Source: Acidimicrobiaceae bacterium (GTDB lineage: Bacteria > Actinomycetota > Acidimicrobiia > Acidimicrobiales > Aldehydirespiratoraceae). From it: a stretch of 64,000 nucleotides of DNA. A program made the position numbers and the translations under genes. Of the stretch, positions 1 through 64,000 are shown piece by piece. The stretch spans positions 1 to 64,000 of the forward strand of contig VXTM01000031.1 in assembly GCA_009837445.1 (NCBI GenBank), given 5' to 3'. The notes below the pieces were generated by a model that saw only the letters and a program-made list of their open reading frames with translations, had not been told where the DNA came from and did not search any database. The stretch's first letter is position 1. Each line of letters begins with the position of its first letter.

Positions 1-283
1 AGCGCTCCAGGTCGACACCCCTCTCGGCCAGGGCGGCCACGCCGAGATCGGCCATGCCCACTGCGGCCACCCAACTGCCTCGCCGGGAGGCCTCGGCCGC
101 CAGCGCCACCGCCAGCGTCATCGAGCCGTGGCCACCGACCGCTACCGCAGCACCCCGCCGGATACTGCCCTCTGGCAGCAGCGGCGCCAGCGCCTCCTCC
201 ACGGGAAGCCGCCGCTCATGGGCCGCCCCTGACGGCGCGTCGAGCCGGTCCGGTAGTGTCCGCGTCGCGGATCGAGCTGCCAT
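1..283 (-). CDS. ImuA'-like RecA-fold mutagenesis protein (partial, N-terminal 94 residues)
   Basis: The reverse frame opens with ATG at 283 and runs off the left edge, so only the N-terminus is visible. Residues 26-44 (LPVEEALAPLLPEGSIRRG) and the following GSWVAAVGMADLGVAALAERGVDLER-type segment resemble actinobacterial ImuA' (the Rv3395c type). These are RecA-related accessory proteins that work with ImuB and DnaE2 in SOS mutagenic translesion synthesis. The start is supported by a TATAAT box 6 nt upstream and a perfect LexA box beyond it. ImuB and DnaE2 would be expected off-window to the left. It could also be another RecA/SulA-like protein. The SOS control is the firmer part of the call. 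Confidence 0.68.
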   Translation of the reverse strand, partial: MAARSATRTLPDRLDAPSGAAHERRLPVEEALAPLLPEGSIRRGAAVAVGGHGSMTLAVALAAEASRRGSWVAAVGMADLGVAALAERGVDLER

Positions 284-289
284 CGGCCC

Positions 290-308
290 ATTATAAGAAC
301 ATATGTTC
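290..308 (-). promoter_or_regulatory. SOS promoter: LexA box plus -10 of the ImuA'-like gene
   Basis: GAACATATGTTC (297-308) is a perfect GAAC-N4-GTTC LexA operator. Reading leftward it is followed directly by TATAAT (295-290), and ATG lies 6 nt further on at 283. The operator therefore sits immediately upstream of the -10 hexamer, and the start codon falls at the expected transcription start. The transcript is probably leaderless. Confidence 0.85.
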
Positions 309-337
309 GCTTCATGCCAGCGGGATCCGCTGCAGTG

Positions 338-1117
338 TCAGGCTCGGGTTCTTACGCTGGACAGCCAGTCGAGGATCGTTCGGACCAGTTCGTCGGAGTG
401 GCGGCGGTCGGTGAAGAGATGGTCGGCGCCGGCCACGGTGTGGAGCGTGGCCGAGCCCGCAGCGGCCAGGGCTTCGGTCTGCTCGTGCCCGACCACGGTG
501 TCGGCCCCGGCCTGGACCACCAGCATGGGCCGTCCCAGAGTGGCCGCGGCTGCAGCCGCATCGTGTTGGTGCAGGTCATCGAGGAAATCCCGTCCAATTC
601 TCACCGGCTTGGGTCCGATCCTCACCTCGCCCGAGCCCTGCGAGCGGATCTGCTCCAGGGCGTCGTCGGAGAAGAGATGCTCCACATGGGCGACCGAGGC
701 CGGCGACGCCACCGCCACCACCTGGGCCACGGTGTGCAGGCGGGAGGCGGCCAGCACCGCGGCCGCTCCGCCCAGGCTGTGCCCGACCAGCACGCACGGC
801 CCGGCCCCTCGCTTGATCAAGGCCACCGCCGCCGCGGTGATGTCGCTGACGTTGGTGGCCACGGTGGTGTCGGCCAGCTCGCCACCGCTCTCACCCAGGC
901 CGGTGAAGTCGAAGGCCAGGGTCAGGTACCCGCCTGCGGCCAGGCCCTTGGCTATCCGGGTGGTCGTGAACAGGTCCTTGGAGCAGGTGAAGCAGTGGCA
1001 CAGCAGGGCCGCTCCGATCACCGCGGTGCCGTCGCCGGGCCGGTGAAGCGCCGCGGCCAGCTTGGCCCCGGCCCCGCCGGTGAACTCGAATCGCTCAGTA
1101 GTGGATGCCACCGTCAT
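338..1117 (-). CDS. alpha/beta-fold hydrolase
   Basis: A 259-residue alpha/beta hydrolase of the type often fused to or paired with OsmC proteins. The N-terminal CHCFTCSKDL and FDFTGLGESGG segments are typical of that family. The nucleophile elbow is GHSLGG, and late D and H residues (GADTVVG, GADHLF) fit the rest of the triad. I chose the ATG at 1117 (MTVASTTERF), because the 10 upstream residues are not family-like. It is divergent from the binding lipoprotein at 1195, and its stop is 54 bp upstream of the ImuA'-like start. The substrate cannot be told, and no OsmC domain is attached here. Confidence 0.8.
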   Translation of the reverse strand: MTVASTTERFEFTGGAGAKLAAALHRPGDGTAVIGAALLCHCFTCSKDLFTTTRIAKGLAAGGYLTLAFDFTGLGESGGELADTTVATNVSDITAAAVALIKRGAGPCVLVGHSLGGAAAVLAASRLHTVAQVVAVASPASVAHVEHLFSDDALEQIRSQGSGEVRIGPKPVRIGRDFLDDLHQHDAAAAAATLGRPMLVVQAGADTVVGHEQTEALAAAGSATLHTVAGADHLFTDRRHSDELVRTILDWLSSVRTRA

Positions 1118-1180
1118 CGGCCCAAGAGTCGAACGCGGCGACCGCATCCATGCCGCGGCTATCGAAACAACCGCAAGCGA

Positions 1181-1186
1181 TAGGGT
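1181..1186 (+). promoter_or_regulatory. -10-like TAGGGT, 8 nt before the ATG
   Basis: This TANNNT hexamer sits 8 nt upstream of the lipoprotein start at 1195, with no Shine-Dalgarno between. It fits a leaderless transcript, but no clear -35 is seen. Confidence 0.45.
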
Positions 1187-1194
1187 GACGCCCT

Positions 1195-3240
1195 ATGACC
1201 GCAACTCCCCAGATCGTGCTTCGCATTGCCTTAGCCCTCGCGGCGTCCTTCCTTGTTGCTTGCTCGGGTAGTCAGAGTACTGATGCCGCGTTCACAGGCG
1301 ATGGCCTGACGGTTGGCGATGAAGCGGTCGGTGAGGTCGCACCGTCCGAGGATGTCGAGCCGTCCGAGGATGCTGGTCCGTCCGAGGATGCCCCTGTCGC
1401 CGAGGATTCGGCCGAAGATGTTGCTCCGGCTGAGGAGGTCGAGCCGGCTGAAGATGTTGCTCCGGCTGAGGAGGTCGAGCCGTCCGAAGATGTTGCTCCG
1501 TCCGAAGACGATGACCCCGCCCCTCTCGTGGACCCCTTGACGGTGGAACGCCTCATGAGGAACGCGGAGCGGTTCGAGTACACGATCGGCACGCCCGGCG
1601 GCGCGCTCACCATCACGACCATCTCCGACCCGCTCACCTTCAACCTGGCAGTCTCCAACGACGCGTCATCGTCGGGCGTGCTCGGATACCTGTTCGAGGG
1701 CCTCACCGAGACCTCGTGGCTGAACGATGAGGTGGAGCCGGCGCTGGCCGAGGCCTGGGAGCACTCCGACGACGGCCTGACATGGACGTTCCACCTGCGC
1801 CGCGACGTCGCCTGGCACGACGGCCAGCCCTTCACCGCCGCCGATGTGGACTTCACGTTCAACCGGATCATCTACAACGACGAGATACCCGCCAGCAGCC
1901 GTTCAGCGTTCGAGTTCCGGTACCTCGACGACAGCGGCGAATGGCAGGTGGACCAGATGGACGTGGCCGTGATCGACGACCACACCGTCGAGTTCACCCT
2001 GCCGGTGCCCTTCGCCCCCTTCCTGCGTTCGATGGGCACGGCCATCTACCCGCGCCACATCCTCGAGCCCCACGTCGACGACGGCTCCTTCGTCGACACC
2101 TGGGGCATCGACACCGATCCGGCCGAGATCATCGGCACCGGTCCTTTCACCATCGCCAGCTACGAGCCGGGCGAGCGAGTCGTGATGGCCCGCAACCCCG
2201 ACTACTGGCTGACCGACGAGGCCGGCAACCGCCTGCCGTACCTCGACCGGATCGTCCACGACATCGTCGAGGACCTGGAAGCCGAACTCGAGGGCTTCAT
2301 TGCGGGCGAGTCGGACGTCCATGGGCTGCTGGGCGAGGAGTACTACCAACTCGAGCCCCTGCAGGAGCGGGACAACTTCACCATCCACCGGCGCGGCCCG
2401 GCCTTCGGCACGACCTTCCTCTCGTTCAATGTCAATCCCGGTGTCAGCCCCGACACCGATCAGCCGTATGTCGATGCCCGCAAGCTGGACTGGTTCGGCA
2501 ACGTGGAGTTCCGCCGGGCAGTGGCCCACAGCGTCGACAGGGACGCGATCATCAACGGCGTGCAGTACGGCCTCGCCTACCCCCAGTGGTCCTCGATAAG
2601 CCCGGCGGCCGGCGCCTTCCACAACCCGGACGTCAGGACTTACCCCTACGACCTGGACAGGGCCAATGAGATCCTCGACAGCCTCGGCTGGACCGATACC
2701 GACGGTGACGGCATCCGCGAGGACTCCAACGGACATGCGATCGAGTTCAACCTGGTGACCAACACCGGGAACCTCGTGCGCCAGGAGGTCACTCAGATCA
2801 TCCAGCAGGGAATGGAGGCCATCGGGCTGGAGGTGGACTACCAGGCGATCGACTTCGGGGTGCTCGTCGGTCAGCTGACCAGCACCTACGACTGGGAGGC
2901 CATGGTCATCGGCTTCACCGGCGGCCCTGACCCCTACAGCGGGATCGGCTTCTGGCACAGCACGGCTGACCTGCACCTGTGGTATCCCAACCAGCCGGAG
3001 CCGGCCACCGACTGGGAGGCCCAGATAGACGAGCTGTACATCATGGGAAGCCGGGAGCTCGATCCCGAGGCGCGAGTGGAGCACTACTGGAGGGCCCAGG
3101 AGATCGCAGCCGAGAACGTGCCCGTCATCTACACGTCGCAGCCCGAGCGGCTTACCGCCGCACGCAACGTCTTCGGCAATGCTACGCCCACCCTGTACGC
3201 GCTCTGGGACACCCGCTACCTGTACCGGACCGACCAGTAG
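1195..3240 (+). CDS. ABC transporter substrate-binding lipoprotein, family 5 (peptide type)
   Basis: A 681-residue extracytoplasmic solute-binding protein of the SBP_bac_5 (DppA/OppA) family. The signal peptide ends in a lipobox with the lipidated Cys at residue 23 (LVAC). An unusual acidic linker (about residues 46-108) repeats PSED, PAED and PAEE units with V/E between them. The binding domain follows, with family segments such as TWTFHLRRDVAWHDGQPF and PFTAADVDFTFNRI. It probably binds peptides or similar solutes for import. No permease or ATPase genes are adjacent, so its transporter must be encoded elsewhere or it acts alone. The linker probably spans from membrane to domain. Confidence 0.88.
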   Translation: MTATPQIVLRIALALAASFLVACSGSQSTDAAFTGDGLTVGDEAVGEVAPSEDVEPSEDAGPSEDAPVAEDSAEDVAPAEEVEPAEDVAPAEEVEPSEDVAPSEDDDPAPLVDPLTVERLMRNAERFEYTIGTPGGALTITTISDPLTFNLAVSNDASSSGVLGYLFEGLTETSWLNDEVEPALAEAWEHSDDGLTWTFHLRRDVAWHDGQPFTAADVDFTFNRIIYNDEIPASSRSAFEFRYLDDSGEWQVDQMDVAVIDDHTVEFTLPVPFAPFLRSMGTAIYPRHILEPHVDDGSFVDTWGIDTDPAEIIGTGPFTIASYEPGERVVMARNPDYWLTDEAGNRLPYLDRIVHDIVEDLEAELEGFIAGESDVHGLLGEEYYQLEPLQERDNFTIHRRGPAFGTTFLSFNVNPGVSPDTDQPYVDARKLDWFGNVEFRRAVAHSVDRDAIINGVQYGLAYPQWSSISPAAGAFHNPDVRTYPYDLDRANEILDSLGWTDTDGDGIREDSNGHAIEFNLVTNTGNLVRQEVTQIIQQGMEAIGLEVDYQAIDFGVLVGQLTSTYDWEAMVIGFTGGPDPYSGIGFWHSTADLHLWYPNQPEPATDWEAQIDELYIMGSRELDPEARVEHYWRAQEIAAENVPVIYTSQPERLTAARNVFGNATPTLYALWDTRYLYRTDQ

Positions 3241-3279
3241 GGAGCGCGTACCGGTCTGCCGAGGCCTGCCTGGGCCGCG

Positions 3280-3285
3280 TACAGT
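3280..3285 (+). promoter_or_regulatory. -10-like TACAGT, 7 nt before the ATG
   Basis: TACAGT is followed by 7 nt and then the ATG at 3293. The same hexamer is the -10 of the recA and LysM-gene promoters in this window. No Shine-Dalgarno is present, which suggests a leaderless mRNA. Confidence 0.5.
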
Positions 3286-3292
3286 TCACCCT

Positions 3293-5035
3293 ATGTATGA
3301 CCTGAAGATCAGTGGCGGGCTGCTGGTGGACGGAACCGGCGATCCGCCCCGGCCCGCCGATGTGGCCACGGTCGGCGACACGATCGTCGCCGTCGGTGCC
3401 GACCTCCCGGGCGACGCGACTCGCACGATCGACGCCGCCGGCCAGATCGTCACCCCCGGCTTCGTGGACGTGCACACCCACTACGACGGCCAGGCCACTT
3501 GGGACGACCTGCTCGAGCCCAGTTCCGGCCACGGCGTCACCACCGTGGTCATGGGCAACTGCGGGGTCGGCTTCGCGCCGGTGCGCCCCGGCACCCAGGA
3601 ATGGCTGATCCAGCTGATGGAGGGAGTCGAGGACATCCCAGGCGCGGCTCTCTCGGAAGGCATCGACTGGAGCTGGGAGAGCTTCGGCGAGTACCTCGAC
3701 GCCCTCGACGACCGCCGCTGGGCGATCGACGTGGGCACCCAGGTTCCCCACGGCGCGGTCCGGGCCTACGTGATGGGGGAGCGGGGCGCCCGCAACGAGC
3801 CCGCCGACCCCGACGAGATCGCCCGCATGGAGCGAATCGTGGCCGAAGCGGTGTCCGCCGGCGCGCTGGGTGTGTCGACATCGCGCACTCTCGCCCACAG
3901 GGCCATGGACGGCGAGCCCGTGCCGGGAACGTTCGCAGCCGAAGACGAGTTGTTCGGCCTGGGCCGCGGGCTGCGCGACGGCGGTGGAGGAGTCTTCGAG
4001 CTGGCTCCGGTTGGATCGGCGGGCGAGGACATCGTCAAGCCCCGCTCGGAGGTCGAGTGGATGCGGCGCCTGTCGGCAGCGATCGGCCAGCCGGTGAGCT
4101 TCGCGCTGCTGCAGGTGCCCGCTGCGCCCGACCTGTGGCGCGAGCTGATGGACGTGTCCCTTCAGGCCGCTGAGGAGGGAGCTGAGCTCTATCCGCAGGT
4201 GGCTGGACGGCCGTTCGGCTTGCTGGCCGGTTGGCAGACCAGCCATCCCTTCGTCAAGCGACCCAGCTACCGCGCCATCGAGCATCTCGACATCGACGAG
4301 CGCGTCGAGCGCCTGCGCGACCCGGCTGTACGGGCCGCCATCTGCTCCGAAGCCGACGGCGAGCGCCGGGGCGGCATGCACGAAGGAGTCAGCATGCTGG
4401 TGGCCCGGATGCTCGACCAGCTCTACGTGCTCGGCAATCCCCCGGACTATGAGCCGACCCCGGACCGATCGATCGCCGCTGTCGCCGCCGCGGCCGGCGT
4501 TCCCATGCAGGAGGCCGCCTACGACGCCTTCTGCGCCGAGGACGGCCGGGCCCTGTTGATGGTGCCGCTGTTCAACTACGTGGATGGGAACCACGACGTG
4601 ATCCGGGAGCAGCTCACCCACTCGCGGGCCGTGATGGGCCTCTCCGACGGCGGCGCCCACTGCGGGCTGATCTGCGACGCGTCGATGCCGACCACCATGA
4701 TCAGCCACTGGACGAGGGACCGCAGCCGGGGCGAGCGGCTTCCGCTCGAGTGGGTGGTGCGCAAGCAGTCGCAGGACACAGCGGCGCTGTTCGGGCTCAA
4801 CGATCGTGGAGTGGTGGTGCCGGGAAAGCGGGCCGACCTCAATGTGATCGACCACGCTGCCATCAACCTGCGCACGCCCCGGCTCGTGCACGACCTGCCC
4901 GCCGGGGGAAGGCGCCTGCTGCAGCACGCCGACGGCTACACCGCCACCATCGTCGCCGGCCAGCAAACCCGCGACGCAGGCGTAGACACGGGTGCCCGTC
5001 CCGGCCGGCTGGTGCGCGGCCGTCGAGCCGCCTGA
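3293..5035 (+). CDS. D-aminoacylase / N-acyl-D-amino-acid deacylase family amidohydrolase
   Basis: A 580-residue amidohydrolase-superfamily enzyme. The N-terminal composite beta domain (MYDLKISGGLLVDGTGDPP) leads to the metal site DVHTHYDGQ (His61, His63), then MGNCGVGFAPV and a C-terminal GLNDRGVVVPGKRADLNVID segment typical of D-aminoacylases. The family hydrolyses N-acyl-D-amino acids, but many members act on other amides, so the substrate is open. I start at the ATG at 3293, because the longer frame adds unlike residues and a TACAGT box precedes this ATG. It lies 8 bp before the SDR gene, which is probably co-transcribed. Confidence 0.83.
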   Translation: MYDLKISGGLLVDGTGDPPRPADVATVGDTIVAVGADLPGDATRTIDAAGQIVTPGFVDVHTHYDGQATWDDLLEPSSGHGVTTVVMGNCGVGFAPVRPGTQEWLIQLMEGVEDIPGAALSEGIDWSWESFGEYLDALDDRRWAIDVGTQVPHGAVRAYVMGERGARNEPADPDEIARMERIVAEAVSAGALGVSTSRTLAHRAMDGEPVPGTFAAEDELFGLGRGLRDGGGGVFELAPVGSAGEDIVKPRSEVEWMRRLSAAIGQPVSFALLQVPAAPDLWRELMDVSLQAAEEGAELYPQVAGRPFGLLAGWQTSHPFVKRPSYRAIEHLDIDERVERLRDPAVRAAICSEADGERRGGMHEGVSMLVARMLDQLYVLGNPPDYEPTPDRSIAAVAAAAGVPMQEAAYDAFCAEDGRALLMVPLFNYVDGNHDVIREQLTHSRAVMGLSDGGAHCGLICDASMPTTMISHWTRDRSRGERLPLEWVVRKQSQDTAALFGLNDRGVVVPGKRADLNVIDHAAINLRTPRLVHDLPAGGRRLLQHADGYTATIVAGQQTRDAGVDTGARPGRLVRGRRAA

Positions 5036-5043
5036 GCGAACTC

Positions 5044-5952
5044 ATGGGCTGCTGTGACGGGCGGGTAGTGATCGTCACCGGTGCGGGCCGGGGGCTGGGT
5101 CGGGCCCATGCCCTGGCCTTCGCGGCCGAGGGTGCCCACGTGCTGGTCAACGACCTCGGCACTGAGGGCGACGGCTCGCAGCCCGGCTCCAACGACGCCG
5201 CTATCGCAGTTGCGGAGGAGATCAATGCCGCGGGCGGCTCAGCGGCCGCCAACCACGCCGACGTGGCCGACTGGGATCAAGCCGGGGCCATGGTGGCCCA
5301 GGCCATCGACACGTGGGGCCGTCTCGACACGCTGGTGTGCAACGCCGGGTTCCTGCGTGACCGGATGCTGGTCAACATGAGCGAGCAGGAGTGGGACGCC
5401 GTGGTGCGGGTCCATCTGAAGGGCCATTTCGCGCCGGCCCGCCACGCGGTGGGCCACTGGCGGGAGCGGCAGAAGGCCTCCGGCGAGCCCCCGGTCGCCC
5501 GGATCGTAAACACGTCGTCGGGAGCGGGCCTGATGGGATCCATCGGCCAGGGCAACTACGTCGCGGCCAAGGGCGCCATCGCGTCGCTGACCATCCAGCA
5601 GGCCGCGGAGTGGGGTCGTTACGGCGTTCTCGCCAACGCGATCGCGCCCGACGCCCGCACCCGGATGACGGCGGTCATCCCCGACTACCCGGCGGCGCCC
5701 GCCGACGGATGGGACCCGAAGGCTCCCGAGAACGTCTCCCCGCTGGTCGTGTGGCTCGGCAGCGCGGCCTGCGACGTGACCGGCAGGGTGTTCGAGTGCA
5801 CCGCAGGCCAGCTCAATGTGTGCGACGGATGGCAGCACGGGCCGGTCGTGTCGGTGGGGGAACGGCCGATGACGGTGGCCGAGGCAGGCGACCTGACCCG
5901 TCGCTCGGTGGGGGCTGAGCAGCCTCCGGCGCCGGTGTTCGGCACCGGTTAA
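5044..5952 (+). CDS. short-chain dehydrogenase/reductase (hydroxyacyl-CoA dehydrogenase-like)
   Basis: A 302-residue SDR. The cofactor motif TGAGRGLG is at residues 12-19, NAG at 100-102, and the catalytic Ser (158/159), Tyr172 and Lys176 are in place (NTSSG, YVAAK). The N-terminal VVIVTGAGRGLGRAHALAFA and VNDLG segments resemble the dehydrogenase part of peroxisomal multifunctional enzyme type 2, so a 3-hydroxyacyl-CoA or steroid-like alcohol is a reasonable guess. It follows the amidohydrolase by 8 bp. A perfect palindrome, CCGGTTAACCGG (5945-5956), covers the stop codon. Confidence 0.85.
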   Translation: MGCCDGRVVIVTGAGRGLGRAHALAFAAEGAHVLVNDLGTEGDGSQPGSNDAAIAVAEEINAAGGSAAANHADVADWDQAGAMVAQAIDTWGRLDTLVCNAGFLRDRMLVNMSEQEWDAVVRVHLKGHFAPARHAVGHWRERQKASGEPPVARIVNTSSGAGLMGSIGQGNYVAAKGAIASLTIQQAAEWGRYGVLANAIAPDARTRMTAVIPDYPAAPADGWDPKAPENVSPLVVWLGSAACDVTGRVFECTAGQLNVCDGWQHGPVVSVGERPMTVAEAGDLTRRSVGAEQPPAPVFGTG

Positions 5953-5993
5953 CCGGGATTCAACCCAATCTTCCAGAAATATTCAAAAAAATC

Positions 5994-6033
5994 TTGACAA
6001 GAATGTGACAAACCCGTGACGATGGTGTAACCT
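5994..6033 (+). promoter_or_regulatory. putative promoter(s) in an AT-rich intergenic patch
   Basis: In the 291-bp gap between the SDR and the acyl-CoA synthetase, an A/T-rich patch (5958-6000) ends in a consensus TTGACA (5994-5999). GTGACA (6005-6010) followed by a 17-nt gap and TAACCT (6028-6033, preceded by TG) makes a good vegetative-type promoter. TTGACA pairs less well, with GACGAT at an 18-nt gap. A transcript from here would have a leader of about 200 nt containing the two palindromic repeats. Confidence 0.5.
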
Positions 6034-6111
6034 GCTTGTCAGGAACCGGGTCTGAAGAACAGGATTCGACAGAACCGGATCCGCAATCCCCCCCTCCAGG
6101 GACCGTGCGGA

Positions 6112-6152
6112 GCCCGCCAGTTGCAGCTGGCGGGCTCCGGCGCGTTCGGGCT
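6112..6152 (+). repeat. 41-bp direct repeat with internal palindrome, copy 1
   Basis: A 41-bp unit beginning GCCCGCCAGTTGCAGCTGGC, repeated exactly at 6180-6220. The 5' part is a hairpin: GCCCGCCAG, loop TTGCAG-like, CTGGCGGGC. The units lie between the AT-rich promoter and the acyl-CoA synthetase. Confidence 0.85.
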
Positions 6153-6179
6153 GGCGGGCTCCGCTGTGTTGTGGTTCGT

Positions 6180-6220
6180 GCCCGCCAGTTGCAGCTGGCG
6201 GGCTCCGGCGCGTTCGGGCT
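6180..6220 (+). repeat. 41-bp direct repeat with internal palindrome, copy 2
   Basis: The second exact copy of the unit at 6112-6152, with 27 bp between them. Its end lies 11 bp before the TACGCT box of the next gene. It could be a REP-like element, an operator or an mRNA structure. Nothing here decides between these. Confidence 0.85.
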
Positions 6221-6231
6221 CCGGCGGGTTG

Positions 6232-6237
6232 TACGCT
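6232..6237 (+). promoter_or_regulatory. -10-like TACGCT, 6 nt before the ATG
   Basis: This TANNNT hexamer lies 6 nt before the acyl-CoA synthetase ATG at 6244. It offers a second, leaderless promoter besides the AT-rich one upstream. Confidence 0.45.
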
Positions 6238-6243
6238 CCGGCC

Positions 6244-7869
6244 ATGAGCAGTCCCATCCTCGGCGCCCAGACCTTCTGGGAGCTGCTTGAGAGACGGGTG
6301 GCGGCCACACCCGACCGCATGATGCTGGTGGACGAGGCCGGCCGGGTCCTGACCTTCGCCGGATTCAAGGATCAGGCCGAGCGGGTGGCGGCGGGTCTGA
6401 TGGCCATGGGCGTCACGACGGGCACACCGGTGACGTGGGTGCTGCCCACCCGCATCGAGACGGTGCTGCTGAGCTTCGCCCTCAGCCGGCTCGGGGCGGT
6501 CCAGAACCCGATCATCCACATCTACCGCAAGCGGGAGGTCGAGTTCTGCGTCCGCCAGACCGGAGCGAAGCTCATCGTGCATCCCGGCGAGTGGGCAGGT
6601 TTCGACTACGGCGCCATGGTCGGCGAGATCGTCGCCCAACTCGACCACCCCTGCCAGACGCTGACCGGCTACGACACCCTGCCCGAGGGCGATCCCGCCA
6701 CCCTGCCTCCTCCCCCCGATGCCGGAGACGCCGGCAGCGTCCGCTGGCTGTACTACACCTCGGGGACCACCTCCGATCCCAAGGGCGTCAAACACACGGA
6801 CGGGTCGCTCATCGCCGGCGGGATAGGGCTGGCGCGGGCCCTCGACATGAGCGGCGACGACGTCGGGTCCATCGCCTTCCCCTACGCCCACATCGGTGGA
6901 CCCGACTACATCGTCACCATGCTCTCGTCCGGATTCGGCGCCGTGCTCGTCGAGCGCTTCGACCCGGCCGCCTCGGTCGCCACCTACGCCCGGCGCGGCG
7001 TGACCATGGCCGGCGGATCAACGGTCTTCTACCAGATGTTCCTGGAGGAGGACCGCAAGTCGCGCGAGGCCACCGGCCGCCCGGCCATGCCTGCACTGAG
7101 GGTGCTGTCGGGCGGCGGCGCCCCCAAGCCGCCGGAGATCTATTTCCAGGTCAAGGCGCAGATGGGCATTCCGGTGGCCCACGGCTACGGGATGACCGAG
7201 TGCCCGATGATCTCGCAGGGCTCGCCCCGCGACACCGACGACCAGCTCGCGCACACCGACGGCCGCCCGGTCCACGGCTGCGAGGTGTCGATCGTGGCGG
7301 TCGCCGCCGACGGCGGTGAGGCCCCGGCCCCGAGAGGTGTGCAGGGCGAGGTGCGGGTGCGGGGGCCGATGCTGTTCGCGGGCTACACCGACTCCAGCCT
7401 CGACGAGCAGGCCTTCGACACGCGGGGCCGATTCCGCACCGGCGACCTCGGAGTCCTTCGGCCCGACGGGCACCTGATCCTCACCGGGCGAGTGAAGGAC
7501 ATCATCATCCGCAAGGGCGAGAACATCTCGGCCAAGGAGATAGAGGACGTGCTCTACGCCCATGACAAGGTGGCGGCGGCCGCGGTGATCGGACTGTCCG
7601 ACCCCGAACGAGGCGAGAGGGTCTGCGCAGTGGTCGAGACCGCCCCCGGCTCCGAGGATCTGACCTTCGACGAGATGGTCGAGGCCTGCGTCGACGCCGG
7701 CCTGGCCCGCCAGAAGGTCCCTGAGCAGCTCGAGATACACCCCGCCCCACTGCCTCGCAACGCCACCCTCAAGATCCTCAAGCACAAGTTGCGAGAGATC
7801 TACGAGGCCAGACGACCGTTCAACTTGACCGCACGAGAGGTCTACGTAGCCCGACAGGAAGATGACTGA
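6244..7869 (+). CDS. AMP-dependent acyl-CoA synthetase / ligase
   Basis: A 541-residue ANL-superfamily enzyme that activates a carboxylic acid to its adenylate and then to the CoA thioester. The AMP-binding P-loop YTSGTTSDPKG is at residues 171-181, YGMTE at 315-319, and the TGD and hinge region FRTGDLG at about 398-404. GRVKDIIIRKGENISAKEIE follows, and a C-terminal RNATLKILK carries the likely catalytic Lys. The sequence is closest in feel to medium-chain or cyclohexanecarboxylate-type ligases, and the substrate is unknown. The start at 6244 fits the family N-terminus. The ArsC-like gene begins 11 bp after its stop. Confidence 0.88.
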   Translation: MSSPILGAQTFWELLERRVAATPDRMMLVDEAGRVLTFAGFKDQAERVAAGLMAMGVTTGTPVTWVLPTRIETVLLSFALSRLGAVQNPIIHIYRKREVEFCVRQTGAKLIVHPGEWAGFDYGAMVGEIVAQLDHPCQTLTGYDTLPEGDPATLPPPPDAGDAGSVRWLYYTSGTTSDPKGVKHTDGSLIAGGIGLARALDMSGDDVGSIAFPYAHIGGPDYIVTMLSSGFGAVLVERFDPAASVATYARRGVTMAGGSTVFYQMFLEEDRKSREATGRPAMPALRVLSGGGAPKPPEIYFQVKAQMGIPVAHGYGMTECPMISQGSPRDTDDQLAHTDGRPVHGCEVSIVAVAADGGEAPAPRGVQGEVRVRGPMLFAGYTDSSLDEQAFDTRGRFRTGDLGVLRPDGHLILTGRVKDIIIRKGENISAKEIEDVLYAHDKVAAAAVIGLSDPERGERVCAVVETAPGSEDLTFDEMVEACVDAGLARQKVPEQLEIHPAPLPRNATLKILKHKLREIYEARRPFNLTAREVYVARQEDD

Positions 7870-7880
7870 AGGCAACACCC

Positions 7881-8255
7881 ATGGCTGAAATCACCATCTA
7901 TCACAACAAGCATTGAAATTCCTCCAAGAACGCCGTGGCGGTCGCCACGGACGCAGGTGCCGACGTCGACGTGGTGCTCTACATGTCCGAGCGCCCCGAC
8001 CGTGACACCCTCACCGGGATCATTGAACGGCTCGAGGACCCGGTGGAGAACCTGGTTCGCAAGGACTCGCAGTTCTCCAAGCTCGGGCTCGATCCCGATG
8101 ACTACGTCGGGAACGCCGACGCGGTGGTGGACGTGTTGCTGAGGTATCCGAGGCTCATGCAGCGCCCGGTGCTGGTGCGAGGCGATCGGGCCATCATCGG
8201 GCGACCCCTCGGCGAGGCCAAGGCCAAGGACCGCTTGGCCGATTTCCTCTCCTGA
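7881..8255 (+). CDS. ArsC-like thioredoxin-fold reductase with in-frame UGA: probable selenoprotein
   Basis: The reading frame from ATG 7881 (SD-like GAAGG at 7868-7872) is MAEITIYHNKH, then TGA at 7914-7916, then NSSKNAV and on to a stop at 8255, 124 residues in all. ArsC-family proteins begin IYHNP-x-C-S-x-S, so the UGA falls exactly on the catalytic Cys, giving IYHNKHUNSSKNAV. The rest (VRKD, PRLMQRPVLVRGDRAIIGRP) matches the ArsC/Spx fold, including the RP motif. A hairpin with a GGUC loop begins 16 nt after the UGA, as in bacterial SECIS elements. Starting at the in-frame GTG at 7935 would lose the first beta strand and the active site, so I reject that start. The likely role is a thiol/selenol oxidoreductase. 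Arsenate as substrate is unproven, as no ars genes are near. Confidence 0.85.
7933..7950 (+). promoter_or_regulatory. bacterial SECIS-like hairpin
   Basis: CCGTGGC (7933-7939), loop GGTC (7940-7943), GCCACGG (7944-7950): a perfect 7-bp stem. The apical GGUC recalls the SelB-binding loop of the E. coli fdhF SECIS. The stem begins 16 nt after the UGA and the loop 23 nt after it, within the spacing known for bacterial SECIS elements. Confidence 0.8.
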
Positions 8256-8327
8256 TCCCCCCGGCACCGGCTCGGTTCGCTACCGTGGGCGCCGGACACT
8301 CACTCAAGCCGACCCAAGGGAGAGCCG

Positions 8328-8522
8328 ATGCGCATCGTGGTGGACTTCGACCTGTGCGAGAGCAACGCCGTCTGCATGCAGATCGCGCCCGACATCTTCG
8401 AGGTGCGAGACGACGACTTCCTATACATCCTCAACGAGACGCCCGGCGAGGCCGACCGATCCCGCGTGGAGGAGTGCGTGCAACGCTGCCCGAAGCAAGC
8501 CATCTCCATCGCCGAGGACTGA
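8328..8522 (+). CDS. 3Fe-4S-type ferredoxin
   Basis: A 64-residue ferredoxin. Cys10, Cys16 and Cys54 (CESNAVC ... RCP) form the three-Cys pattern of actinobacterial 3Fe-4S ferredoxins. Asn13 replaces the fourth ligand of 4Fe-4S types, and Cys50 is an extra Cys. Such ferredoxins pass electrons to cytochrome P450s or Rieske oxygenases. A Shine-Dalgarno (AAGGGAGA) precedes the ATG, and TACCGT at 8281-8286 may be its -10. The next gene is its likely reductase. Confidence 0.87.
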   Translation: MRIVVDFDLCESNAVCMQIAPDIFEVRDDDFLYILNETPGEADRSRVEECVQRCPKQAISIAED

Positions 8523-8577
8523 GGGCCCGAGCCGGCACCCCGCCGAGGATCGACGACCCCCGCCCGGCTAGACGCAG

Positions 8578-9780
8578 ATGACCTCCATCCCGCGCGCCGT
8601 AACCATCGTCGGGGCCTCGCTGGCCGGATTCAACGCCGCCGAGGCTCTGCGCCGCGACGGCTTCGAGGGTCCGGTCACCCTGATAGGCGCCGAGGACCAC
8701 CCGCCCTATGATCGGCCCCCGCTCTCCAAGCAGGTGCTGGCCGGAGACTGGGAGCCGGATCGGGCTGCACTCACCGACACCGAGGAGCTGGCCGACGACG
8801 GGATCGAGGCCCGCTTCGGTCTGCGGGCCACGGGATTGGACCTCAACGCCCGCGAGCTCACCCTCCACACCGGCGAGACCGTCGCGTTCGACGGGCTAGT
8901 TATCGCCACCGGGGCCCGCTGCCGCACGATGCCAGGCACCGACGAGCTCAGCGGCCTGCACGTGCTGCGGTCGCTGGACGACTGCCTCGCCCTGCGGGCC
9001 GATCTGGAAGCCGGGCCGCAGCGGGTGGTGGTGGTCGGTGCGGGATTCATCGGGGCCGAGGTGGCCGCCACCGCCCGGGGCCGCGGCCTGGAGGTGACGG
9101 TGGTTGAGGCGCTGCCCACCCCGCTGGGCCGGGTGCTCGGTGACGAGATGGGCAGCGTCTGCGCCGAGGTTCACCGCGACCACGGCGTCGACTTGCGCAC
9201 CGGCGTGGGGGTGGACCGGATCGAGGGCGACCACCGGGTGGAGCGGGTGGTGCTGTCGGACGGAGCGACCGTCGATGCCGATGTCGTGGTGGTCGGCATC
9301 GGCGTGATCCCCAACACCGAGTGGCTCGAAGGCTCCGGCGTCGAGATCGACGACGGCGTGATCTGCGACGCCTCGTGCCTGGTGGCCGACCGGGTGACTG
9401 CGGCGGGTGATGTGGCCCGCTGGCCCAACCAGCTCTTCGGCGAGACCATGCGGGTCGAGCACTGGGACAACGCCGCGGCCCAGGGCGCCCACGCAGCCCG
9501 GCGGCTGCTCGACGACGAGATCGGGCCGTTCGCGCCGGTGCCCTGGTTCTGGAGCGACCAGTACGACCGCAAGATCCAGCTGGCCGGCCGGGTGCGGCCC
9601 GACGACGAGGTCCGGGTGGTGAACGGCTCCGTCGAGGAGCGACGCTTCGCGGCGATCTACGGGCGCGGCGGCCGCATCACCGGCGTGCTCGGATTCAACC
9701 GGCCCCGCCACGTGATGCGCTACCGGGCCCTGATCGAGCAGGGCGCCAGCTTCGACGAGGCCCTCGCCGCCGAGTTCTGA
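8578..9780 (+). CDS. NAD(P)H:ferredoxin reductase, FAD-dependent (rhodocoxin/BphA4 type)
   Basis: A 400-residue flavoprotein. The FAD-binding GASLAGFNAAEAL lies near the N-terminus, PYDRPPLSK is typical of oxygenase-coupled reductases, a second NAD-binding GAGFIGAEVAA is central, and AAGDVARWPN is the second FAD contact. It follows the ferredoxin by 55 bp, so the two form a ready electron-transfer pair. No P450 or oxygenase lies within the window to receive the electrons. The product is presumably cytoplasmic. Confidence 0.9.
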   Translation: MTSIPRAVTIVGASLAGFNAAEALRRDGFEGPVTLIGAEDHPPYDRPPLSKQVLAGDWEPDRAALTDTEELADDGIEARFGLRATGLDLNARELTLHTGETVAFDGLVIATGARCRTMPGTDELSGLHVLRSLDDCLALRADLEAGPQRVVVVGAGFIGAEVAATARGRGLEVTVVEALPTPLGRVLGDEMGSVCAEVHRDHGVDLRTGVGVDRIEGDHRVERVVLSDGATVDADVVVVGIGVIPNTEWLEGSGVEIDDGVICDASCLVADRVTAAGDVARWPNQLFGETMRVEHWDNAAAQGAHAARRLLDDEIGPFAPVPWFWSDQYDRKIQLAGRVRPDDEVRVVNGSVEERRFAAIYGRGGRITGVLGFNRPRHVMRYRALIEQGASFDEALAAEF

Positions 9781-9907
9781 AACCCTCCGCCCACCGGTAG
9801 CCTGACGGCGTTCCGCCGCAGGGTGGGACGCATCTGTGCGCAGCACGCAGGCTGCGGGTCTCGCACTGCGGGCCATGCAGCAGGGTCAGAAACCCACTGG
9901 AGAAACC

Positions 9908-10189
9908 ATGCCAACCAGCCTCCCCCCCAAGGCGGACACCATCGCATCGATGGCGGAAACCTTTGGGCTCGCCGCCAACGACACCGGTTCACCCGAGGTC
10001 CAGGTTGCGCTGTTGTCCGACCGCATCAACCATCTCACCGAGCACCTGAGGGTCCACAAGAAGGACCATCACAGCCGGAGGGGCCTGTTGATGCTGGTGG
10101 GCCGGCGCAGGAGGCTGCTCGACTACGTGAAGGAGAACGACGTCGAGCGGTATCGGGCGTTGATCGCCCATCTCGGTCTGCGACGCTGA
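9908..10189 (+). CDS. rpsO: 30S ribosomal protein uS15
   Basis: A 93-residue S15 with the family signature [20 protein letters not shown], followed by [25 protein letters not shown]15 binds 16S rRNA in the central domain. ATG 9908 with upstream GGAGAAACC gives the family length. The 127-nt leader after the reductase gene begins with TAGCCT (9798-9803), a possible -10. It holds GC-rich complementary stretches that could be an autoregulatory site, as in other bacteria, but I cannot define a fold. pnp follows after a hairpin, the common rpsO-pnp order. Confidence 0.96.
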
Positions 10190-10196
10190 GCACTAC

Positions 10197-10218
10197 GGGG
10201 CGGCCAGTGCGCCGCCCC
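10197..10218 (+). terminator. hairpin after rpsO
   Basis: GGGGCGGC (10197-10204), loop CAGTGC, GCCGCCCC (10211-10218): a perfect 8-bp stem starting 7 nt after the rpsO stop. No U tract follows, so it may act as a weak or Rho-assisted terminator or protect the 3' end. Confidence 0.6.
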
Positions 10219-10301
10219 TCCGGCTGCCGGCGCCGGTCGCGGCGCTGACGGGCCGGCGACGATCCCAGTGACAACCAACCAGCGGCACGGCCACTCCGGT
10301 G

Positions 10302-10351
10302 CCAGTCGTATCGGCCTCGCCCCGTAGCGGCGGCGGGACCGATACGACTGG
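10302..10351 (+). promoter_or_regulatory. pnp leader hairpin
   Basis: CCAGTCGTATCGG (10302-10314) is perfectly complementary to CCGATACGACTGG (10339-10351), a 13-bp stem closing a 24-nt GC-rich loop, 60 nt before the pnp start. The E. coli pnp leader carries an RNase III-cleaved stem used for PNPase autocontrol. The same job is inferred here from position and shape. Confidence 0.65.
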
Positions 10352-10411
10352 GAACTGGCGGGGCCGTGCCCGAGATCGGGCCCCGGGACGGGGTCCGCAA
10401 GGAGTAATTCC

Positions 10412-12913
10412 ATGGCCGATGCCATTTCCGTCACGGGCGCATTCACGCGCGCCGACGGCAAGGACGCCACCTTCGAGACGGGCCAGCTGGCCCCGCTCGC
10501 GGGTGGCTCCGTCACCGCCCGCATGGGCGACACAGTGGTGCTCGTCACCGCTACCGGTGCCAAGTCCCCCCGGGAGGGCGCCGACTTCTTCCCGCTCACC
10601 GTCGACGTGGAGGAGCGGATGTACGCCGCGGGCCGCATTCCGGGCTCGTTCTTCCGGCGCGAGGCCCGCGCCGGCGAGCAGGCCATCCTGACGTGCCGGC
10701 TCGTCGACCGCCCGCTGCGCCCGAGCTTCCCGGACGGCTTCCGCAACGAGGTCCACGTCGTGGCCACCGTGCTCGGCGCCGACCAGTCCCACCCCTACGA
10801 CATCATCGCGCTCAACGCGGCCTCGCTGGCGCTGTGCATCTCGCCGATCCCCTTCGACGGGCCGATCGGCGCGGTGCGGCTGGCCTGGTCGTCGTCGGGT
10901 GAGTGGGTGCCGTTCCCGACTTACGAGGAGGGCGAGGGCTCAGCCTTCGAGATGGTGGTGGCCGGCCGGCTCGCCGACGACGACGTGGCCGTCATGATGG
11001 TCGAGGCCGGGGGAACCTCTACCACCTGGGAGCTGTACTCCGACGGTACGCCGAAGGTGGACGAGGACGTGCTCGCCGGTGGACTCGAGGCGGCCAAGAC
11101 TTGGATCCGCGAGATGATCGAGCTGCAGCAGCAGATGATCGACGCGGTCGGCGCGGTGGACAAGATGGAACCGCCGCTGGCCCTCGACCACAGCGACGAG
11201 ATCCTCGCAGCGGTGCGCGAGAGCGCCGCCGATCGGATCGCCGCCACCCAGCAGATCGCCGACAAGACCGAACGCCAGGAGGCAGAGGCTGCCCTGTCCG
11301 GCCAGGTGATTTCCGAGCTCGAGGCGCGCTTCGGCGACGACCCGGCCACCGCCAAGCAGATCAGCAGCGCCATCCGGGCGGTCACCAAGCAGGCCGTGCG
11401 CAGCCGGATCGTGGCCGAGGGCATCCGCATCGACGGGCGCTCCCCGAACCAGCTGCGGCCCCTGATGAGCCGGGTCGGGGTGGTCCCCACCGCTCACGGC
11501 TCCGGGCTGTTCCAGCGAGGCGAGACCCAGGTGCTCAACTTCACGACGCTGGGCATCGGTCGCAGCGACATGCTGATAGACGACCTGTCGCCGACCGAGA
11601 AGAAGCGCTACTTCCATCACTACAACTTCCCGCCGTTCTGCACCGGCGAGACCGGATTCATGCGAGGGCCCAAGCGTCGGGAGATCGGTCACGGGGCACT
11701 GGCCGAGCGGGCCGTGTTCCCGGTGGTCCCGGGATTCGAGGAGTGGCCCTACACGGTGCGCACCGTGTCCGAGGTGCTGGCCTCGAACGGGTCGAGCTCG
11801 ATGGCGTCGGTATGCGGATCGACGCTCTCGCTGATGGACGCGGGCGTGCCGATCAAGGCGCCGGTGGCTGGCGTGGCCATGGGCCTCGTGCACGCCGACG
11901 GCGCCTGGGTGACCCTCACCGACATCCTCGGAGCCGAGGACGCCTTCGGTGACATGGACTTCAAGGTGGCGGGCACCACGGACTTCATCACCGCGCTGCA
12001 GCTCGACACCAAGATCGCCGGCATCCCGGCGTCGGTGCTGGCCGACGCGCTGCGACAGGCACGCGAGGCTCGCCTCGACATCCTCGACGTGATGGCGGAG
12101 ACCATCATGGAGCCCCGCGCCGATGTGCGCGACACCGCCCCGAAGATCGCCACCTTCGAGATTCCCGTTGAGAAGATCGGAGAGGTGATAGGCCCCAAGG
12201 GCAAGGTCATCAACGCCATCCAGGCCGAGACCGGAGCCGACATCAGCGTCGACGACGACGGCGCCGTCGGCATCGTGGCCATCGCGTCCACCGACCGGGG
12301 TGCGGTGCTCGAGGCGGAGCGCCAGATCAAGCTCATCCTGGATCCGCCCACCGCCGACGTGGGTGCCACCTACCGGGGCCGGGTGGTGAACATCACCAAG
12401 TTCGGTGCGTTCGTGAACATCCTCCCCGGCCGTGACGGGCTGGTTCACATCTCCAAGCTGGGCGGAGGCAGGCGCATCGACAGGGTCGAGGACGTGCTGG
12501 AGCTCGGCGAGGAGATCGAGGTGGTCGTGGAGGACGTCGACCCCAACGGCAAGATCTCGCTGATTCCCAAGACCGACGGCTCCGAAGCGCCCTCGGCGCG
12601 TCCGGAGTCCCGTCGCGGCGAGGGCGGCGGCCGTCCGGACCGGCGCCGGGGCCCCGACCGCGGCGATGCGGACCGCTCGTCCGGGCGTTCCGACCGCAAC
12701 GGAGGCGGCGGCCGCGGCGACCGCCGGGACTCCGAGCCCAGGCGGGACGACCGCGGCGCGGGCCGCGTCCGGCAGCCGGCCGCGGCCTCGGGCGCGAGGC
12801 AGGTGTCGTTCGAGGACTCCTTCGACGAGGAGCTGGCGAAGGACTTCGGAGACCTGGGCCCGGATCCCCGAGCCCGGCGAGCCGGTCGCCGGGGACCGCG
12901 CGGCCCTCGCTAG
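10412..12913 (+). CDS. pnp: polyribonucleotide nucleotidyltransferase (PNPase)
   Basis: An 833-residue phosphorolytic 3'-5' exoribonuclease. Two RNase PH domains (about residues 15-230 and 325-550) flank a helical segment. A KH domain with IGPKGKVINAIQAETGADI follows near residue 588, then an S1 domain (about 650-715, YRGRVVNITKFGAFVNILPG). The last 110 residues are an R/G/D-rich disordered tail, probably for RNA or RNase contacts. GGAGTAATTCC precedes the ATG. The leader hairpin suggests post-transcriptional control. dapB starts 6 bp after the stop. Confidence 0.96.
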   Translation: MADAISVTGAFTRADGKDATFETGQLAPLAGGSVTARMGDTVVLVTATGAKSPREGADFFPLTVDVEERMYAAGRIPGSFFRREARAGEQAILTCRLVDRPLRPSFPDGFRNEVHVVATVLGADQSHPYDIIALNAASLALCISPIPFDGPIGAVRLAWSSSGEWVPFPTYEEGEGSAFEMVVAGRLADDDVAVMMVEAGGTSTTWELYSDGTPKVDEDVLAGGLEAAKTWIREMIELQQQMIDAVGAVDKMEPPLALDHSDEILAAVRESAADRIAATQQIADKTERQEAEAALSGQVISELEARFGDDPATAKQISSAIRAVTKQAVRSRIVAEGIRIDGRSPNQLRPLMSRVGVVPTAHGSGLFQRGETQVLNFTTLGIGRSDMLIDDLSPTEKKRYFHHYNFPPFCTGETGFMRGPKRREIGHGALAERAVFPVVPGFEEWPYTVRTVSEVLASNGSSSMASVCGSTLSLMDAGVPIKAPVAGVAMGLVHADGAWVTLTDILGAEDAFGDMDFKVAGTTDFITALQLDTKIAGIPASVLADALRQAREARLDILDVMAETIMEPRADVRDTAPKIATFEIPVEKIGEVIGPKGKVINAIQAETGADISVDDDGAVGIVAIASTDRGAVLEAERQIKLILDPPTADVGATYRGRVVNITKFGAFVNILPGRDGLVHISKLGGGRRIDRVEDVLELGEEIEVVVEDVDPNGKISLIPKTDGSEAPSARPESRRGEGGGRPDRRRGPDRGDADRSSGRSDRNGGGGRGDRRDSEPRRDDRGAGRVRQPAAASGARQVSFEDSFDEELAKDFGDLGPDPRARRAGRRGPRGPR

Positions 12914-12919
12914 CCGACC

Positions 12920-13651
12920 ATGATCAGAGTCGGGGTGTGCGGCGCCACCGGGCGCATGGGCACCGAGGCGTGCCGGGCGGTCGAAGCCGATCCTGACACC
13001 GAGCTGGTGGCCGCCATCGGCTCGGCCGGCTCGGTCGCGGAGTTCGTCGACGCCAGCGCCGAGGTGGTGGTCGACTTCACCGTCGCGGAGGCGGTCAGGA
13101 CCAACACCGGGCGCCTCGCGGAGGCGGGCATCCACGCGGTCATCGGCACCTCCGGGCTGACCCCCGACGACATCGGCGCGCTGCGGGAGGCCTTCGTGCG
13201 CAGCCACTGCATCGTCGCGCCGAACTTCGCGGTCGGTGCCGTGCTGATGACCCACTTCGCGGCACTGGCCGCGCCGTACTTCGACACCGCAGAGGTGATC
13301 GAGCTTCACCACGACCGCAAAGTCGACGCGCCGTCGGGGACGGCCCTGACGACCGCCGAGGCCATGGCCGGAGCATCCGGCGAGTGGGCGCCGGACCCCA
13401 CGGCGAGCGAGGTGCTTCCGGGCTCCCGCGGCGGCCGGGGCCCCAGCGGGATCCGGATCCACTCGGTGCGGCTCAAGGGCCTGGTCGCCCACCAGGAGGT
13501 GCTGCTCGGCGGGCCCGGTGAGACCCTGACGATCCGTCACGACTCCATCGACCGGTCGGCGTTCATGCCCGGGATGCTGCTGGCCACCAAGCGGATCGTG
13601 GCGCTCGAGCCGGGTGTGACCGTTGGCCTCGGCGAGGTGCTCGGCATCTAG
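12920..13651 (+). CDS. dapB: 4-hydroxy-tetrahydrodipicolinate reductase
   Basis: 243 residues. The NAD(P)-binding GATGRMG is at residues 8-14, and the substrate motif ELHHDRKVDAPSGTA carries His130, His131 and Lys134. It reduces the DapA product to tetrahydrodipicolinate in the DAP/lysine pathway. It sits 6 bp after pnp and so probably shares its transcript. dapA lies 0.9 kb downstream, separated by SURF1. Confidence 0.95.
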   Translation: MIRVGVCGATGRMGTEACRAVEADPDTELVAAIGSAGSVAEFVDASAEVVVDFTVAEAVRTNTGRLAEAGIHAVIGTSGLTPDDIGALREAFVRSHCIVAPNFAVGAVLMTHFAALAAPYFDTAEVIELHHDRKVDAPSGTALTTAEAMAGASGEWAPDPTASEVLPGSRGGRGPSGIRIHSVRLKGLVAHQEVLLGGPGETLTIRHDSIDRSAFMPGMLLATKRIVALEPGVTVGLGEVLGI

Positions 13652-13713
13652 GCCGCGGAGCTGCTAGGAGCGTGCGTGGTTTGATGAGAGCCGGTTGTGT
13701 TGCAGTGATGTCA

Positions 13714-13804
13714 CTCCCGCTCTTGTTCGCTTCGCTCACGGGCCGCTCGGGCCACGGCCTCGCCCGTATGCGGAGGGTTCGCTTGTCTAGCCGCTCGGCC
13801 TCTT
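13714..13804 (+). repeat. dispersed ~90-bp repeat, copy A
   Basis: This unit begins CTCCCGCTCTTGTTCGCTTC, has the core GGGCCGCTCGGGCCACGGCC and ends GCTCGGCCTCTTA. The same unit occurs inverted at 58951-59041, as a variant at 50983-51083 and as a partial inverted piece at 42904-42941. It fills most of the dapB-SURF1 gap (13652-13805) and ends 2 bp before the SURF1 GTG. Confidence 0.85.
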
Positions 13805-13805
13805 A

Positions 13806-14549
13806 GTGCGCAGGCTCGCATCGCCGGGGTGGGTGGCTTCACACCTGTTCGCGGTGGCGATGGTCGTGCTCATGACCAACTTGGGGTTCTGGCAGCTTCG
13901 ACGGCTCGACGACCGGCGCGCCGACAACGCTCAGATCGCGGCGGCGATGTCGCAAGACCCGTCGGACATCGCCGCCTATCTCGACACACGGGGACTTCCC
14001 CCTGAGCACACCTCGGTGGCCGCCAGGGGCGCCTATCTCGCCGGCGCGGAGGTGCGGATCGGCAATCGCAGCAGCGGCGGTCAGCCCGGCTTCTGGCTGG
14101 CGACCCCGCTGGAGCTCGCCGACGGCCGGGCGGTGGCGGTGGTCCGGGGTTGGGTTCCCCGGCGCAGTGTCGTCGGGCTCGACGACCGCAGCCCGGAACC
14201 GCCGGCGGGGGAGGTGACCGTGGTCGGTCTCGCCTTCGACAGCGTGGACGGCGGGAGGATCGCGGAGACCGGTGCGGGCGAGACGCCCGAGATCTCCCGC
14301 ATGGATCTAGACCGCTTCGCCGAAGTCTCCGGGGTCGACGTGGAGGGCGTCTGGATCAGGCTGCGAGCCCAGTCGCCACCGCAGTCGGAGGGGCTGCCTG
14401 AGCCGGTGCCCGATCCCGACCTGACCGAGGGGCCGCACCTGTCATACGCCTTCCAGTGGTTCTTCTTCTCGGCCGGAGCGGTGGTGGTGTACGCCCTGAT
14501 CCTCCGCCGAACCGTGACCGGTCGCCAAGAGACTCCCGGCACGACCTAA
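13806..14549 (+). CDS. SURF1 family cytochrome oxidase biogenesis protein
   Basis: 247 residues with one membrane segment near each end (about 13-30 and 217-235) and a periplasmic loop between. The N-terminal LGFWQLRRLDDRRADNAQI and C-terminal HLSYAFQWFFFSAGAVVVY are SURF1 hallmarks. It assists assembly of aa3-type cytochrome c oxidase. The GTG start at 13806 lies just beyond the repeat, and I see no strong Shine-Dalgarno. Its stop overlaps the TAAGGT box before dapA. Confidence 0.9.
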   Translation: MRRLASPGWVASHLFAVAMVVLMTNLGFWQLRRLDDRRADNAQIAAAMSQDPSDIAAYLDTRGLPPEHTSVAARGAYLAGAEVRIGNRSSGGQPGFWLATPLELADGRAVAVVRGWVPRRSVVGLDDRSPEPPAGEVTVVGLAFDSVDGGRIAETGAGETPEISRMDLDRFAEVSGVDVEGVWIRLRAQSPPQSEGLPEPVPDPDLTEGPHLSYAFQWFFFSAGAVVVYALILRRTVTGRQETPGTT

Positions 14550-14552
14550 GGT
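14547..14552 (+). promoter_or_regulatory. -10-like TAAGGT, 8 nt before the dapA ATG
   Basis: This TANNNT hexamer begins at the SURF1 stop codon and lies 8 nt before the dapA ATG at 14561. It suggests a leaderless dapA transcript. Confidence 0.4.
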
Positions 14553-14560
14553 TGTAGGCG

Positions 14561-15445
14561 ATGGGACGGTTCGGACGTGTGCTCACCGCGATGGTCACGC
14601 CCTTCACCGACGAGGGGGCGCTGGACCTTGACGGCGCCGCCCGGTTGGCGCAGTGGCTCACCGCCCACGGCAACGAAGGCCTCGTGGTGGCCGGCACCAC
14701 CGGGGAGAGCCCGACCCTCACCCACGCCGAGCAGGCCGACCTGGTGGCCGCGGTGACCGACGCGGTCGATGTGCCGGTGGTCGCCGGGGCCGGGAGCAAC
14801 GACACCCGCGCCGCCATCGACCTCACCGAGCGCTGCACTGCAGCCGGCGCCGACGGCATCCTGCACGTGGCTGGCTACTACAACCGCCCGTCGCAGGCCG
14901 GGCTCGACTCGCACTTCCGGCACTGCGCCGAGGCGACCGACCTTCCGACCCTCATCTACGACATACCGGGGCGGACGGGCCGCAAGGTCGCTACCGAGAC
15001 CCTGGCCCGGCTGGCCCACGAGGTTCCCAACATCGTCGGTATCAAGGACGCGGCCGGCTCGCCCGCGGAGACGGCCCGCCTGCTGGACATGGCCCCCGAA
15101 GGCTTCGAGGTGTACTCCGGCGACGACTCGCTCACCCTGCCCCTGCTGTCGATCGGGGCGGTGGGCATCATCGGTGTCGCCACCCACTGGGCGGGCCGGC
15201 AGATGGCGGCCATGTTTGACGCGTTCGAGAGCGGCCGGGTGGCTGAGGCCGCGGCCATCAACCGCAGCCTGTTCGACTCCTACGACTTCGAGACCGGCGA
15301 CGACGCCCCCAACCCGGTGCCCACCAAGTGCATGATGCGGGTGCTGGGACTGCCCGCGGGGCCGTGCCGCCTGCCCATGGGACCCGAGCCCGCCGGCCTC
15401 GAGGACCGGGCCAGGGAAGTCCTCACCGCGCTGGGCGCAGGCTGA
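14561..15445 (+). CDS. dapA: 4-hydroxy-tetrahydrodipicolinate synthase
   Basis: A 294-residue TIM-barrel aldolase that condenses pyruvate with aspartate semialdehyde, the first committed DAP/lysine step. Schiff-base Lys162 lies in NIVGIKDAAGS, with Tyr133 and Arg138 in YDIPGRTG and Thr47/Thr48 in AGTTGES. All catalytic residues are present. rnj starts 9 bp after the stop, the usual dapA-rnj order of actinobacteria. Confidence 0.96.
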   Translation: MGRFGRVLTAMVTPFTDEGALDLDGAARLAQWLTAHGNEGLVVAGTTGESPTLTHAEQADLVAAVTDAVDVPVVAGAGSNDTRAAIDLTERCTAAGADGILHVAGYYNRPSQAGLDSHFRHCAEATDLPTLIYDIPGRTGRKVATETLARLAHEVPNIVGIKDAAGSPAETARLLDMAPEGFEVYSGDDSLTLPLLSIGAVGIIGVATHWAGRQMAAMFDAFESGRVAEAAAINRSLFDSYDFETGDDAPNPVPTKCMMRVLGLPAGPCRLPMGPEPAGLEDRAREVLTALGAG

Positions 15446-15454
15446 CCCTCAGCT

Positions 15455-17113
15455 GTGGCCGCGCCGGTAGCCGTCACCTTCCTGGGCGGCCTCGGGGAGA
15501 TCGGGCGCAACTGCGCGGTCATCGAGACCGCCGGTCGCCGGGTGCTGCTCGACTGCGGCCGGATGTTCGCGGGCGACGACCTCCCCGGCGTCGACTCGGT
15601 CCTGCCCGACTTCGAATGGCTGCTCGATAAGGGGGGAGTGGAGGCCTGTGTCGCCACCCACGCCCATGAGGACCACATCGGCGCTCTGCCGTACCTGCTG
15701 GAGCGCCTGTCGTTCCCGGTGTACGGATCAGCGTTCACGCTGGGCCTGGTACGGCACAAGCTCACTGAGGCGGGCCTGCTCGACCGGGCCGAGCTCCGCG
15801 AGGTTCGCGACGGCGACCGCTTCAGCGCCGGGCCCTTCGAATGCGAGGCCATGCCGGTCACCCATTCGGTCCCCGGCGGCTTCATAACGGCCTTCTCCAC
15901 GCCGCAGGGCCTGATCCTGCACTCCAGCGACTTCAAGCTCGACCTCACGCCGGTGGACGGGCGGCGCACCGCGCTGTCCCGCATCGGCGCGCTCGCCGAC
16001 GACCCGGGCGTGCGGCTGCTGCTGGCCGACTCGACCAACGCCGACGACCCCGGGTCGACCCGATCGGAGCGGGACGTGGGCGACGTGCTGCACGAGGCGA
16101 TCGGCCGCGAGGAGGGTCGAAGGGTGATCGTCGGGGCCTTCGCCAGCCACATCCACCGCATCCAGCAGGTGATGGACGCAGCTGTCCGCACGGGACGCAC
16201 CGTGGCCACGCTGGGCCTGTCGATGCAGCGCAATATCGGCCTAGCCCGCGAGCTCGGGTTGCTGCGGGTCCCCGATCACGCGCTGCGCGACATCACCGAC
16301 ATCGAGGGAATCGATCCGGCGAAGGTGCTGATCGTCTGCACCGGCTCCCAGGGCGAGCCCCGCGCCGCTCTGACCCAGATGGCCGAGGGCGCCAGCAAGT
16401 GGGTGGAGATCGGCGATCGGGACACGGTCATATTCAGCTCCCACCCGATCCCCGGCAACGAGGCCGCGGTTGGCGCGCTCCGCAATGGGCTGGCCCGGCG
16501 CGGGGCCCGGGTGCTGCACACCCGCAACCTCAACGTGCACACGTCTGGCCACGGCAAGCAGCAGGAGTTGAAGGTGCTGCACTCGGCCGCATCGCCGCAG
16601 TGGTTCGTGCCGGTGCACGGCGAGTACGAGCACCTGGTGGCCCACGCCCGGCTGGCCCGCGAGATGGGCATGCCCGACGAGCGGGTGCTGCTGTGCTGCG
16701 ACGGCGACCGGATCGAGCTGACCGACGATGGTCTGCGACATGCCGGCTCGGTCGGTGGAGTCCACCTCTACGTGGACGGCACGGTCGGCGACCTGGGATC
16801 GGTCGTGCTCGACGAGCGGCGAAAGCTGGGTGGGGATGGCTTCGTGGCGGTGGTCGTTGACCTGGATCTGGACCGCGGCGTGCTCCTGGGCCGGGTCGAG
16901 GTCGTGTCGCGTGGCTGGGTGGAGCAGCCGGCCTTGCTGGCCCACGAAACCGCGGTCGCCGACGCCGTGGGAGCCGCGGTTGGTGATGCGCTCGACGACG
17001 GCAGCAGCGACCTCGACGCCCTCAAGGATCTCGTGCTCCGCACCGCCCGGCGAACGTCCCGGGAGCGGACCCGCCGGCGGCCTGTGATCGTCCCGGTGGT
17101 GCGCGAGGCCTAG
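15455..17113 (+). CDS. rnj: ribonuclease J
   Basis: A 552-residue metallo-beta-lactamase/beta-CASP RNase with endo- and 5'-3' exonuclease activity in mRNA decay and rRNA maturation. The zinc motif HAHEDH is at residues 69-74. GSQGEPRAALTQMAEG and the HTSGHGKQQELK segment belong to the beta-CASP part, and a C-terminal domain follows. It starts with GTG at 15455, directly after dapA. Confidence 0.95.
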   Translation: MAAPVAVTFLGGLGEIGRNCAVIETAGRRVLLDCGRMFAGDDLPGVDSVLPDFEWLLDKGGVEACVATHAHEDHIGALPYLLERLSFPVYGSAFTLGLVRHKLTEAGLLDRAELREVRDGDRFSAGPFECEAMPVTHSVPGGFITAFSTPQGLILHSSDFKLDLTPVDGRRTALSRIGALADDPGVRLLLADSTNADDPGSTRSERDVGDVLHEAIGREEGRRVIVGAFASHIHRIQQVMDAAVRTGRTVATLGLSMQRNIGLARELGLLRVPDHALRDITDIEGIDPAKVLIVCTGSQGEPRAALTQMAEGASKWVEIGDRDTVIFSSHPIPGNEAAVGALRNGLARRGARVLHTRNLNVHTSGHGKQQELKVLHSAASPQWFVPVHGEYEHLVAHARLAREMGMPDERVLLCCDGDRIELTDDGLRHAGSVGGVHLYVDGTVGDLGSVVLDERRKLGGDGFVAVVVDLDLDRGVLLGRVEVVSRGWVEQPALLAHETAVADAVGAAVGDALDDGSSDLDALKDLVLRTARRTSRERTRRRPVIVPVVREA

Positions 17114-17123
17114 CAAGTCGCGC

Positions 17124-17142
17124 CCGGGGTGGGTCGCCCCGG
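17124..17142 (+). terminator. short GC hairpin after rnj
   Basis: CCGGGG (17124-17129), 7-nt loop, CCCCGG (17137-17142), beginning 10 nt after the rnj stop, with no U tract. It is a plausible weak terminator before ftsK, which has its own promoter-like box. Confidence 0.4.
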
Positions 17143-17186
17143 TCCCTAAGCACGCTGGGGTTCACAAGGCTGTCGGGCGTCACTGG

Positions 17187-17192
17187 TAGCGT
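17187..17192 (+). promoter_or_regulatory. -10-like TAGCGT, 8 nt before the ftsK ATG
   Basis: TAGCGT, 8 nt, then ATG at 17201, with no Shine-Dalgarno. The same TAGCGT-8 nt-ATG arrangement precedes the bL37 gene. Confidence 0.5.
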
Positions 17193-17200
17193 CACAATTC

Positions 17201-19684
17201 ATGGCCGGCAAGGACGCCAAGAGCTCCCGTAGCACCTCAAACGGGCCGAAGCAGGCCAAGAAGGGCTCGCCGCGGGGTTCGGCCGCGGTGGGCTTGGTGG
17301 TTCGGCGTCATCGCCGCGACATCTGGGGCTTGGCCGCCATCGTGGCCGGCCTGATTGTGGCGGGCAGCGTCTGGTTCGCGGCCGCGGGACCGGTCGGAGA
17401 GCAGATCGATCGGGCCCTGGCCGCCGGGTTCGGCCTGGTGCGTTCTGCCCTGCCCGTCGGGCTGGCGGCGATGGGAGCGGCCGCGCTCTGGGGTGGACGT
17501 CGTGGCGATCCCGCCAAGACCGCAACCGACGGCGGCGACGGAACCGAGGCCACCCAACCGGTCGGTGCGCCTACCGTCGAGAGGTCCGACTCCGCGGCCA
17601 GGATGGTGCTGGGCGGTGTGCTGTTGCTGGTGTCGTCCACGGGGTTGCTGCATCTGGCCCGGGGCCGCCCCGGCCTGGGTGACGGCGTGGACGAACTCGG
17701 TACTGCGGGCGGCGCGCTGGGGGTCGGCATAGGCGGATTCCTGCATGCCTGGACCGCGGCGTGGGGCTCCGTCCTGCTGCTCGTCTTCGTGGGCCTTGTC
17801 GGCCTCATCGTCGTCACCGGGCTCACCGTGCGATCGGCGATGGCCGCGCTGGCGGTCGCGCTCCGCCCTGCATGGCGCTTGCTGCGGTCGCTGGTGGTGA
17901 ACCTGTTCAGCGACATCAAGGACGAGCCGGCCGGACGCGAGGCCACCGCTCTCCCGACGTACGGGCAAGCCGAGGGCGCACCGTTCCGGGCGGAGGCGGA
18001 TTCGAGCGACGCCGGCCCCGACGACGGGCCACCGCCCGCCGAGCCCGAGCCCACTGGCGAGGTGGGAGTGGTTGCCGCGCCCGCCGATCCCGCCAAGGCG
18101 CTGGCGGCGGGCGCGGGCCGGAAGCGGCGCAGCGGCCCATCCAAGTGGAAGCTGCCGGCCGCCAAGATCCTCACCGTGACGCCGTCGCGGCAGATCGACA
18201 AGGCGGCCGTGGCCGAGCGCGGCCAGCTCCTGCAGGCCACCCTGGCCCGGTTCGATGTGCCCACCATCCTGCTGGAGCCGGTGGTGGGGCCGACCGTCAC
18301 CCGCTTCGTGCTGGAGCTGGAAGAGGGTGTCAAGGTGTCGAAGCTTGAGAGCCTGCGTAAGGACATCGCCTACGCCATGGCGTCGCCGGACGTGCGGATC
18401 CTGGCCCCCATACCGGGCCGGCGGGCCATCGGCGTGGAGGTCCCGAACCTCGACCGTCACATCGTGCGACTCGGCGATGTCATGCGATCACCGGAGGCAC
18501 GCGCCGCGGAGCATCCCCTGGAGGTGGCCATCGGCCGGGACATCAACGGCCAGTCGGTGATGATGAACCTGGTCACCACACCCCACCTGCTGATCGCCGG
18601 GGCAACGGGGGCCGGCAAGTCGTCGTGCCTCAACTCGATGATCACCTCGGTGCTGATGCGGTCCACGCCCGACGATGTCCGCATGATCCTGGTCGACCCC
18701 AAGCGGGTGGAGATGGGCCAGTACGACCGCGTCCCTCACCTTCTGACCGCTCCGGTCACCGACCCCCGCAAGGCGGCCAACGCGCTGAGTTGGGCCGTGC
18801 GGGAGATGGAGCGGCGCTACGACCTGCTTCACGAGACCGGATTCCGCGACATCACCGGCTACAACGGCGCCGTTGACGAGGGCTCCCTGGACCCCCCGCC
18901 CGGGGCGAGGGACGCCGACGGCGAGCCGTTGCAGTACCAGCGCCTGCCGTTCGTGCTCCTGGTGGTGGACGAGCTGGCCGACCTGATGATGGTGGCCGCC
19001 AGAGACGTCGAGGAGTCGATCGCCCGGATCGCTCAGATGGCTCGCGCCGTCGGCATCCACCTGGTGATTGCCACCCAGCGGCCGTCGGTCAACATCATCA
19101 CCGGGGTGATCAAGGCGAACATCCCGGCCCGGCTCGCCTTCGCGGTGGCGAGCCTGACCGACTCGCGGGTCATCCTCGACCAGCCCGGTGCCGAGCGGCT
19201 GGTGGGCCAGGGCGACATGCTGTGGCTCGGGCCCTCGTCGTCTACGCCGCACCGCATCCAGGGCTGCTGGGTGACCGAGGACGAGGTCCGCGCCGTGGTG
19301 GGGCACTGGGTGGATCAGGCGCCCGACTTCGACGACGATCCGTCGGTCTCCACCGACGGGCCGGCTGGCGGTAAGTCCGGTGGCCAGCTCCAGCCGGGGC
19401 CCGACCTGGGCGGGGCGCCGATAATGCCGGCGAGCATCACGGATGCGCCCCCGGTGGAGGACGACGACGGTGACGAACTGCTCGAAGCGGCCATGGCTCT
19501 GGTGGTCGAGACCCAGCTGGGCTCCACGTCCATGCTGCAGCGCCGTCTGCGGGTCGGCTTCGCGAGGGCGGGACGGATCATGGACCTGCTCGAACAGCGA
19601 GGCGTGGTAGGCCCGTCGACCGGTTCGAAGGCCCGCGAGGTCCTGATCACTCCCGAGGAGTTCGAGGGCCGGCAGGCCGGCTGA
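17201..19684 (+). CDS. ftsK: DNA translocase FtsK/SpoIIIE
   Basis: 827 residues. The N-terminal third has about four membrane segments (for example WGLAAIVAGLIVAGSVWF), then a charged linker. The motor domain carries Walker A GATGAGKSS near residue 466 and Walker B LLVVDELADLMM near 585-596. A C-terminal winged-helix gamma domain (about 757-827) would read KOPS-like sites. It pumps chromosome ends through the septum and aids dimer resolution. CaCA exchanger and lipoprotein genes follow closely in the same direction. Confidence 0.95.
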   Translation: MAGKDAKSSRSTSNGPKQAKKGSPRGSAAVGLVVRRHRRDIWGLAAIVAGLIVAGSVWFAAAGPVGEQIDRALAAGFGLVRSALPVGLAAMGAAALWGGRRGDPAKTATDGGDGTEATQPVGAPTVERSDSAARMVLGGVLLLVSSTGLLHLARGRPGLGDGVDELGTAGGALGVGIGGFLHAWTAAWGSVLLLVFVGLVGLIVVTGLTVRSAMAALAVALRPAWRLLRSLVVNLFSDIKDEPAGREATALPTYGQAEGAPFRAEADSSDAGPDDGPPPAEPEPTGEVGVVAAPADPAKALAAGAGRKRRSGPSKWKLPAAKILTVTPSRQIDKAAVAERGQLLQATLARFDVPTILLEPVVGPTVTRFVLELEEGVKVSKLESLRKDIAYAMASPDVRILAPIPGRRAIGVEVPNLDRHIVRLGDVMRSPEARAAEHPLEVAIGRDINGQSVMMNLVTTPHLLIAGATGAGKSSCLNSMITSVLMRSTPDDVRMILVDPKRVEMGQYDRVPHLLTAPVTDPRKAANALSWAVREMERRYDLLHETGFRDITGYNGAVDEGSLDPPPGARDADGEPLQYQRLPFVLLVVDELADLMMVAARDVEESIARIAQMARAVGIHLVIATQRPSVNIITGVIKANIPARLAFAVASLTDSRVILDQPGAERLVGQGDMLWLGPSSSTPHRIQGCWVTEDEVRAVVGHWVDQAPDFDDDPSVSTDGPAGGKSGGQLQPGPDLGGAPIMPASITDAPPVEDDDGDELLEAAMALVVETQLGSTSMLQRRLRVGFARAGRIMDLLEQRGVVGPSTGSKAREVLITPEEFEGRQAG

Positions 19685-19688
19685 GCGG

Positions 19689-20636
19689 ATGCTGCTCGGT
19701 CTCGTCTACTCGATCGTCGGCCTGGTCGTGCTGTCGCTGGCGGCCGACCAGTTCGTGCGGGGGGCGGCCCGGCTGGCCGTCGTACTGCGGATGGCGCCCA
19801 TCGTCGTAGGCGCCATCGTGGTGGGTTTCGGCACCAGCGCGCCCGAGATGCTCGTGTCGGGGGTAGCCGCAGCCAACGGACGCCTCGACATCGGCGTGGG
19901 CAACATCATCGGCTCCAACGTGGCCAACATCTCGCTGGTGCTCGGCGCGGCGTCGTTCGTGGCGGTCGTGCCCGTCAGCCGCTCCGTGGTGAGGAGGGAT
20001 GCCGCGGTCTCAGTGGCTGCGGTGGCGGTATTCGCGCTGCTCGTGCAGGGCGAACTCACCCCCCTCGAGGGGGCGCTGCTGCTGGTAGCCCTGGCCGCCT
20101 GGTTCGTGCTGGTCCTCCGGGGGGCGCGCACCATCGACCGCGAGGCGGACATGGACGACCTCTCGGAACTGGTCGGCGAGGATCCTCCCGCCCTCGGGAT
20201 CGAGACGCTACGGACCGTGGTGGCGCTCGCCTTGGTGGCCGGCTCGGCCTACATCCTCGTCGAGGGTGCCGAGCGGGTAGCCGACGCGCTCAACCTGTCG
20301 GGCGGCTTCGTCGGCTACACCATGGTGGCCGTCGGCACGTCGGCACCCGAGCTGGTCACGGCGGTGGCCGCCGCCCGGCAGCGCGAGACCGAGCTTCTCG
20401 TCGGCAACCTGCTGGGAAGTAACGTGTTCAACTCCCTGGCCGTGGGCGGCGTCATCAGCCTGGTCGGACCCGGTCCGGTCGGCGATGTCACTCTCCAGAC
20501 CCTCGGTTCTCTGATGATGGTGGTGATCTGCGTGGTGAGCTGGGCGGCCATGGCCATGGGCCACCGGGTCAGACGCATCGACGGGATAGTGCTGCTCGGT
20601 CTCTGGGTGGTGAGCATCGCGCTGCTGGCCGGCTGA
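19689..20636 (+). CDS. calcium/sodium antiporter, CaCA family (YrbG type)
   Basis: A 315-residue, all-membrane protein of about ten helices. The two inverted alpha repeats are clear: VVGFGTSAPEMLVS with GNIIGSNVANI in the first half, and VAVGTSAPELVTAV with GNLLGSNVFNSL in the second. Members exchange Ca2+ (or K+) for Na+ or H+. It starts 4 bp after ftsK. Ion specificity cannot be read from the sequence. Confidence 0.92.
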   Translation: MLLGLVYSIVGLVVLSLAADQFVRGAARLAVVLRMAPIVVGAIVVGFGTSAPEMLVSGVAAANGRLDIGVGNIIGSNVANISLVLGAASFVAVVPVSRSVVRRDAAVSVAAVAVFALLVQGELTPLEGALLLVALAAWFVLVLRGARTIDREADMDDLSELVGEDPPALGIETLRTVVALALVAGSAYILVEGAERVADALNLSGGFVGYTMVAVGTSAPELVTAVAAARQRETELLVGNLLGSNVFNSLAVGGVISLVGPGPVGDVTLQTLGSLMMVVICVVSWAAMAMGHRVRRIDGIVLLGLWVVSIALLAG

Positions 20637-20658
20637 CCGTTGCGAGGGTGACGCGCTC

Positions 20659-21681
20659 ATGACGCGGCTCGGCTCCACCGTCCGTTCACTGGTCTGCGTC
20701 GCCCTCCTTTGCGCGGGCTGCACTTCAGCCTCAGACGAATCGAGCCCGCTGGCAAGCAGCGAGCCTGCGACTCCGGCCGTAGCCGATTCCACGCCGGTGG
20801 ACACCGCACCGCCGGGCACGACGGCGCCAGCAACGGCGTGGGAGCCCACAGCGGTCGATGAGTCCCCACAACCACAGGAATCCGCTGCAGTGCTCGATGC
20901 GCCGGCAGTTGCACAAGACGAGACCCAATCGGTGACCTCGGTGTTCCCGCCGTTGGGCGACGGCACCGATGTGGCTCGCTGGACCGTCGAGATCATCGAA
21001 TGGTTCCCGCACGATCCTGAGGCCTTCACCCAGGGCCTAGAAGTCGCCGGCGGCACCATGTACGAGAGCACGGGCCTGTGGGGAGAGTCCTCGTTACGGG
21101 AAGTGGACCCAGCCACGGGTGAGGTTGTCGCGCGGGCCGGCCTGGCCGACGAGTTCTTCGGCGAAGGGCTGACTGTGGTCGGCGACCGGATCCTCCAACT
21201 CACCTGGCAGAGCGGGACTGCGTTCGTCTATGACCGCTCGTCCCTCGAGGTGGTGGGCGAGCACGCCTACGAGGGTGAGGGCTGGGGACTGTGCCTGTCG
21301 AGCGATGCGCTGATCATGTCGGACGGCTCGGACCGGCTGGCCCGCCGGGATCCAGAGACCTTCACGCTCCTCGGGACGGTGACGGTGACTGCGTCCGGCT
21401 ACGACGGGAGGCTCGACTACTTGAACGAACTCGAATGCGTCGAAGGTCTTGTGATCGCCAACGTCTGGCAGACCGATCATCTGCTGGTGATCGATCCGGT
21501 GTCGGGCCGGGCGGTGGCAGCCATCGATGCCGGACCTCTCGTCGACGACGTGAGCCGGAACGCATCCGGTGACATGGACGTCCTCAACGGGGTGGCATTC
21601 GATCCGGACAGCGCCACCCTGTGGATGACCGGCAAGCTCTGGCCCCGGCTCTATAGGGTCCGCATAGTGGAGGTGCGCTAG
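20659..21681 (+). CDS. glutaminyl-peptide cyclotransferase-like lipoprotein (plant-type QC fold)
   Basis: 340 residues. A lipoprotein signal has the lipidated Cys at residue 21 (LCAGC), followed by a low-complexity T/P/A linker to about residue 95. A beta-propeller domain then carries FTQGLEV, MYESTGLWGESSLREVD, LTWQSGTAFVYD and LNELECVEGLVIANVW, the hallmarks of the plant-type glutamine cyclotransferase family. Family members form N-terminal pyroglutamate. It should act on the outer face of the membrane. It is contiguous with the CapA-like lipoprotein. Confidence 0.88.
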   Translation: MTRLGSTVRSLVCVALLCAGCTSASDESSPLASSEPATPAVADSTPVDTAPPGTTAPATAWEPTAVDESPQPQESAAVLDAPAVAQDETQSVTSVFPPLGDGTDVARWTVEIIEWFPHDPEAFTQGLEVAGGTMYESTGLWGESSLREVDPATGEVVARAGLADEFFGEGLTVVGDRILQLTWQSGTAFVYDRSSLEVVGEHAYEGEGWGLCLSSDALIMSDGSDRLARRDPETFTLLGTVTVTASGYDGRLDYLNELECVEGLVIANVWQTDHLLVIDPVSGRAVAAIDAGPLVDDVSRNASGDMDVLNGVAFDPDSATLWMTGKLWPRLYRVRIVEVR

Positions 21682-22854
21682 GTGGGATCACGAGGCCGAG
21701 CGAGTAGGTGCGTTCTGGCGGCCGCTGCGCTGATGGCCTCAGCGTGCGCGGGCGGCTCAGAGCTTCGCTCATCCGGTGGGGCGTCGCCCACCCTGCCCCC
21801 TTCCTCAACCACCGTGCAGCTGCCGGAATCGGCGAGCGCAGGCACAACCTCGCTCGACACGACAACAACCGAGCCCGACCGGTCCTGGCGGCTGCTGGCC
21901 GGCGGCGATGTGCTGATGACGCGAACGGAGCCTGCGGGCATCGACCCCTTCGCGCTGCTGGACCCGCCGCTGGGCTCGTCGGACTTCTCGCTCGTGAACG
22001 TGGAGATGGCCATCAGCGACCGCGGCGAGCCTCACTGGAAGGAGTTCGTGTTCCGGGCTCCGCCGTCGGCCGCCGAGCGCATCGCGGCCGGCGGCGTCAG
22101 CGTGGCCAACCTGGCCAACAACCACGCCAACGACTACGGCCCGGACGCCCTGACCGACACCATAGATCTCCTCGAAGCAGCCGGTGTGACCACCATCGGC
22201 GCGGGCCGCGACGCCGACGAGGCCTACCAGTACCGGCTCCTGTCCACCGGCAACGGCGTTCGGGTGGCCTTCGTTGGCGCGTCCATGATCGTGCCCGCCG
22301 CTTTCGCGGCCGGTGCCACCACTCCCGGTATCGCCTCGGCGCACTCACCGGCCCGGGCCCGAGTCCTCGATACGGTGCGAGCCGCCGCCGCGGAGGCCGA
22401 CGCGGTGATCGTCGCGGTCCACTGGGGCATCGAGCGCGACACCTGCCCCAGCAACGACCAGCGCCTCCTGGCCCGGCAGCTTCTCGACGCGGGTGCCGAC
22501 GCCGTCATCGGACACCATCCGCACGTGCTCCAGCCGGTGGAGTTGGTCGGCCGCAAGCTGGTGGCCTACTCGCTCGGGAACTTCATCTGGCACGTCCGCT
22601 CGGGCATCCTCGGCGAGACCGGGGTCCTACAGATCGACTTCGACGGCGACGGGGTCACCACATGGGAGTTCCACCCGCACGTTCTCGACGCCGACGGCGC
22701 GCCCGCTCCGGCCGACTCCGGCGAGCGCGTTGAACGCATCCGCGACATCCTCTCCGGCAATTGCGCTCCCCATGACCCCCCGCCACCTGAGCGCACCAGC
22801 ACCACCACGACCACCACCACTCTGCCCCCTCCGACGGGGACGGCTGGCGTCTGA
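21682..22854 (+). CDS. CapA family lipoprotein (metallophosphatase-like)
   Basis: 390 residues beginning with GTG directly after the previous stop. The lipobox Cys is residue 22 (ASAC), followed by a Ser/Thr linker and then the CapA/PgsA domain with GGDVLM, LVNVEMAIS, NLANNHANDYG, VHWGIERD, GHHPHVLQPVE and SLGNFIW. The family is known from poly-gamma-glutamate capsule synthesis, but its members have a calcineurin-like phosphoesterase fold and most have no known role. The C-terminus is Thr/Pro-rich. No capB or capC lies near, so a capsule role is unproven. Confidence 0.88.
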   Translation: MGSRGRASRCVLAAAALMASACAGGSELRSSGGASPTLPPSSTTVQLPESASAGTTSLDTTTTEPDRSWRLLAGGDVLMTRTEPAGIDPFALLDPPLGSSDFSLVNVEMAISDRGEPHWKEFVFRAPPSAAERIAAGGVSVANLANNHANDYGPDALTDTIDLLEAAGVTTIGAGRDADEAYQYRLLSTGNGVRVAFVGASMIVPAAFAAGATTPGIASAHSPARARVLDTVRAAAAEADAVIVAVHWGIERDTCPSNDQRLLARQLLDAGADAVIGHHPHVLQPVELVGRKLVAYSLGNFIWHVRSGILGETGVLQIDFDGDGVTTWEFHPHVLDADGAPAPADSGERVERIRDILSGNCAPHDPPPPERTSTTTTTTTLPPPTGTAGV

Positions 22855-22861
22855 TAGGCCG

Positions 22862-24160
22862 ATGTCCAAGGGGCCCAAGTCCTTCGTGGTGCACACCCTC
22901 GGGTGTCCCAAGAACCAGGTCGACTCCGACAAGTTGACCGGGCTGCTGGTCTCCGACGGTATGGCTCCGGCCACCGACGCCTCCGAGGCCGACCTGGTCG
23001 TCGTCAACACCTGCGCGTTCGTTGAGGAGGCCCGCCAGGAGTCGATCGACACGATCCTGGCGCTGGCCGGCACCAAGGCGTCAGGCGCGTCGCTGGTGGT
23101 GACCGGCTGCCTCGCGGAGCGCTACGGCGACGAGCTTGCCGGAGCGCTGCCGGAGGTCGACCGGATCGCCGGGTTCGGCATTGCGCTTACCGGTGCGCCC
23201 GTCGCCGGCGCTGCGGCTCGCCCTGCGCCGGTGCCGGTCGAGCTGGGACGCCGCGACACCCGGGGTGTTCCGGCCTTCGACCTACTCAACCTTCCCCGGC
23301 CGCGGTCGCCCCGCCCGTGGGCGTACGTCAAGATCGCCGAGGGTTGCGACCGGGCCTGCGGCTTCTGCGCCATCCCCAGCTTCCGGGGTCCGCAGCGCAG
23401 CCGCCCGGTTGAGCAGATCCTCGCCGAGGTAGAGCAGCTCGGAGCGGCCGAGATCGTGCTGGTCGCCCAGGACCTCGCCTCCTACGGCCGGGACCAGGGC
23501 CGGGGCGAGCGCCGCATCGTGCCGCTGGTGGAGGCCGTGTCGGCCCGGGTCGCCCGCACCCGGCTGCTCTACCTGTACCCGTCGGACCTCAACGACGCCC
23601 TCATCGACGCGATCTGCGCCACCGGCGTGCCCTACTTCGATCTGTCGCTCCAGCATGTGTCCCGGCCGCTGCTGCGGCGCATGCGGCGATGGGGCGACGG
23701 CCAGCGGTTCCTGGCCCGCATCGAGGCGATCCGCCGGCGCGAGCCCGACGCGGCCTTCCGTTCCAACTTCATCGTCGGTTACCCGGGCGAGACCGAGGAC
23801 GACCACGACCTGCTGCTGCGCTTCGTGGAGCAGGCCGAGCTCGACTGGTGCGGTTTCTTCGCCTACTCCGAGGAGGAGGGGACCCATTCGGCCACTCTCG
23901 GCGGCAAGATCGACGAAGGCCTGCGCTCGGAGCGCCTGGCCGAGCTCACCGAACTCCAGGACGCCATCACGGCCCAGCGCCGCGATCTGCTGGTCGGACG
24001 CCGGGTCGAGGTGCTCGTGGACGAGCCCGGCGTGGGCCGGACCCACCGCGAGGCCCCCGAGATCGACGGGATCGTCGATGTGCCCGACGCTCTCGCGCCG
24101 GGTACCTTCGCAGAAGTGACGGTTACCGCCGCTGAGGGCTGCGATCTGGTGGCGGCATGA
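22862..24160 (+). CDS. rimO: ribosomal protein uS12 methylthiotransferase
   Basis: A 432-residue radical-SAM methylthiotransferase acting on the conserved Asp of ribosomal protein S12. The N-terminal domain has Cys15, Cys51 and Cys83 (LGCPKNQVDS, NTCAF, GCLAERY) for the auxiliary cluster. The radical-SAM motif CDRACGFC supplies Cys162, Cys166 and Cys169, and a TRAM domain ends the protein. LGCPKNQVDSE-type wording separates RimO from MiaB. ATG 22862 fits the family. Its stop overlaps pgsA by ATGA. Confidence 0.94.
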   Translation: MSKGPKSFVVHTLGCPKNQVDSDKLTGLLVSDGMAPATDASEADLVVVNTCAFVEEARQESIDTILALAGTKASGASLVVTGCLAERYGDELAGALPEVDRIAGFGIALTGAPVAGAAARPAPVPVELGRRDTRGVPAFDLLNLPRPRSPRPWAYVKIAEGCDRACGFCAIPSFRGPQRSRPVEQILAEVEQLGAAEIVLVAQDLASYGRDQGRGERRIVPLVEAVSARVARTRLLYLYPSDLNDALIDAICATGVPYFDLSLQHVSRPLLRRMRRWGDGQRFLARIEAIRRREPDAAFRSNFIVGYPGETEDDHDLLLRFVEQAELDWCGFFAYSEEEGTHSATLGGKIDEGLRSERLAELTELQDAITAQRRDLLVGRRVEVLVDEPGVGRTHREAPEIDGIVDVPDALAPGTFAEVTVTAAEGCDLVAA

Positions 24161-24747
24161 ACTCGCCGAGCGGCTCCGAAGCGCCCGCGCAGGCCAGCCT
24201 CCTGCACCCTGCCAACCTGCTGACCCTCGCCCGGCTTCTGCTGTCGCCCATCCTGTTCCTATTGATCCTCCAGGCCGAGGACACCAAGGGAGCGTCCTGG
24301 GCGGCCTTCGGGCTGGGCCTGGCCATGGCCGGCACCGACTTCTTCGACGGCCGGGTGGCCCGTTGGGCCAACGTCACCAGCCGCAGCGGAGCCTTCCTCG
24401 ACCCTCTCGCCGACAAGGTCGTGGTGCTCGGCGCCGCGTTCTGCCTAGTGGCGGTAGAGCGCTACTGGTGGGTGCCGGTGACCATCATCGCCTTCCGCGA
24501 GCTGGGCATAACGGCCTGGAGGGCGCGGTGGGCCGGCGCGGGCGTCTCCATCCCGGCCCGCCGCTCGGCCAAGTACAAGACGTCGGTGCAGGGGCTCGCG
24601 CTTGCGATGGCGGTCATGCCCACCCTGGAGGATGCCCACGCCGTGCTGACCGTCGCATTGTGGGTAGCGGTGGTGTTCACCGTGGTCACGGGACTCCAGT
24701 ACCTGATCGACGGCCGCTCCGCCCTAGCGAACAATCGTGAAATGTGA
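24157..24747 (+). CDS. pgsA: CDP-diacylglycerol-glycerol-3-phosphate 3-phosphatidyltransferase
   Basis: A 196-residue membrane protein of the CDP-alcohol phosphotransferase family. The signature D-x2-D-G-x2-A-R-x8-G-x3-D-x3-D is intact in TDFFDGRVARWANVTSRSG followed by AFLDPLADK. It makes phosphatidylglycerol phosphate. It is translationally coupled to rimO (ATGA) and overlaps cinA by 11 nt, a common actinobacterial trio. Confidence 0.93.
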   Translation: MNSPSGSEAPAQASLLHPANLLTLARLLLSPILFLLILQAEDTKGASWAAFGLGLAMAGTDFFDGRVARWANVTSRSGAFLDPLADKVVVLGAAFCLVAVERYWWVPVTIIAFRELGITAWRARWAGAGVSIPARRSAKYKTSVQGLALAMAVMPTLEDAHAVLTVALWVAVVFTVVTGLQYLIDGRSALANNREM

Positions 24748-26002
24748 GGTAGTGGCGGTCGGGACCGAGCTCCTGCTCGGCCAGATCGTCGACACCAACT
24801 CCTCGTGGATCGGGGAGCAGTTGGCTCTGGCCGGCATCGACAGCCATTTCCAGACCAAGGTCGGCGACAACCTCGACCGGATGATCGCCGCGTTCGAGCA
24901 GGCGCTGGACCGCAGCGATGCGGTCATCGTGTGCGGCGGCCTCGGCCCCACTCCCGACGACATCACCCGCGAGGCGATCGCGGCGGTGATGGGCGTCGGG
25001 TTGCGCCGCGACGAGGCGGTGGTCGAGCGGATCCAAGCCATGTTCTACCGCCGGGACCGCCAGATGCCGGCCAACAACCTCCAGCAGGCCGACGTGCCGG
25101 TCGGGGCCCGGGTGATGGACGTGCAGCCAGGTACCGCGCCCGGGCTGATCTGCCCGGTGAGGCGAGGCCCGACGGGATCCGGCGCCGGCAAGGTGATCTA
25201 CGCCGTTCCCGGGGTGCCGTGGGAGATGCAAGAGATGGTCAGCGAGTGCGTGCTGCCCGATCTGCAGGCCCGCGCCGGCGAACGGCACGTGATCCGCAGC
25301 CGGACACTGCGCACCTGGGGCCACTCGGAGTCCGGCCTCGCCGAGCTCCTCGAGCCGGAGATGAGCCGCCTCGACTCCACCGGCGAGGCCACCATCGCCT
25401 TCCTGGCCAGCGGCATGGAGGGCCTGAAGGTCCGCATCACCGCCAAGGCGGCCGACGACGAGACCGCGCTGAGCGTGCTGTCGGGCGTGGAGGCCCGGGC
25501 CCGAGCCGTGATCGGCGATGCCGTGTTCGGCGCCGACGACGACACCATGGAGTCGGTCGTCGTCGACCTGATGCAGTCGCAGGGCCTAACCCTGGGGCTG
25601 GCCGAGTCGGTCACCGGCGGGCTGATCGCGGCTCGCCTCACCGACGTCCCCGGAGCGAGCAGGGTGCTGCGGGGCGCGGTGGTGCCCTACGACCGGGAGA
25701 TCAAGACCGGTGTTCTGGGCGCGCCCGACGTGAACGCGGTCAGCTCCGAGATGGCGCTGGCCATGGCTGAGGGGGCCTGCCGGGTGCTGGGTGCCGACGT
25801 GGGTCTGGCCACCACCGGCGCAGCCGGCCCCGACCCCCACGAGGGCGCCGAGGCGGGAACGGTATGGATCGGTCTGCACCTCGACGGCGAGGGCGAGGCG
25901 ACCCGGGTGCGCTTCAACATGGCCCGGACGATGGTGCGCCAACTCGGCACGATCACCGCGCTGAACCTGCTCAGGACCCGCTTGCTTACTCGCGCCGGCT
26001 GA
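24737..26002 (+). CDS. cinA: CinA: competence/damage-inducible protein, NMN amidohydrolase
   Basis: 421 residues. The N-terminal MoaB/MogA-like domain (GTELLLGQIVDTNSSWIGEQL, CGGLGPTPDDITREA) has ADP-ribose pyrophosphatase activity in relatives. The C-terminal CinA domain (TLGLAESVTGGLIAARLTDVPG, GAAGPDPHEGAEAGTVWIGL) is the NMN deamidase. GTG 24737 lies inside the end of pgsA. Its 3' end overlaps the convergent GNAT gene by 17 bp. recA lies 2.8 kb on, separated by three genes. Confidence 0.93.
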   Translation: MKCEVVAVGTELLLGQIVDTNSSWIGEQLALAGIDSHFQTKVGDNLDRMIAAFEQALDRSDAVIVCGGLGPTPDDITREAIAAVMGVGLRRDEAVVERIQAMFYRRDRQMPANNLQQADVPVGARVMDVQPGTAPGLICPVRRGPTGSGAGKVIYAVPGVPWEMQEMVSECVLPDLQARAGERHVIRSRTLRTWGHSESGLAELLEPEMSRLDSTGEATIAFLASGMEGLKVRITAKAADDETALSVLSGVEARARAVIGDAVFGADDDTMESVVVDLMQSQGLTLGLAESVTGGLIAARLTDVPGASRVLRGAVVPYDREIKTGVLGAPDVNAVSSEMALAMAEGACRVLGADVGLATTGAAGPDPHEGAEAGTVWIGLHLDGEGEATRVRFNMARTMVRQLGTITALNLLRTRLLTRAG

Positions 26003-26990
26003 GCGCGGTCTCGAGTACCTCCAGGTCGGCCTGCCAGCATCCCATCATGTGGGTGGGTTTGAAGCCCATCTCGATGTTGATGGCCAGCATGTGGGCGTTG
26101 CTGGCCGCGTTGCCGGTCTGGAGCGCCGTTACGTCGGGCTCGGTGGCCCGCAGCCGCTGCCACATGGCGGCCTTGACCCAGCGCCCGATTCTGCGGCCAC
26201 GGTGGGCGGGGAGCACCACCGTGCTCCACTGCCACGAGACCGCCGGCCGGTGCCGGTTGATGAACACCTCGGTGGTGCCGGCCGCCTCGCCATCGGAGGT
26301 GACGGCCAGCACGCCGTGGTACTCCAGCCCGCGGGCTGCGCGGGCTTCGATCTCGGCTCGCACCATGGCCGCGTCGACGACGGTGTCGGCGATCTCCAGG
26401 TCGTCGGTGGGGGCGTCGTTCATGGCGTTGGCGGTGGCCACCAGGGCGTCGATCCGCTCCTCCGGGCAGCGGCGGGCCCAGTGGACCAGCTCCAGGTCGG
26501 CCGGACCGGCCGCGATCCACTGCGCCATGAGCTCGGGGTCCACCGCGGCCGGGTCGAGCCTGGACTCCTGCTCGGTGTAGCGCAGCTCAGCGCCCAGGCC
26601 GGTCCAGAAGGCGTGGGCGGCCGGGGTGTGGTCGCCCCACGCGATGACCGAGGTTCGCCCGTCGGCCCGGGCCAGCCGCAACAGCTCGGTCAGCACCGCG
26701 GCCGCGATGCGGTCGTCTGTGGGGGTGATCTCGACCCCGGCCAGGTTGGCGTTGGCGGCGTCCGTGTTGAGCTCCACGTGCCCGATGGCGGCGGCGGTGC
26801 TGCCGTCCGCGAAGGCAACCACTCGCTGGTGGCGGCAGTGGTCGGTGGCGTTGTCGTCGAAGGTGGCCCGCAATTCGGCGGCGGGCGTGACGGGCAGATC
26901 GGGGTCGCGCTCGCGGTCGATCCGCTGCTGGAGTTCCAGCGCCGCGGTGAAGCCGGCCGGATCCAGGGATCGGGCGTTGAGTATCTGCAC
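25986..26990 (-). CDS. tandem GNAT-family N-acetyltransferase
   Basis: About 334 residues from a GTG at 26990 (VQILNARSLDPAG). Two GNAT folds lie in tandem. The second has the acetyl-CoA loop VLPAHRGRRIGRWVK and the late TGNAASNAHMLAINIEMGF typical of such pairs. The first is more degenerate. The substrate is unknown. A longer frame exists upstream but its residues do not look like protein, and the divergent lipoprotein promoter lies there. It is convergent with cinA. Confidence 0.75.
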   Translation of the reverse strand: MQILNARSLDPAGFTAALELQQRIDRERDPDLPVTPAAELRATFDDNATDHCRHQRVVAFADGSTAAAIGHVELNTDAANANLAGVEITPTDDRIAAAVLTELLRLARADGRTSVIAWGDHTPAAHAFWTGLGAELRYTEQESRLDPAAVDPELMAQWIAAGPADLELVHWARRCPEERIDALVATANAMNDAPTDDLEIADTVVDAAMVRAEIEARAARGLEYHGVLAVTSDGEAAGTTEVFINRHRPAVSWQWSTVVLPAHRGRRIGRWVKAAMWQRLRATEPDVTALQTGNAASNAHMLAINIEMGFKPTHMMGCWQADLEVLETALSRRE

Positions 26991-27104
26991 AAGCGGAGCG
27001 TACGGGCGACAAGATGGATCGGGGAACCAGCCCCGGCCCCGGAGCGTCACAAGTGTGATCGAGTCCAGGGAGCTAGGCGTCTCCCCGACCCAAGGAGTCC
27101 GTTC

Positions 27105-27896
27105 ATGAGCCACAGTCGCAGGGCGGCGATGCTGATCGCCACGATGGTGCTGGTAGTCGCCACCGGCTGTGGCGTCGCCGGGTCAGTGTTCGGCGGCTCC
27201 TCGGTGACCGGGACGGTCACCTACCGGGAGCGGATCGCGCTCACGCCCGATGCGAGGCTGATCGTGCAGGTCCGCGACACGTCGTACGCGGACGCGGACG
27301 CGGAGCTCGTCGCGGAGCAGGTCATCTCCGACCCGGGCCAGGTCCCGATCTCCTTCGAGGTCGACTACGACCCCGGCGACATCGACTCCGGCAACACGTA
27401 CTCGGTGTCGGCCCGCATCGAGGAAGCCGACGGCCGCCTGGCCTTCATCAACGACACCGCCTACGACGTGATCACCCGGGGCAACCCGAAGCGGGTGGAC
27501 ATGGTGCTGGTCCTGGTCGAGCCGCCGCCGGAGATGGTGGACGGCGAGTTCAGCGCCGAGGACCGCCAGCCGGTGGAGGAGCCGGTCCACGTAACCGGCA
27601 CGGAGATCGTCTGGGAGGGCCAGCAGGCCTTCGCGCATGTGCTCTTCGCGATCCCCGAGGTCGACGGGTGCTACCGGATCGGCCGCGAGGAGGCAACGGC
27701 GGACGGCAACCGCATAGTCGTAGAGGTCACGGCATGGGTTCCCCGTCCCTCCCCGTGGGCGATCGACTGCTCGGAGAGGACCCTGGAACTCGACGCGTGG
27801 GTGTTGCTGGGAGAGGTGGGAGACACCCTCGCGACCGGCGAGACCTACACCGTCGAGGTCAACGGCGTCGAGACCCTCACCCTCGCCGTGCCCTAG
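27105..27896 (+). CDS. YbaY-family lipoprotein
   Basis: 263 residues. The signal peptide has lipobox Cys22 (VVATGC). A beta-sandwich of the YbaY/YscW-pilotin family follows: VTGTVTYRERIALTPDARLIVQVRDTS, then VPISFEVDYDP, YSVSARIEE and GNPKRVDMVLV. A second, unrecognised domain of about 110 residues with two Cys follows. AAGGAG stands 7 nt before the ATG. Function is unknown beyond envelope location. It is divergent from the GNAT gene and convergent with msrB. Confidence 0.8.
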   Translation: MSHSRRAAMLIATMVLVVATGCGVAGSVFGGSSVTGTVTYRERIALTPDARLIVQVRDTSYADADAELVAEQVISDPGQVPISFEVDYDPGDIDSGNTYSVSARIEEADGRLAFINDTAYDVITRGNPKRVDMVLVLVEPPPEMVDGEFSAEDRQPVEEPVHVTGTEIVWEGQQAFAHVLFAIPEVDGCYRIGREEATADGNRIVVEVTAWVPRPSPWAIDCSERTLELDAWVLLGEVGDTLATGETYTVEVNGVETLTLAVP

Positions 27897-27929
27897 CCCG
27901 CGTCCGAGCCGAAGCCGGCGCTGGGCATG

Positions 27930-28352
27930 TCAGCCGTGGTCGTCGGTGCGCTCGAGGCGGAGGGAGGCGGAGTTCATGCAGTAGCGCTCGCCGGTGGGGC
28001 GGGGGCCGTCCGGGAACCGGTGACCCAGGTGGGCGCCGCAGTTGGCGCACACGGCCTCCTCGCGGACCATGCCGAAGCTGCGGTCGGTGTGGATCTCGAC
28101 CGCGGCGGGGTCGACCGCCTCCCAGAAGCTGGGCCAGCCGGTGCCGGACTCGTACTTGGTGTCGCTGGAGAAGAGGGGGATGTCGCAGACGATGCAGTGG
28201 TAGGTGCCGTCGTCGTGGCAGTTCCAGTACTCGCCGGTGAAGGCCCGCTCGGTGCCGGCCTGCTGGGTGACCTGGTACTGCGCGGGCGTGAGGCGGTCCC
28301 GCAACTCGGCATCGTCGAAGGTCTGGCGGGCGGGGGAGGCTGTCGAGGTCAT
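27930..28352 (-). CDS. msrB: peptide-methionine (R)-S-oxide reductase
   Basis: 140 residues from ATG 28352. Zinc Cys53, Cys56, Cys102 and Cys105 (CIVC, CANC) are present, with catalytic Cys125 in [20 protein letters not shown] and [12 protein letters not shown] are MsrB hallmarks. It repairs oxidised methionine with thioredoxin. The frame extends upstream, but the family begins near this ATG. The catalytic residue is an ordinary Cys here, unlike the Sec in some MsrBs. Confidence 0.94.
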
Positions 28353-28773
28353 GGAGGATGCCTTTCTACTGGGCTCGGATCCGGGTTGGCGGCGTCTTGC
28401 ACGGAACATTCGCCGGGCCATGGTGTTGCCTTTCTCGTTGACGGCTCTACGGTAGGCAACGCACACGGGCTTCGTTTGGTTCCCGGCCGGCGAATCGGAA
28501 TCCCGTGAGGCCTAGATGAGAGCACTGCCGGCCCGCTCCATCCCGCTCGAGGGCGATTAGTCGCGCTGCTCGGGCGCTTCTCGGAATGCTTGATCTGAAC
28601 AAGTGTTCGCATTACAGTGATTCGTAATTACACTATTGTCATAGCACGACGACGGACCGGTGCAGCCGCCAGGCCTGTCACACCCCCCTCATAAGTTCAT
28701 CAAGCATCCCCGACTCGCCGAGAGGCCACCAGACATCCACCCGCCCCGAGGGGCACAGACACAGGAGAACGAA
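28353..28773. other. 421-bp intergenic region between msrB and recA
   Basis: This gap holds no convincing gene. Its right half is notably AT-richer (about 28590-28660) and contains the recA promoter and LexA box. The remaining leader of about 150 nt has a Shine-Dalgarno (AGGAG, 28763) before the recA GTG. Nothing else was recognised. Confidence 0.6.
28590..28618 (+). promoter_or_regulatory. recA SOS promoter: -35, LexA box, -10
   Basis: TTGATC (28590-28595), 17 nt, TACAGT (28613-28618). The perfect LexA operator GAACAAGTGTTC (28597-28608) fills the spacer, so bound LexA would block RNA polymerase. Confidence 0.88.
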
Positions 28774-29829
28774 GTGGACGATCGACACAAGGCTCTGGAC
28801 ATGGCCATGAGCCAGATAGAGAAGCAGTTCGGCCAGGGCTCGGTCATGAAGATGGGCGAGAAGGCCGCTATGAACATCGAGGCGGTCCCCACCGGGGCGC
28901 TGTCGCTCGACCTGGCCCTCGGCATAGGGGGCCTGCCCCGGGGCCGGGTAACCGAGATATACGGGCCGGAGTCCTCGGGCAAGACCACCCTGGCCACCCA
29001 TGTGGTGGCCGAGGCTCAGCGCAATGGCGGCATCTGCGCCTATGTCGACGCTGAGCACGCAATGGACCCGACCTACGCCAAGGCCATCGGCGTGGACATC
29101 GACGAGCTGCTCATCTCCCAGCCCGACACCGGCGAGCAGGCCCTGGAGATCACCGACATGCTGATCCGCTCCGGGGCGCTCGACGTTGTCGTGATCGACT
29201 CGGTGGCCGCGCTCACCCCGCGGGCCGAACTCGAGGGCGACATGGGCGACACCCACGTCGGCCTGCAGGCCCGGCTGATGTCGCAGGCGCTGCGCAAGCT
29301 CACCTCCAACCTCAACAAGTCCAACACCATCTGCATCTTCATCAACCAGCTGCGCGAGAAGATCGGGGTGATGTTCGGCTCGCCGGAGACCACGCCCGGT
29401 GGCCGGGCGCTCAAGTTCTACTCGTCGGTACGGCTCGACATCCGCCGGATCGAGTCGATCAAGAACGGCATGGAGGTGGTGGGCAACCGCACCCGGGTGA
29501 AGGTGGTGAAGAACAAGTGCGCCCCGCCGTTCAAGCAGGCCGAGTTCGACATCATGTACGGCCAGGGCATCTCCCGGGAGGGCTCGGTGCTGGACCTGGC
29601 CGTCACGGAGTCCATCGTGAAGAAGTCCGGGGCCTGGTACACCTACGACGGCGAGCAGCTCGGCCAGGGCCGCGAGAACGCCAAGGCGTTCCTCCAGGAC
29701 AACCCCGAGCTGATGGTGGAGATCTCCGACCTGGTTTGGAAGGCCGTAATGCCCGAACTCGAACCGGAGCAAGAGTCCGACTGGGATCACCCCACAGCAT
29801 CAGAGCCGCCAGCCACAGCAGTCGCCTAG
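28774..29829 (+). CDS. recA: RecA recombinase
   Basis: 351 residues from GTG 28774 ([20 protein letters not shown]), preceded by AGGAG. Walker A GPESSGKT is at residues 64-71, followed by the family segments [30 protein letters not shown] and the L2 [17 protein letters not shown]. It is a strand-exchange protein and the co-protease for LexA. There is no intein. miaB starts 52 bp later, and recX, usual at this place in mycobacteria, is absent. Confidence 0.97.
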
Positions 29830-29869
29830 CCCGGGGGTCATAGCCCGCAGGTCCCTTGGCCTGAGGGCG

Positions 29870-29875
29870 TAGCCT
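29870..29875 (+). promoter_or_regulatory. -10-like TAGCCT, 6 nt before the miaB GTG
   Basis: TAGCCT, 6 nt, then GTG 29882. No Shine-Dalgarno is seen, so a leaderless miaB message independent of recA is likely. Confidence 0.5.
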
Positions 29876-29881
29876 TGGGGT

Positions 29882-31390
29882 GTGGGCCGGACCTATGCCA
29901 TCCGCACCTTTGGGTGCCAGATGAACGAGCACGACTCCGAGCGGATCGCGGGCCTGCTTGAGAGTGATGGCTACCAGCGCGCCTCCGTTCTGGAGGAGGC
30001 CGACGTGATGGTGCTCAACACCTGCTGCATCCGGGAGAACGCCGACAACAAGCTGTACGGCGCCTTGGGCCGGCTCAAGGCCGTGAAGGCCGAGCGGCCT
30101 GATGCGCTCATAGCGGTGGCCGGCTGCCTGGCCCAGAAGGACCGGGAACTGGTGCGGGAGCGGGCCGGGCACGTCGACGTCGTGTTCGGCACCCACAACG
30201 TGCACCGGGCCGCCGAGCTCGTCGACCACGCCCGCCGGCACGGACCGGTGGTGGAGATCCTCGCCGAGACGGTCCGCGAGGACGCCGAGGCCTTCCCGTC
30301 GGCGCTGCCGGCTCGGCGCGAGGCGGAGCACTCCGCCTGGGTGACGATCCAGATCGGCTGCGACAACAGCTGCACGTTCTGCATCGTGCCGGCGGTGCGC
30401 GGTCCCGAGATCAGCCGGCCGTTCGGCGAGCTGGTGGACGAGGTGCGGGACCTGGCTGCGGGCGGCGTCAGCGAGGTGACCCTGCTGGGCCAGAACGTCA
30501 ACAGCTACGGCCGCGACCTGGCCCTGTCCCGCCGGGGGAGTGCCAACGGCAACGGCGCGAGCGCGGCCGGAGACGACGCATGGTGGTGTGGGTCGGACTG
30601 GCTGTCGGACCGGCGGGCCCGGCCGCTGTTCGCCGACCTGCTTCGGGCGGTCGGCGAGATCGACGGCATCCGGCGGGTGCGTTTCACTAGCCCTCACCCC
30701 AAGGACCTGCGGCCCGAGACCATCGCGGCCATGGCCGAGGTCCCGGCGGTGTGCGAGCACCTGCACCTGCCGCTCCAGTCGGGTAGCGACGCCGTGCTGC
30801 GGGCGATGCAGCGTGGATACACCGCCGAGCGCTACCTGGCACGGCTCCGGGCCGCACGGGAGGCGGTAGACGACCTGGCCGTGTCCACCGACATCATCGT
30901 CGGGTTCCCCGGCGAGACCGAAGAGGACTTCGTCCAGACCCTGGAGGTGGCAGCCGAGGCCCGCTACGACAGCGCCTTCACGTTCATCTTCTCGCCCCGG
31001 CCCGGCACCGCGGCCGCGGAAATGATTGACCGGTTCGTGCCCCACGACGTGTCCGTGGACCGCTACGAGCGCCTGCGACGGGTGATCGAGCGCTCCAGCC
31101 GCCTCGCCAACGAGGCCCGCGTCGGCAGGGTCGAGGAGGTCGTCGTGGAGGGGCCCAGTAAGAAGGACCCGTCCGTGACCACCGGCCGCACGCGGCGCAA
31201 CACCCTGGTGCACTTCGGATCGCCGCCCGGCGGAGTGCCGCCGACCGGCACCTACGCCCGGGTCGAGATCGCCGCGGCTGCGGCCAACTTCCTGCAGGGC
31301 GCCCTAGTCGACATCGAGGCACCGCGAGCGGCCGCGTCGCAAGCAAGCTCGGGCCGTCGCCTCATCCCCGTGGCTGTGGCCGCGACCTAG
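29882..31390 (+). CDS. miaB: tRNA-2-methylthio-N6-dimethylallyladenosine synthase
   Basis: 502 residues. Cys12, Cys48 and Cys82 (FGCQMNEHDSE, NTCCIRENA, GCLAQKD) bind the auxiliary cluster. CDNSCTFC (Cys160, Cys164, Cys167) binds the SAM cluster, and a C-terminal TRAM domain follows. It adds methylthio to i6A37 of tRNAs, the base made by the next gene, miaA. A low-complexity insert (about residues 218-245, rich in G, N, A, D and W) interrupts the radical-SAM barrel after GQNVNSYGRD. Confidence 0.95.
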   Translation: MGRTYAIRTFGCQMNEHDSERIAGLLESDGYQRASVLEEADVMVLNTCCIRENADNKLYGALGRLKAVKAERPDALIAVAGCLAQKDRELVRERAGHVDVVFGTHNVHRAAELVDHARRHGPVVEILAETVREDAEAFPSALPARREAEHSAWVTIQIGCDNSCTFCIVPAVRGPEISRPFGELVDEVRDLAAGGVSEVTLLGQNVNSYGRDLALSRRGSANGNGASAAGDDAWWCGSDWLSDRRARPLFADLLRAVGEIDGIRRVRFTSPHPKDLRPETIAAMAEVPAVCEHLHLPLQSGSDAVLRAMQRGYTAERYLARLRAAREAVDDLAVSTDIIVGFPGETEEDFVQTLEVAAEARYDSAFTFIFSPRPGTAAAEMIDRFVPHDVSVDRYERLRRVIERSSRLANEARVGRVEEVVVEGPSKKDPSVTTGRTRRNTLVHFGSPPGGVPPTGTYARVEIAAAAANFLQGALVDIEAPRAAASQASSGRRLIPVAVAAT

Positions 31391-31511
31391 TGTCCTGAGT
31401 CGTAAGTTCAGGCGGCTCGCTCAGACCTCCGTTGAATCTCGGGTTGGTTCTGTGCCCTCAATCCACACAAACCGCACCAAGAAATCTGACGCCAACACCT
31501 GCGGCACCGGA

Positions 31512-32462
31512 ATGGGGCTTCGTGATCTGGCGATGCTTGCAGAGCGGCCACTGGTGATCGTCGGCCCCACGGCCTCCGGCAAGTCGGACTTGGCGATGGG
31601 CGTGGCCCGGCTGATCGGCGGCGCCGAGATCGTGACCCTCGACTCGATGCAGGTGTACCGCGGCATGGACGTCGGCACAGCCACGCCCAGCGCGGCGGAG
31701 CAGGCCGAGGTTCCCCACCATCTGATCGACATGGTGGAGGTTTCCGAGGAGTTCGCGGTGGCCGAACTCCAAGCCCGGGCCCGGACTGTTGTCCGCGAGA
31801 TCCGCGACCGGGGCGCTGTACCGGTGCTGGTGGGCGGCACCGGCCTGTACGTGCGGGCCGTGATCGACGCTCTGAAGATCCCTGGGCGCTACCCGACGGT
31901 TCGGGCTGAACTGGAGGCCGACCCCGACACCGAGGCACTTCACCGGCGCTTGGTCGAGCTCGATCCGGTCGCGGCCGGGCGCATGGAACCGACCAACCGC
32001 CGCCGGGTCGTCCGGGCCCTCGAAGTCACCATCGGCAGCGGACAACCGTTCTCCTCCTACGGACCGGGCCTGGGCCACTACCCGCCCACACCGTTCGTGC
32101 AGGTCGGGCTGCGCTGGGACCGGGACCGCCTCGACGAGCGCATCGCCTCCCGATACCAGCAGCAGATGGCTGCCGGCTTCCTCGACGAGGTGAGAGCACT
32201 AGCCGAACGCCCCATCTCGCGCACTGCGTCCCAGGCCCTCGGCTACAAGGAGCTGCTCGAACATGTGCAGGGGGAGACGACCCTCCACGAGGCCCTGGAA
32301 CTCGCCGTCGTGCGCACTCGCCGGTTCGCCCGGCGTCAAGAGCGATGGTTCCGTCGCGATCCCCGCATCCACTGGCTCGACGCCCCCACGTCCCCCGCCG
32401 ACGTGCTGTCCGTCTGGAAGCGAGCCGCCGGGACCCTCCCGACTAAGCGGAGGAGCGGGTAG
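31512..32462 (+). CDS. miaA: tRNA dimethylallyltransferase
   Basis: About 316 residues. The P-loop GPTASGKS is at 18-25, then LDSMQVYRGMDVGTA, PHHLIDMV and VLVGGTGLYVRAV. It prenylates A37 of UNN-reading tRNAs, the substrate for MiaB. I prefer ATG 31512 because it gives the normal short lead before the P-loop. ATG 31452 would add 20 unlike residues. The 121-bp gap after miaB holds only a short CCTGA/TCAGG hairpin. Confidence 0.94.
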   Translation: MGLRDLAMLAERPLVIVGPTASGKSDLAMGVARLIGGAEIVTLDSMQVYRGMDVGTATPSAAEQAEVPHHLIDMVEVSEEFAVAELQARARTVVREIRDRGAVPVLVGGTGLYVRAVIDALKIPGRYPTVRAELEADPDTEALHRRLVELDPVAAGRMEPTNRRRVVRALEVTIGSGQPFSSYGPGLGHYPPTPFVQVGLRWDRDRLDERIASRYQQQMAAGFLDEVRALAERPISRTASQALGYKELLEHVQGETTLHEALELAVVRTRRFARRQERWFRRDPRIHWLDAPTSPADVLSVWKRAAGTLPTKRRSG

Positions 32463-32467
32463 GCCCA

Positions 32468-32514
32468 TTCTTGATGTAGTTGTGCCGCTGTGGTGGGGTC
32501 GACTACGTCAAGAA
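32468..32514 (+). other. 15-bp stem-loop between miaA and dapF
   Basis: TTCTTGATGTAGTTG (32468-32482) pairs with CGACTACGTCAAGAA (32500-32514) over 15 positions, two of them G-U, closing a 17-nt loop. It begins 5 nt after the miaA stop. No U tract follows. It may be a terminator, a processing site or a small-RNA-like structure. Confidence 0.6.
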
Positions 32515-32574
32515 CGACGACCGGGCCGTGGGCGCCGCGTTTGGGATGCTTCCCCCGCGCGAGAGACTGCATAG

Positions 32575-33426
32575 ATGACCGGCGGGCTGCGACTCGACAA
32601 GCTCCACGGACTGGGCAACGACTTCCTCGTCGCGCTCGTCGACGAGTTGCCCGCGGAGGCCGATGCTGCCCGGACGGCCGCCGCGCTGTGCCATCGAAGT
32701 GGCGGCTTCGGCGCGGACGGGCTGATCTATGCCGTGGTCGACCCGCCGAGCAGCGGCTTGGGCCGCACCGCCACCATGCGGCTGTGGAATTCCGACGGCT
32801 CGCCGGCCGAGGTGTCCGGCAACGGCCTAAGGTGCCTCACCCACGCCATCGCCCGCACGCTGGGAGAGGCCGAACTGGACATCGTCGTGAACACTGTCGC
32901 CGGTTCTCGCCGATGCTTGATACAGCCGACCCACCTGCCGGATACCGTCGTCGGGACCACGGAGATCGGCCCTCCTGGTCCCGGTCCCCGCCCTGACCGG
33001 CTCAGCCGCGACCCCGAGGTCGCCGCCGAGGGCGTCCTCGGACCGGGCGCGATCGCACGATGGGCCACGTTGGATGTGGGCAATCCCCATGTGGTGCTGG
33101 CCGTGGTCGATCCCGCCGCGGTGCCCGTCCATGAAGCCGGACCCGCAGTGGAGGCCATCTTCACCGGCGGCATCAACGTCCATTTCGGGGCGGTCACCGG
33201 TGCGGACGAGCTGACCCTGGGCGTGTGGGAGCGGGGTGCTGGCGCGACCGCGGCCTGCGGGACCGGCGCGGTGGCCGCCGCGGCCGCCTTTCACCGCTGG
33301 GGCGAGGTGGGCCAGAATGTCACCGTGCGAATGGCCGGCGGCGATGCCCGGGTGAACCTCTCGGGACCAGTGACCCTCACCGGCGAATCGACCTACGTGG
33401 CCGCAGTGGACGCCGCCCGTGTCTGA
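32575..33426 (+). CDS. dapF: diaminopimelate epimerase
   Basis: 283 residues. The two catalytic Cys are Cys87 (SGNGLRC) and Cys228 (ACGTGA), with the N-terminal LHGLGNDFLV typical. It interconverts LL- and meso-DAP, for lysine and the peptidoglycan cross-link. hflX starts 8 nt inside its 3' end, the usual dapF-hflX pair. Confidence 0.95.
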   Translation: MTGGLRLDKLHGLGNDFLVALVDELPAEADAARTAAALCHRSGGFGADGLIYAVVDPPSSGLGRTATMRLWNSDGSPAEVSGNGLRCLTHAIARTLGEAELDIVVNTVAGSRRCLIQPTHLPDTVVGTTEIGPPGPGPRPDRLSRDPEVAAEGVLGPGAIARWATLDVGNPHVVLAVVDPAAVPVHEAGPAVEAIFTGGINVHFGAVTGADELTLGVWERGAGATAACGTGAVAAAAAFHRWGEVGQNVTVRMAGGDARVNLSGPVTLTGESTYVAAVDAARV

Positions 33427-34828
33427 CGCCGGCGAGCCGCTGGAGGGCCACGGCGTGCCCGAAAGCGACTTCGACGCCAGCGAGAGCAGCGACGCCCAGG
33501 CGGGCGGCGCCGACACGCACCGGGGCGGGTTCGGCGAGTTCGGAGGGGACGGTCCCGGCCTCATCGACCGGGCCTTCCGGGAGCGGATCATCCTGGTCGG
33601 CGTGACCCGGCCGGACCGGGACGCCTCAGCCACCGACGCATCCCTCGACGAGTTGAGCCTGCTGGTGGACACCGCGGGCGCGGATGCCGTCGAGAGGGTC
33701 TGCCAGCGCCGCGCCGCCCCCGACCCGTCCACCTTCGTGGGCGCCGGCAAGGCTCGCGAGATCCGCGCCATCGCGGAGGAGGTGGACTGCGACACGGTGG
33801 TGTTCGACGACGAGCTCAGCCCCGCGCAGCAGTTCAACCTGGAGAGGCTCCTCGGGCGCACCGCCCTGGACCGCACCGCGGTGATCCTCGACATCTTCGC
33901 CCAGAACGCCAGCACGCCCGAGGGCAAGGCCCAGGTGGAGTTGGCCCAGCTCCGGTACCGGCTGCCCCGCCTGCGCGGCGCTGGTCGCAGGCTGTCCCAG
34001 CAGGCCGGCGGCATCGGCACCCGGGGCCCCGGCGAGACCCAGCTCGAGGTCGACCGCCGGCGCCTCGAGCGGCGCATCCACAAGCTCGAGGCCGACCTGC
34101 GCCGCATCGCCGGCCATCGCCGCACCCAGTCCAAGGCCCGCACCCGCACCCGGAACCGGGCGGTGGCCATCGTCGGCTACACCAACGCGGGCAAGTCGTC
34201 GCTGCTCAACCGGCTCACCTCAGCCTCGGTTGCGGTAGAGGACCGCCTGTTCGCCACCCTCGACCCCACCACCCGGCGGCTGGGCCTGCCCGGCGGCGAG
34301 GCGGTATTCATCACCGACACGGTTGGCTTCGTGCGCAAGCTGCCCCACCAGCTGGTGGAGGCGTTCAAGACGACTCTCGACGTGGTACGCGACGCCGATC
34401 TGCTGGTCCACGTCGTGGACAGCGCCGACAGCGATCCCGACGGCTCGATGGCGGCCGTGCGCGTGGTGCTGGCCGAGATCGAGGCGGCCGAGGTCCCCGA
34501 GCTGGTGGTGTACAACAAGAGTGACCTGGGCCCGGCGGCTGCCCGGCTGGCTGAGCGCACCGAGGGCTCGGTGGCCGTGTCGGCCGCTACTGGCGAAGGG
34601 ATAGAGGAACTGCTGGGCGCCATCGGCGACCGGATGCGCCGCGTCGCCCGAGAGGTCGAGCTGGTGGTGCCATGGGACCGGGGGGATGTGCTCGCGGGAG
34701 TGCACCGGGAGGGTCAGGTGCTGGACTCCACCGCCACCGAGCAGGGGATGAGGGTCAGGGCCCGCCTGGAACCGTCGTCGGTCGGCGCCCTAAGCCGCTA
34801 CGTGGTCAACGGCTGGGACGGCGAGTGA
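33419..34828 (+). CDS. hflX: GTPase HflX
   Basis: 469 residues. A variable acidic head is followed by the HflX N-domain (FVGAGKAREI, DTVVFDDELSPAQQ), the signature GAGRRLSQQAGGIGTRGPGE, and a G domain starting GYTNAGKSSLLN near residue 252. It splits stalled ribosomes and binds the large subunit. It starts with GTG overlapping dapF, and its TGA overlaps the dapC GTG. Confidence 0.95.
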   Translation: MSDAGEPLEGHGVPESDFDASESSDAQAGGADTHRGGFGEFGGDGPGLIDRAFRERIILVGVTRPDRDASATDASLDELSLLVDTAGADAVERVCQRRAAPDPSTFVGAGKAREIRAIAEEVDCDTVVFDDELSPAQQFNLERLLGRTALDRTAVILDIFAQNASTPEGKAQVELAQLRYRLPRLRGAGRRLSQQAGGIGTRGPGETQLEVDRRRLERRIHKLEADLRRIAGHRRTQSKARTRTRNRAVAIVGYTNAGKSSLLNRLTSASVAVEDRLFATLDPTTRRLGLPGGEAVFITDTVGFVRKLPHQLVEAFKTTLDVVRDADLLVHVVDSADSDPDGSMAAVRVVLAEIEAAEVPELVVYNKSDLGPAAARLAERTEGSVAVSAATGEGIEELLGAIGDRMRRVAREVELVVPWDRGDVLAGVHREGQVLDSTATEQGMRVRARLEPSSVGALSRYVVNGWDGE

Positions 34829-36018
34829 CTGCGGGCTTCGCGCCGCCCCCGTATCCCTACGAGAGGCTCGACGAGTTGCGGGCCGCGGCCGCGCCTCTGC
34901 TCGGCGGCGCGGTGGACTGCTCAATCGGGACGCCCTGCGACCCGCCACCGGCTCAGGTCGTGGCCGCGCTGGCCGGCTCCGGCACCGAGCGCGGCTACCC
35001 GGCGTCGATCGGCTCGCCGGCGTTCCGGCAGGCGGCGGCCGCCTGGACGCAGCGCCGCTTCAACGTCGAATTGGATCCCGACTCGCACCTCGCGGCGTGC
35101 ATCGGCACCAAGGAGTTCGTGGTCTCGCTTCCCGGCTACCTGCGACTCCGCCATCCTGATCGGGACACCGTGCTGTACCCGGAGGTGTCTTACCCGTCGT
35201 ACGCGATGGGGGCGACCCTGGCCGGGTGCCGGCCCGTGCCGGTGGCCGTGGACCGTCACTTCCGGGTCGACCTCTCCACGATCGACCCTCGCGACGCCGC
35301 AAGGGCCCTGTGCCTGTGGGTGAACACGCCCGGAAACCCGGCGGGAACCCTCGACGACCTGGGTGCGGCCGCCGCGTGGGGGCGGCACAACGGCGTGCTC
35401 GTCGCCAGCGACGAGTGCTACGCCGAGTTCACCTGGGACGGCCCGCCCCGCACGATCCTGGAGCACGGCACCGGCGGCGTGTTGGCCGTTCACTCGCTGT
35501 CGAAGCGCTCGAACATGGCCGGCGTGCGAGCCGGGTTCTACGCGGGCGACGCCGAACTGGTCCACTACCTGCGCGAGTGCCGCAAGCACGCCGGCTGTAT
35601 GGTGCCTGGCCCGGTGCAGGCGGCCGCAGTGGCCGCCTGGAGCGACCAGGATCATGTGGACCAGCAGCGAGCCCGCTACCGGGACCGCCTTGAGCGGCTC
35701 GCGTCCATCATCGAGCTGGCCAACAGGCTCGGACACCTCCGCGACGCCCGATTCATGATCGACGACGCGTTCGAGCTGCCCGAGCTGCCCGCCGGTGGCT
35801 TCTACCTCTGGACCCGGATTCCCGGTGGCGACGCTTGGGCGTGCGCGGATGCGCTGGCCCGCAGCTGCGGCCTGATCGTCAGCCCGGGAGAGTTCTACTG
35901 CGAGCAGCTATGCGCATCCGGGGCCGTCGATGCCCGCGAGTATGTCCGCATCGCCGCGGTGCAACCTGAAGGACGTCTCCAGTTGGCGGAGTCCCGCCTG
36001 CTGGAACTGGCTGGCTAG
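34825..36018 (+). CDS. dapC: N-succinyldiaminopimelate aminotransferase
   Basis: A 397-residue class I PLP aminotransferase. The Schiff-base Lys227 lies in HSLSKRSNMAGVRAGF, and the family segments YPEVSYPSYAMG, WVNTPGNPAG and SDECYAEF are present. Its place between hflX and dapD, and the head VTAGFAPPPYPYERL, fit actinobacterial DapC. It makes N-succinyl-LL-DAP from the DapD product. GTG 34825 overlaps the hflX TGA. Confidence 0.9.
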   Translation: MTAGFAPPPYPYERLDELRAAAAPLLGGAVDCSIGTPCDPPPAQVVAALAGSGTERGYPASIGSPAFRQAAAAWTQRRFNVELDPDSHLAACIGTKEFVVSLPGYLRLRHPDRDTVLYPEVSYPSYAMGATLAGCRPVPVAVDRHFRVDLSTIDPRDAARALCLWVNTPGNPAGTLDDLGAAAAWGRHNGVLVASDECYAEFTWDGPPRTILEHGTGGVLAVHSLSKRSNMAGVRAGFYAGDAELVHYLRECRKHAGCMVPGPVQAAAVAAWSDQDHVDQQRARYRDRLERLASIIELANRLGHLRDARFMIDDAFELPELPAGGFYLWTRIPGGDAWACADALARSCGLIVSPGEFYCEQLCASGAVDAREYVRIAAVQPEGRLQLAESRLLELAG

Positions 36019-36028
36019 CAGGCGCCAG

Positions 36029-36034
36029 TAGCCT
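36029..36034 (+). promoter_or_regulatory. -10-like TAGCCT, 8 nt before the dapD ATG
   Basis: TAGCCT, 8 nt, then ATG 36043. No Shine-Dalgarno is seen. It would allow a leaderless dapD-dapE message separate from dapC. Confidence 0.5.
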
Positions 36035-36042
36035 TCCAGCCC

Positions 36043-36867
36043 ATGTCAACGCTTGAGTCCCGCATCGGCCAACTCTGGGAAGCCCGCCCCGATCTCGACG
36101 GCGACGACCCCGAGGTGATCGCCACCGTGCACGAGGCCATCGACGCCCTCGACACCGGCGAGGCCAGAGTGGCCGAAGTGCTCGACGACGGCACCGTGAA
36201 GGTCAACCAGTGGTGCAAGCAGGCCATCCTGCTGCTGTTCTCCACCGCCAGGATGAGCACCATCGAACTAGGCCCGTTCGAGTTCGCCGACAAGATCCCC
36301 CTCAAGACCGACTACGCGGCCCGCGGCGTTCGGGTGGTGCCGGGAGCGTCGGCCCGCTGGGGCAGCTACCAGGCGCCGGGCGTGATCATGATGCCCAGCT
36401 ACACCAACATCGGCGCCCATGTGGGGGCCAACACCATGGTCGACACGTGGGCCACGGTGGGGTCATGCGCCCAGATCGGCGCCAACGTGCACCTCTCCGG
36501 CGGGGTCGGCATCGGCGGCGTGCTCGAGCCTCCGGTCGCCCAACCGGTGATCGTGGAGGACGACTGCCTGATCGGCAGCCGCTGCATCGTGGCTGACGGC
36601 GCCCGGGTCGGGCAGGGGACTGTTCTGGGAGCGGGGGCCATCCTCACCGGCTCCATCCCGGTGATAGACGCGGAGACTGGCGAGGAGCTGGGACGGGGCG
36701 AGGTGCCGCCCTGGTCGGTGGCTGTTCTGGGCACCCGGGCACGCCAGTTCGGTGGCGGCGAGTACGGACTGCCGGCAGTGCTGGTGATCAAGCGCCTGTC
36801 CGAGGGCGAGCGCCACGACAAGTCGGCCCTCAACCAGATCCTCCGCGACCACGGCGCCACCACCTGA
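36043..36867 (+). CDS. dapD: 2,3,4,5-tetrahydropyridine-2,6-dicarboxylate N-succinyltransferase
   Basis: 274 residues of the actinobacterial DapD type: a short alpha/beta head, then a left-handed beta helix (MMPSYTNIGAHVGANTMVDTW, GSCAQIGANVHLSGGVGIGG). It succinylates tetrahydrodipicolinate, committing the window's DAP genes to the succinylase branch. dapE starts 1 bp after its stop. Confidence 0.95.
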   Translation: MSTLESRIGQLWEARPDLDGDDPEVIATVHEAIDALDTGEARVAEVLDDGTVKVNQWCKQAILLLFSTARMSTIELGPFEFADKIPLKTDYAARGVRVVPGASARWGSYQAPGVIMMPSYTNIGAHVGANTMVDTWATVGSCAQIGANVHLSGGVGIGGVLEPPVAQPVIVEDDCLIGSRCIVADGARVGQGTVLGAGAILTGSIPVIDAETGEELGRGEVPPWSVAVLGTRARQFGGGEYGLPAVLVIKRLSEGERHDKSALNQILRDHGATT

Positions 36868-36868
36868 C

Positions 36869-37954
36869 ATGCCCACCGGGGTCTTGCCGGCCGGCGACCT
36901 GATGGCGCTTGCGGCCGCGCTGGTGGACGTACCCTCCGAGAGCTACGACGAAGGGCCGCTCGCGGACCTGATCGAGGAGGACCTGCGCCAGGCCGGGCAC
37001 CTCAGCGTGGATCGGGTGGGCGACAACGTCGTGGCCCGCACCCATCTGGGCAGCGGTCGGCGAATAGTCCTGGCCGGCCACACCGACACCGTGCCGGCAA
37101 ACAACAACGCGCAGGCCCGCGTCGACGGCGACGTGCTGTGGGGCCTGGGCGCGGCCGACATGAAGGGCGGCATTGCCGTGATGCTGGAGCTGGCCCGGAC
37201 GGTCGAAGCCCCCGCCGCCGACGTCACCTTCGTGTTCTATGCCCGCGAGGAGGTCGACGCGGCCGACAACGGCCTGCTCGAGGTGGCCGCAGCCCGACCC
37301 GACCTGCTCGAGGCCGATGTCGCCCTGCTGGGTGAGCCGACCGCCGCCGCGGTCGAGGCCGGCTGCCAGGGCACGATGAGGCTGAGGGTCACCCTGGCCG
37401 GGGAGAGGGCCCACACCGCCCGCGGCTGGATGGGTCGCAACGCGATACACCGGCTCGCGGCCGTGCTGAGCGCGGTCTCCGCCTACGACGCCCGCCGGCC
37501 CGTGGTGGAGGGATGCGAGTACCGCGAGGGTCTTGAGGCGGTCTCGGTGAGCGGGGGAGTGGCCGGCAATGTGGTGCCCGATCGCGCCACACTGATCCTC
37601 AACCACCGGTTCGCTCCCGATCGGACGCCCCAGCAAGCCGAGGAGCATGTCCGGTCGCTTCTCGAAGGCGTGCTGTCCGAGGGTGACACCGTCGAGCTGA
37701 CCGACATGGCCCCGCCTGCGGCTCCGGGGCTCGACCACCCGCTTCTGACGGGGCTCATCCGGCGCAGCGGTGTGCCGGTGCGAGCCAAGCTGGGCTGGAC
37801 CGATGCCGCTTTCTTCGCGGCCCGGGGGGTGCCGGCATCGAACTTCGGTCCCGGCGATCCGTTGCTGGCCCACACCGCCGGAGAGCGCGTGCACCGCGAC
37901 GAACTCATCTCAGTCCACGCCGCCCTCGAGGACCTGCTCGTCAACGGCGCCTGA
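36869..37954 (+). CDS. dapE: succinyl-diaminopimelate desuccinylase
   Basis: A 361-residue M20-family metallohydrolase. Metal ligands and catalytic residues include His71 and Asp73 (AGHTDTVP), Asp97 (GAADMKGG) and Glu127/Glu128 (AREEVD). It releases LL-DAP, which DapF then epimerises. It is adjacent to dapD. The 27-bp gap to the convergent lexA is too short for a clear terminator. Confidence 0.94.
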   Translation: MPTGVLPAGDLMALAAALVDVPSESYDEGPLADLIEEDLRQAGHLSVDRVGDNVVARTHLGSGRRIVLAGHTDTVPANNNAQARVDGDVLWGLGAADMKGGIAVMLELARTVEAPAADVTFVFYAREEVDAADNGLLEVAAARPDLLEADVALLGEPTAAAVEAGCQGTMRLRVTLAGERAHTARGWMGRNAIHRLAAVLSAVSAYDARRPVVEGCEYREGLEAVSVSGGVAGNVVPDRATLILNHRFAPDRTPQQAEEHVRSLLEGVLSEGDTVELTDMAPPAAPGLDHPLLTGLIRRSGVPVRAKLGWTDAAFFAARGVPASNFGPGDPLLAHTAGERVHRDELISVHAALEDLLVNGA

Positions 37955-37981
37955 GCAGGCGCCGGCGGGGCGGTAGACCGG

Positions 37982-38626
37982 CTAGTAGCGGCGCATCATG
38001 GTGACCACCTTGCCGTAGACGGCCACCTCCTCCGGCTCGAACTCCATCGGCTCCATGTGCTCGTTGGCCGGCTCCAGCACGATCCGGCCACCGCCCCGCC
38101 GCAGCGTCTTGACGGTGGCCTCGTCACCGGGGATCCCGGCCACGACGACCTCGCCGTCCTCGGCATCGCTCTGGGCCCGGCACACCACGTAGTCGCCGTC
38201 GAGGATCCCAGCGTCGATCATCGAGTCACCCCGCACTCGCAGCATGAACAGCTCACCCTCACCGGTGAGGTCGGCCGGCATCGGCACCAGCTCCTCGACG
38301 TTCTCAGAGGCGAGCACCCCGGATCCGGCGGCGACATCGCCGACGAGGGGGACATGGCGCACCGGGCGGCGCTCGACGGCCGCGCCCGAGTTTTCGTCGT
38401 AGCAGACCTCGATGGCGCGGGGGCGGGTGGGGTCGACCCGCAGGTAGCCGGCCGAATCGAGCACATCGAGGTGGGCCTTGACCGAGGCCGGTGACCGCAG
38501 ACCGACCTTGGCTGCGATCTCGCGGATCGAAGGCGGGTAGCCGCGGTCCCGCTGGTGCTCGACGATCATGTCGAGAATCTGGCGGCGGCGAGCCGTGAGC
38601 GGCTTGCGGTGGGGCGGGGGCGTCAT
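37982..38626 (-). CDS. lexA: LexA SOS repressor
   Basis: 214 residues. The N-terminal winged helix-turn-helix (QILDMIVEHQRDRGYPPSIREIA, VGLRSPASVKAHL) reads the Cheo-type box. Self-cleavage would be at Ala100-Gly101 (DVAAGSG), with catalytic Ser135 (GDSMIDAG) and Lys173 (EATVKTL). GGAGA precedes the ATG. A LexA box 42 nt upstream (38668-38679) implies autorepression and is shared with the divergent LysM gene. Confidence 0.97.
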   Translation of the reverse strand: MTPPPHRKPLTARRRQILDMIVEHQRDRGYPPSIREIAAKVGLRSPASVKAHLDVLDSAGYLRVDPTRPRAIEVCYDENSGAAVERRPVRHVPLVGDVAAGSGVLASENVEELVPMPADLTGEGELFMLRVRGDSMIDAGILDGDYVVCRAQSDAEDGEVVVAGIPGDEATVKTLRRGGGRIVLEPANEHMEPMEFEPEEVAVYGKVVTMMRRY

Positions 38627-38657
38627 GTCTGTCTCCGATCTTTGGAGCCGGATGGGG

Positions 38658-38687
38658 TTGCGGTTACGAACGTATGTTCGCTACAGT
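38658..38687 (+). promoter_or_regulatory. LysM-gene promoter overlapping LexA box 1 (divergent with lexA)
   Basis: TTGCGG (38658-38663), 18 nt, TACAGT (38682-38687), with GAACGTATGTTC (38668-38679) in the spacer, the same plan as at recA. On the other strand TAACCG (38666-38661) may be the lexA -10, so this box would repress both genes. Confidence 0.8.
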
Positions 38688-38693
38688 ATGCAC

Positions 38694-38705
38694 GAACACA
38701 CGTTC
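38694..38705. promoter_or_regulatory. LexA box 2
   Basis: GAACACACGTTC, a full GAAC-N4-GTTC operator at about the expected start of transcription of the LysM gene. Its centre is 26 bp from that of box 1. Confidence 0.82.
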
Positions 38706-38736
38706 AATAAGGAGCTTATCCGTACACATGTTTGCG

Positions 38737-38748
38737 GAACACGCGTTC
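38737..38748. promoter_or_regulatory. LexA box 3
   Basis: GAACACGCGTTC, a third full operator, about 43 bp from box 2. It lies within the transcribed leader and upstream of the preferred LysM start, where it could act as a roadblock or for cooperative repression. Confidence 0.78.
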
Positions 38749-38805
38749 GATGTCAAGGATCTCGACTCCAGCGGCCTTGTCACACCCCTGCGGGAGGATG
38801 GACGC

Positions 38806-39276
38806 ATGGCGCTAGCTCCTGCACACGTTCTCGCCCCAGGCTCTGCTGATGCTCTTGCCGCTCCGCCGGCTGCGGCGCGGTCCGCGCGCCTGCCGGAGTC
38901 TGTGTACCGCCGGCGCCGGGTGCTCGCGGCGACGGTGGCGGCTGCAGTGGTCACGCTGGTGCTGGTGGTGGGCCGTCCCGACCGTGTTCCAGTGGGCGAG
39001 GCCAACCCCTGGCCGGCCACGGCAGAGGTCTCGCTGTCGGCGGAACTTCCGGGGGTCTATGTGGTGCAGCCGGGCGACACGCTGTGGGACATCGCCCGCG
39101 CCCTCGCACCCGGTGAGGACCCCCGTGGATTGGTCCACGAACTGGCCGGCACCGCAGGCGGAGCCGCGCTGGAGCCCGGCCAACGGATCGTCATCGACGA
39201 CGTTCGCGCCGTGGCTCTCGGCAACCTGGGAGGAGAGACCTTCACGTCGCCCGCTCAGCCGGTTTCAGCCGGTTGA
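38806..39276 (+). CDS. SOS-controlled LysM membrane protein, probable cell-division suppressor (YneA/Rv2719c/DivS-like)
   Basis: 156 residues from ATG 38806, which has a good Shine-Dalgarno (GGGAGG, 8 nt before). Earlier in-frame ATGs at 38674 and 38728 lie upstream of or close to the transcription start and inside LexA boxes. A cytoplasmic head is followed by one membrane helix (about 39-56, VLAATVAAAVVTLVLVVG) and then a LysM domain (84-131, YVVQPGDTLWDIARAL). Short LysM proteins divergent from lexA (YneA, Rv2719c, DivS) halt division in SOS. The same role is inferred here. Its 3' end overlaps the convergent reductase gene by 22 bp. Confidence 0.83.
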   Translation: MALAPAHVLAPGSADALAAPPAAARSARLPESVYRRRRVLAATVAAAVVTLVLVVGRPDRVPVGEANPWPATAEVSLSAELPGVYVVQPGDTLWDIARALAPGEDPRGLVHELAGTAGGAALEPGQRIVIDDVRAVALGNLGGETFTSPAQPVSAG

Positions 39277-40028
39277 GCCAGCTCACGGATGTAGCGGACG
39301 AAGAGGGTGCCGGAGGCCTCCAGCAGATGGTCGACACGCATTCTCTGCGGCACGCTTCGCATCGATCCGTACACGATTCTGGAGCTGGCCCCGCCGGCGA
39401 CCAGCGGCGCGACCGACAGGCAGAGCTCGTCGATTACGCCGGCGTCGGCCAGTTGCCCGTTGAACGACGGGCCTCCCTCGGAGAGCACCACGCCGGCGCC
39501 CAGCCGGTCGAGTTCGGCCAGGATCTCGGTGGCCTGGGGCCTCTGCGACGGCAGCCGCACCACCTCCGCCACCGGATCGAGGCGGGCCACGGCCTCAGGC
39601 GCGGCGGTGCTGCCGGTGAGGATCACCGGCAAGTCGTCGTCCGGGCGCTGATCGGCGAACAGCGGCAGGCCCAAGTCGAGGTCGAGGCTGGCGCTGACCA
39701 CGGCCAGGCGGGGCCGTTCGGCCCTCCCCGCGGCGAGCCGGGCCCGCCGGGAGGCGTCACGGGTCCGAGGCAGACCGTAGCGCTCGGCCCGCACCGTGCT
39801 GGCCGCGGCAACGATCCAATCGGCGCTGGCCCGCACCGCCGAGAAGACGGCCTCGTCGTCCGGGTTGCTGAGCGCTCCGCTGGTGCCGTCGATGGCGACC
39901 GCGCCGTCGGCGGAGGCGATCATGTTGATCATCAGCCAGGGACGCCCGGCCGGCTTGGGCCGGGCCAGCGCCGGGTAGAGCTCCATCGGGTCGATGTCGA
40001 CGACCGGGCCGGGCAGGAGTCTCCGCAC
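39255..40028 (-). CDS. RibD C-terminal-type reductase (dihydrofolate reductase-like fold)
   Basis: About 257 residues from GTG 40028 (VRRLLPGPVVDIDP). It matches the RibD reductase domain: INMIASADGAVAIDGTSG, ADWIVAAASTVRAERYG and LSEGGPSFNGQLADAGVIDEL. No deaminase domain is present. Stand-alone members are annotated as pyrimidine reductases, possibly for riboflavin or a related pathway, but no rib genes lie near. It occupies the place of nrdR in the mycobacterial lexA locus. Confidence 0.85.
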   Translation of the reverse strand: MRRLLPGPVVDIDPMELYPALARPKPAGRPWLMINMIASADGAVAIDGTSGALSNPDDEAVFSAVRASADWIVAAASTVRAERYGLPRTRDASRRARLAAGRAERPRLAVVSASLDLDLGLPLFADQRPDDDLPVILTGSTAAPEAVARLDPVAEVVRLPSQRPQATEILAELDRLGAGVVLSEGGPSFNGQLADAGVIDELCLSVAPLVAGGASSRIVYGSMRSVPQRMRVDHLLEASGTLFVRYIRELAQPAETG

Positions 40029-40205
40029 GCCCGCGACGGTACCAATGTTGCCGTACACAGCTAATCCCGAAGTAATCCAGAGGCGAGCCCAGAAATCCCT
40101 AGGCGGGTCCACAGTCACGCGGGCGTCTTCATCGCCGGGCGTCCTAGGGTCGCGACGGCGGGCGCATCGCCGCGCGCCCGGTAGAATCTCAGGAGGGTAA
40201 TTCTC

Positions 40206-43070
40206 ATGACGATGGCCCCCGAGCAGAGCACTCTGATCTCCGGCAGCCACCCTCTGCCCGCGGGTCAGGAGGATCCGGCTGACCGGATCGTGTGGGAGCG
40301 CCGCGACGCGCGCCTGCTGGACCATCGCGACGGGTCGGTCGCCTTCGAGCAGCCCGATGTGGAGGTTCCGGCCACCTGGTCGCAGAACGCGACCAACATC
40401 CTGGCCCAGAAGTACTTCCGCGGCCCGCTGGGCACGCCCGAGCGGGAGTGGTCGCTAAGGCAGGTGGTTGACCGCGTCGTGCGCACCATCACCGACTGGG
40501 GCGATGGCGACGGCTACTTCGCCGACGAGTCCGAGGCGTCGCTGTTCCGGGCCGAGCTGACGCATCTGCTGTACACGCAGCGAGCCGCCTTCAACTCGCC
40601 GGTGTGGTTCAACATCGGCGTGGCCGGTGTGCCCCAGCAGGCGTCGGCCTGCTTCATCCTGTCGGTTGACGACACGATGGAGTCGATCCTCGAGTGGTAC
40701 GCCGAGGAGGGCCGGATCTTCAAGGGCGGCTCCGGCGCGGGCGTGAACCTGTCACGTATCCGGGCCAGCTCGGAGCCCCTGGCCGGTGGCGGCACCGCGT
40801 CAGGGCCGGTGAGCTTCATGCGGGGAGCGGACGCCTCGGCCGGCACCATCAAGTCGGGCGGCAAGACCCGCAGGGCGGCCAAGATGGTGGTCCTCGACGC
40901 CAACCATCCCGACATCGAGGACTTCATCTGGTGCAAGGCCCGCGAGGAGCGCAAGTCGAGAGTGCTGGCCGCGGCCGGCTTCGACATGGGCGTCGACGGC
41001 GCCGACACCACGTCGGTGCAGTACCAGAACGCCAACAACTCCGTGCGGGTATCCGACGAGTTCATGAGCGCGGCCACCTCTGGCGACGACTGGGACCTGA
41101 CGGCCCGCACCGACGGCACGGTGCTCAAGCGGGTTCCCGCCCGCTCGATCCTGCGCCAGATGGCCGAGGCCGCGTGGGAGTGCGCCGACCCCGGCGTGCA
41201 GTTCGCCACCACCATCAACCGCTGGCACACCGCCCCGGTCACCGGCCCCATCACCGCCAGCAACCCGTGCTCGGAGTACGTCCATCTCGACGACAGCGCC
41301 TGCAACCTGGCCTCGATCAACCTGCTGAGCTTCCTCGACGACGACGGCCGCTTCGACGTCAGCGGCTTCCGCAGGGCGGTGCAGGTGGTGTTCGCGGCCC
41401 AAGAGATCCTGGTGGGCCACGCCGACTACCCGACCGGGGCCATCGCCGACACCACCAGGGCGTTCCGCCAGCTCGGGCTGGGCTACGCCAACCTCGGGGC
41501 GCTGCTGATGGCCATGGGCCTGCCCTACGACTCCGACGAAGGCCGGGCGGTGGCGGCGGCCATCACCGCGCTCATGACCGGCGAGGCCTACCTCACCTCC
41601 ACCCGCCTGGCCGAGCGCATGGGACCCTTCGCCGGCTTTCACACCAACCGCGAGGCCATGCTGCGGGTCCTGGACCAGCACCGCACTGCCACCGCCACCA
41701 TCGACGAGGACCTGGCGCCTCCCGAAGTCCTCGAGGCCGCCCAGCTGGCGTGGGACGAGGCCTGCGAGCGCGCCGACCGTCACGGCGTGCGCAACAGCCA
41801 GGCGACCGTCCTGGCGCCCACCGGCACCATCGGGCTGCTGATGGACTGCGACACCACCGGCATCGAGCCCGATCTAGGGCTGGTCAAGTCCAAGCGGCTG
41901 GTGGGCGGCGGAACCATGGAGATCGTCAACACCACCGTGCCGAGGGCGCTTCGCCGCCTCGGCTACGACGACGAGCAGGTTGAGAGCATCACCGATCACA
42001 TCGCCGAGCACCACAGCGTGGCCGGCGCGCCCCTCGACGCCGGGCACCGCGACGTGTTCGCCTGCTCGCTGGGTGACGACGCCATCAGCACATCGGGGCA
42101 CATCGAGATGATGGCCGCAGTGCAGCCGTTCCTCTCCGGCGCCATCTCGAAGACCGTCAACATGCCGGCCGACGCCAGCGTCGACGATGTGGAGCAGCTC
42201 TTCATCGACTCCTGGCGCCTCGGGCTGAAGTCGGTGGCGATCTACCGCGACAGCTCGAAGGTGTCCCAGCCCCTGACCGTCGGCACGGCCGTGGGCTCCG
42301 GCACCTCCGAGGGCCCCGGACGGATCCCGGATATCGAGCCGCCGGCCGGCGAAACCACGGCGGAGCCGGTTCGCCGGCGGCTCCCCAAGTCGCGCCGATC
42401 GCAGACGTTCGAGTTCCGGGTGGCGGACTGCAAGGGCTTCGTGACGGTGGGGGAGTACCCCGACGGCCGTCCGGGCGAGATCTTCGTCAAGGTCTCCAAA
42501 CAGGGCTCCACGCTGGCCGGGATCATGGACGCCTTTGCGATCTCGCTCAGCCACGGCCTGCAGTACGGGGTGCCGCTGTCCGCCTTTGTCGACACGTTCG
42601 TCGGCGTGCGCTTCGAGCCTGCCGGCATCACCGACGATCCCGACATCCGCATCGCCACCAGCCTGATGGACTACCTGTTCCGGAAGCTGGCGGTGATGTA
42701 CCTGACATCCGAGGAGCGGGCCGCACTGGGCGTCTACACCACCGGCGAGCGGACCCAGCCGACGCTGCCCGGTGTGGAGGAGCAGGTCGCCGAGACCGAG
42801 CAGGGACACGACCTCCCACCCGATCCGCCCTCGGTCCCGTCGCCGGGCCAGCTGATCGGCCAGTTCGACTTCTCCGCGGCGTCGGCACCGCCCGAGCCGC
42901 CAGGGCCCGAGCGGCCCGCGAGCGCAGCGAGCATGAGCGGGGGACAGGCGACAGCCCGCGGCGCGAGCCCGCTAGACGCGCCCTTCTGCATGACCTGCGG
43001 CGTCCCGATGCGCCGCGCCGGCTCGTGCTACGTGTGCAACGACTGCGGCGCCACCAGCGGCTGCAGTTGA
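40206..43070 (+). CDS. nrdJ: adenosylcobalamin-dependent (class II) ribonucleotide reductase
   Basis: 954 residues. The family's finger-loop and active-site segments are present: NSPVWFNIGVAG, SACFILSVDDTMES, GGSGAGVNLSRIR, NPCSEYVHLDDSACNLASINL and ATVLAPTGTIG. A flexible tail (about 855-925) leads to a C-terminal zinc ribbon (CMTCGVPM, CYVCNDCG). It makes dNTPs without oxygen but needs B12. AGGAGGG precedes the ATG, and TAGAAT at 40182 may be a -10. No NrdR box or cobalamin riboswitch was recognised in the 177-bp upstream gap. Part of the tail is coded by a piece of the dispersed repeat. Confidence 0.95.
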   Translation: MTMAPEQSTLISGSHPLPAGQEDPADRIVWERRDARLLDHRDGSVAFEQPDVEVPATWSQNATNILAQKYFRGPLGTPEREWSLRQVVDRVVRTITDWGDGDGYFADESEASLFRAELTHLLYTQRAAFNSPVWFNIGVAGVPQQASACFILSVDDTMESILEWYAEEGRIFKGGSGAGVNLSRIRASSEPLAGGGTASGPVSFMRGADASAGTIKSGGKTRRAAKMVVLDANHPDIEDFIWCKAREERKSRVLAAAGFDMGVDGADTTSVQYQNANNSVRVSDEFMSAATSGDDWDLTARTDGTVLKRVPARSILRQMAEAAWECADPGVQFATTINRWHTAPVTGPITASNPCSEYVHLDDSACNLASINLLSFLDDDGRFDVSGFRRAVQVVFAAQEILVGHADYPTGAIADTTRAFRQLGLGYANLGALLMAMGLPYDSDEGRAVAAAITALMTGEAYLTSTRLAERMGPFAGFHTNREAMLRVLDQHRTATATIDEDLAPPEVLEAAQLAWDEACERADRHGVRNSQATVLAPTGTIGLLMDCDTTGIEPDLGLVKSKRLVGGGTMEIVNTTVPRALRRLGYDDEQVESITDHIAEHHSVAGAPLDAGHRDVFACSLGDDAISTSGHIEMMAAVQPFLSGAISKTVNMPADASVDDVEQLFIDSWRLGLKSVAIYRDSSKVSQPLTVGTAVGSGTSEGPGRIPDIEPPAGETTAEPVRRRLPKSRRSQTFEFRVADCKGFVTVGEYPDGRPGEIFVKVSKQGSTLAGIMDAFAISLSHGLQYGVPLSAFVDTFVGVRFEPAGITDDPDIRIATSLMDYLFRKLAVMYLTSEERAALGVYTTGERTQPTLPGVEEQVAETEQGHDLPPDPPSVPSPGQLIGQFDFSAASAPPEPPGPERPASAASMSGGQATARGASPLDAPFCMTCGVPMRRAGSCYVCNDCGATSGCS
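42904..42941 (-). repeat. dispersed repeat, partial copy B inside nrdJ
   Basis: GGCCCGAGCGGCCCGCGAGC and the following bases match the inverted form of copies A and D over about 38 bp. Here the repeat is in frame within the NrdJ tail, giving a stretch like GPERPASAASMSGG. Confidence 0.65.
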
Positions 43071-43082
43071 TGCCCCGCTGAG

Positions 43083-43559
43083 CTACTCGCCGGCTGCTTC
43101 GGCCGCCCCTGCGGCCAGCTTCTTCTTGTGGCGCAGGTAGTTGCCGACCATCTCCCCGAACGGGGCCGGGTTGTAGATGTCCTCCTCATAGCTCCACAGC
43201 CCGCCTCCCGCGTACTTGAGCAGCGTGAAGTTGTACTCCTGGTGGAGCGAGCCGTCGCCGGGGTCGGCCATCCGGTTCCATACCTTGCACACCACCCACC
43301 CCTTCGTCTCGTCGATGATGTACCACTCGATCGGGAAGTGGATCATCTCGTTGTTGGGCCACTGGCTCATGGTCGATTGGATCCAGTTGTAGATGGCCTC
43401 TCGCCCGCCCATGGTGCCGAAGTGGTGCTCGATGTAGGTGGCGTCCTCGGTGAACTGGTCGGCCCACTCGCGCCAGTCGCCGGACGTGCCGGCTCGCCGG
43501 GCCACCTCCTGGTAGCGGGCGAAGGCCTCCTCGATCTCGTCTCGGCTCCAACGGCTCAT
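43083..43559 (-). CDS. SnoaL-like / NTF2-fold protein
   Basis: 158 residues with the cone-shaped NTF2 pattern: an N-terminal helix pair (EEAFARYQEVARRAG, DWREWADQFTEDATYIEHHFG), GREAIYNWI, then beta strands. Such proteins are isomerases, hydrolases or subunits of oxygenases, and the substrate is unknown. It lies 40 bp after another member of the fold on the same strand, probably as an operon. Confidence 0.75.
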   Translation of the reverse strand: MSRWSRDEIEEAFARYQEVARRAGTSGDWREWADQFTEDATYIEHHFGTMGGREAIYNWIQSTMSQWPNNEMIHFPIEWYIIDETKGWVVCKVWNRMADPGDGSLHQEYNFTLLKYAGGGLWSYEEDIYNPAPFGEMVGNYLRHKKKLAAGAAEAAGE

Positions 43560-43599
43560 GGTTGACGCTCCTTGCTTGGGGTGCCTGCTCCGGGCAGGG

Positions 43600-44043
43600 T
43601 CATCCGGACAGATCGAAGCGTAGGTGACGGCTCAGGTCCCCTACGAGGTCGACCAGGAAGCAGCGCTCGACGAAGCGCCAGCGCCCGTCGATGCGTCTCA
43701 GGGTGTCGTGGTAGCGGCCGCTGATGATGGCCTGCATCGGTGAGTCCGGAGCCTGCTGGAGAACGATGTAGACCGAGCGGACCGTGGCGGTGCCGCCCTC
43801 GGTCTCGATGATCGGGTTGGCGGTGATGTGCCGGGTGCGAGGGGTGCCGTCGTCGTAGGTGATCACCGTGTTCCGGTACATGTCCGCGATGGCCTGCGCT
43901 CCGGAGGGACCGTCGGCATCGTCCCCGTAGCTGAAGGTGCAGTGCTCCATGAGTTCGCCGACCTCGTCGAAGCGCCCCGCGTCGACAAGCTCGGCGTAGC
44001 GGTACAGCTCGTTGGTGATGGCGGTGGCTTCGTCGGAGCCCAT
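43600..44043 (-). CDS. SnoaL-like / NTF2-fold protein (second copy)
   Basis: 147 residues from ATG 44043 (MGSDEATAITNELYRYAELVDAGRFDEVGELM), with GAQAIADMYRN, TRHITANPIIE and GRWRFVERCFLVD typical of SnoaL_4-type proteins. It is distant in sequence from the downstream neighbour but of the same fold. The two may form a hetero-oligomer or act on related compounds. The frame extends upstream without family likeness. It is divergent from the YihY gene with 27 bp between. Confidence 0.78.
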   Translation of the reverse strand: MGSDEATAITNELYRYAELVDAGRFDEVGELMEHCTFSYGDDADGPSGAQAIADMYRNTVITYDDGTPRTRHITANPIIETEGGTATVRSVYIVLQQAPDSPMQAIISGRYHDTLRRIDGRWRFVERCFLVDLVGDLSRHLRFDLSG

Positions 44044-44055
44044 CGACCACGACCG

Positions 44056-44061
44056 TAGTAT
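44056..44061 (+). promoter_or_regulatory. -10-like TAGTAT, 9 nt before the ATG
   Basis: TAGTAT, 9 nt, then ATG 44071 of the YihY-type gene. No Shine-Dalgarno is seen, so the transcript is leaderless or nearly so. Confidence 0.42.
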
Positions 44062-44070
44062 CGGCTGAGC

Positions 44071-44979
44071 ATGGCGCGCCCCTCGTTGCCCTCCCTGTCC
44101 GTGCTGTGGCGCGGTGCACTCAGGTTCGTCGACGACCTGCGCCAGGAGTGGTCCCGGGCCCGGGTCGGGGGCCTCGCAGCTGAGATCGCATTCTTCGGGC
44201 TCCTGGGGCTGTTCCCGGCGGTGATCGTGTTCGCGGCCGCGCTCGGCTCGCTGGACCTGGTGATCGGCGTAGGCGCGGCGGCCGACACCGAGGAATGGCT
44301 GCTGGACCGCGTCGCGGAGACCTTCGGTCGCGACAACACCCTGCGGGCCACGATCGAGGAGTTGTTCGACCGGTCGAACGCGGGGCTGATCACCGCCGGC
44401 GTCCTGATCACCGTCTACGCCTCGTCGCGGGGCTTCACCGCGGTTGTCGGTGCCCTGGACGTCACATACGGCCATGAGCACCGCAGGAGCTGGTTCTCAA
44501 CCCGGGTAACCGGCTTCGTGCTGACGCTGTGCACCCTGATCGTGTCTGCGCTGGTTGCCGCCATGGTGGTGGTGGGGCCCCTGCTCGGCGGCGGTGAGGA
44601 ACTCGCCGAACGCCTTGGCGCCGGCTCGGCCTTCACCACTGCCTGGGTGTGGTTCCGCTGGCCGGTGGTGTTCGTCGTGGTGGTCTGCTGGGCCGCCTCC
44701 CTCTACCACTTCGCCCCCCGCCGCCGGACTCCATGGCGCACCGATCTGCCCGGTGCGGTTGTGGGCACGATCTGGTGGCTGACGGTGTCGCTGGGCTTCC
44801 GCGTCTACCTCGATGCCGCTTCCAGCGGCGTGAACGCGGTGTTCGGCCTGCTCGGCGGGGCCTTGAGCCTGCTCATCTGGCTCTACCTGCTTGCGATGGG
44901 CCTGCTCGTCGGGGCGGAGATCAACAGCATCCTCAACAACCGCCGCGACCAGCACACCGCGACAGAGGCCTCCCGTTAG
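44071..44979 (+). CDS. YihY/BrkB family inner-membrane protein
   Basis: 302 residues with about six membrane helices. Family segments include AAEIAFFGLLGLFPAVIVFAA, ASSRGFTAVVGALDVTYGHE and GVNAVFGLLGGALSLLIWLYL. Once called ribonuclease BN, the family is now regarded as envelope proteins of unclear function. The acyl-CoA dehydrogenase starts 17 bp later but has its own -10-like box. Confidence 0.9.
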   Translation: MARPSLPSLSVLWRGALRFVDDLRQEWSRARVGGLAAEIAFFGLLGLFPAVIVFAAALGSLDLVIGVGAAADTEEWLLDRVAETFGRDNTLRATIEELFDRSNAGLITAGVLITVYASSRGFTAVVGALDVTYGHEHRRSWFSTRVTGFVLTLCTLIVSALVAAMVVVGPLLGGGEELAERLGAGSAFTTAWVWFRWPVVFVVVVCWAASLYHFAPRRRTPWRTDLPGAVVGTIWWLTVSLGFRVYLDAASSGVNAVFGLLGGALSLLIWLYLLAMGLLVGAEINSILNNRRDQHTATEASR

Positions 44980-44983
44980 GCAG

Positions 44984-44989
44984 TACTCT
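44984..44989 (+). promoter_or_regulatory. -10-like TACTCT, 7 nt before the ATG
   Basis: TACTCT, 7 nt, then ATG 44997 of the acyl-CoA dehydrogenase. This is a leaderless-type layout. Confidence 0.45.
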
Positions 44990-44996
44990 CGCAGCG

Positions 44997-46772
44997 ATGA
45001 GCGATTTCCGGGTCGACCTCGACGAGATCACCTTCAACCTGCGCCATGTGGCCGATCTCGAGGGACTGGCCGCGCTCGACGGCTTCGAGCATGTGGAGTC
45101 CGACACAGTCGACCAACTGCTCGCCGAGGCGGCGCGGTTCGCGGAGGAGGTGATCGCGCCGCTGAACCGCGTTGGCGACACGGAGGGCTCGCGCCGCCTC
45201 GACGACGGCTCGGTCGCGACGCCCACCGGGTTCAAGGAGGCCTACCGGTCCTACGTGGAGGCCGGGTGGGGCGCCGTGTCCATGGATCCCGACTACGGCG
45301 GCGGGGGCTTCCCCCACCTGGTCGGGCTGGCCACCGAGGAGATGTTCACCACTGCTTGCATGTCATGGTCGCTTTGCCCGCTGCTCACCCAGGGCGCCAT
45401 CAACCTGCTGGGCGCGCACGGAACCGGCGAGCAGAAGGCCCTCTACCTGCCGCAGATGGCCTCCGGCGTCTGGACCGGCACCATGAACCTCACCGAGCCC
45501 CAGGCCGGATCCGACCTCGGGGCGGTAGCGACCCGCGCCGTGCCCCAGCCCGATGGCTCCTACCGGCTGTTCGGAACCAAGATCTTCATCACCTACGGCG
45601 AGCACGACCTTGCCGACAACATCGTTCACCTGGTGCTGGCCCGCACGCCCGGCGCACCTCCGGGGACCCGGGGGATCAGTTGCTTCCTGGTGCCCAAGCA
45701 CCTGCCCACCGCCGACGGATCTACCGGTGCCCGCAACGACGTGCACTGCGTCTCGATCGAGCACAAGCTGGGGATCCACGCCAGCCCCACCTGTGTGATG
45801 TCCTACGGCGACGGCGAGGGTGCGGTCGGGTTCCTGGTCGGCGATGAGAACGGCGGGATGCGGGCCATGTTCACGATGATGAACCATGCCCGTCTCAGCG
45901 TCGGCCTGGAAGGGGTGGCCATCGCCGAGCGGTCCTACCAGCAGGCTCTCGCCTACGCCCACGAGCGACGCCAGGGCCGGGCACCCGGCGCGCCCGCCAC
46001 CGAGTCGTCGGCCATCATCGACCATCCCGACGTGCGGCGGATGCTGCTGGACATGCGGTCCACCACCAGCGCGATGCGGGGGCTCGCCTACCGCAACGCG
46101 GAGGCCATCGACCGCTCCTCGCACGGGGCTGACGCCGACGAGCGCCAGGAGGGCTCGGAACGGGCCGCACTGCTGACGCCTCTGACCAAGGCGTGGGCCA
46201 CTGATCTGGGATGCGAACTGGCCAGCGTCGGCCTTCAGGTGCATGGAGGTATGGGCTTCATCGAGGAGACCGGCTCGGCCCAGCACTATCGCGACGCCAG
46301 AATCGCTCCCATCTACGAGGGCACCAATGGCATACAGTCGGCCGACCTCGTCGGACGCAAGCTGTCCATGCGGGGCGGTGCCGCGGTGCGCGACCACCTC
46401 GACGGCGTCCGGGAGACCGCGGCAGCCCTCGACGGCACCGCGGGCCTCAAGTCCGTGCGCCAGCACCTCGAAGCCGCGGCGGACGCCACCGGCGAGGCCA
46501 GCGAGTGGCTGCTGGCAGCCGAGCCGTTCGATCGCCTCGCGGGTGCAGACGCCTACCTGAAGATGCTGGCCACCACGACCGGCGGGGCTGCCCTGGCCGA
46601 CGGAGCACTGGCCGCAGACCGGCTCGAAGCGCCCGAGCTCGCGGCCGACCGGACGGTCCTGGCCCGCTTCTTCGCAGCCAACCGGCTGTCGGCAGTTCCG
46701 GGACTGTTGGCTGCGGTGACCGAGCCCGCCGACGATCTGGTCGCGGCCAAGCAGCGGATCCTGGCGGTATAG
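44997..46772 (+). CDS. acyl-CoA dehydrogenase (long form with C-terminal domain)
   Basis: 591 residues. Order: N-terminal extension (MSDFRVDLDEITFNLRHV), helical domain, flavin-binding core (NLTEPQAGSDLGAV, FGTKIFITYGEHDL), and a C-terminal helical domain with the catalytic Glu in IYEGTNGIQ (about 441). A further 150-residue extension is characteristic of the FadE5/AcdX-like long class. It oxidises an acyl-CoA at the alpha-beta bond, and the chain-length preference is unknown. lgt follows 17 bp later. Confidence 0.92.
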   Translation: MSDFRVDLDEITFNLRHVADLEGLAALDGFEHVESDTVDQLLAEAARFAEEVIAPLNRVGDTEGSRRLDDGSVATPTGFKEAYRSYVEAGWGAVSMDPDYGGGGFPHLVGLATEEMFTTACMSWSLCPLLTQGAINLLGAHGTGEQKALYLPQMASGVWTGTMNLTEPQAGSDLGAVATRAVPQPDGSYRLFGTKIFITYGEHDLADNIVHLVLARTPGAPPGTRGISCFLVPKHLPTADGSTGARNDVHCVSIEHKLGIHASPTCVMSYGDGEGAVGFLVGDENGGMRAMFTMMNHARLSVGLEGVAIAERSYQQALAYAHERRQGRAPGAPATESSAIIDHPDVRRMLLDMRSTTSAMRGLAYRNAEAIDRSSHGADADERQEGSERAALLTPLTKAWATDLGCELASVGLQVHGGMGFIEETGSAQHYRDARIAPIYEGTNGIQSADLVGRKLSMRGGAAVRDHLDGVRETAAALDGTAGLKSVRQHLEAAADATGEASEWLLAAEPFDRLAGADAYLKMLATTTGGAALADGALAADRLEAPELAADRTVLARFFAANRLSAVPGLLAAVTEPADDLVAAKQRILAV

Positions 46773-46789
46773 AGGAACCGGCGGACCTA

Positions 46790-47668
46790 GTGGCTGGCGT
46801 CTCGGCTCTGCTGATCGGTTCGATCCCGAGCCCGCCCCGCAGCGGCGTCGATCTCGGGCCGCTGCAGCTGCGGGTCTACGGGATGATGATCGCGCTCGGC
46901 GTGCTGGCTTCGGTGTGGCTGTCGCGGCGGCGCTGGGCGGCGCGGGGCGGCAACCCCGACCAGATCAGCCGGGTGGCTGTCTGGGGCGTGATCGCGGGAT
47001 TGATCGGCGCCCGCCTGTACCACGTGATCACCGACTGGAAGAGGTTCCAATCCGACGGCTGGCTGGAAGCCTTCGCCATCTGGGAGGGCGGGCTGGGCAT
47101 ACCCGGTGGTATGGCGGCCGGGATTCTGGTCGGGCTGTGGATGGTCCGGCGCCAGCACATGAATCAGGGCGAGGCCATCGCGGCGATCGTGCCCACCCTC
47201 CCGCTGGCCCAGGCCATCGGGCGTCTGGGCAACTGGTTCAACCAGGAGTTGTTCGGCGGGCCCACTGACCTGCCCTGGGGCCTCGAGATCGACGAGGCCC
47301 ACCGCCCGGCGCAGTACCTCGACGTCGAGACCTTCCATCCGACCTTCCTTTACGAGGCGGTATGGAATCTGCTCCTCTGCGGTCTGCTGCTGCTTCTCGA
47401 CCGCCGGCGCCGGCTGCTCGACGTTCCGACCCTGGTCACCGACCCCCGCAGGGTTAGCCGGCCCGGGTCCCTGATGGCCGTTTACGTCCTCGGATACGGG
47501 CTCGGGCGGCTCTGGATCGAGGCGGTGCGCATCGATCCCGCCAGCCTGATCCTGGGTGTCCGGATAAACATCTGGATGAGCCTCGTGCTCATCGCGGGCT
47601 CGGCCGCGTACCTGGTCTGGCTCCGCCGGCGCGCTCCCGGGCCGAGACGTCCTGTCCTGCCCACCTGA
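46790..47668 (+). CDS. lgt: prolipoprotein diacylglyceryl transferase
   Basis: A 292-residue, seven-helix membrane enzyme that transfers diacylglycerol from phosphatidylglycerol to lipobox Cys. The signature is GRLGNWFNQELFGG, with IWEGGLGIPGGMAAG and late GRLWIEAVR. GTG 46790 is preceded by AGAGGAACC. At least five probable substrates lie in this window (1195, 20659, 21682, 27105, 53948), and the PgsA product pathway supplies its lipid. Confidence 0.94.
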   Translation: MAGVSALLIGSIPSPPRSGVDLGPLQLRVYGMMIALGVLASVWLSRRRWAARGGNPDQISRVAVWGVIAGLIGARLYHVITDWKRFQSDGWLEAFAIWEGGLGIPGGMAAGILVGLWMVRRQHMNQGEAIAAIVPTLPLAQAIGRLGNWFNQELFGGPTDLPWGLEIDEAHRPAQYLDVETFHPTFLYEAVWNLLLCGLLLLLDRRRRLLDVPTLVTDPRRVSRPGSLMAVYVLGYGLGRLWIEAVRIDPASLILGVRINIWMSLVLIAGSAAYLVWLRRRAPGPRRPVLPT

Positions 47669-47693
47669 GTGCGAGCGAGGTCGCCGGGTCCGG

Positions 47694-48569
47694 CTAGTTG
47701 AAGCCGCGCAGGGGGAAATCGGCGCCGCGCTGGAGCCAGTTGTCGGCCAGGTAGTCGGCGGTGCCGTCGATCAGGTGCATCGTGTAGGCGTGGCGGCTGC
47801 GGTCCGAAGTATTGGCCGCGCTCCAGTGCGGCAGCGTGCCGTGCAGGGCGATGAGCGTCCCGGCTGCGGCCTCCAGCGGAACCAGGTCCGCAACCGGGTA
47901 GGGAGTGTCATCGAGTACGTCGGTGACCGTGCCCCGGTTGCGGTCGGACGGGTCCACGAGGCGGAAGCGGGTCTTGACCGGAATCTGGTGGCCGCCGGGC
48001 ACGGCCCACATGCAGCCGTTGGCCAGGGTGGCGTCCTCGATCGCGAACCACAGCCCGATCACGCTCTGGGGCTCGGTCCACAGGAAGGTGTGGTCGCAGT
48101 GACAAATGACCTCGCCGCCGATGCCGGGCTGCTTGAAGATGTACATGGACTGGAGCAGTCGGGGATCGGCTAGGCCGAGGTCGGCGGCGAGAGCAGCCAG
48201 CTCGGGGGCCCTCGAGAAGGTGTCGAAGGTGGGGTCGAGGTCGTGCATGGCGTGGCCGATCTTGTTGACGGCCAGCGGCATCGGCCGGCTCAGGCGCCCG
48301 TCGACGACGGCTCCGTCCTCGAAGAACCAGCGCACCGTGTCGCCCGAGCCTAGGAACCATTCATCGGAGGCGTGGCTCTGCTCGGTGGTCGAGAACACGG
48401 TGAGGCTACCGTCGGTGTCCGGATCGATTCCGGCCAGCATCGAGTTGACATGGGCCTTGAGGGCCTCGCACCGCTCGCTGGGCACGAAGCCCGGCAGCAC
48501 CAGGAAGCCGTCGCGCTCCCAGTCCCGCAACTGGTCCGGCCCAAGGATTGACAGGTCCACCAGGTCCAC
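47694..48569 (-). CDS. phytanoyl-CoA dioxygenase family protein
   Basis: A 291-residue Fe(II)/2-oxoglutarate oxygenase fold. Iron ligands are His157-x-Asp159 (CHCDH) and His248 (LPHWSAANTS), with an Arg following (SDRSR) for 2-oxoglutarate. It resembles PHYHD1-like proteins, and the substrate is unknown. It begins directly after the stop of the ABC permease upstream, so it is probably the last gene of the nucleoside-type transporter operon. Confidence 0.88.
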   Translation of the reverse strand: MDLVDLSILGPDQLRDWERDGFLVLPGFVPSERCEALKAHVNSMLAGIDPDTDGSLTVFSTTEQSHASDEWFLGSGDTVRWFFEDGAVVDGRLSRPMPLAVNKIGHAMHDLDPTFDTFSRAPELAALAADLGLADPRLLQSMYIFKQPGIGGEVICHCDHTFLWTEPQSVIGLWFAIEDATLANGCMWAVPGGHQIPVKTRFRLVDPSDRNRGTVTDVLDDTPYPVADLVPLEAAAGTLIALHGTLPHWSAANTSDRSRHAYTMHLIDGTADYLADNWLQRGADFPLRGFN

Positions 48570-49838
48570 CTAGGCCTCCCCCTTGCGGTACGGCAGACCG
48601 TCGGCTCGAGGCATACGCAGCCGCTGGGAGAAGAACACCAGCACCACCAGCACGATCACGAACGGCAGGATCGAGATCCACCAGTCGGGCACGGTCGTCG
48701 ACAGGAAGTACCAGACGGCCGCACCGAGCCCGAGCCCGGCGGCCAGCCCCGCGTCGATGCGGCGCCTGCGGTTCAGCGCCCACGCCAGCACGGCCAGCAG
48801 GGCGATGGTGTTCACCAGCAGCAGGGCGTGCGACGCCGAGCCGTCCAGGTCCCGCAGCCCCACGCCAAAGGGGTAGCCGAACAGCAGGGCTCCGGCCATG
48901 ATCCCGCCCGGACGCCAGTTCCCGAATATGAGCGCGGCCAGGCCGATGAATCCCCGGCCGTTGGTCTGACCCTCGAGGTAGATGCCCGACAGCTCCGGAC
49001 TGGCGATGAACGCCCCGCCCAGACCGGCCAGCGCCCCGCTGATCACCACGCCGAAGTACTTGTAGAGGTAGATGTTGATGCCCTGGGTCTCGCCGCCGGT
49101 GGGGTGCTCGCCGCAGATGCGCAGTCGCAGCCCGAACCGGGTCCGCCACATCAACCAGGCACTGAACGGGACCAGCGCGAAGGCGATCATGGTGGCCAGC
49201 GAGAGCTGGGCCACCAGGCCCCGGGCCAGCCCGGTGAGGTCGGACACGAAGAACCAGTCCTTGCGGGTGAACCAGCCGAGAATGTCGGGCGTGTCCCAGC
49301 CGAACAGGTCGCCGCCGGCCAGGAACGGGAAGGTGAACCGGCCGACGCCGGGGGTGCGGGGCGACTGCGTGATCGAGCCGCCGTCGTAGCCGGTGAGTAT
49401 CTCCGATGACAGGAACCGGGCAACGCCCGGCGCGGTGACGTTGATGGCCACGCCCGAGATGATGTGGTCGACGCCGAACGACACGGTGGCGATGGCGTGG
49501 ATCAGGCCCCCGATGGCGCCGCCGCCCATCCCGATCAGCAGCCCGGCCCAGCCCCCGTAGTTGATGGCGCCCCAGGCGCCGAACCAGGTGCCCAGTATCA
49601 ACATCCCCTCCAGGCCGATGTTGACCACCCCGGCTCGTTCCGAGAACAGCCCGCCGAGCCCGGCCAGCATGATGGGCACCGCCCAGCGCAGCATGGCCTG
49701 CGACGAGGTGACCGCCGTGAGCCGCTGGGTGTCGTCGAAGCCCTGCACGACAGTGAGGACGAGCACGCCCACCGCGGCGTAGACCATCCATCGGGCCCAA
49801 GTGGGCAGCCGCCCGAGTATCGCCGCCACCGCCATCAT
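48570..49838 (-). CDS. BMP-type (nucleoside) ABC transporter permease 2
   Basis: A 422-residue branched-chain/ribose-type permease with about ten helices. FSERAGVVNIGLEGMLILG, SFGVDHIISGVAIN and GRGFIGLAALIFGNWRP mark the YufQ/NupQ class. It pairs with the permease just upstream, whose 3' end it overlaps by 4 nt. It should move nucleosides or related solutes delivered by the BMP lipoprotein. Confidence 0.9.
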   Translation of the reverse strand: MMAVAAILGRLPTWARWMVYAAVGVLVLTVVQGFDDTQRLTAVTSSQAMLRWAVPIMLAGLGGLFSERAGVVNIGLEGMLILGTWFGAWGAINYGGWAGLLIGMGGGAIGGLIHAIATVSFGVDHIISGVAINVTAPGVARFLSSEILTGYDGGSITQSPRTPGVGRFTFPFLAGGDLFGWDTPDILGWFTRKDWFFVSDLTGLARGLVAQLSLATMIAFALVPFSAWLMWRTRFGLRLRICGEHPTGGETQGINIYLYKYFGVVISGALAGLGGAFIASPELSGIYLEGQTNGRGFIGLAALIFGNWRPGGIMAGALLFGYPFGVGLRDLDGSASHALLLVNTIALLAVLAWALNRRRRIDAGLAAGLGLGAAVWYFLSTTVPDWWISILPFVIVLVVLVFFSQRLRMPRADGLPYRKGEA

Positions 49839-50965
49839 GGCGTGGCCGCTGGACTGGTTGCCATCGCCGCGGCCGCGGCTGCGGCCTCCTCGCGCTCACG
49901 GATCCGGCGCACGACCTCGTAGGCGATGACCGCGGTGAGGATGATGACGCCCTTCATGATCTCGACGATCTCGCGAGACGCGGCCCCCGAGATCTGCAGG
50001 ATCCCCGAGGAGACGTCCAGGAATCCGAAGATCAGGGCGGCCACGGCCACTCCCGCCGGATGGTTGCGCCCGAGAAGAGCCACCGCGATCCCGGTGAATC
50101 CGAGAAGGCTTATGGGGTTCGACGGGTAGTAGCCCGTGTCCATCAGCTCGGTCATGCCGACCAGTCCGGCCACCATCCCCGAGAGGGTCATGGCGATCAC
50201 CACCATGCGCTTGGGCGACACCCCTCCCACATGGGATGCGGTCGGGTTGGCGCCGCTCGACCGCAGGTCGAAGCCGAACACCGTCCGGTTCAGGATCACG
50301 TGGTAGACGACCCCGACCACCAACGCGACGACCATCATGCCGGTCAGCTTCTTGCCCAGGCCGATCTCGCGGGTGAAGACCTCCAGCCAGGAGTTGATGT
50401 CGGGCAGCAGGCCGCTCTCCGCGATGGGCTCGGTGCCGACCCGGCCGCCGGTCGCCGATATCTCGCCCCCCGCCTGCCATTCCACGATCCACCACGCGGC
50501 CAGACCGGAGATGACCACCGCGTTGAGCATGATGGTGGAGATCACCTCGTTCACCCCGCGTGTGACCTTCAGCACTCCGGCCGCGCCCGAGAACGCTCCG
50601 CCCACCGCCATGGCGATCACCAGGATGAACGCGACGTGCAGCACCGACGGCAGCTCGACCTGGGCGCCTAGGTGGGCGGCGACGATGAAGGCCAGCAGGT
50701 ACTGGCCCTCCACGCCGATGTTGAACAGGTTCATGCGGAAGCCGATAGCGGCAGCCACGCCGGACAGGTACAGGGGCGTGGCCCGGTTCAGGATGTCCAC
50801 CTGGGTTTCGAGCTTGCTGGCGTGCTGGAGCATGTCCGCGTAGGCGGCCAGCGGATTGCTGCCCGAGATCAGCAGGACGATCGAGGAGAGCACCACCGCG
50901 ATCACCACCGCCGCTATGGGCGCCGCCGACGCCAGCATCAGCCGGTGGGTGAGGCGCTCGGTCAC
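49835..50965 (-). CDS. BMP-type (nucleoside) ABC transporter permease 1
   Basis: A 376-residue permease of the YufP/NupP class (GFRMNLFNIGVEGQYLLA, GVNEVISTIMLNAVV, GFTGIAVALLGRNHPAGV). I start at GTG 50965. The frame continues upstream to 51025, but those 20 residues are encoded by the dispersed repeat (copy C) and are not family-like. It is preceded by the ATPase gene. Confidence 0.9.
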   Translation of the reverse strand: MTERLTHRLMLASAAPIAAVVIAVVLSSIVLLISGSNPLAAYADMLQHASKLETQVDILNRATPLYLSGVAAAIGFRMNLFNIGVEGQYLLAFIVAAHLGAQVELPSVLHVAFILVIAMAVGGAFSGAAGVLKVTRGVNEVISTIMLNAVVISGLAAWWIVEWQAGGEISATGGRVGTEPIAESGLLPDINSWLEVFTREIGLGKKLTGMMVVALVVGVVYHVILNRTVFGFDLRSSGANPTASHVGGVSPKRMVVIAMTLSGMVAGLVGMTELMDTGYYPSNPISLLGFTGIAVALLGRNHPAGVAVAALIFGFLDVSSGILQISGAASREIVEIMKGVIILTAVIAYEVVRRIREREEAAAAAAAMATSPAATP

Positions 50966-50982
50966 GCTGTTCCGGCCTCCGA

Positions 50983-51083
50983 TCTCCCGCTCTTGTTCGC
51001 TCCGCTCACGGGCCGCTCGGGCCACGGCCTCGCTGAGCGACTTGCCGCGATCTTCACGAGCTTCCGCCTGTTCGCTCGGCCTC
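50983..51083 (+). repeat. dispersed repeat, variant copy C
   Basis: It begins TCTCCCGCTCTTGTTCGCTC and ends TTCGCTCGGCCTCTA. Both ends match copy A while the middle differs. It lies between the ATPase and permease 1 genes and codes the last ten or so residues of the ATPase (LEAERTGGSS). Confidence 0.8.
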
Positions 51084-52592
51084 TAGGGCAGCACCGGTCA
51101 TGTAGGCGCCGAGGTCACGGGGGGTGATGTCGTTGGGGTCGAGGCGCGCAACCAGGCGGCCCCGCAGCATCACCACGATGGTGTCCGACAATCCGATCAG
51201 TTCGTCGAGGTCGGCCGACACCAGCAGGGTGGCCAGGCCTCGTGAGCGGGCCTCGCGGATGTCGTCCCAGACCGCGGCCTGGGCCCCGACGTCGATCCCG
51301 CGGGTTGGATGGTTGGCGATGAGCACCGCGGGGTCGGCCACCATCTCCCGTCCCACGATCAGCTTCTGCTGGTTCCCGCCCGACAGGGCGTGGGCCGACA
51401 CCTCGATGTGGGGCGTGCGGACGTCGAAGTCCTCTTTGATCCGGTTGGCCCGTCCTCGCATGCCCAGGCGGCTCAGCCACGGGCCGCGGGAATACGGCTT
51501 CTCGGTCTGGTGGCCCAGAGCGGCGTTCTCCCAGAGGGTGAAACCCAGCAGCAGCCCGTCGCGGTGGCGGTCTTGAGGCACGTACCCGAGGCCCATCTCG
51601 CGCCGGTGCCGCACCGATACGTGGGTGATGTCGCGGCCCAGCAGCGTGATGACGCCCTGATCCGGGTCCTGTATCCCGATGATGGCGTTGACCAGCTCGG
51701 CCTGGCCATTGCCCTCGACCCCGGCGATGCCCACAATCTCGCCCCGGTGAACGCTCAGGGTCACGTCGTCAACCACGGCCCGGTCGCCCTCGCCGGCCAC
51801 CCTCAGACCTGAGAGCTCGAGCGCGACTTCCTCGGTCACCGTGGAAGCGCCCGCGTCGGGTACGGGCAACTCCGAACCGATCATCATCTCGGCCAGGTCG
51901 TGGGCGGTCACCTCGTCGGGCTTGACGGTGCCCACGGTACGGCCCTGGCGCAGCACGGTGATGGTGTCGGCGATCTCGAGGACCTCGTCGAGCTTGTGGT
52001 CGATGAACAGGATGGTGGCGCCGCTGGCCTTGAGTTCCCGGATGTTGCGGAACAGCTCGTCGACCTCCTGGGGGACCAGCACTGCGGTGGGCTCGTCCAG
52101 GATGAGGATCTTGGCCCCCCGGTAGAGGACCTTGATGATCTCCACTCGCTGCCGTTCACCGACCTCCAGGGTCTCCACCAGGTCGTCGGCGTTGATGTCG
52201 AGCCCGTAGGCCCGGCCCACCTCGTCGAGGTGCTCGCGTCCCGCCTGGAAGTCGATCCGGCCCAGCGACCGCATCGGCTCGGCGCCGAGGATCACGTTCT
52301 CGAGCACGGTGAGCTGATCGGCCAGCATGAAGTGCTGGTGGACCATCCCTATCCCCAGCTCGATGGCCTGAGCGGGTGAGTGCAGCTCCACCTCGTCGCC
52401 CTGGATCCTGATGGTGCCCGAGTCGGGGGGCTGCATGCCGTAGAGGATCTTCATCAGGGTCGACTTGCCGGCCCCGTTCTCTCCGCAGATGGCGTGGATC
52501 TCGCCCTCGGCCACCTCCAGGTGGATGTCGTCGTTGGCCACCACGCCCGGGAACCGCTTGGTGATGCCTGTCAGTTCAATGGCTGACGCCAC
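51054..52592 (-). CDS. BMP-type (nucleoside) ABC transporter ATPase, two cassettes
   Basis: A 512-residue fused double ATPase like RbsA/YufO. Cassette 1 has Walker A GENGAGKST (about 37-45), Q-loop MVHQHFML, signature LEVGERQRVEI and Walker B ILILDEPTAVL. Cassette 2 has the usual degenerate Walker A (GVEGNGQAEL) and a good signature LSGGNQQKLIVGREM. It powers the two permeases downstream. Its C-terminal tail lies in the dispersed repeat. Confidence 0.93.
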   Translation of the reverse strand: MASAIELTGITKRFPGVVANDDIHLEVAEGEIHAICGENGAGKSTLMKILYGMQPPDSGTIRIQGDEVELHSPAQAIELGIGMVHQHFMLADQLTVLENVILGAEPMRSLGRIDFQAGREHLDEVGRAYGLDINADDLVETLEVGERQRVEIIKVLYRGAKILILDEPTAVLVPQEVDELFRNIRELKASGATILFIDHKLDEVLEIADTITVLRQGRTVGTVKPDEVTAHDLAEMMIGSELPVPDAGASTVTEEVALELSGLRVAGEGDRAVVDDVTLSVHRGEIVGIAGVEGNGQAELVNAIIGIQDPDQGVITLLGRDITHVSVRHRREMGLGYVPQDRHRDGLLLGFTLWENAALGHQTEKPYSRGPWLSRLGMRGRANRIKEDFDVRTPHIEVSAHALSGGNQQKLIVGREMVADPAVLIANHPTRGIDVGAQAAVWDDIREARSRGLATLLVSADLDELIGLSDTIVVMLRGRLVARLDPNDITPRDLGAYMTGAALEAERTGGSS

Positions 52593-52615
52593 GCAGCCTC
52601 CCTCGGAAACGACGA

Positions 52616-52641
52616 CCGGGCCGGAGGTTAGTCCGGCCCGG
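52616..52641 (-). terminator. intercistronic hairpin between the BMP lipoprotein and ATPase genes
   Basis: CCGGGCCGGA (52616-52625), 6-nt loop, TCCGGCCCGG (52632-52641): a perfect 10-bp stem in the 111-bp gap after the BMP gene. Such hairpins often keep binding-protein mRNA more abundant than that of the membrane parts. No U tract is seen. Confidence 0.7.
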
Positions 52642-52703
52642 TGTCATCGTTGGATTTGTGCTCCGGAGTGGCCCAACGGATCGGGCCTACCGGCGCTCAG
52701 TGG

Positions 52704-53948
52704 CTAGGGCTCGGTAGGCACCGAGATCTCGCCCGACACGATCTGAGCCTTGAGGGCCTCGAGTTCGCCGGTGATGTCGTCCACGAACCCGCCCGAGGTG
52801 CTGTAGCCGACGCCGTCGACCGAGAGGTCGTAGGCAGTCGGCCCGGGCTGCATGGTGCCGTCGATCACGGACTTGATCATCTCGAAGATTGAGACGTCCA
52901 CCCGCTTCAGCATCGACGTCAGGATGTAATCCCGCACACCGGCGTCGGCGGTGTTGTACTGATCGGAGTCGACGCCGATGGCCCACACCTTGGACCCGGT
53001 GGCCTCGCTCTGCTCCAGGGCGGCCTGGAACAGGCCAGCGCCCGATCCGCCGGCCGCGTGGTACACGATGTCGGCCCCGTCCTCGTACATGGCCAGCGCG
53101 ATCTCCTTGGCCCGGTCCGGGGCGTTGAAGCCGTCGAAGTCGGGAGCCTCGGTGATGTAGTCGCCGATGATCTCGATGTCAGGGTTCACGGCCTGCGCGC
53201 CGGCGTTGAAGCCGGCCTCGAACCGCTCGATCAGGCCGCCGACGTTGGCCACGCCGCCGATGAAGCCGATCTTGCCGGTCTGGCTCTTGAGCGCGGCGGC
53301 TGCTCCCACTAGGAACGAGCCCTCGTGTTCGGCGAAGACCAGGCCGGCGATGTTCTCGCCGTAGGGGGCGACCGGATCAGCGCCGAAGTTGAGCATGGCC
53401 GAGTCGACCACGCCGAACATCGTGTCGGGGTTCTCCGCGCCGACCGCGGCCGCGTCACCCTCGAACAGGAACCCGACGCCGATGACGATGTCGTGGGCGT
53501 CAGCGGCGAGCTGGAGCAGTTCGCCCCGGTTGGAGCCGTCCGGCTCGGGCGAGGCCTCAGTGAAGGTGATGCCGAGCTCGGCGGCGGCCCGCTCGATGCC
53601 GGCGGCGGCGGAGTCGTTGAAGGACTGGTCGCCGCGGCCGCCGATGTCGAACACCAGACCGACCGAGATGTCAGTCATCTCGGGCATCGCGGCGTCGTCA
53701 GACTCTTCCTCGTGGTCGTGGTCGTCGTCGTCCTCGTGCGCGTGGTCGTCCTCGTGGTCGTGGTCGTCGTCGTCTTCATGTGCGTGGTCGTCGTCTTCGT
53801 CCGCGGCCGGTTCGGGCTCGGGTTCGGGCTCGGCGGCGGCCGGTTCGGGCTCGGCGACGGTCTCCGTTTCCTCGTCGTCGCCGCACGCCGAGGCGAGTAG
53901 GGCGAACGACAGCAGGATCGCAAGCAGCGCAAAGAGGCGCTTATGCAT
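52704..53948 (-). CDS. BMP family ABC transporter substrate-binding lipoprotein
   Basis: 414 residues. Lipobox Cys22 (LLASAC) is followed by an acidic Pro/Glu linker, then a striking His/Asp/Glu stretch (51-82) with eight His in DH/AH pairs. The BMP/PnrA fold starts near 93 (DISVGLVFDIGGRGDQSFNDSA) and includes HAAGGSGAGLF and WAIGVDSDQYNTADAGV. Relatives bind nucleosides. The His-rich linker is unusual for this family and could bind metal ions. A good Shine-Dalgarno (GGAGGAAGG) precedes the ATG. It is the first gene of the transporter operon. Confidence 0.92.
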   Translation of the reverse strand: MHKRLFALLAILLSFALLASACGDDEETETVAEPEPAAAEPEPEPEPAADEDDDHAHEDDDDHDHEDDHAHEDDDDHDHEEESDDAAMPEMTDISVGLVFDIGGRGDQSFNDSAAAGIERAAAELGITFTEASPEPDGSNRGELLQLAADAHDIVIGVGFLFEGDAAAVGAENPDTMFGVVDSAMLNFGADPVAPYGENIAGLVFAEHEGSFLVGAAAALKSQTGKIGFIGGVANVGGLIERFEAGFNAGAQAVNPDIEIIGDYITEAPDFDGFNAPDRAKEIALAMYEDGADIVYHAAGGSGAGLFQAALEQSEATGSKVWAIGVDSDQYNTADAGVRDYILTSMLKRVDVSIFEMIKSVIDGTMQPGPTAYDLSVDGVGYSTSGGFVDDITGELEALKAQIVSGEISVPTEP

Positions 53949-53968
53949 GGGCCTTCCTCCAGGGTCGA

Positions 53969-53982
53969 TAGGCAGTTGCCTA
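53969..53982 (-). promoter_or_regulatory. palindrome before the BMP gene
   Basis: TAGGCAGTTGCCTA (6-bp arms around GT), 20 nt upstream of the BMP start codon and before its Shine-Dalgarno. It may be an operator or a small leader hairpin. Confidence 0.4.
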
Positions 53983-54004
53983 GCGGATGCTAGCCCGCTG
54001 CGGC

Positions 54005-55021
54005 TCAGTTCCGCGAACGGTTACCGGTCCATTCCAGCAGGGCATCCGCGGGCCACGTGTTGATGATGTTGTCGACCGGAACGTCGCAGCGCACGGCCTT
54101 GTCGGCTCCGTAGGGCTGCCACTCGAGTTGCCCGGTGGCGTGGGCGTCGGTGTCGACTGACACCTTGCAGCCCCACTGCACCGCCAGCGCCAGCAGTTCC
54201 TCCGGCGGATCCTGGCGTTCGGGGCGGCAGTTGATCTCCACCGCCTTGTCGAACTGGGCGCAGGCTGCGAAAACGATCTCGGCGTCGAACGTCGACGGGG
54301 GACGGCCCCCGCCCACGACCTTGCGGTTGGTGCAGTGGCCGAGGATGTCGGTGTTGGGGTTGGCGATGGCGGCCACCATCCGGGGAGTCATCTCGGCCGA
54401 CGGCATCCGCAGCTTCGAATGTACCGAGGCCACCACCACGTCCAGTTCGGCCAGCAGGTCGTCCGACAGGTCCAGCGAGCCGTCCTCCAGGATGTCGACC
54501 TCCATCCCGGTCAGGATCCTGAACGGCGCCATCTCGACGTTGAGCCGTGAGATCTCCTCCATCTGGCGGCGCAGCCGGTCCTCGTCGAGACCGTGGGCCA
54601 CCGTAAGGCGGGCCGAGTGATCGGTGATCACCACCCACTCGTGTCCCAGCGCCGCGGCCGTCTCGGCCATGGCCCGCAGCGGGGCACCGCCGTCGGACCA
54701 GTCCGTATGGCAGTGGCAGTCGCCGCGCAGGCGCTCGAGCACTGGCCCTCCCGCGCCGACCGGCACCCGGCTGCGCTGCTCGAGTTCGGCCAAGTACCCG
54801 TCGTCGGTACCGGCGAGCGCCTCGGTGATGACCCGTGCTGTGCTGGGCCCTACGCCGTCGATGTCGGTGAGAGTGCCTGCGGCGGCTCGCTCGGAGAGTT
54901 CGGCGTCGCCGAGTTCATCGGCCACTGCCAGAGCCCGCTGGAAGGCTCGCACCTTGGGACCGGGAGCCAGCTCTCGGTCGAGGTAGTGAATGGCTAGCGA
55001 CAGCGCTACCGAGGGTCGCAC
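54005..55021 (-). CDS. PHP-domain phosphoesterase with HhH motif (PolX C-terminal-like)
   Basis: 338 residues. A helix-hairpin-helix (about 50-69, TLTDIDGVGPSTARVITEAL) precedes a PHP domain whose metal motifs start DCHCHTDWSDGG (101-112). ITDHSARL, GMEVDIL, SVHSKL, EINCRPER and SVDTDAHATGQL complete it. It resembles the C-terminal half of bacterial family X polymerases without the polymerase domain. The product may be a DNA 3'-phosphatase or exonuclease, but the substrate is unproven. It lies between the DCC protein and the BMP gene on the same strand. Confidence 0.85.
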   Translation of the reverse strand: MRPSVALSLAIHYLDRELAPGPKVRAFQRALAVADELGDAELSERAAAGTLTDIDGVGPSTARVITEALAGTDDGYLAELEQRSRVPVGAGGPVLERLRGDCHCHTDWSDGGAPLRAMAETAAALGHEWVVITDHSARLTVAHGLDEDRLRRQMEEISRLNVEMAPFRILTGMEVDILEDGSLDLSDDLLAELDVVVASVHSKLRMPSAEMTPRMVAAIANPNTDILGHCTNRKVVGGGRPPSTFDAEIVFAACAQFDKAVEINCRPERQDPPEELLALAVQWGCKVSVDTDAHATGQLEWQPYGADKAVRCDVPVDNIINTWPADALLEWTGNRSRN

Positions 55022-55055
55022 GGCTTCGAAGCTACCCGCTGGCAGCCTCTTGCTC

Positions 55056-55421
55056 TCATGAGTCGCCGGCTGGGACTCCTGGCAGGCGATGGCGGTTGGC
55101 GGCCACCAGCGCGTAGACGGGCCGGGCCAGCCAGCACAGAGGCGGGTGCACGATCAGGTGCCCGATGACTCGCCAGGCTCCGCCCACGGCAACCAGGGAC
55201 CGGCCGATGGCCTCGGCGCCTCGGCTGCGCCGCGATCGCGGGCCCCGGTTGTCCACCCACCACACCGCGGCCGCCACATCCGCTCGGGACAGCGCCAGCT
55301 CTTCCAGCTCAAGCGACTGCCACGGTTCCACCCGGGCGTCGGGGGGCAGGCGGGCCCCGATCCAGCGGGCCGAGCGCACGCAGAAGCCGCATTCGCCGTC
55401 GTACACCAGCAGCACCCGCAC
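55056..55421 (-). CDS. DCC family (DUF393) thiol-disulfide oxidoreductase-like protein
   Basis: 121 residues from GTG 55421. The family motif DGECGFC gives Cys11 and Cys14, and RVEPWQSLELEELAL, VDNRGPRSRRSRGAEAIGRSL and ARPVYALVAANRHRL follow the usual DCC plan. Activity is inferred from the CxxC motif only. It is divergent from the bL37 gene with 52 bp between. Confidence 0.87.
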   Translation of the reverse strand: MRVLLVYDGECGFCVRSARWIGARLPPDARVEPWQSLELEELALSRADVAAAVWWVDNRGPRSRRSRGAEAIGRSLVAVGGAWRVIGHLIVHPPLCWLARPVYALVAANRHRLPGVPAGDS

Positions 55422-55459
55422 AGTGTGCCGTCCCGAGCGGGTTCGGCATCCCGAGCCGG

Positions 55460-55465
55460 TAGCGT
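55460..55465 (+). promoter_or_regulatory. -10-like TAGCGT, 8 nt before the bL37 ATG
   Basis: TAGCGT, 8 nt, then ATG 55474. Leaderless layout, identical in hexamer and spacing to ftsK. Confidence 0.52.
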
Positions 55466-55473
55466 TGGGAGCC

Positions 55474-55563
55474 ATGTCCAAGCGCACCAGCAAGCGCCGG
55501 GCCAAGGCCCGCCGTTCGAAGGCGAACCACGGCCGCAAGCCCAACGCAGGCCGCAACAGCTGA
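55474..55563 (+). CDS. ribosomal protein bL37-like microprotein (29 residues)
   Basis: The 29-codon frame starts MSKRTSKRRAKARRSK and ends with ANHGRKPNAGRNS. Actinobacterial bL37, a tiny large-subunit protein, is a lysine/arginine-rich peptide of 24 or so residues ending in an ANHGKRPN-type motif, which matches here with K and R swapped. The TAGCGT-8 nt-ATG promoter layout supports independent expression. ychF starts 28 bp later. The five-residue C-terminal extension is unusual. Confidence 0.8.
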   Translation: MSKRTSKRRAKARRSKANHGRKPNAGRNS

Positions 55564-55591
55564 TCTGACTCCCGGTCGACGACTGTCGGCT

Positions 55592-56683
55592 GTGCAACAC
55601 GGAGCCCCCTTGGAACGGTTTGGATTCGTCGGGCTTCCCAACTCTGGGAAGACTTCATTGCACAACGCCTTGGCCGGCGGCGACGCGGTGGCGGCCCGAC
55701 ACGCGTTCTCGACTAGGTCCGCCACGGTGGGCGTGGCCAAGGTGCCCGACGGCCGGCTGCCGCGGCTGGCTGAGATGAGTTCCAGCCGCCGCACCGTTCA
55801 TGCATCGGTGCAGTTCACCGACATCGGCGGCCTGGTGTCGGGCTCGAGCCGGGGCGAGGGCCTGGGCAACGCCTTCCTGGGCCACGTCCGCGACACCGAC
55901 GCCATCGTGTACGTGCTGCGTGCCTTCGCAGATCCCGATGTGCCCGGCGACGACGACCCGCTCGACAGCCTGCGCGTGCTCGAGACCGAGTTGGCCCTCG
56001 CCGACCTCGACAGCGCCACCCGCCAGCTCGGCAAGCTTGCCCGGGCCCTGAAGGGAGACCCGTCGCTGCGGGCCTCGCACGACCTGCTGGCTCGGGCCGT
56101 CGCAACCCTGGAGGACGGCCTGCCGCTGTACCGGTCCGGCCTCGACGACTCGGAGCGGACCGGCCTGCGCCCGTTCTTCATGCTCACCAACAAGCCCGTG
56201 CTCGCGGTGGTGAACATCGGGGAGGATCGCATCGCCGACGCGGAGGAGTTGGCTTCGCCGGTGCGAGAAGAACTGGGCGACGCTGAGGTGGTGCCGCTGT
56301 GCGTGCAGTTGGAGGCGGAGGCCGCGCAACTCGACGAGGTGGAGAGGCCGGAGGTGCTGGCGGCCCTCGGCCTCGGCAGCGGCGCTCTCGACCGGTTCCT
56401 GGCGAGCGCCTACCACCTGCTGGGATTGAGGACCTTCCTGACTACCGGGCCCAAGGAGAGCCGGGCCTGGACCTTCCGGGCGGGCGCCTCGGCGGTCGAG
56501 TGCGCGGGAGCGGTCCACTCCGACATCCAGCGAGGTTTCATCCGGGCCGACACCATCGCCTACGACGACCTGCTGGATGCCGGCTCGTGGGTCGCGGCCC
56601 AGAGGCAGGGTCGGGTCCGCTCCGAGGGCAAGGACTACCTGATGGCCGACGGCGATGTCGTCGAGTTCAGGTTCAACGTCTGA
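55592..56683 (+). CDS. ychF: Obg-family GTPase/ATPase YchF (OLA1-like)
   Basis: 363 residues from GTG 55592. The P-loop is GLPNSGKT (14-21), slightly different from the usual GLPNVGKS. Switch region GLVSGSSRGEGLGNAFLGHVRDTDAI, NKP in place of the canonical NKxD, a coiled-coil insert and a C-terminal TGS domain (FIRADTIAYDDLLDAGSW) define YchF. Relatives prefer ATP and associate with ribosomes. It stands just after bL37. Confidence 0.93.
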   Translation: MQHGAPLERFGFVGLPNSGKTSLHNALAGGDAVAARHAFSTRSATVGVAKVPDGRLPRLAEMSSSRRTVHASVQFTDIGGLVSGSSRGEGLGNAFLGHVRDTDAIVYVLRAFADPDVPGDDDPLDSLRVLETELALADLDSATRQLGKLARALKGDPSLRASHDLLARAVATLEDGLPLYRSGLDDSERTGLRPFFMLTNKPVLAVVNIGEDRIADAEELASPVREELGDAEVVPLCVQLEAEAAQLDEVERPEVLAALGLGSGALDRFLASAYHLLGLRTFLTTGPKESRAWTFRAGASAVECAGAVHSDIQRGFIRADTIAYDDLLDAGSWVAAQRQGRVRSEGKDYLMADGDVVEFRFNV

Positions 56684-56742
56684 GAGCAAGCGGCTGATCA
56701 GTGGCCGAAACAGAGCTATTGCGGCGTTCCAGCGGGGGCCGC

Positions 56743-56748
56743 TAGGCT
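56743..56748 (+). promoter_or_regulatory. -10-like TAGGCT, 9 nt before the ATG
   Basis: TAGGCT, 9 nt, then ATG 56758 of the desaturase. No clear Shine-Dalgarno is seen. Confidence 0.42.
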
Positions 56749-56757
56749 TCCTCCGGC

Positions 56758-57729
56758 ATGCCAACCGACGCCGATGTCCGGCTGCTTGCGGACCTTGAGC
56801 CGAGCGTCGAGAGGCTCTACGAGCGGCACCTCCAGCAGACCAGGGAATGGCATCCCCACGCCCTGGTTCCCTGGAGCCGGGGCGAGGACTATGCGCCGGA
56901 CTACGAGTGGTCCCCGGATGACGCCGGGCTGAGCCCGGAGGCCCGCAGCGCTCTGTTCGTCAACGTCCTCACCGAGGACAACCTGCCCTACTACTTCCGG
57001 GACATCGAGCGCATGTTCGGCCGCGACGGCGCCTGGGGCCATTGGGTGAGGCGCTGGACGGCTGAGGAAGGCCGCCACGGCCAAGTGATCCACGACTACC
57101 TGGCCGTTACCCGCTCTGTCGACCCGGTGAGTCTCGAGCGGGCCCGCATGGCCCAAGTGCAGTCCGGTGAAGCGCCCGCGCCGCCCAACGCGCTGGAAGG
57201 CCTCGCCTATGTGACGCTGCAGGAGTTGGCCACCCGCATCTCGCACTTCAACACCGGAAAGCACATCGCCGATCCTGCCGGCACAGCGATCATGCGCCGG
57301 GTCGCGTTCGACGAGAACCTCCACTTCCTGTTCTACCGTGACGCCATGGCCGCCGCCCTCGAGGTGGAGCCGTCCCAAGCGGTCGTGGCCATCGCCAACC
57401 AGGTGAAGGGCTTCGCGATGCCCGGCGTGGGCATCACCGACTTCGAGGCGCACGCCCGCACCATCGCGGACGCCGGCATCTACGACTTGGCCATCCATCA
57501 CGACCAGATACTCCAGCCTGTGCTGATGCGGGATTGGAAGCTGCCCAGCCTCACCGGTCTCTCGGGTGTGGCCGAGGCGGCCCGGGAACGGCTCATGAGG
57601 CTGATCGACCGGATCGGACGGGTTGGCAGGCTCATGGTCGAGCGCCGCACCGAACGCCGGGCTAAGAGTCCGCATGATTGGGGGCTGGATCGGCTGCGCC
57701 CTACGGGCTGGGCCGGCGGCACCCGGTGA
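56758..57729 (+). CDS. acyl-ACP desaturase (soluble diiron, DesA type)
   Basis: A 323-residue ferritin-like diiron protein. Iron ligands are Glu73 (TEDNLP), Glu104 and His107 (EEGRHG), Glu156 (LQELATRISH), and Glu186 and His189 (DENLHF). It inserts a double bond in an acyl chain carried by ACP (or CoA), using ferredoxin and oxygen. The ferredoxin pair at 8328-9780 could in principle serve it. DUF192 follows 33 bp later. Confidence 0.92.
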   Translation: MPTDADVRLLADLEPSVERLYERHLQQTREWHPHALVPWSRGEDYAPDYEWSPDDAGLSPEARSALFVNVLTEDNLPYYFRDIERMFGRDGAWGHWVRRWTAEEGRHGQVIHDYLAVTRSVDPVSLERARMAQVQSGEAPAPPNALEGLAYVTLQELATRISHFNTGKHIADPAGTAIMRRVAFDENLHFLFYRDAMAAALEVEPSQAVVAIANQVKGFAMPGVGITDFEAHARTIADAGIYDLAIHHDQILQPVLMRDWKLPSLTGLSGVAEAARERLMRLIDRIGRVGRLMVERRTERRAKSPHDWGLDRLRPTGWAGGTR

Positions 57730-57749
57730 AGGCGGGCCCGGCGACCCAC

Positions 57750-57755
57750 TAGATT
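57750..57755 (+). promoter_or_regulatory. -10-like TAGATT, 7 nt before the ATG
   Basis: TAGATT, 7 nt, then ATG 57763 of the DUF192 gene. Leaderless layout. Confidence 0.48.
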
Positions 57756-57762
57756 CGCCTCC

Positions 57763-58092
57763 ATGGCGTGGTTGGTTTGTGGCGACCGGGTCATCGCGTC
57801 GCTGGAGATCGCTTCCAGCCGTCGCGAGCGTCGCAAGGGTCTGTCGGGCCGTGACGGGATTGAGGGCGCTCTGCTGCTGGAGCGGACCCGCTCAGTTCAT
57901 TCACTCGGTATGCGATTTCCCATCGACGTCGCCCACTGCGACTCCGAAATGCGGGTTCTGCGGGTGACGACGATGCGAGCCAACCGGATCGGCCGCGTCG
58001 TGCCGAAGGCCAGGGTCGTGATCGAGGCCGAGGCGGGCAGCTTCCGGCGCTGGGGAGTGACTCCAGGCGTAGAGCTCGAGATCCGGCAGTGA
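57763..58092 (+). CDS. DUF192 family protein
   Basis: 109 residues with the family pattern: ASSRRERRKGLSGRDGIEGALLL, then the VHSLGMRFPIDVAHCD core and a C-terminal VVIEAEAGSFRRWGVTPG. No function is established for the family. The product has no signal peptide here, though many relatives do. The next gene, rsmI, starts in a GTGA overlap. Confidence 0.88.
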   Translation: MAWLVCGDRVIASLEIASSRRERRKGLSGRDGIEGALLLERTRSVHSLGMRFPIDVAHCDSEMRVLRVTTMRANRIGRVVPKARVVIEAEAGSFRRWGVTPGVELEIRQ

Positions 58093-59018
58093 GCGGCTCG
58101 CGGCCCGGAGGCGGGGATCCTCCGGAGGGTGGCTGCCTGGTGCTGGTCGGCACTCCGATCGGCAACCTGGGCGATCTCAGCGCCCGGGCTGTAGAGGCTC
58201 TCGCCTCAGCGGACCTCGTCTGCTGCGAGGACACCCGGCGCACGGGGCGCCTGCTGGAGCACGCCGGGGTGACCGGCGCCCGCCTACGCCGGGTCGACGA
58301 GCACACCGAGGCCGAGGCCTGCACCGAGGTGTGCGAGCTGCTCGGAGCCGGGGCCACTGTGGCGATGGTGACCGACGCCGGCATGCCCGCGCTCACCGAT
58401 CCGGGGAGCCGGCTGGTGGCCGCCGCCGCGGCGGCCGGACACACGGTGACGGTGGTGCCGGGCCCATCGGCCGGCTTGGCCGCCTTGGCGGTGAGCGGGC
58501 TGGCTACCACGCGGTTCTGCTTCGAGGGGTTCCTGCCCCGCAAGGGCAGGGCCCGCGCCGAGCGCTTGGAACTGATCGCCGGTGAGCGCCGCACCACGGT
58601 CCTCTACGAGTCGCCCCGCCGGCTGCAGGCCTGTCTCGAGGACCTGGCCAAGGCGTGCGGCCCGCAGAGGCGAGCCGTCGTGGCCCGTGAGCTCACCAAG
58701 CTCCACGAGGAGGTGGTGAGGGGCAGCCTGGCCGAACTCTGCGAGTGGGCCGCGGGGCCGGTGAAGGGCGAGGTCGTGGTGGTCGTCGAGGGCTCTGCCG
58801 AGGCAGGCCCGGTGCCCACCGACGATCAGCTTCGGGCCGCGGTCGAAGACTTCGTGTCCGGTGGCGCCAGCCGTAGGGACGCGGCGGCATCGGCCGCGGC
58901 GGCGCATGGCGTGTCCCGCCGGCGGGTCTACAACCTGGCAATCGACAGCCAGAGGCCGAGCGAAGGGGCGAGCGAATCCGGCGCATACGGGCGAGGCCGT
59001 GGCCCGAGCGGCCCGTGA
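58089..59018 (+). CDS. rsmI: 16S rRNA (cytidine-1402-2'-O)-methyltransferase
   Basis: A 309-residue tetrapyrrole-methylase fold with the N-terminal signature LVLVGTPIGNLGDLSARA, then CEDTRRTGRLL, MVTDAGMPALTDPGSRLV, and GFLPRKGRARAERL with YESPRRL. It methylates the ribose of C1402. The last 20 or so residues (from QRPSEGASES) are encoded by the dispersed repeat (copy D) and are unlikely to be ancestral. Confidence 0.93.
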   Translation: MSGSRPGGGDPPEGGCLVLVGTPIGNLGDLSARAVEALASADLVCCEDTRRTGRLLEHAGVTGARLRRVDEHTEAEACTEVCELLGAGATVAMVTDAGMPALTDPGSRLVAAAAAAGHTVTVVPGPSAGLAALAVSGLATTRFCFEGFLPRKGRARAERLELIAGERRTTVLYESPRRLQACLEDLAKACGPQRRAVVARELTKLHEEVVRGSLAELCEWAAGPVKGEVVVVVEGSAEAGPVPTDDQLRAAVEDFVSGGASRRDAAASAAAAHGVSRRRVYNLAIDSQRPSEGASESGAYGRGRGPSGP

Positions 59019-59041
59019 GCGCAGCGAACAAGAGCGGGAAT
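58951..59041 (-). repeat. dispersed ~90-bp repeat, copy D (inverted)
   Basis: Read on the reverse strand it begins TTCCCGCTCTTGTTCGCTGC, has the core GGGCCGCTCGGGCCACGGCC and ends CGCTCGGCCTCT, close to copy A along its whole length. It overlaps the 3' end of rsmI and supplies its stop. Confidence 0.85.
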
Positions 59042-59134
59042 CAGAGTGAGGTGTCGGAGTAGGAAAGCCGCTCACCGGTGGGGTCTCGCCGAGAAAACGG
59101 TGGGCTCGGCTGGGGAAGACCTTCGCATCTGGGG

Positions 59135-59140
59135 ATAATG
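59135..59140 (+). promoter_or_regulatory. -10-like GATAAT before metG
   Basis: GATAAT, 9 nt, then ATG 59150. It overlaps an alternative in-frame ATG at 59138. Confidence 0.35.
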
Positions 59141-59149
59141 TGGCCCGCC

Positions 59150-60805
59150 ATGGCGGTGCGGGTGCCTGTACTTGTCGCGGTTGCGTGGCCCTACGCGTCC
59201 GGGAGCCGCCATCTCGGCCACGTTGCCGGGGCGTACCTTCCTGCCGACATCTACGCCCGCTACCAGAGGCTGGCGGGCAACGACGTGCTGATGGTGAGCG
59301 GATCCGACGTGCACGGCACGCCGATCACCGTCCGGGCCGACGCCGAGGGTGTCACCCCGGCTGAGATAGTCGATCGCTATCACGCCGAGTTCTGCCGTCA
59401 ATGGGAGCAGCTCGGCATCTCGTGGGACCTCTACACCACCACCGGGACCCCCAACCACGCCGCCGTCACCCAGGACATGTTCCTGGTGCAGCTTCAGAAC
59501 GGCTTCATCGACAAGCGGGTGTCCGAGCAGTACTACGACCCCGTCGGCCAGAGGTTCCTGCCTGACCGCTATGTCGAGGGGAAGTGCCCCCACTGCGGCT
59601 TCGACGCGGCCCGCGGAGACCAGTGCGAGCACTGCGGCACCACCCTCGACGCCACCGACCTGATCGAGCCCCGATCGAAGATCAGCGGGGCCGTCCCCGA
59701 ACTGCGCTCCACCGAGCACTTCTACTTCCGCTACTCGGACTTCACCGAGCGGGTCGGCGCCTGGCTGAAGACGCGCCAGGGCTGGCGCCCCCACGTCCTC
59801 AACTCGGCCACCGGCTGGACCAACGAGGGCCTCCAGGATCGAGCCATCACCCGGGACCTGGACTGGGGAGTCGAGCTTCCCGTCGACGACCTGGGCGAGG
59901 GCAAGCGGATATACGTCTGGTACGACGCGGTGATCGGCTACCTGTCGGCGTCCAAGGAATGGGCGGCCCGCAACGGCGACGCCGAGGCCTGGAAGCGCTG
60001 GTGGCACAACGACGACGCCCGCCACCTCTACTTCGTCGGCAAGGACAACATCCCCTTCCATACGCTGCTGTGGCCCGCCCAGCTGATGGGCTACGGCGGC
60101 CTGCACCTGCCCGACGACGTTCCCGCCAACCAGTACGTGACTTTCTCGGGGGCGAAGATGGCAGCCGGCCGCGGTGTCGGCCTCACCATCGGCGAGGGCC
60201 TGAGGCTCTTCGAGCCCGACGCCTTGCGCTACGCCCTGGGCGCGGCGCTGCCCGAACACGCCGACACCGAGGTCTCGGTCGAGGAGATCGCCCGGCGGAT
60301 CAACGACGAGTTGGTCGCAACCTGGGGGAACCTCGTGCACCGGGTGTTCACGATGGTCCATGCGAAGCTGGGGGGCACCGTGCCGGAGACCGGTGAACGC
60401 CCAGCCACCGACACTGCGCTGCTGGCCGCGGTCGACGATGCCCTGACCGAGGGCGCCGACTGCATCGAGCGGGTCGAACTGCGGGCCGGCCTACGCACCG
60501 CCATGGGGGCGGCCGCCAAGGTGAACGCCTACCTCAACTCGACCGAGCCGTGGAAGCTGGCGTCGTCGGAGCCGGACCGGGCCGCGGCGGTTCTGGTCAC
60601 CGCGCTGGAGGCCGTCGCCGGCGTGCGGACTGGATTGGCCCCCTACCTCCCGTTCTCGACAGAGGCACTCGACGACGTGTTTGGTCCGGTCAAGCGCTGG
60701 GAGCGTCCGACCGTGCCGCCGGGCACGTCGGTGCCTAAGCCCACTCCCTTGTTCGCCAAAGTCGACTTAGACGCGATCGATCTCGCCGCCCAGGGCGCCC
60801 GATGA
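59150..60805 (+). CDS. metG: methionyl-tRNA synthetase
   Basis: 551 residues. HIGH-like HLGH lies in SGSRHLGHVAGAYLPADIY, and the zinc knuckle is of the four-Cys type (CPHCGFDAARGDQCEHCG). WYDAVIGYL, the anticodon-domain WGNLVHRVF and the end PWKLASSE are family features. The KMSKS loop is altered: FSGAKMAAGRGVGLTIGEGL, where Ser-Lys is Ala-Gly. The closest family wording is the KFSKSRGVG type. The enzyme should still be essential unless a second copy exists. It heads the metG-tatD-rpf-ksgA row. Confidence 0.92.
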   Translation: MAVRVPVLVAVAWPYASGSRHLGHVAGAYLPADIYARYQRLAGNDVLMVSGSDVHGTPITVRADAEGVTPAEIVDRYHAEFCRQWEQLGISWDLYTTTGTPNHAAVTQDMFLVQLQNGFIDKRVSEQYYDPVGQRFLPDRYVEGKCPHCGFDAARGDQCEHCGTTLDATDLIEPRSKISGAVPELRSTEHFYFRYSDFTERVGAWLKTRQGWRPHVLNSATGWTNEGLQDRAITRDLDWGVELPVDDLGEGKRIYVWYDAVIGYLSASKEWAARNGDAEAWKRWWHNDDARHLYFVGKDNIPFHTLLWPAQLMGYGGLHLPDDVPANQYVTFSGAKMAAGRGVGLTIGEGLRLFEPDALRYALGAALPEHADTEVSVEEIARRINDELVATWGNLVHRVFTMVHAKLGGTVPETGERPATDTALLAAVDDALTEGADCIERVELRAGLRTAMGAAAKVNAYLNSTEPWKLASSEPDRAAAVLVTALEAVAGVRTGLAPYLPFSTEALDDVFGPVKRWERPTVPPGTSVPKPTPLFAKVDLDAIDLAAQGAR

Positions 60806-60811
60806 GGGGAT

Positions 60812-61597
60812 GTGGCTGACATGCCGTGGGCCGATCACCACTGCCATCTTCCGGCCGGCGACGCGGCCACCGAGGTGATCTCCGATGCTCGCTCGGCAGG
60901 CGTTGACGTGCTGATCAACGTCGGCACCGACGTGGAGGACTCGCGGCGGGCCATCTCGGTGGCCGAGGCTCATAACGGGGTGTGGGCCACCGCCGGCGTG
61001 CATCCCCATGAGGCCTCCAGCGGCCTCGATGGGTTGGAGGCCCTGGTCTTGGGCCACAATGGTGTGGTGGCCGTGGGGGAGACGGGCCTCGACTATCACT
61101 ACGACCATTCGCCGCGCCCGGTGCAGCGTCGGGTCTTCGCTGCCCAGGTGGAGCTGGCGAACCGGCTCGGCCTGCCGCTGGTGGTCCACTCCAGGTCGGC
61201 CTGGGACGACACCTTCGCGGTGCTCGACCGCGAGGGAGTGCCGTCCCGGACGGTGATGCACTGCTTCACAGGCGGACCCGACGAGGCCGAGGAGTGCCTG
61301 CACCGCAACGCCGTGCTGTCCTTTTCTGGGATCGTTACCTTCCCCAACGCCGACGACGTGCGCGACGCGGCCCGGGCATGCCCGCTGGATCGCCTGCTGG
61401 TCGAGACCGACAGCCCCTATCTGGCGCCAGTGCCCCACCGCGGTCACAAGAACCGCCCCGCGCTGGTTCCGGTGGTGGGCGCGGCCGTGGCCGCCGCCAA
61501 GGGTCTCGACGTCTCGGAGGTGGAGGCGGCGACCTGGGAGACGACCCGTGCCTTCTACGGGCTCGACGGAGAGGCCGGTTCAGATGGCCCCGCCTGA
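60812..61597 (+). CDS. tatD: TatD family metal-dependent DNase/hydrolase
   Basis: 261 residues. Metal ligands include the HxH-type DHHCHLP (9-14), Glu in AVGETGLDYHYD, HSRSAWDD, HCFTGGPDEAEE and ETDSPYLAPVPHRGHKN, all standard for TatD. Relatives are 3'-5' DNases. GTG 60812 follows metG by 6 bp, and its 3' end overlaps the rpf gene by 14 nt. Confidence 0.93.
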   Translation: MADMPWADHHCHLPAGDAATEVISDARSAGVDVLINVGTDVEDSRRAISVAEAHNGVWATAGVHPHEASSGLDGLEALVLGHNGVVAVGETGLDYHYDHSPRPVQRRVFAAQVELANRLGLPLVVHSRSAWDDTFAVLDREGVPSRTVMHCFTGGPDEAEECLHRNAVLSFSGIVTFPNADDVRDAARACPLDRLLVETDSPYLAPVPHRGHKNRPALVPVVGAAVAAAKGLDVSEVEAATWETTRAFYGLDGEAGSDGPA

Positions 61598-62192
61598 CCG
61601 CCGTCTCCGGCTAGTTCTCGTCGGGGTGGCCGCGCTCGTCCTGCTGACCGCCACCGCTGCTCCCGCGTGGGCTCAGACCGACCCCGACGAGCAGGCGGCC
61701 GCGAATGTGGAGGACCTCGAGGACCGGGCGAGGCAGTGGAACGAGGCTCGCAGGCGTGCTCGGGAGGAGGCTCTGCGCAGAGCCGAGGAGCTGGCCAACC
61801 AGGCCAGGACCACTACCAGCACGACGACTACGACTACGACGACGACCACGACTACCACCACGACGACGACCACTGAACCACCGACAACAACCGAGGACGG
61901 TGAGATCAAGCACCCGATACCGGCGGGGACCACAGAAGCGCAGTGGCACGCTCTCCGGCAGTGCGAGTCGACCCAGAACTACCGGGCCATCAGCTCCAGC
62001 GGCCGGTACCGAGGCGCCTACCAGTTCTCGATCCGCACGTGGAACTGGGTGGCCGAGATGCACTATCCGGACCTGGTCGGCGTCGATCCCATCGATGCGT
62101 CGCCTTCGGACCAGGACAAGATGGCGTACAAGCTCTACGAGATAAACGGCTGGGATCCCTGGCCCACCTGCAAGAAGAGGCTGCCCTCCTGA
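61584..62192 (+). CDS. resuscitation-promoting factor-like secreted muralytic enzyme
   Basis: 202 residues. The signal peptide is cleaved after AWA (residue 30). A charged helical segment (40-76) leads to a Thr tract of about 25 residues (77-103, broken only by S, E and P). The Rpf domain (118-198) has catalytic Glu128 in LRQCESTQNY, and Cys127 and Cys196 would form the usual disulfide. Rpf proteins cleave peptidoglycan and wake dormant cells. The place between tatD and ksgA matches mycobacterial rpfB, but the DUF348 and G5 domains of RpfB are missing and the helix plus Thr linker replaces them. Confidence 0.9.
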   Translation: MAPPDRRLRLVLVGVAALVLLTATAAPAWAQTDPDEQAAANVEDLEDRARQWNEARRRAREEALRRAEELANQARTTTSTTTTTTTTTTTTTTTTTTEPPTTTEDGEIKHPIPAGTTEAQWHALRQCESTQNYRAISSSGRYRGAYQFSIRTWNWVAEMHYPDLVGVDPIDASPSDQDKMAYKLYEINGWDPWPTCKKRLPS

Positions 62193-63019
62193 CCCACACG
62201 CAGTCGGGTTTGCAGGCGCTGATGGACCGCTTCGACATCTCGCCGCGCCGGTCCTTGGGCCAGAACTTCGTGACGGATCCCAACACGGTGCGGCGGATCG
62301 CCCGGCTCAGCGGCGCGGGCCCGGCCGATCACGTGCTGGAGATCGGCGCCGGTCTGGGCTCGCTCACCCTCGCCCTGGCTGAGACGGGTGCGTCGGTTCG
62401 GGCGATCGAGGTAGACCCCGGATTGACGGCCGCGCTGCGTGAAGTCCTCGCAGAGGCGGGCGCTCGGCGCGTCGAAGTGGTGGAGGGAGATGCCGCCAGA
62501 CTCGACTTCGATGAGGTCCTGGCGGGTTCGGACCGGTGGATGCTGGTGGCCAACCTTCCCTACAACATCGCTACGCCGCTGGTCCTGGACCTGCTGCGCG
62601 ACGCTGGGGCCATAGAGACCATGGTCGTGATGGTGCAGCGCGAGGTGGGGGAGCGGCTGGCTGCTCCCCCCGGGTCGCGGGCCCGGGGCATTCCCAGCGT
62701 GCTGGTCGAGCGGAGGGGGACGGCGCGGGTGGTGGGAAGGGTTCCGGCCTCGGTGTTCCGGCCTCGGCCGAAGGTCGAGTCGGTGGTGGTGCGCATCGAG
62801 CGCCATGCCGGCCGCGAGGCGCCGTGGCCCCCTGAGGCCGACGCACGGTTCGAACTCCTCGTGCGGGCCGGGTTCGGTCAGCGGCGCAAGATGCTGCGCC
62901 GCTCGCTAGCCGGGCTCGCCGGACGGGAGAGCTTCGCGGCCGCGGGCGTGGACCCGTCGTCCCGCCCCGAGGCGTTGACCGTGGACCAGTGGATCAGCCT
63001 GGCGCGAGTCATGGGCTAG
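62189..63019 (+). CDS. ksgA: 16S rRNA (adenine-1518/1519-N6)-dimethyltransferase
   Basis: About 276 residues. RRSLGQNFVTDPNTVRRIARL, the SAM motif EIGAGLGSLT, NLPYNIATPL near 124 and FRPRPKVESVVVRI define KsgA/RsmA. The start is uncertain. ATG 62222 leaves too little before RRSLGQNF. TTG 62210 is possible. CTG 62189 gives the full leading helix (SGLQALMDRFDI) and a CTGA overlap with the rpf stop, like the ATGA and GTGA couplings elsewhere here. I list that last choice. Confidence 0.93.
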   Translation: MTHTQSGLQALMDRFDISPRRSLGQNFVTDPNTVRRIARLSGAGPADHVLEIGAGLGSLTLALAETGASVRAIEVDPGLTAALREVLAEAGARRVEVVEGDAARLDFDEVLAGSDRWMLVANLPYNIATPLVLDLLRDAGAIETMVVMVQREVGERLAAPPGSRARGIPSVLVERRGTARVVGRVPASVFRPRPKVESVVVRIERHAGREAPWPPEADARFELLVRAGFGQRRKMLRRSLAGLAGRESFAAAGVDPSSRPEALTVDQWISLARVMG

Positions 63020-63039
63020 CTGTCAGGACTTCTCGCTTC

Positions 63040-64000
63040 TCACGATGTGGCCGCCGACTCGGTCCCAGCGATGGCCCGCCAGACCCGCTGCGGGGTGTAG
63101 GGCATGTCCAGGTGGGTGACGCCGAGCGGCGCCAGCGCGTCGAGCACCGCCGACTGCACCGCCGGGGTCGACCCGATCGTGCCCGACTCGCCGATGCCCT
63201 TAGCGCCCAGCGGGTTGAGAGGGGTCGGCGTCTCGGTGTGGGCCGTCTCCACCCGGGGCAGTTCAGAGGCGGCCGGTATGGCGTAGTCGGCGAAGTTGGT
63301 GTTGCGGGGGTTGCCGTAGGAGTCGTAGGTGGTCTCCTCGTACAGGGCCTGCGAGATGCCGGTGGCCACACCGCCGTGCACCTGGCCCTCCACTAGCACC
63401 GGGTTGAGGATGCGGCCGCAGTCGTCCACCGCCACATGGTGCACGGAGCGGGCCTCACCGGTGTCGGCGTCGATCTCGACGACCGACACGTGGGCGCCGA
63501 AGGGGTAGCTGGACTCGCCCTGGTTGAAGTCGGTCTCGGCCGCCAGCCCGCCCGGCTCGACGCCCTCGGGAAGGTCCTCCGCGGCTGCGGCCGCGGCGAG
63601 CTCGGCCCACGACACCGTCCGGGCCGGCACGCCTGCGGGGGCCAGGCCACCGGGGGCGACCACTATGTCGCCGACGTCGGCCTCGAGCAGGTTGGCAGCC
63701 AGGCGTCGGGCGGTGTCGAGGACCTCGGTGGCCGCCGTCCACACCGCGCTGCCGCCGATCTGCAGGGACCGCGACGCCACCGTGCCGGTGCCCCGGGGCA
63801 CCTCGGCGGTATCGCTGTGAACGACCCGGACCTGCTCGGCGGGCACGCCCAGCACCTCGCCCAGGATCTGGGAGAAGGCGGTCGCGTGTCCCTGGCCGTG
63901 CGAGGCCGTGCCCACCCTGGCGGTGATGGTGCCGTCGAGTTCGACGGTGACCGACCCGAACTCCTCGAACAGCCCGACCGCGGTTATCTCAACGTAGGTC
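63040..64000 (-). CDS. molybdenum hydroxylase large subunit (CoxL/XdhB type), C-terminal part
   Basis: The reverse frame is open from the right edge to a stop at 63040, giving the last 320 or so residues of an aldehyde oxidase/xanthine dehydrogenase-family large subunit. It includes VGTASHGQGHATAFSQI, VHSDTAEVPRGTGTVASRS, VDDCGRILNPVLVEGQVHGGVATGI and the active-site Glu segment GAKGIGESGTIGSTPAV. It binds the molybdopterin cofactor. Without the N-terminal loop the substrate (CO, xanthine, aldehyde or other) cannot be told. It is convergent with ksgA, 20 bp apart. Confidence 0.9.
   Translation of the reverse strand, partial: TYVEITAVGLFEEFGSVTVELDGTITARVGTASHGQGHATAFSQILGEVLGVPAEQVRVVHSDTAEVPRGTGTVASRSLQIGGSAVWTAATEVLDTARRLAANLLEADVGDIVVAPGGLAPAGVPARTVSWAELAAAAAAEDLPEGVEPGGLAAETDFNQGESSYPFGAHVSVVEIDADTGEARSVHHVAVDDCGRILNPVLVEGQVHGGVATGISQALYEETTYDSYGNPRNTNFADYAIPAASELPRVETAHTETPTPLNPLGAKGIGESGTIGSTPAVQSAVLDALAPLGVTHLDMPYTPQRVWRAIAGTESAATS

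Follow-up and report, generated by a model that had tools for sequence, protein, structure and literature searches.

A Probable Selenoprotein of the ArsC UxxS Family in an Acidimicrobiaceae Genome

Introduction

Arsenate reductases whose active-site motif UxxS begins with selenocysteine (Sec, U) were described from the Sargasso Sea, where 14 sequences were found, with hairpins that closely follow the UGA codon and have a guanosine in their apical loop (PMC1088965). The GOS paper counted 77 sequences of the same motif under the name "ArsC 1" (pfam03960; PMC2398784). Two reviews, from 2022 (PMC9312934) and 2026 (PMC13188914), also list arsenate reductase UxxS. The 2026 review names TIGR00014 as the model of the ArsC UxxS family and describes the functions of selenoproteins of this kind as largely uncharacterized (PMC13188914). 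This account is that of the available portions of the four papers.

The gene described here lies in the genome of an Acidimicrobiaceae bacterium, in a stretch of 64,000 nucleotides that was analyzed as a whole (the window; positions 1 to 64,000 of contig VXTM01000031.1, assembly GCA_009837445.1). Compared by description with the available accounts of the published ArsC UxxS selenoprotein, the window gene is alike in its ArsC family membership, its UxxS motif and a hairpin with an apical-loop G after the UGA codon. In the same accounts the published protein is known from metagenome counts and one example accession, and in this it differs from the window gene. The string "Acidimicrobi" has no occurrence in the 2022 and 2026 reviews (PMC9312934, PMC13188914) and "Actinobacteria" has none in the GOS paper (PMC2398784). 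No report of an Acidimicrobiia ArsC selenoprotein was found in the accessible parts of the literature on selenoproteins, ArsC/UxxS and Acidimicrobi. The present work adds the lineage, the occurrence of the gene as the sole PF03960 gene of a genome with no detected ArsB/Acr3 pump, a link with selA, and two placements of the hairpin.

Coding Sequence and Active Site

The ArsC-family gene occupies positions 7881..8255 of the window (+ strand) and would code for 124 residues including Sec12. Its frame starts with ATG 7881, carries an in-frame TGA as codon 12 (7914..7916, + strand) in the catalytic Cys column of ArsC, and ends with a second TGA (8253-8255). A sequence-only reading of this DNA had proposed the same start, TGA codon and ArsC-family frame to 8255, and all three were recovered here. 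The standard code either stops at codon 12 or begins at GTG 7935, an ORF from which the active site is lost, so that the enzyme is easily missed. The apparent stop inside this short reductase frame most likely encodes selenocysteine and, judging from the sequence, insertion of Sec into an ArsC-fold reductase is highly probable.

The active-site motif of the predicted protein is IYHNKHU-N-S-S, in which U-x-x-S is kept and Lys-His is found at the site of Pro-x in most relatives. Profile search gave 48.4 bits for PF03960 (cut-off 24), and genome-wide the window gene is the sole match to this family (assembly of 3.9 Mb in 52 contigs, 93.8% complete). The best NCBIfam match is TIGR00014 with 77.5 bits, below its cut-off of 106.05; TIGR01617 scored 40.1 bits, also below cut-off (75.05), and NF041106 is absent from the matches at E up to 1. 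NF041106 designates, in the available parts of the 2026 review (PMC13188914), the UxxC arsenate reductase-like selenoprotein, which is "Arsenate reductase 2" in those of the GOS paper (PMC2398784). That protein is ArsC-related and has Sec in its active-site motif as the window protein does, but the latter is UxxS. The window gene is accordingly placed, as a predicted selenoprotein, in the published ArsC UxxS family of the ArsC (arsenate reductase/Spx) superfamily.

The AlphaFold model, with Sec modelled as Cys, has a pLDDT of 91.6 and a pTM of 0.83, and its 11 best PDB matches are arsenate reductases. E. coli ArsC (R773-type, PDB 1i9d), which sits in an ars operon, has the same fold (TM 0.78 by query length) with 30% identity to the model in the structural alignment. 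The TGA codon aligns to its residue 12, which is Cys, not Sec. The Spx/MgsR regulators (3gfk, 1z3e) also share the fold, with 19-23% identity to the model. E. coli ArsC requires Cys12, R60, R94 and R107, according to the available part of PMC5155266. R60 and R94 align directly with the window protein, and its R108 was judged by eye to be the equivalent of R107 from the conserved GRP context.

The comparison was extended to 140 loci, composed of the best 80 of at least 520 relatives in a contig scan and of 60 stretches added from a search of the order (33 picked as having no internal stop, 27 with TGA). The codon is TGA in 107 loci and Cys (TGC or TGT) in 33, a ratio that is not a frequency because the Cys loci were chosen as stop-free. 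R60, R95, R108, D62 and P96 are present in all 107 Sec forms and all 33 Cys forms. Residues 13, 14 and 17 are N/G, S and N in most Sec forms versus S, T and H/Y in most Cys forms.

Gene Order and Possible Function

An AMP-binding acyl-CoA synthetase-like gene (6241..7869, + strand; PF00501 and PF13193; start codon assumed) ends 11 nt before the ATG of the ArsC-family gene. A small ferredoxin gene (8328..8522, + strand; Fer4_13 and related Pfam matches) and an FAD-dependent ferredoxin-reductase-like gene (8578..9780, + strand; Pyr_redox_2 and Reductase_C) follow downstream. The setting among CoA and ferredoxin genes, to which the sequence-only reading had drawn attention, recurs for its first part: the acyl-CoA synthetase is directly upstream in 25 of the 140 loci (13 nearest relatives and 12 others). 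The ferredoxin reductase does not share this wider distribution, being near the gene in 14 of the 140 loci, 13 of which are nearest relatives. A P-II gene (GlnB-like, named by eye) precedes the ArsC-family gene on the same strand in 31 of the 140 loci, all Sec and none Cys (e.g., L112, from -696 to -81 counted from the Sec codon). It is directly upstream in 11 loci, and the acyl-CoA synthetase adjoins the Sec gene in nine of the 31. A SerB-like gene lies near 13 of the 140 loci. No general neighbor of the ArsC-family gene emerged across the set. The recurring neighbors seem to point to a gene order inherited from a common ancestor in part of the family; neither the synthetase nor the ferredoxin reductase shows a function by its position, and the gene and the acyl-CoA synthetase may be functionally linked, although nothing in the gene order shows this.

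Elsewhere in the window, positions 1195-3240 code for a family 5 solute-binding protein, in which a stretch that resembles, by eye, a lipoprotein signal is followed by a long acidic EPSED/PAEEV repeat. The genome also has three MshC-like matches (C46:55365-56450, C26:149731-150867 and C26:148407-149579), all below the MshC cut-off, which may, we presume, be cysteinyl-tRNA synthetases.

Because position 12 and the three arginines are kept and the best matches of the model are arsenate reductases, sequence and model favor ArsC chemistry as the best-supported mechanism of the putative Sec enzyme. The selenol would replace the attacking Cys12 of glutaredoxin-type ArsC and act in a pocket with Arg60, Arg95 and Arg108 (R60, R94 and R107 in E. 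coli). Its target would most likely be arsenate or a similar oxyanion, and resolution may be provided by a small thiol or redoxin encoded away from the gene. That arsenate is the true substrate has, in our estimate, about an even chance.

A plain role in arsenic resistance appears weakened, because the genome has no match to ArsB (PF02040), Acr3 (TIGR00832) or the GlrX_actino mycoredoxin and because the window gene is its sole PF03960 match. The exporter search covered the ArsB and Acr3 families, in a genome of which about 6% may be missing from the assembly. With neither an exporter of these families nor an ars gene among the eight window neighbors scanned, the gene is not filed here as a resistance enzyme. 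Production of arsenite without an exporter would presumably be poor protection for the cell, and a role outside resistance is therefore a strong rival.

In such a role the protein would still be a selenoprotein, but its selenol would serve to reduce something else (peroxides, other oxyanions, or mixed disulfides between proteins and small thiols), with the ArsC oxyanion pocket kept. The missing exporter match and ars neighbors and the single PF03960 gene are in line with it, as are the recurring neighbors that were found (acyl-CoA synthetase and P-II genes) and the residues at 13, 14 and 17 that mostly differ between Sec and Cys forms. The invariance of Arg60, Arg95 and Arg108 in 107 of 107 Sec forms speaks for the opposite: two Pantoea ArsC-like proteins regarded as playing no part in arsenic resistance each lack one such arginine and were almost unexpressed, as reported in the available part of the source (PMC5155266). 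Weighing both sides, we hold the non-arsenate role as a tentative alternative with a little less than an even chance. ArsC chemistry remains the mechanism that the conserved residues and the model favor.

Conservation of the UGA Codon

TGA is found at the column in all 80 loci of the contig scan (the best 80 of at least 520 relatives). The nearest named ones among them, with identities of up to 98%, belong to Acidimicrobiia/Acidimicrobiaceae metagenome assemblies. No codon other than TGA, TGC and TGT occurs there in the 140 loci. Cys forms at the UGA column, which the sequence-only reading had suggested to look for in an alignment of homologues, thus exist in the 33 loci picked as stop-free. 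A nonsense mutation or sequencing error, giving a pseudogene or a truncated product from GTG 7935, would agree with the standard-code stop at codon 12 and the ORF downstream of it. It is rejected as extremely improbable: TGA recurs at the same codon in 107 of the 140 loci, from many different assemblies, the frame is conserved on both sides of it, and a start at GTG 7935 would drop the active site.

The search within the order gave a match in 248 of 397 genomes. selA is present in 111 of 115 TGA genomes versus 9 of 33 Cys genomes, a count that ignores kinship and rests on the 148 of the 248 matching genomes printed with a clear status. In roughly half of these 115 genomes (57 rows, made up of L020-L049 and the 27 added stretches, genome G139 accounting for two) the DNA itself was read to assign the TGA to codon 12, and the status of the remaining TGA genomes comes from the printed stop count. 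The four TGA genomes without selA are 73-83% complete. Nine genomes have selA and yet the Cys form of the ArsC-family gene (e.g., G019, G127, G153). A quick tree requires at least seven changes between Sec and Cys.

Outside the order, five matches with E no higher than 1e-15 came from a sample of 119 genomes taken from the phylum, and none of the five has an internal stop. In viral contigs, 63 pattern matches included no relative. Two Sec ArsC genes, L164 and L165, occur in genome G139. Two TGAs each were noted in G100 and G268; both loci were read on the sense strand (L044, L045), and the second TGA, at the gene end, was taken as the natural stop. Two loci named Akkermansiaceae and Verrucomicrobiales (L121 and L126) have a Sec gene with the GGUC hairpin at 58% identity, the motif IYHFNHU and a G+C content of 54-55% versus a median of 65%. 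Their Sec gene is possibly the result of transfer between phyla.

SECIS-Type Hairpins and Selenocysteine Machinery

A SECIS-type hairpin with a 7-bp stem and a GGUC loop is found at 7933..7950 (+ strand), starting 16 nt past the TGA, as had been described from the sequence alone. Its arms are 7933-7939 (CCGTGGC) and 7944-7950 (GCCACGG), and the loop is 7940-7943 (GGTC). The suggestion that such a hairpin would be conserved in Sec forms only holds at this place, since the GGTC loop occurs at the same offset in 89 of the 107 TGA genes versus none of the 33 Cys genes. All seven pairs form in 86 of the 89; seven pairs form in none of the 33 Cys genes and six pairs in four of them. The same 86 of 89 is the number of genes with a perfect 7-bp/4-nt hairpin at offset 19. 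At the 296 remaining offsets such a hairpin occurs in 0.125 genes on average, with 10 and 9 genes at the two highest. Any perfect hairpin of this geometry 3-29 nt from the codon start is found in only one of the 33 Cys genes. The paired cells number 620 out of 623 and fall to 181-441 when the 3' arm is slid.

Within the stem of these 89 genes, pair 23-32, made of synonymous third bases, is G-C in 78 genes, A-T in nine and G-T in two with no mismatch; pair 20-35 is C-G in 86, G-C in two and T-G in one. At pair 21-34, 55 genes have T-A and 31 have G-C, and a single gene is mismatched. A covariation test by independent pairs gave 3, 1 and 1 well-supported pairs, none discordant, which are too few for significance. 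Over the first 51 codons after Sec, the third-base entropy is 0-0.54 bits in the four measurable hairpin codons and 0.93-1.86 bits in the other fourfold codons measured. The third bases of the measured hairpin codons are nearly frozen and those of the others free to vary. The folding energy of the window hairpin gave no signal against shuffles (z = -0.26), Sec stretches fold no better than Cys ones (mean -16.1 for Sec, -17.5 for Cys, p = 0.068), and Rfam over positions 7800-8300 has no match near its gathering score.

A second type of hairpin, CAAUGC-CGUGC/A-GCAUUG, is perfect in 13 other genes of the 107 Sec loci (L164, L167, L169-L172, L175-L179, L182, L187) and in none of the 33 Cys genes. 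Because this type sits nearer the UGA codon in another part of the family, the placement of the SECIS element would have shifted within one gene family. Neither type is found in five of the 107 Sec genes (L163, L165, L166, L168, L185). In L165 a different stem carries a GGUC loop.

That this actinobacterium makes selenoproteins had been proposed from the gene itself, with a search of the genome for selA, selB, selC and selD as the check, and all four components are present above curated cut-offs. tRNA-Sec scores 68.3 bits (Rfam cut-off 47) and is also called tRNA-SeC by ARAGORN, with anticodon TCA; a second match on contig C21 reaches 48.5 bits, likewise above the Rfam cut-off. selB has 277.9 bits (cut-off 242.25), selA 370.9 bits (267.9) and selD 359.6 bits (125). 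On C21, the matches to selA and selB are separated by ~1.6 kb. The selD gene has its own in-frame TGA, in GAGUGCK, and the genome therefore has at least one other likely Sec gene. In the proposed mechanism, the GGUC hairpin that starts 16 nt past UGA codon 12 would guide SelB and Sec-tRNA(Sec) to decode it as selenocysteine. Read-through of UGA without Sec insertion, e.g., its reassignment to Trp, has nothing specific in its favor and is rejected as exceedingly unlikely: TGA is the normal stop of the same gene, the alternative at the column is Cys and never Trp in the 140 loci, and a tRNA-Sec with anticodon TCA is present.

Conclusions

A large Acidimicrobiia lineage may use a Sec enzyme of ArsC fold for a thiol/selenol redox task other than the detoxification of arsenic, and SECIS hairpins at two or more different placements may have arisen in one gene family, a combined reading that we advance with reserve and rate slightly below even. 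The 107 Sec and 33 Cys homologues form a natural series for asking why this lineage keeps selenium in the enzyme, and the hairpin family is usable for the study of SECIS placement.
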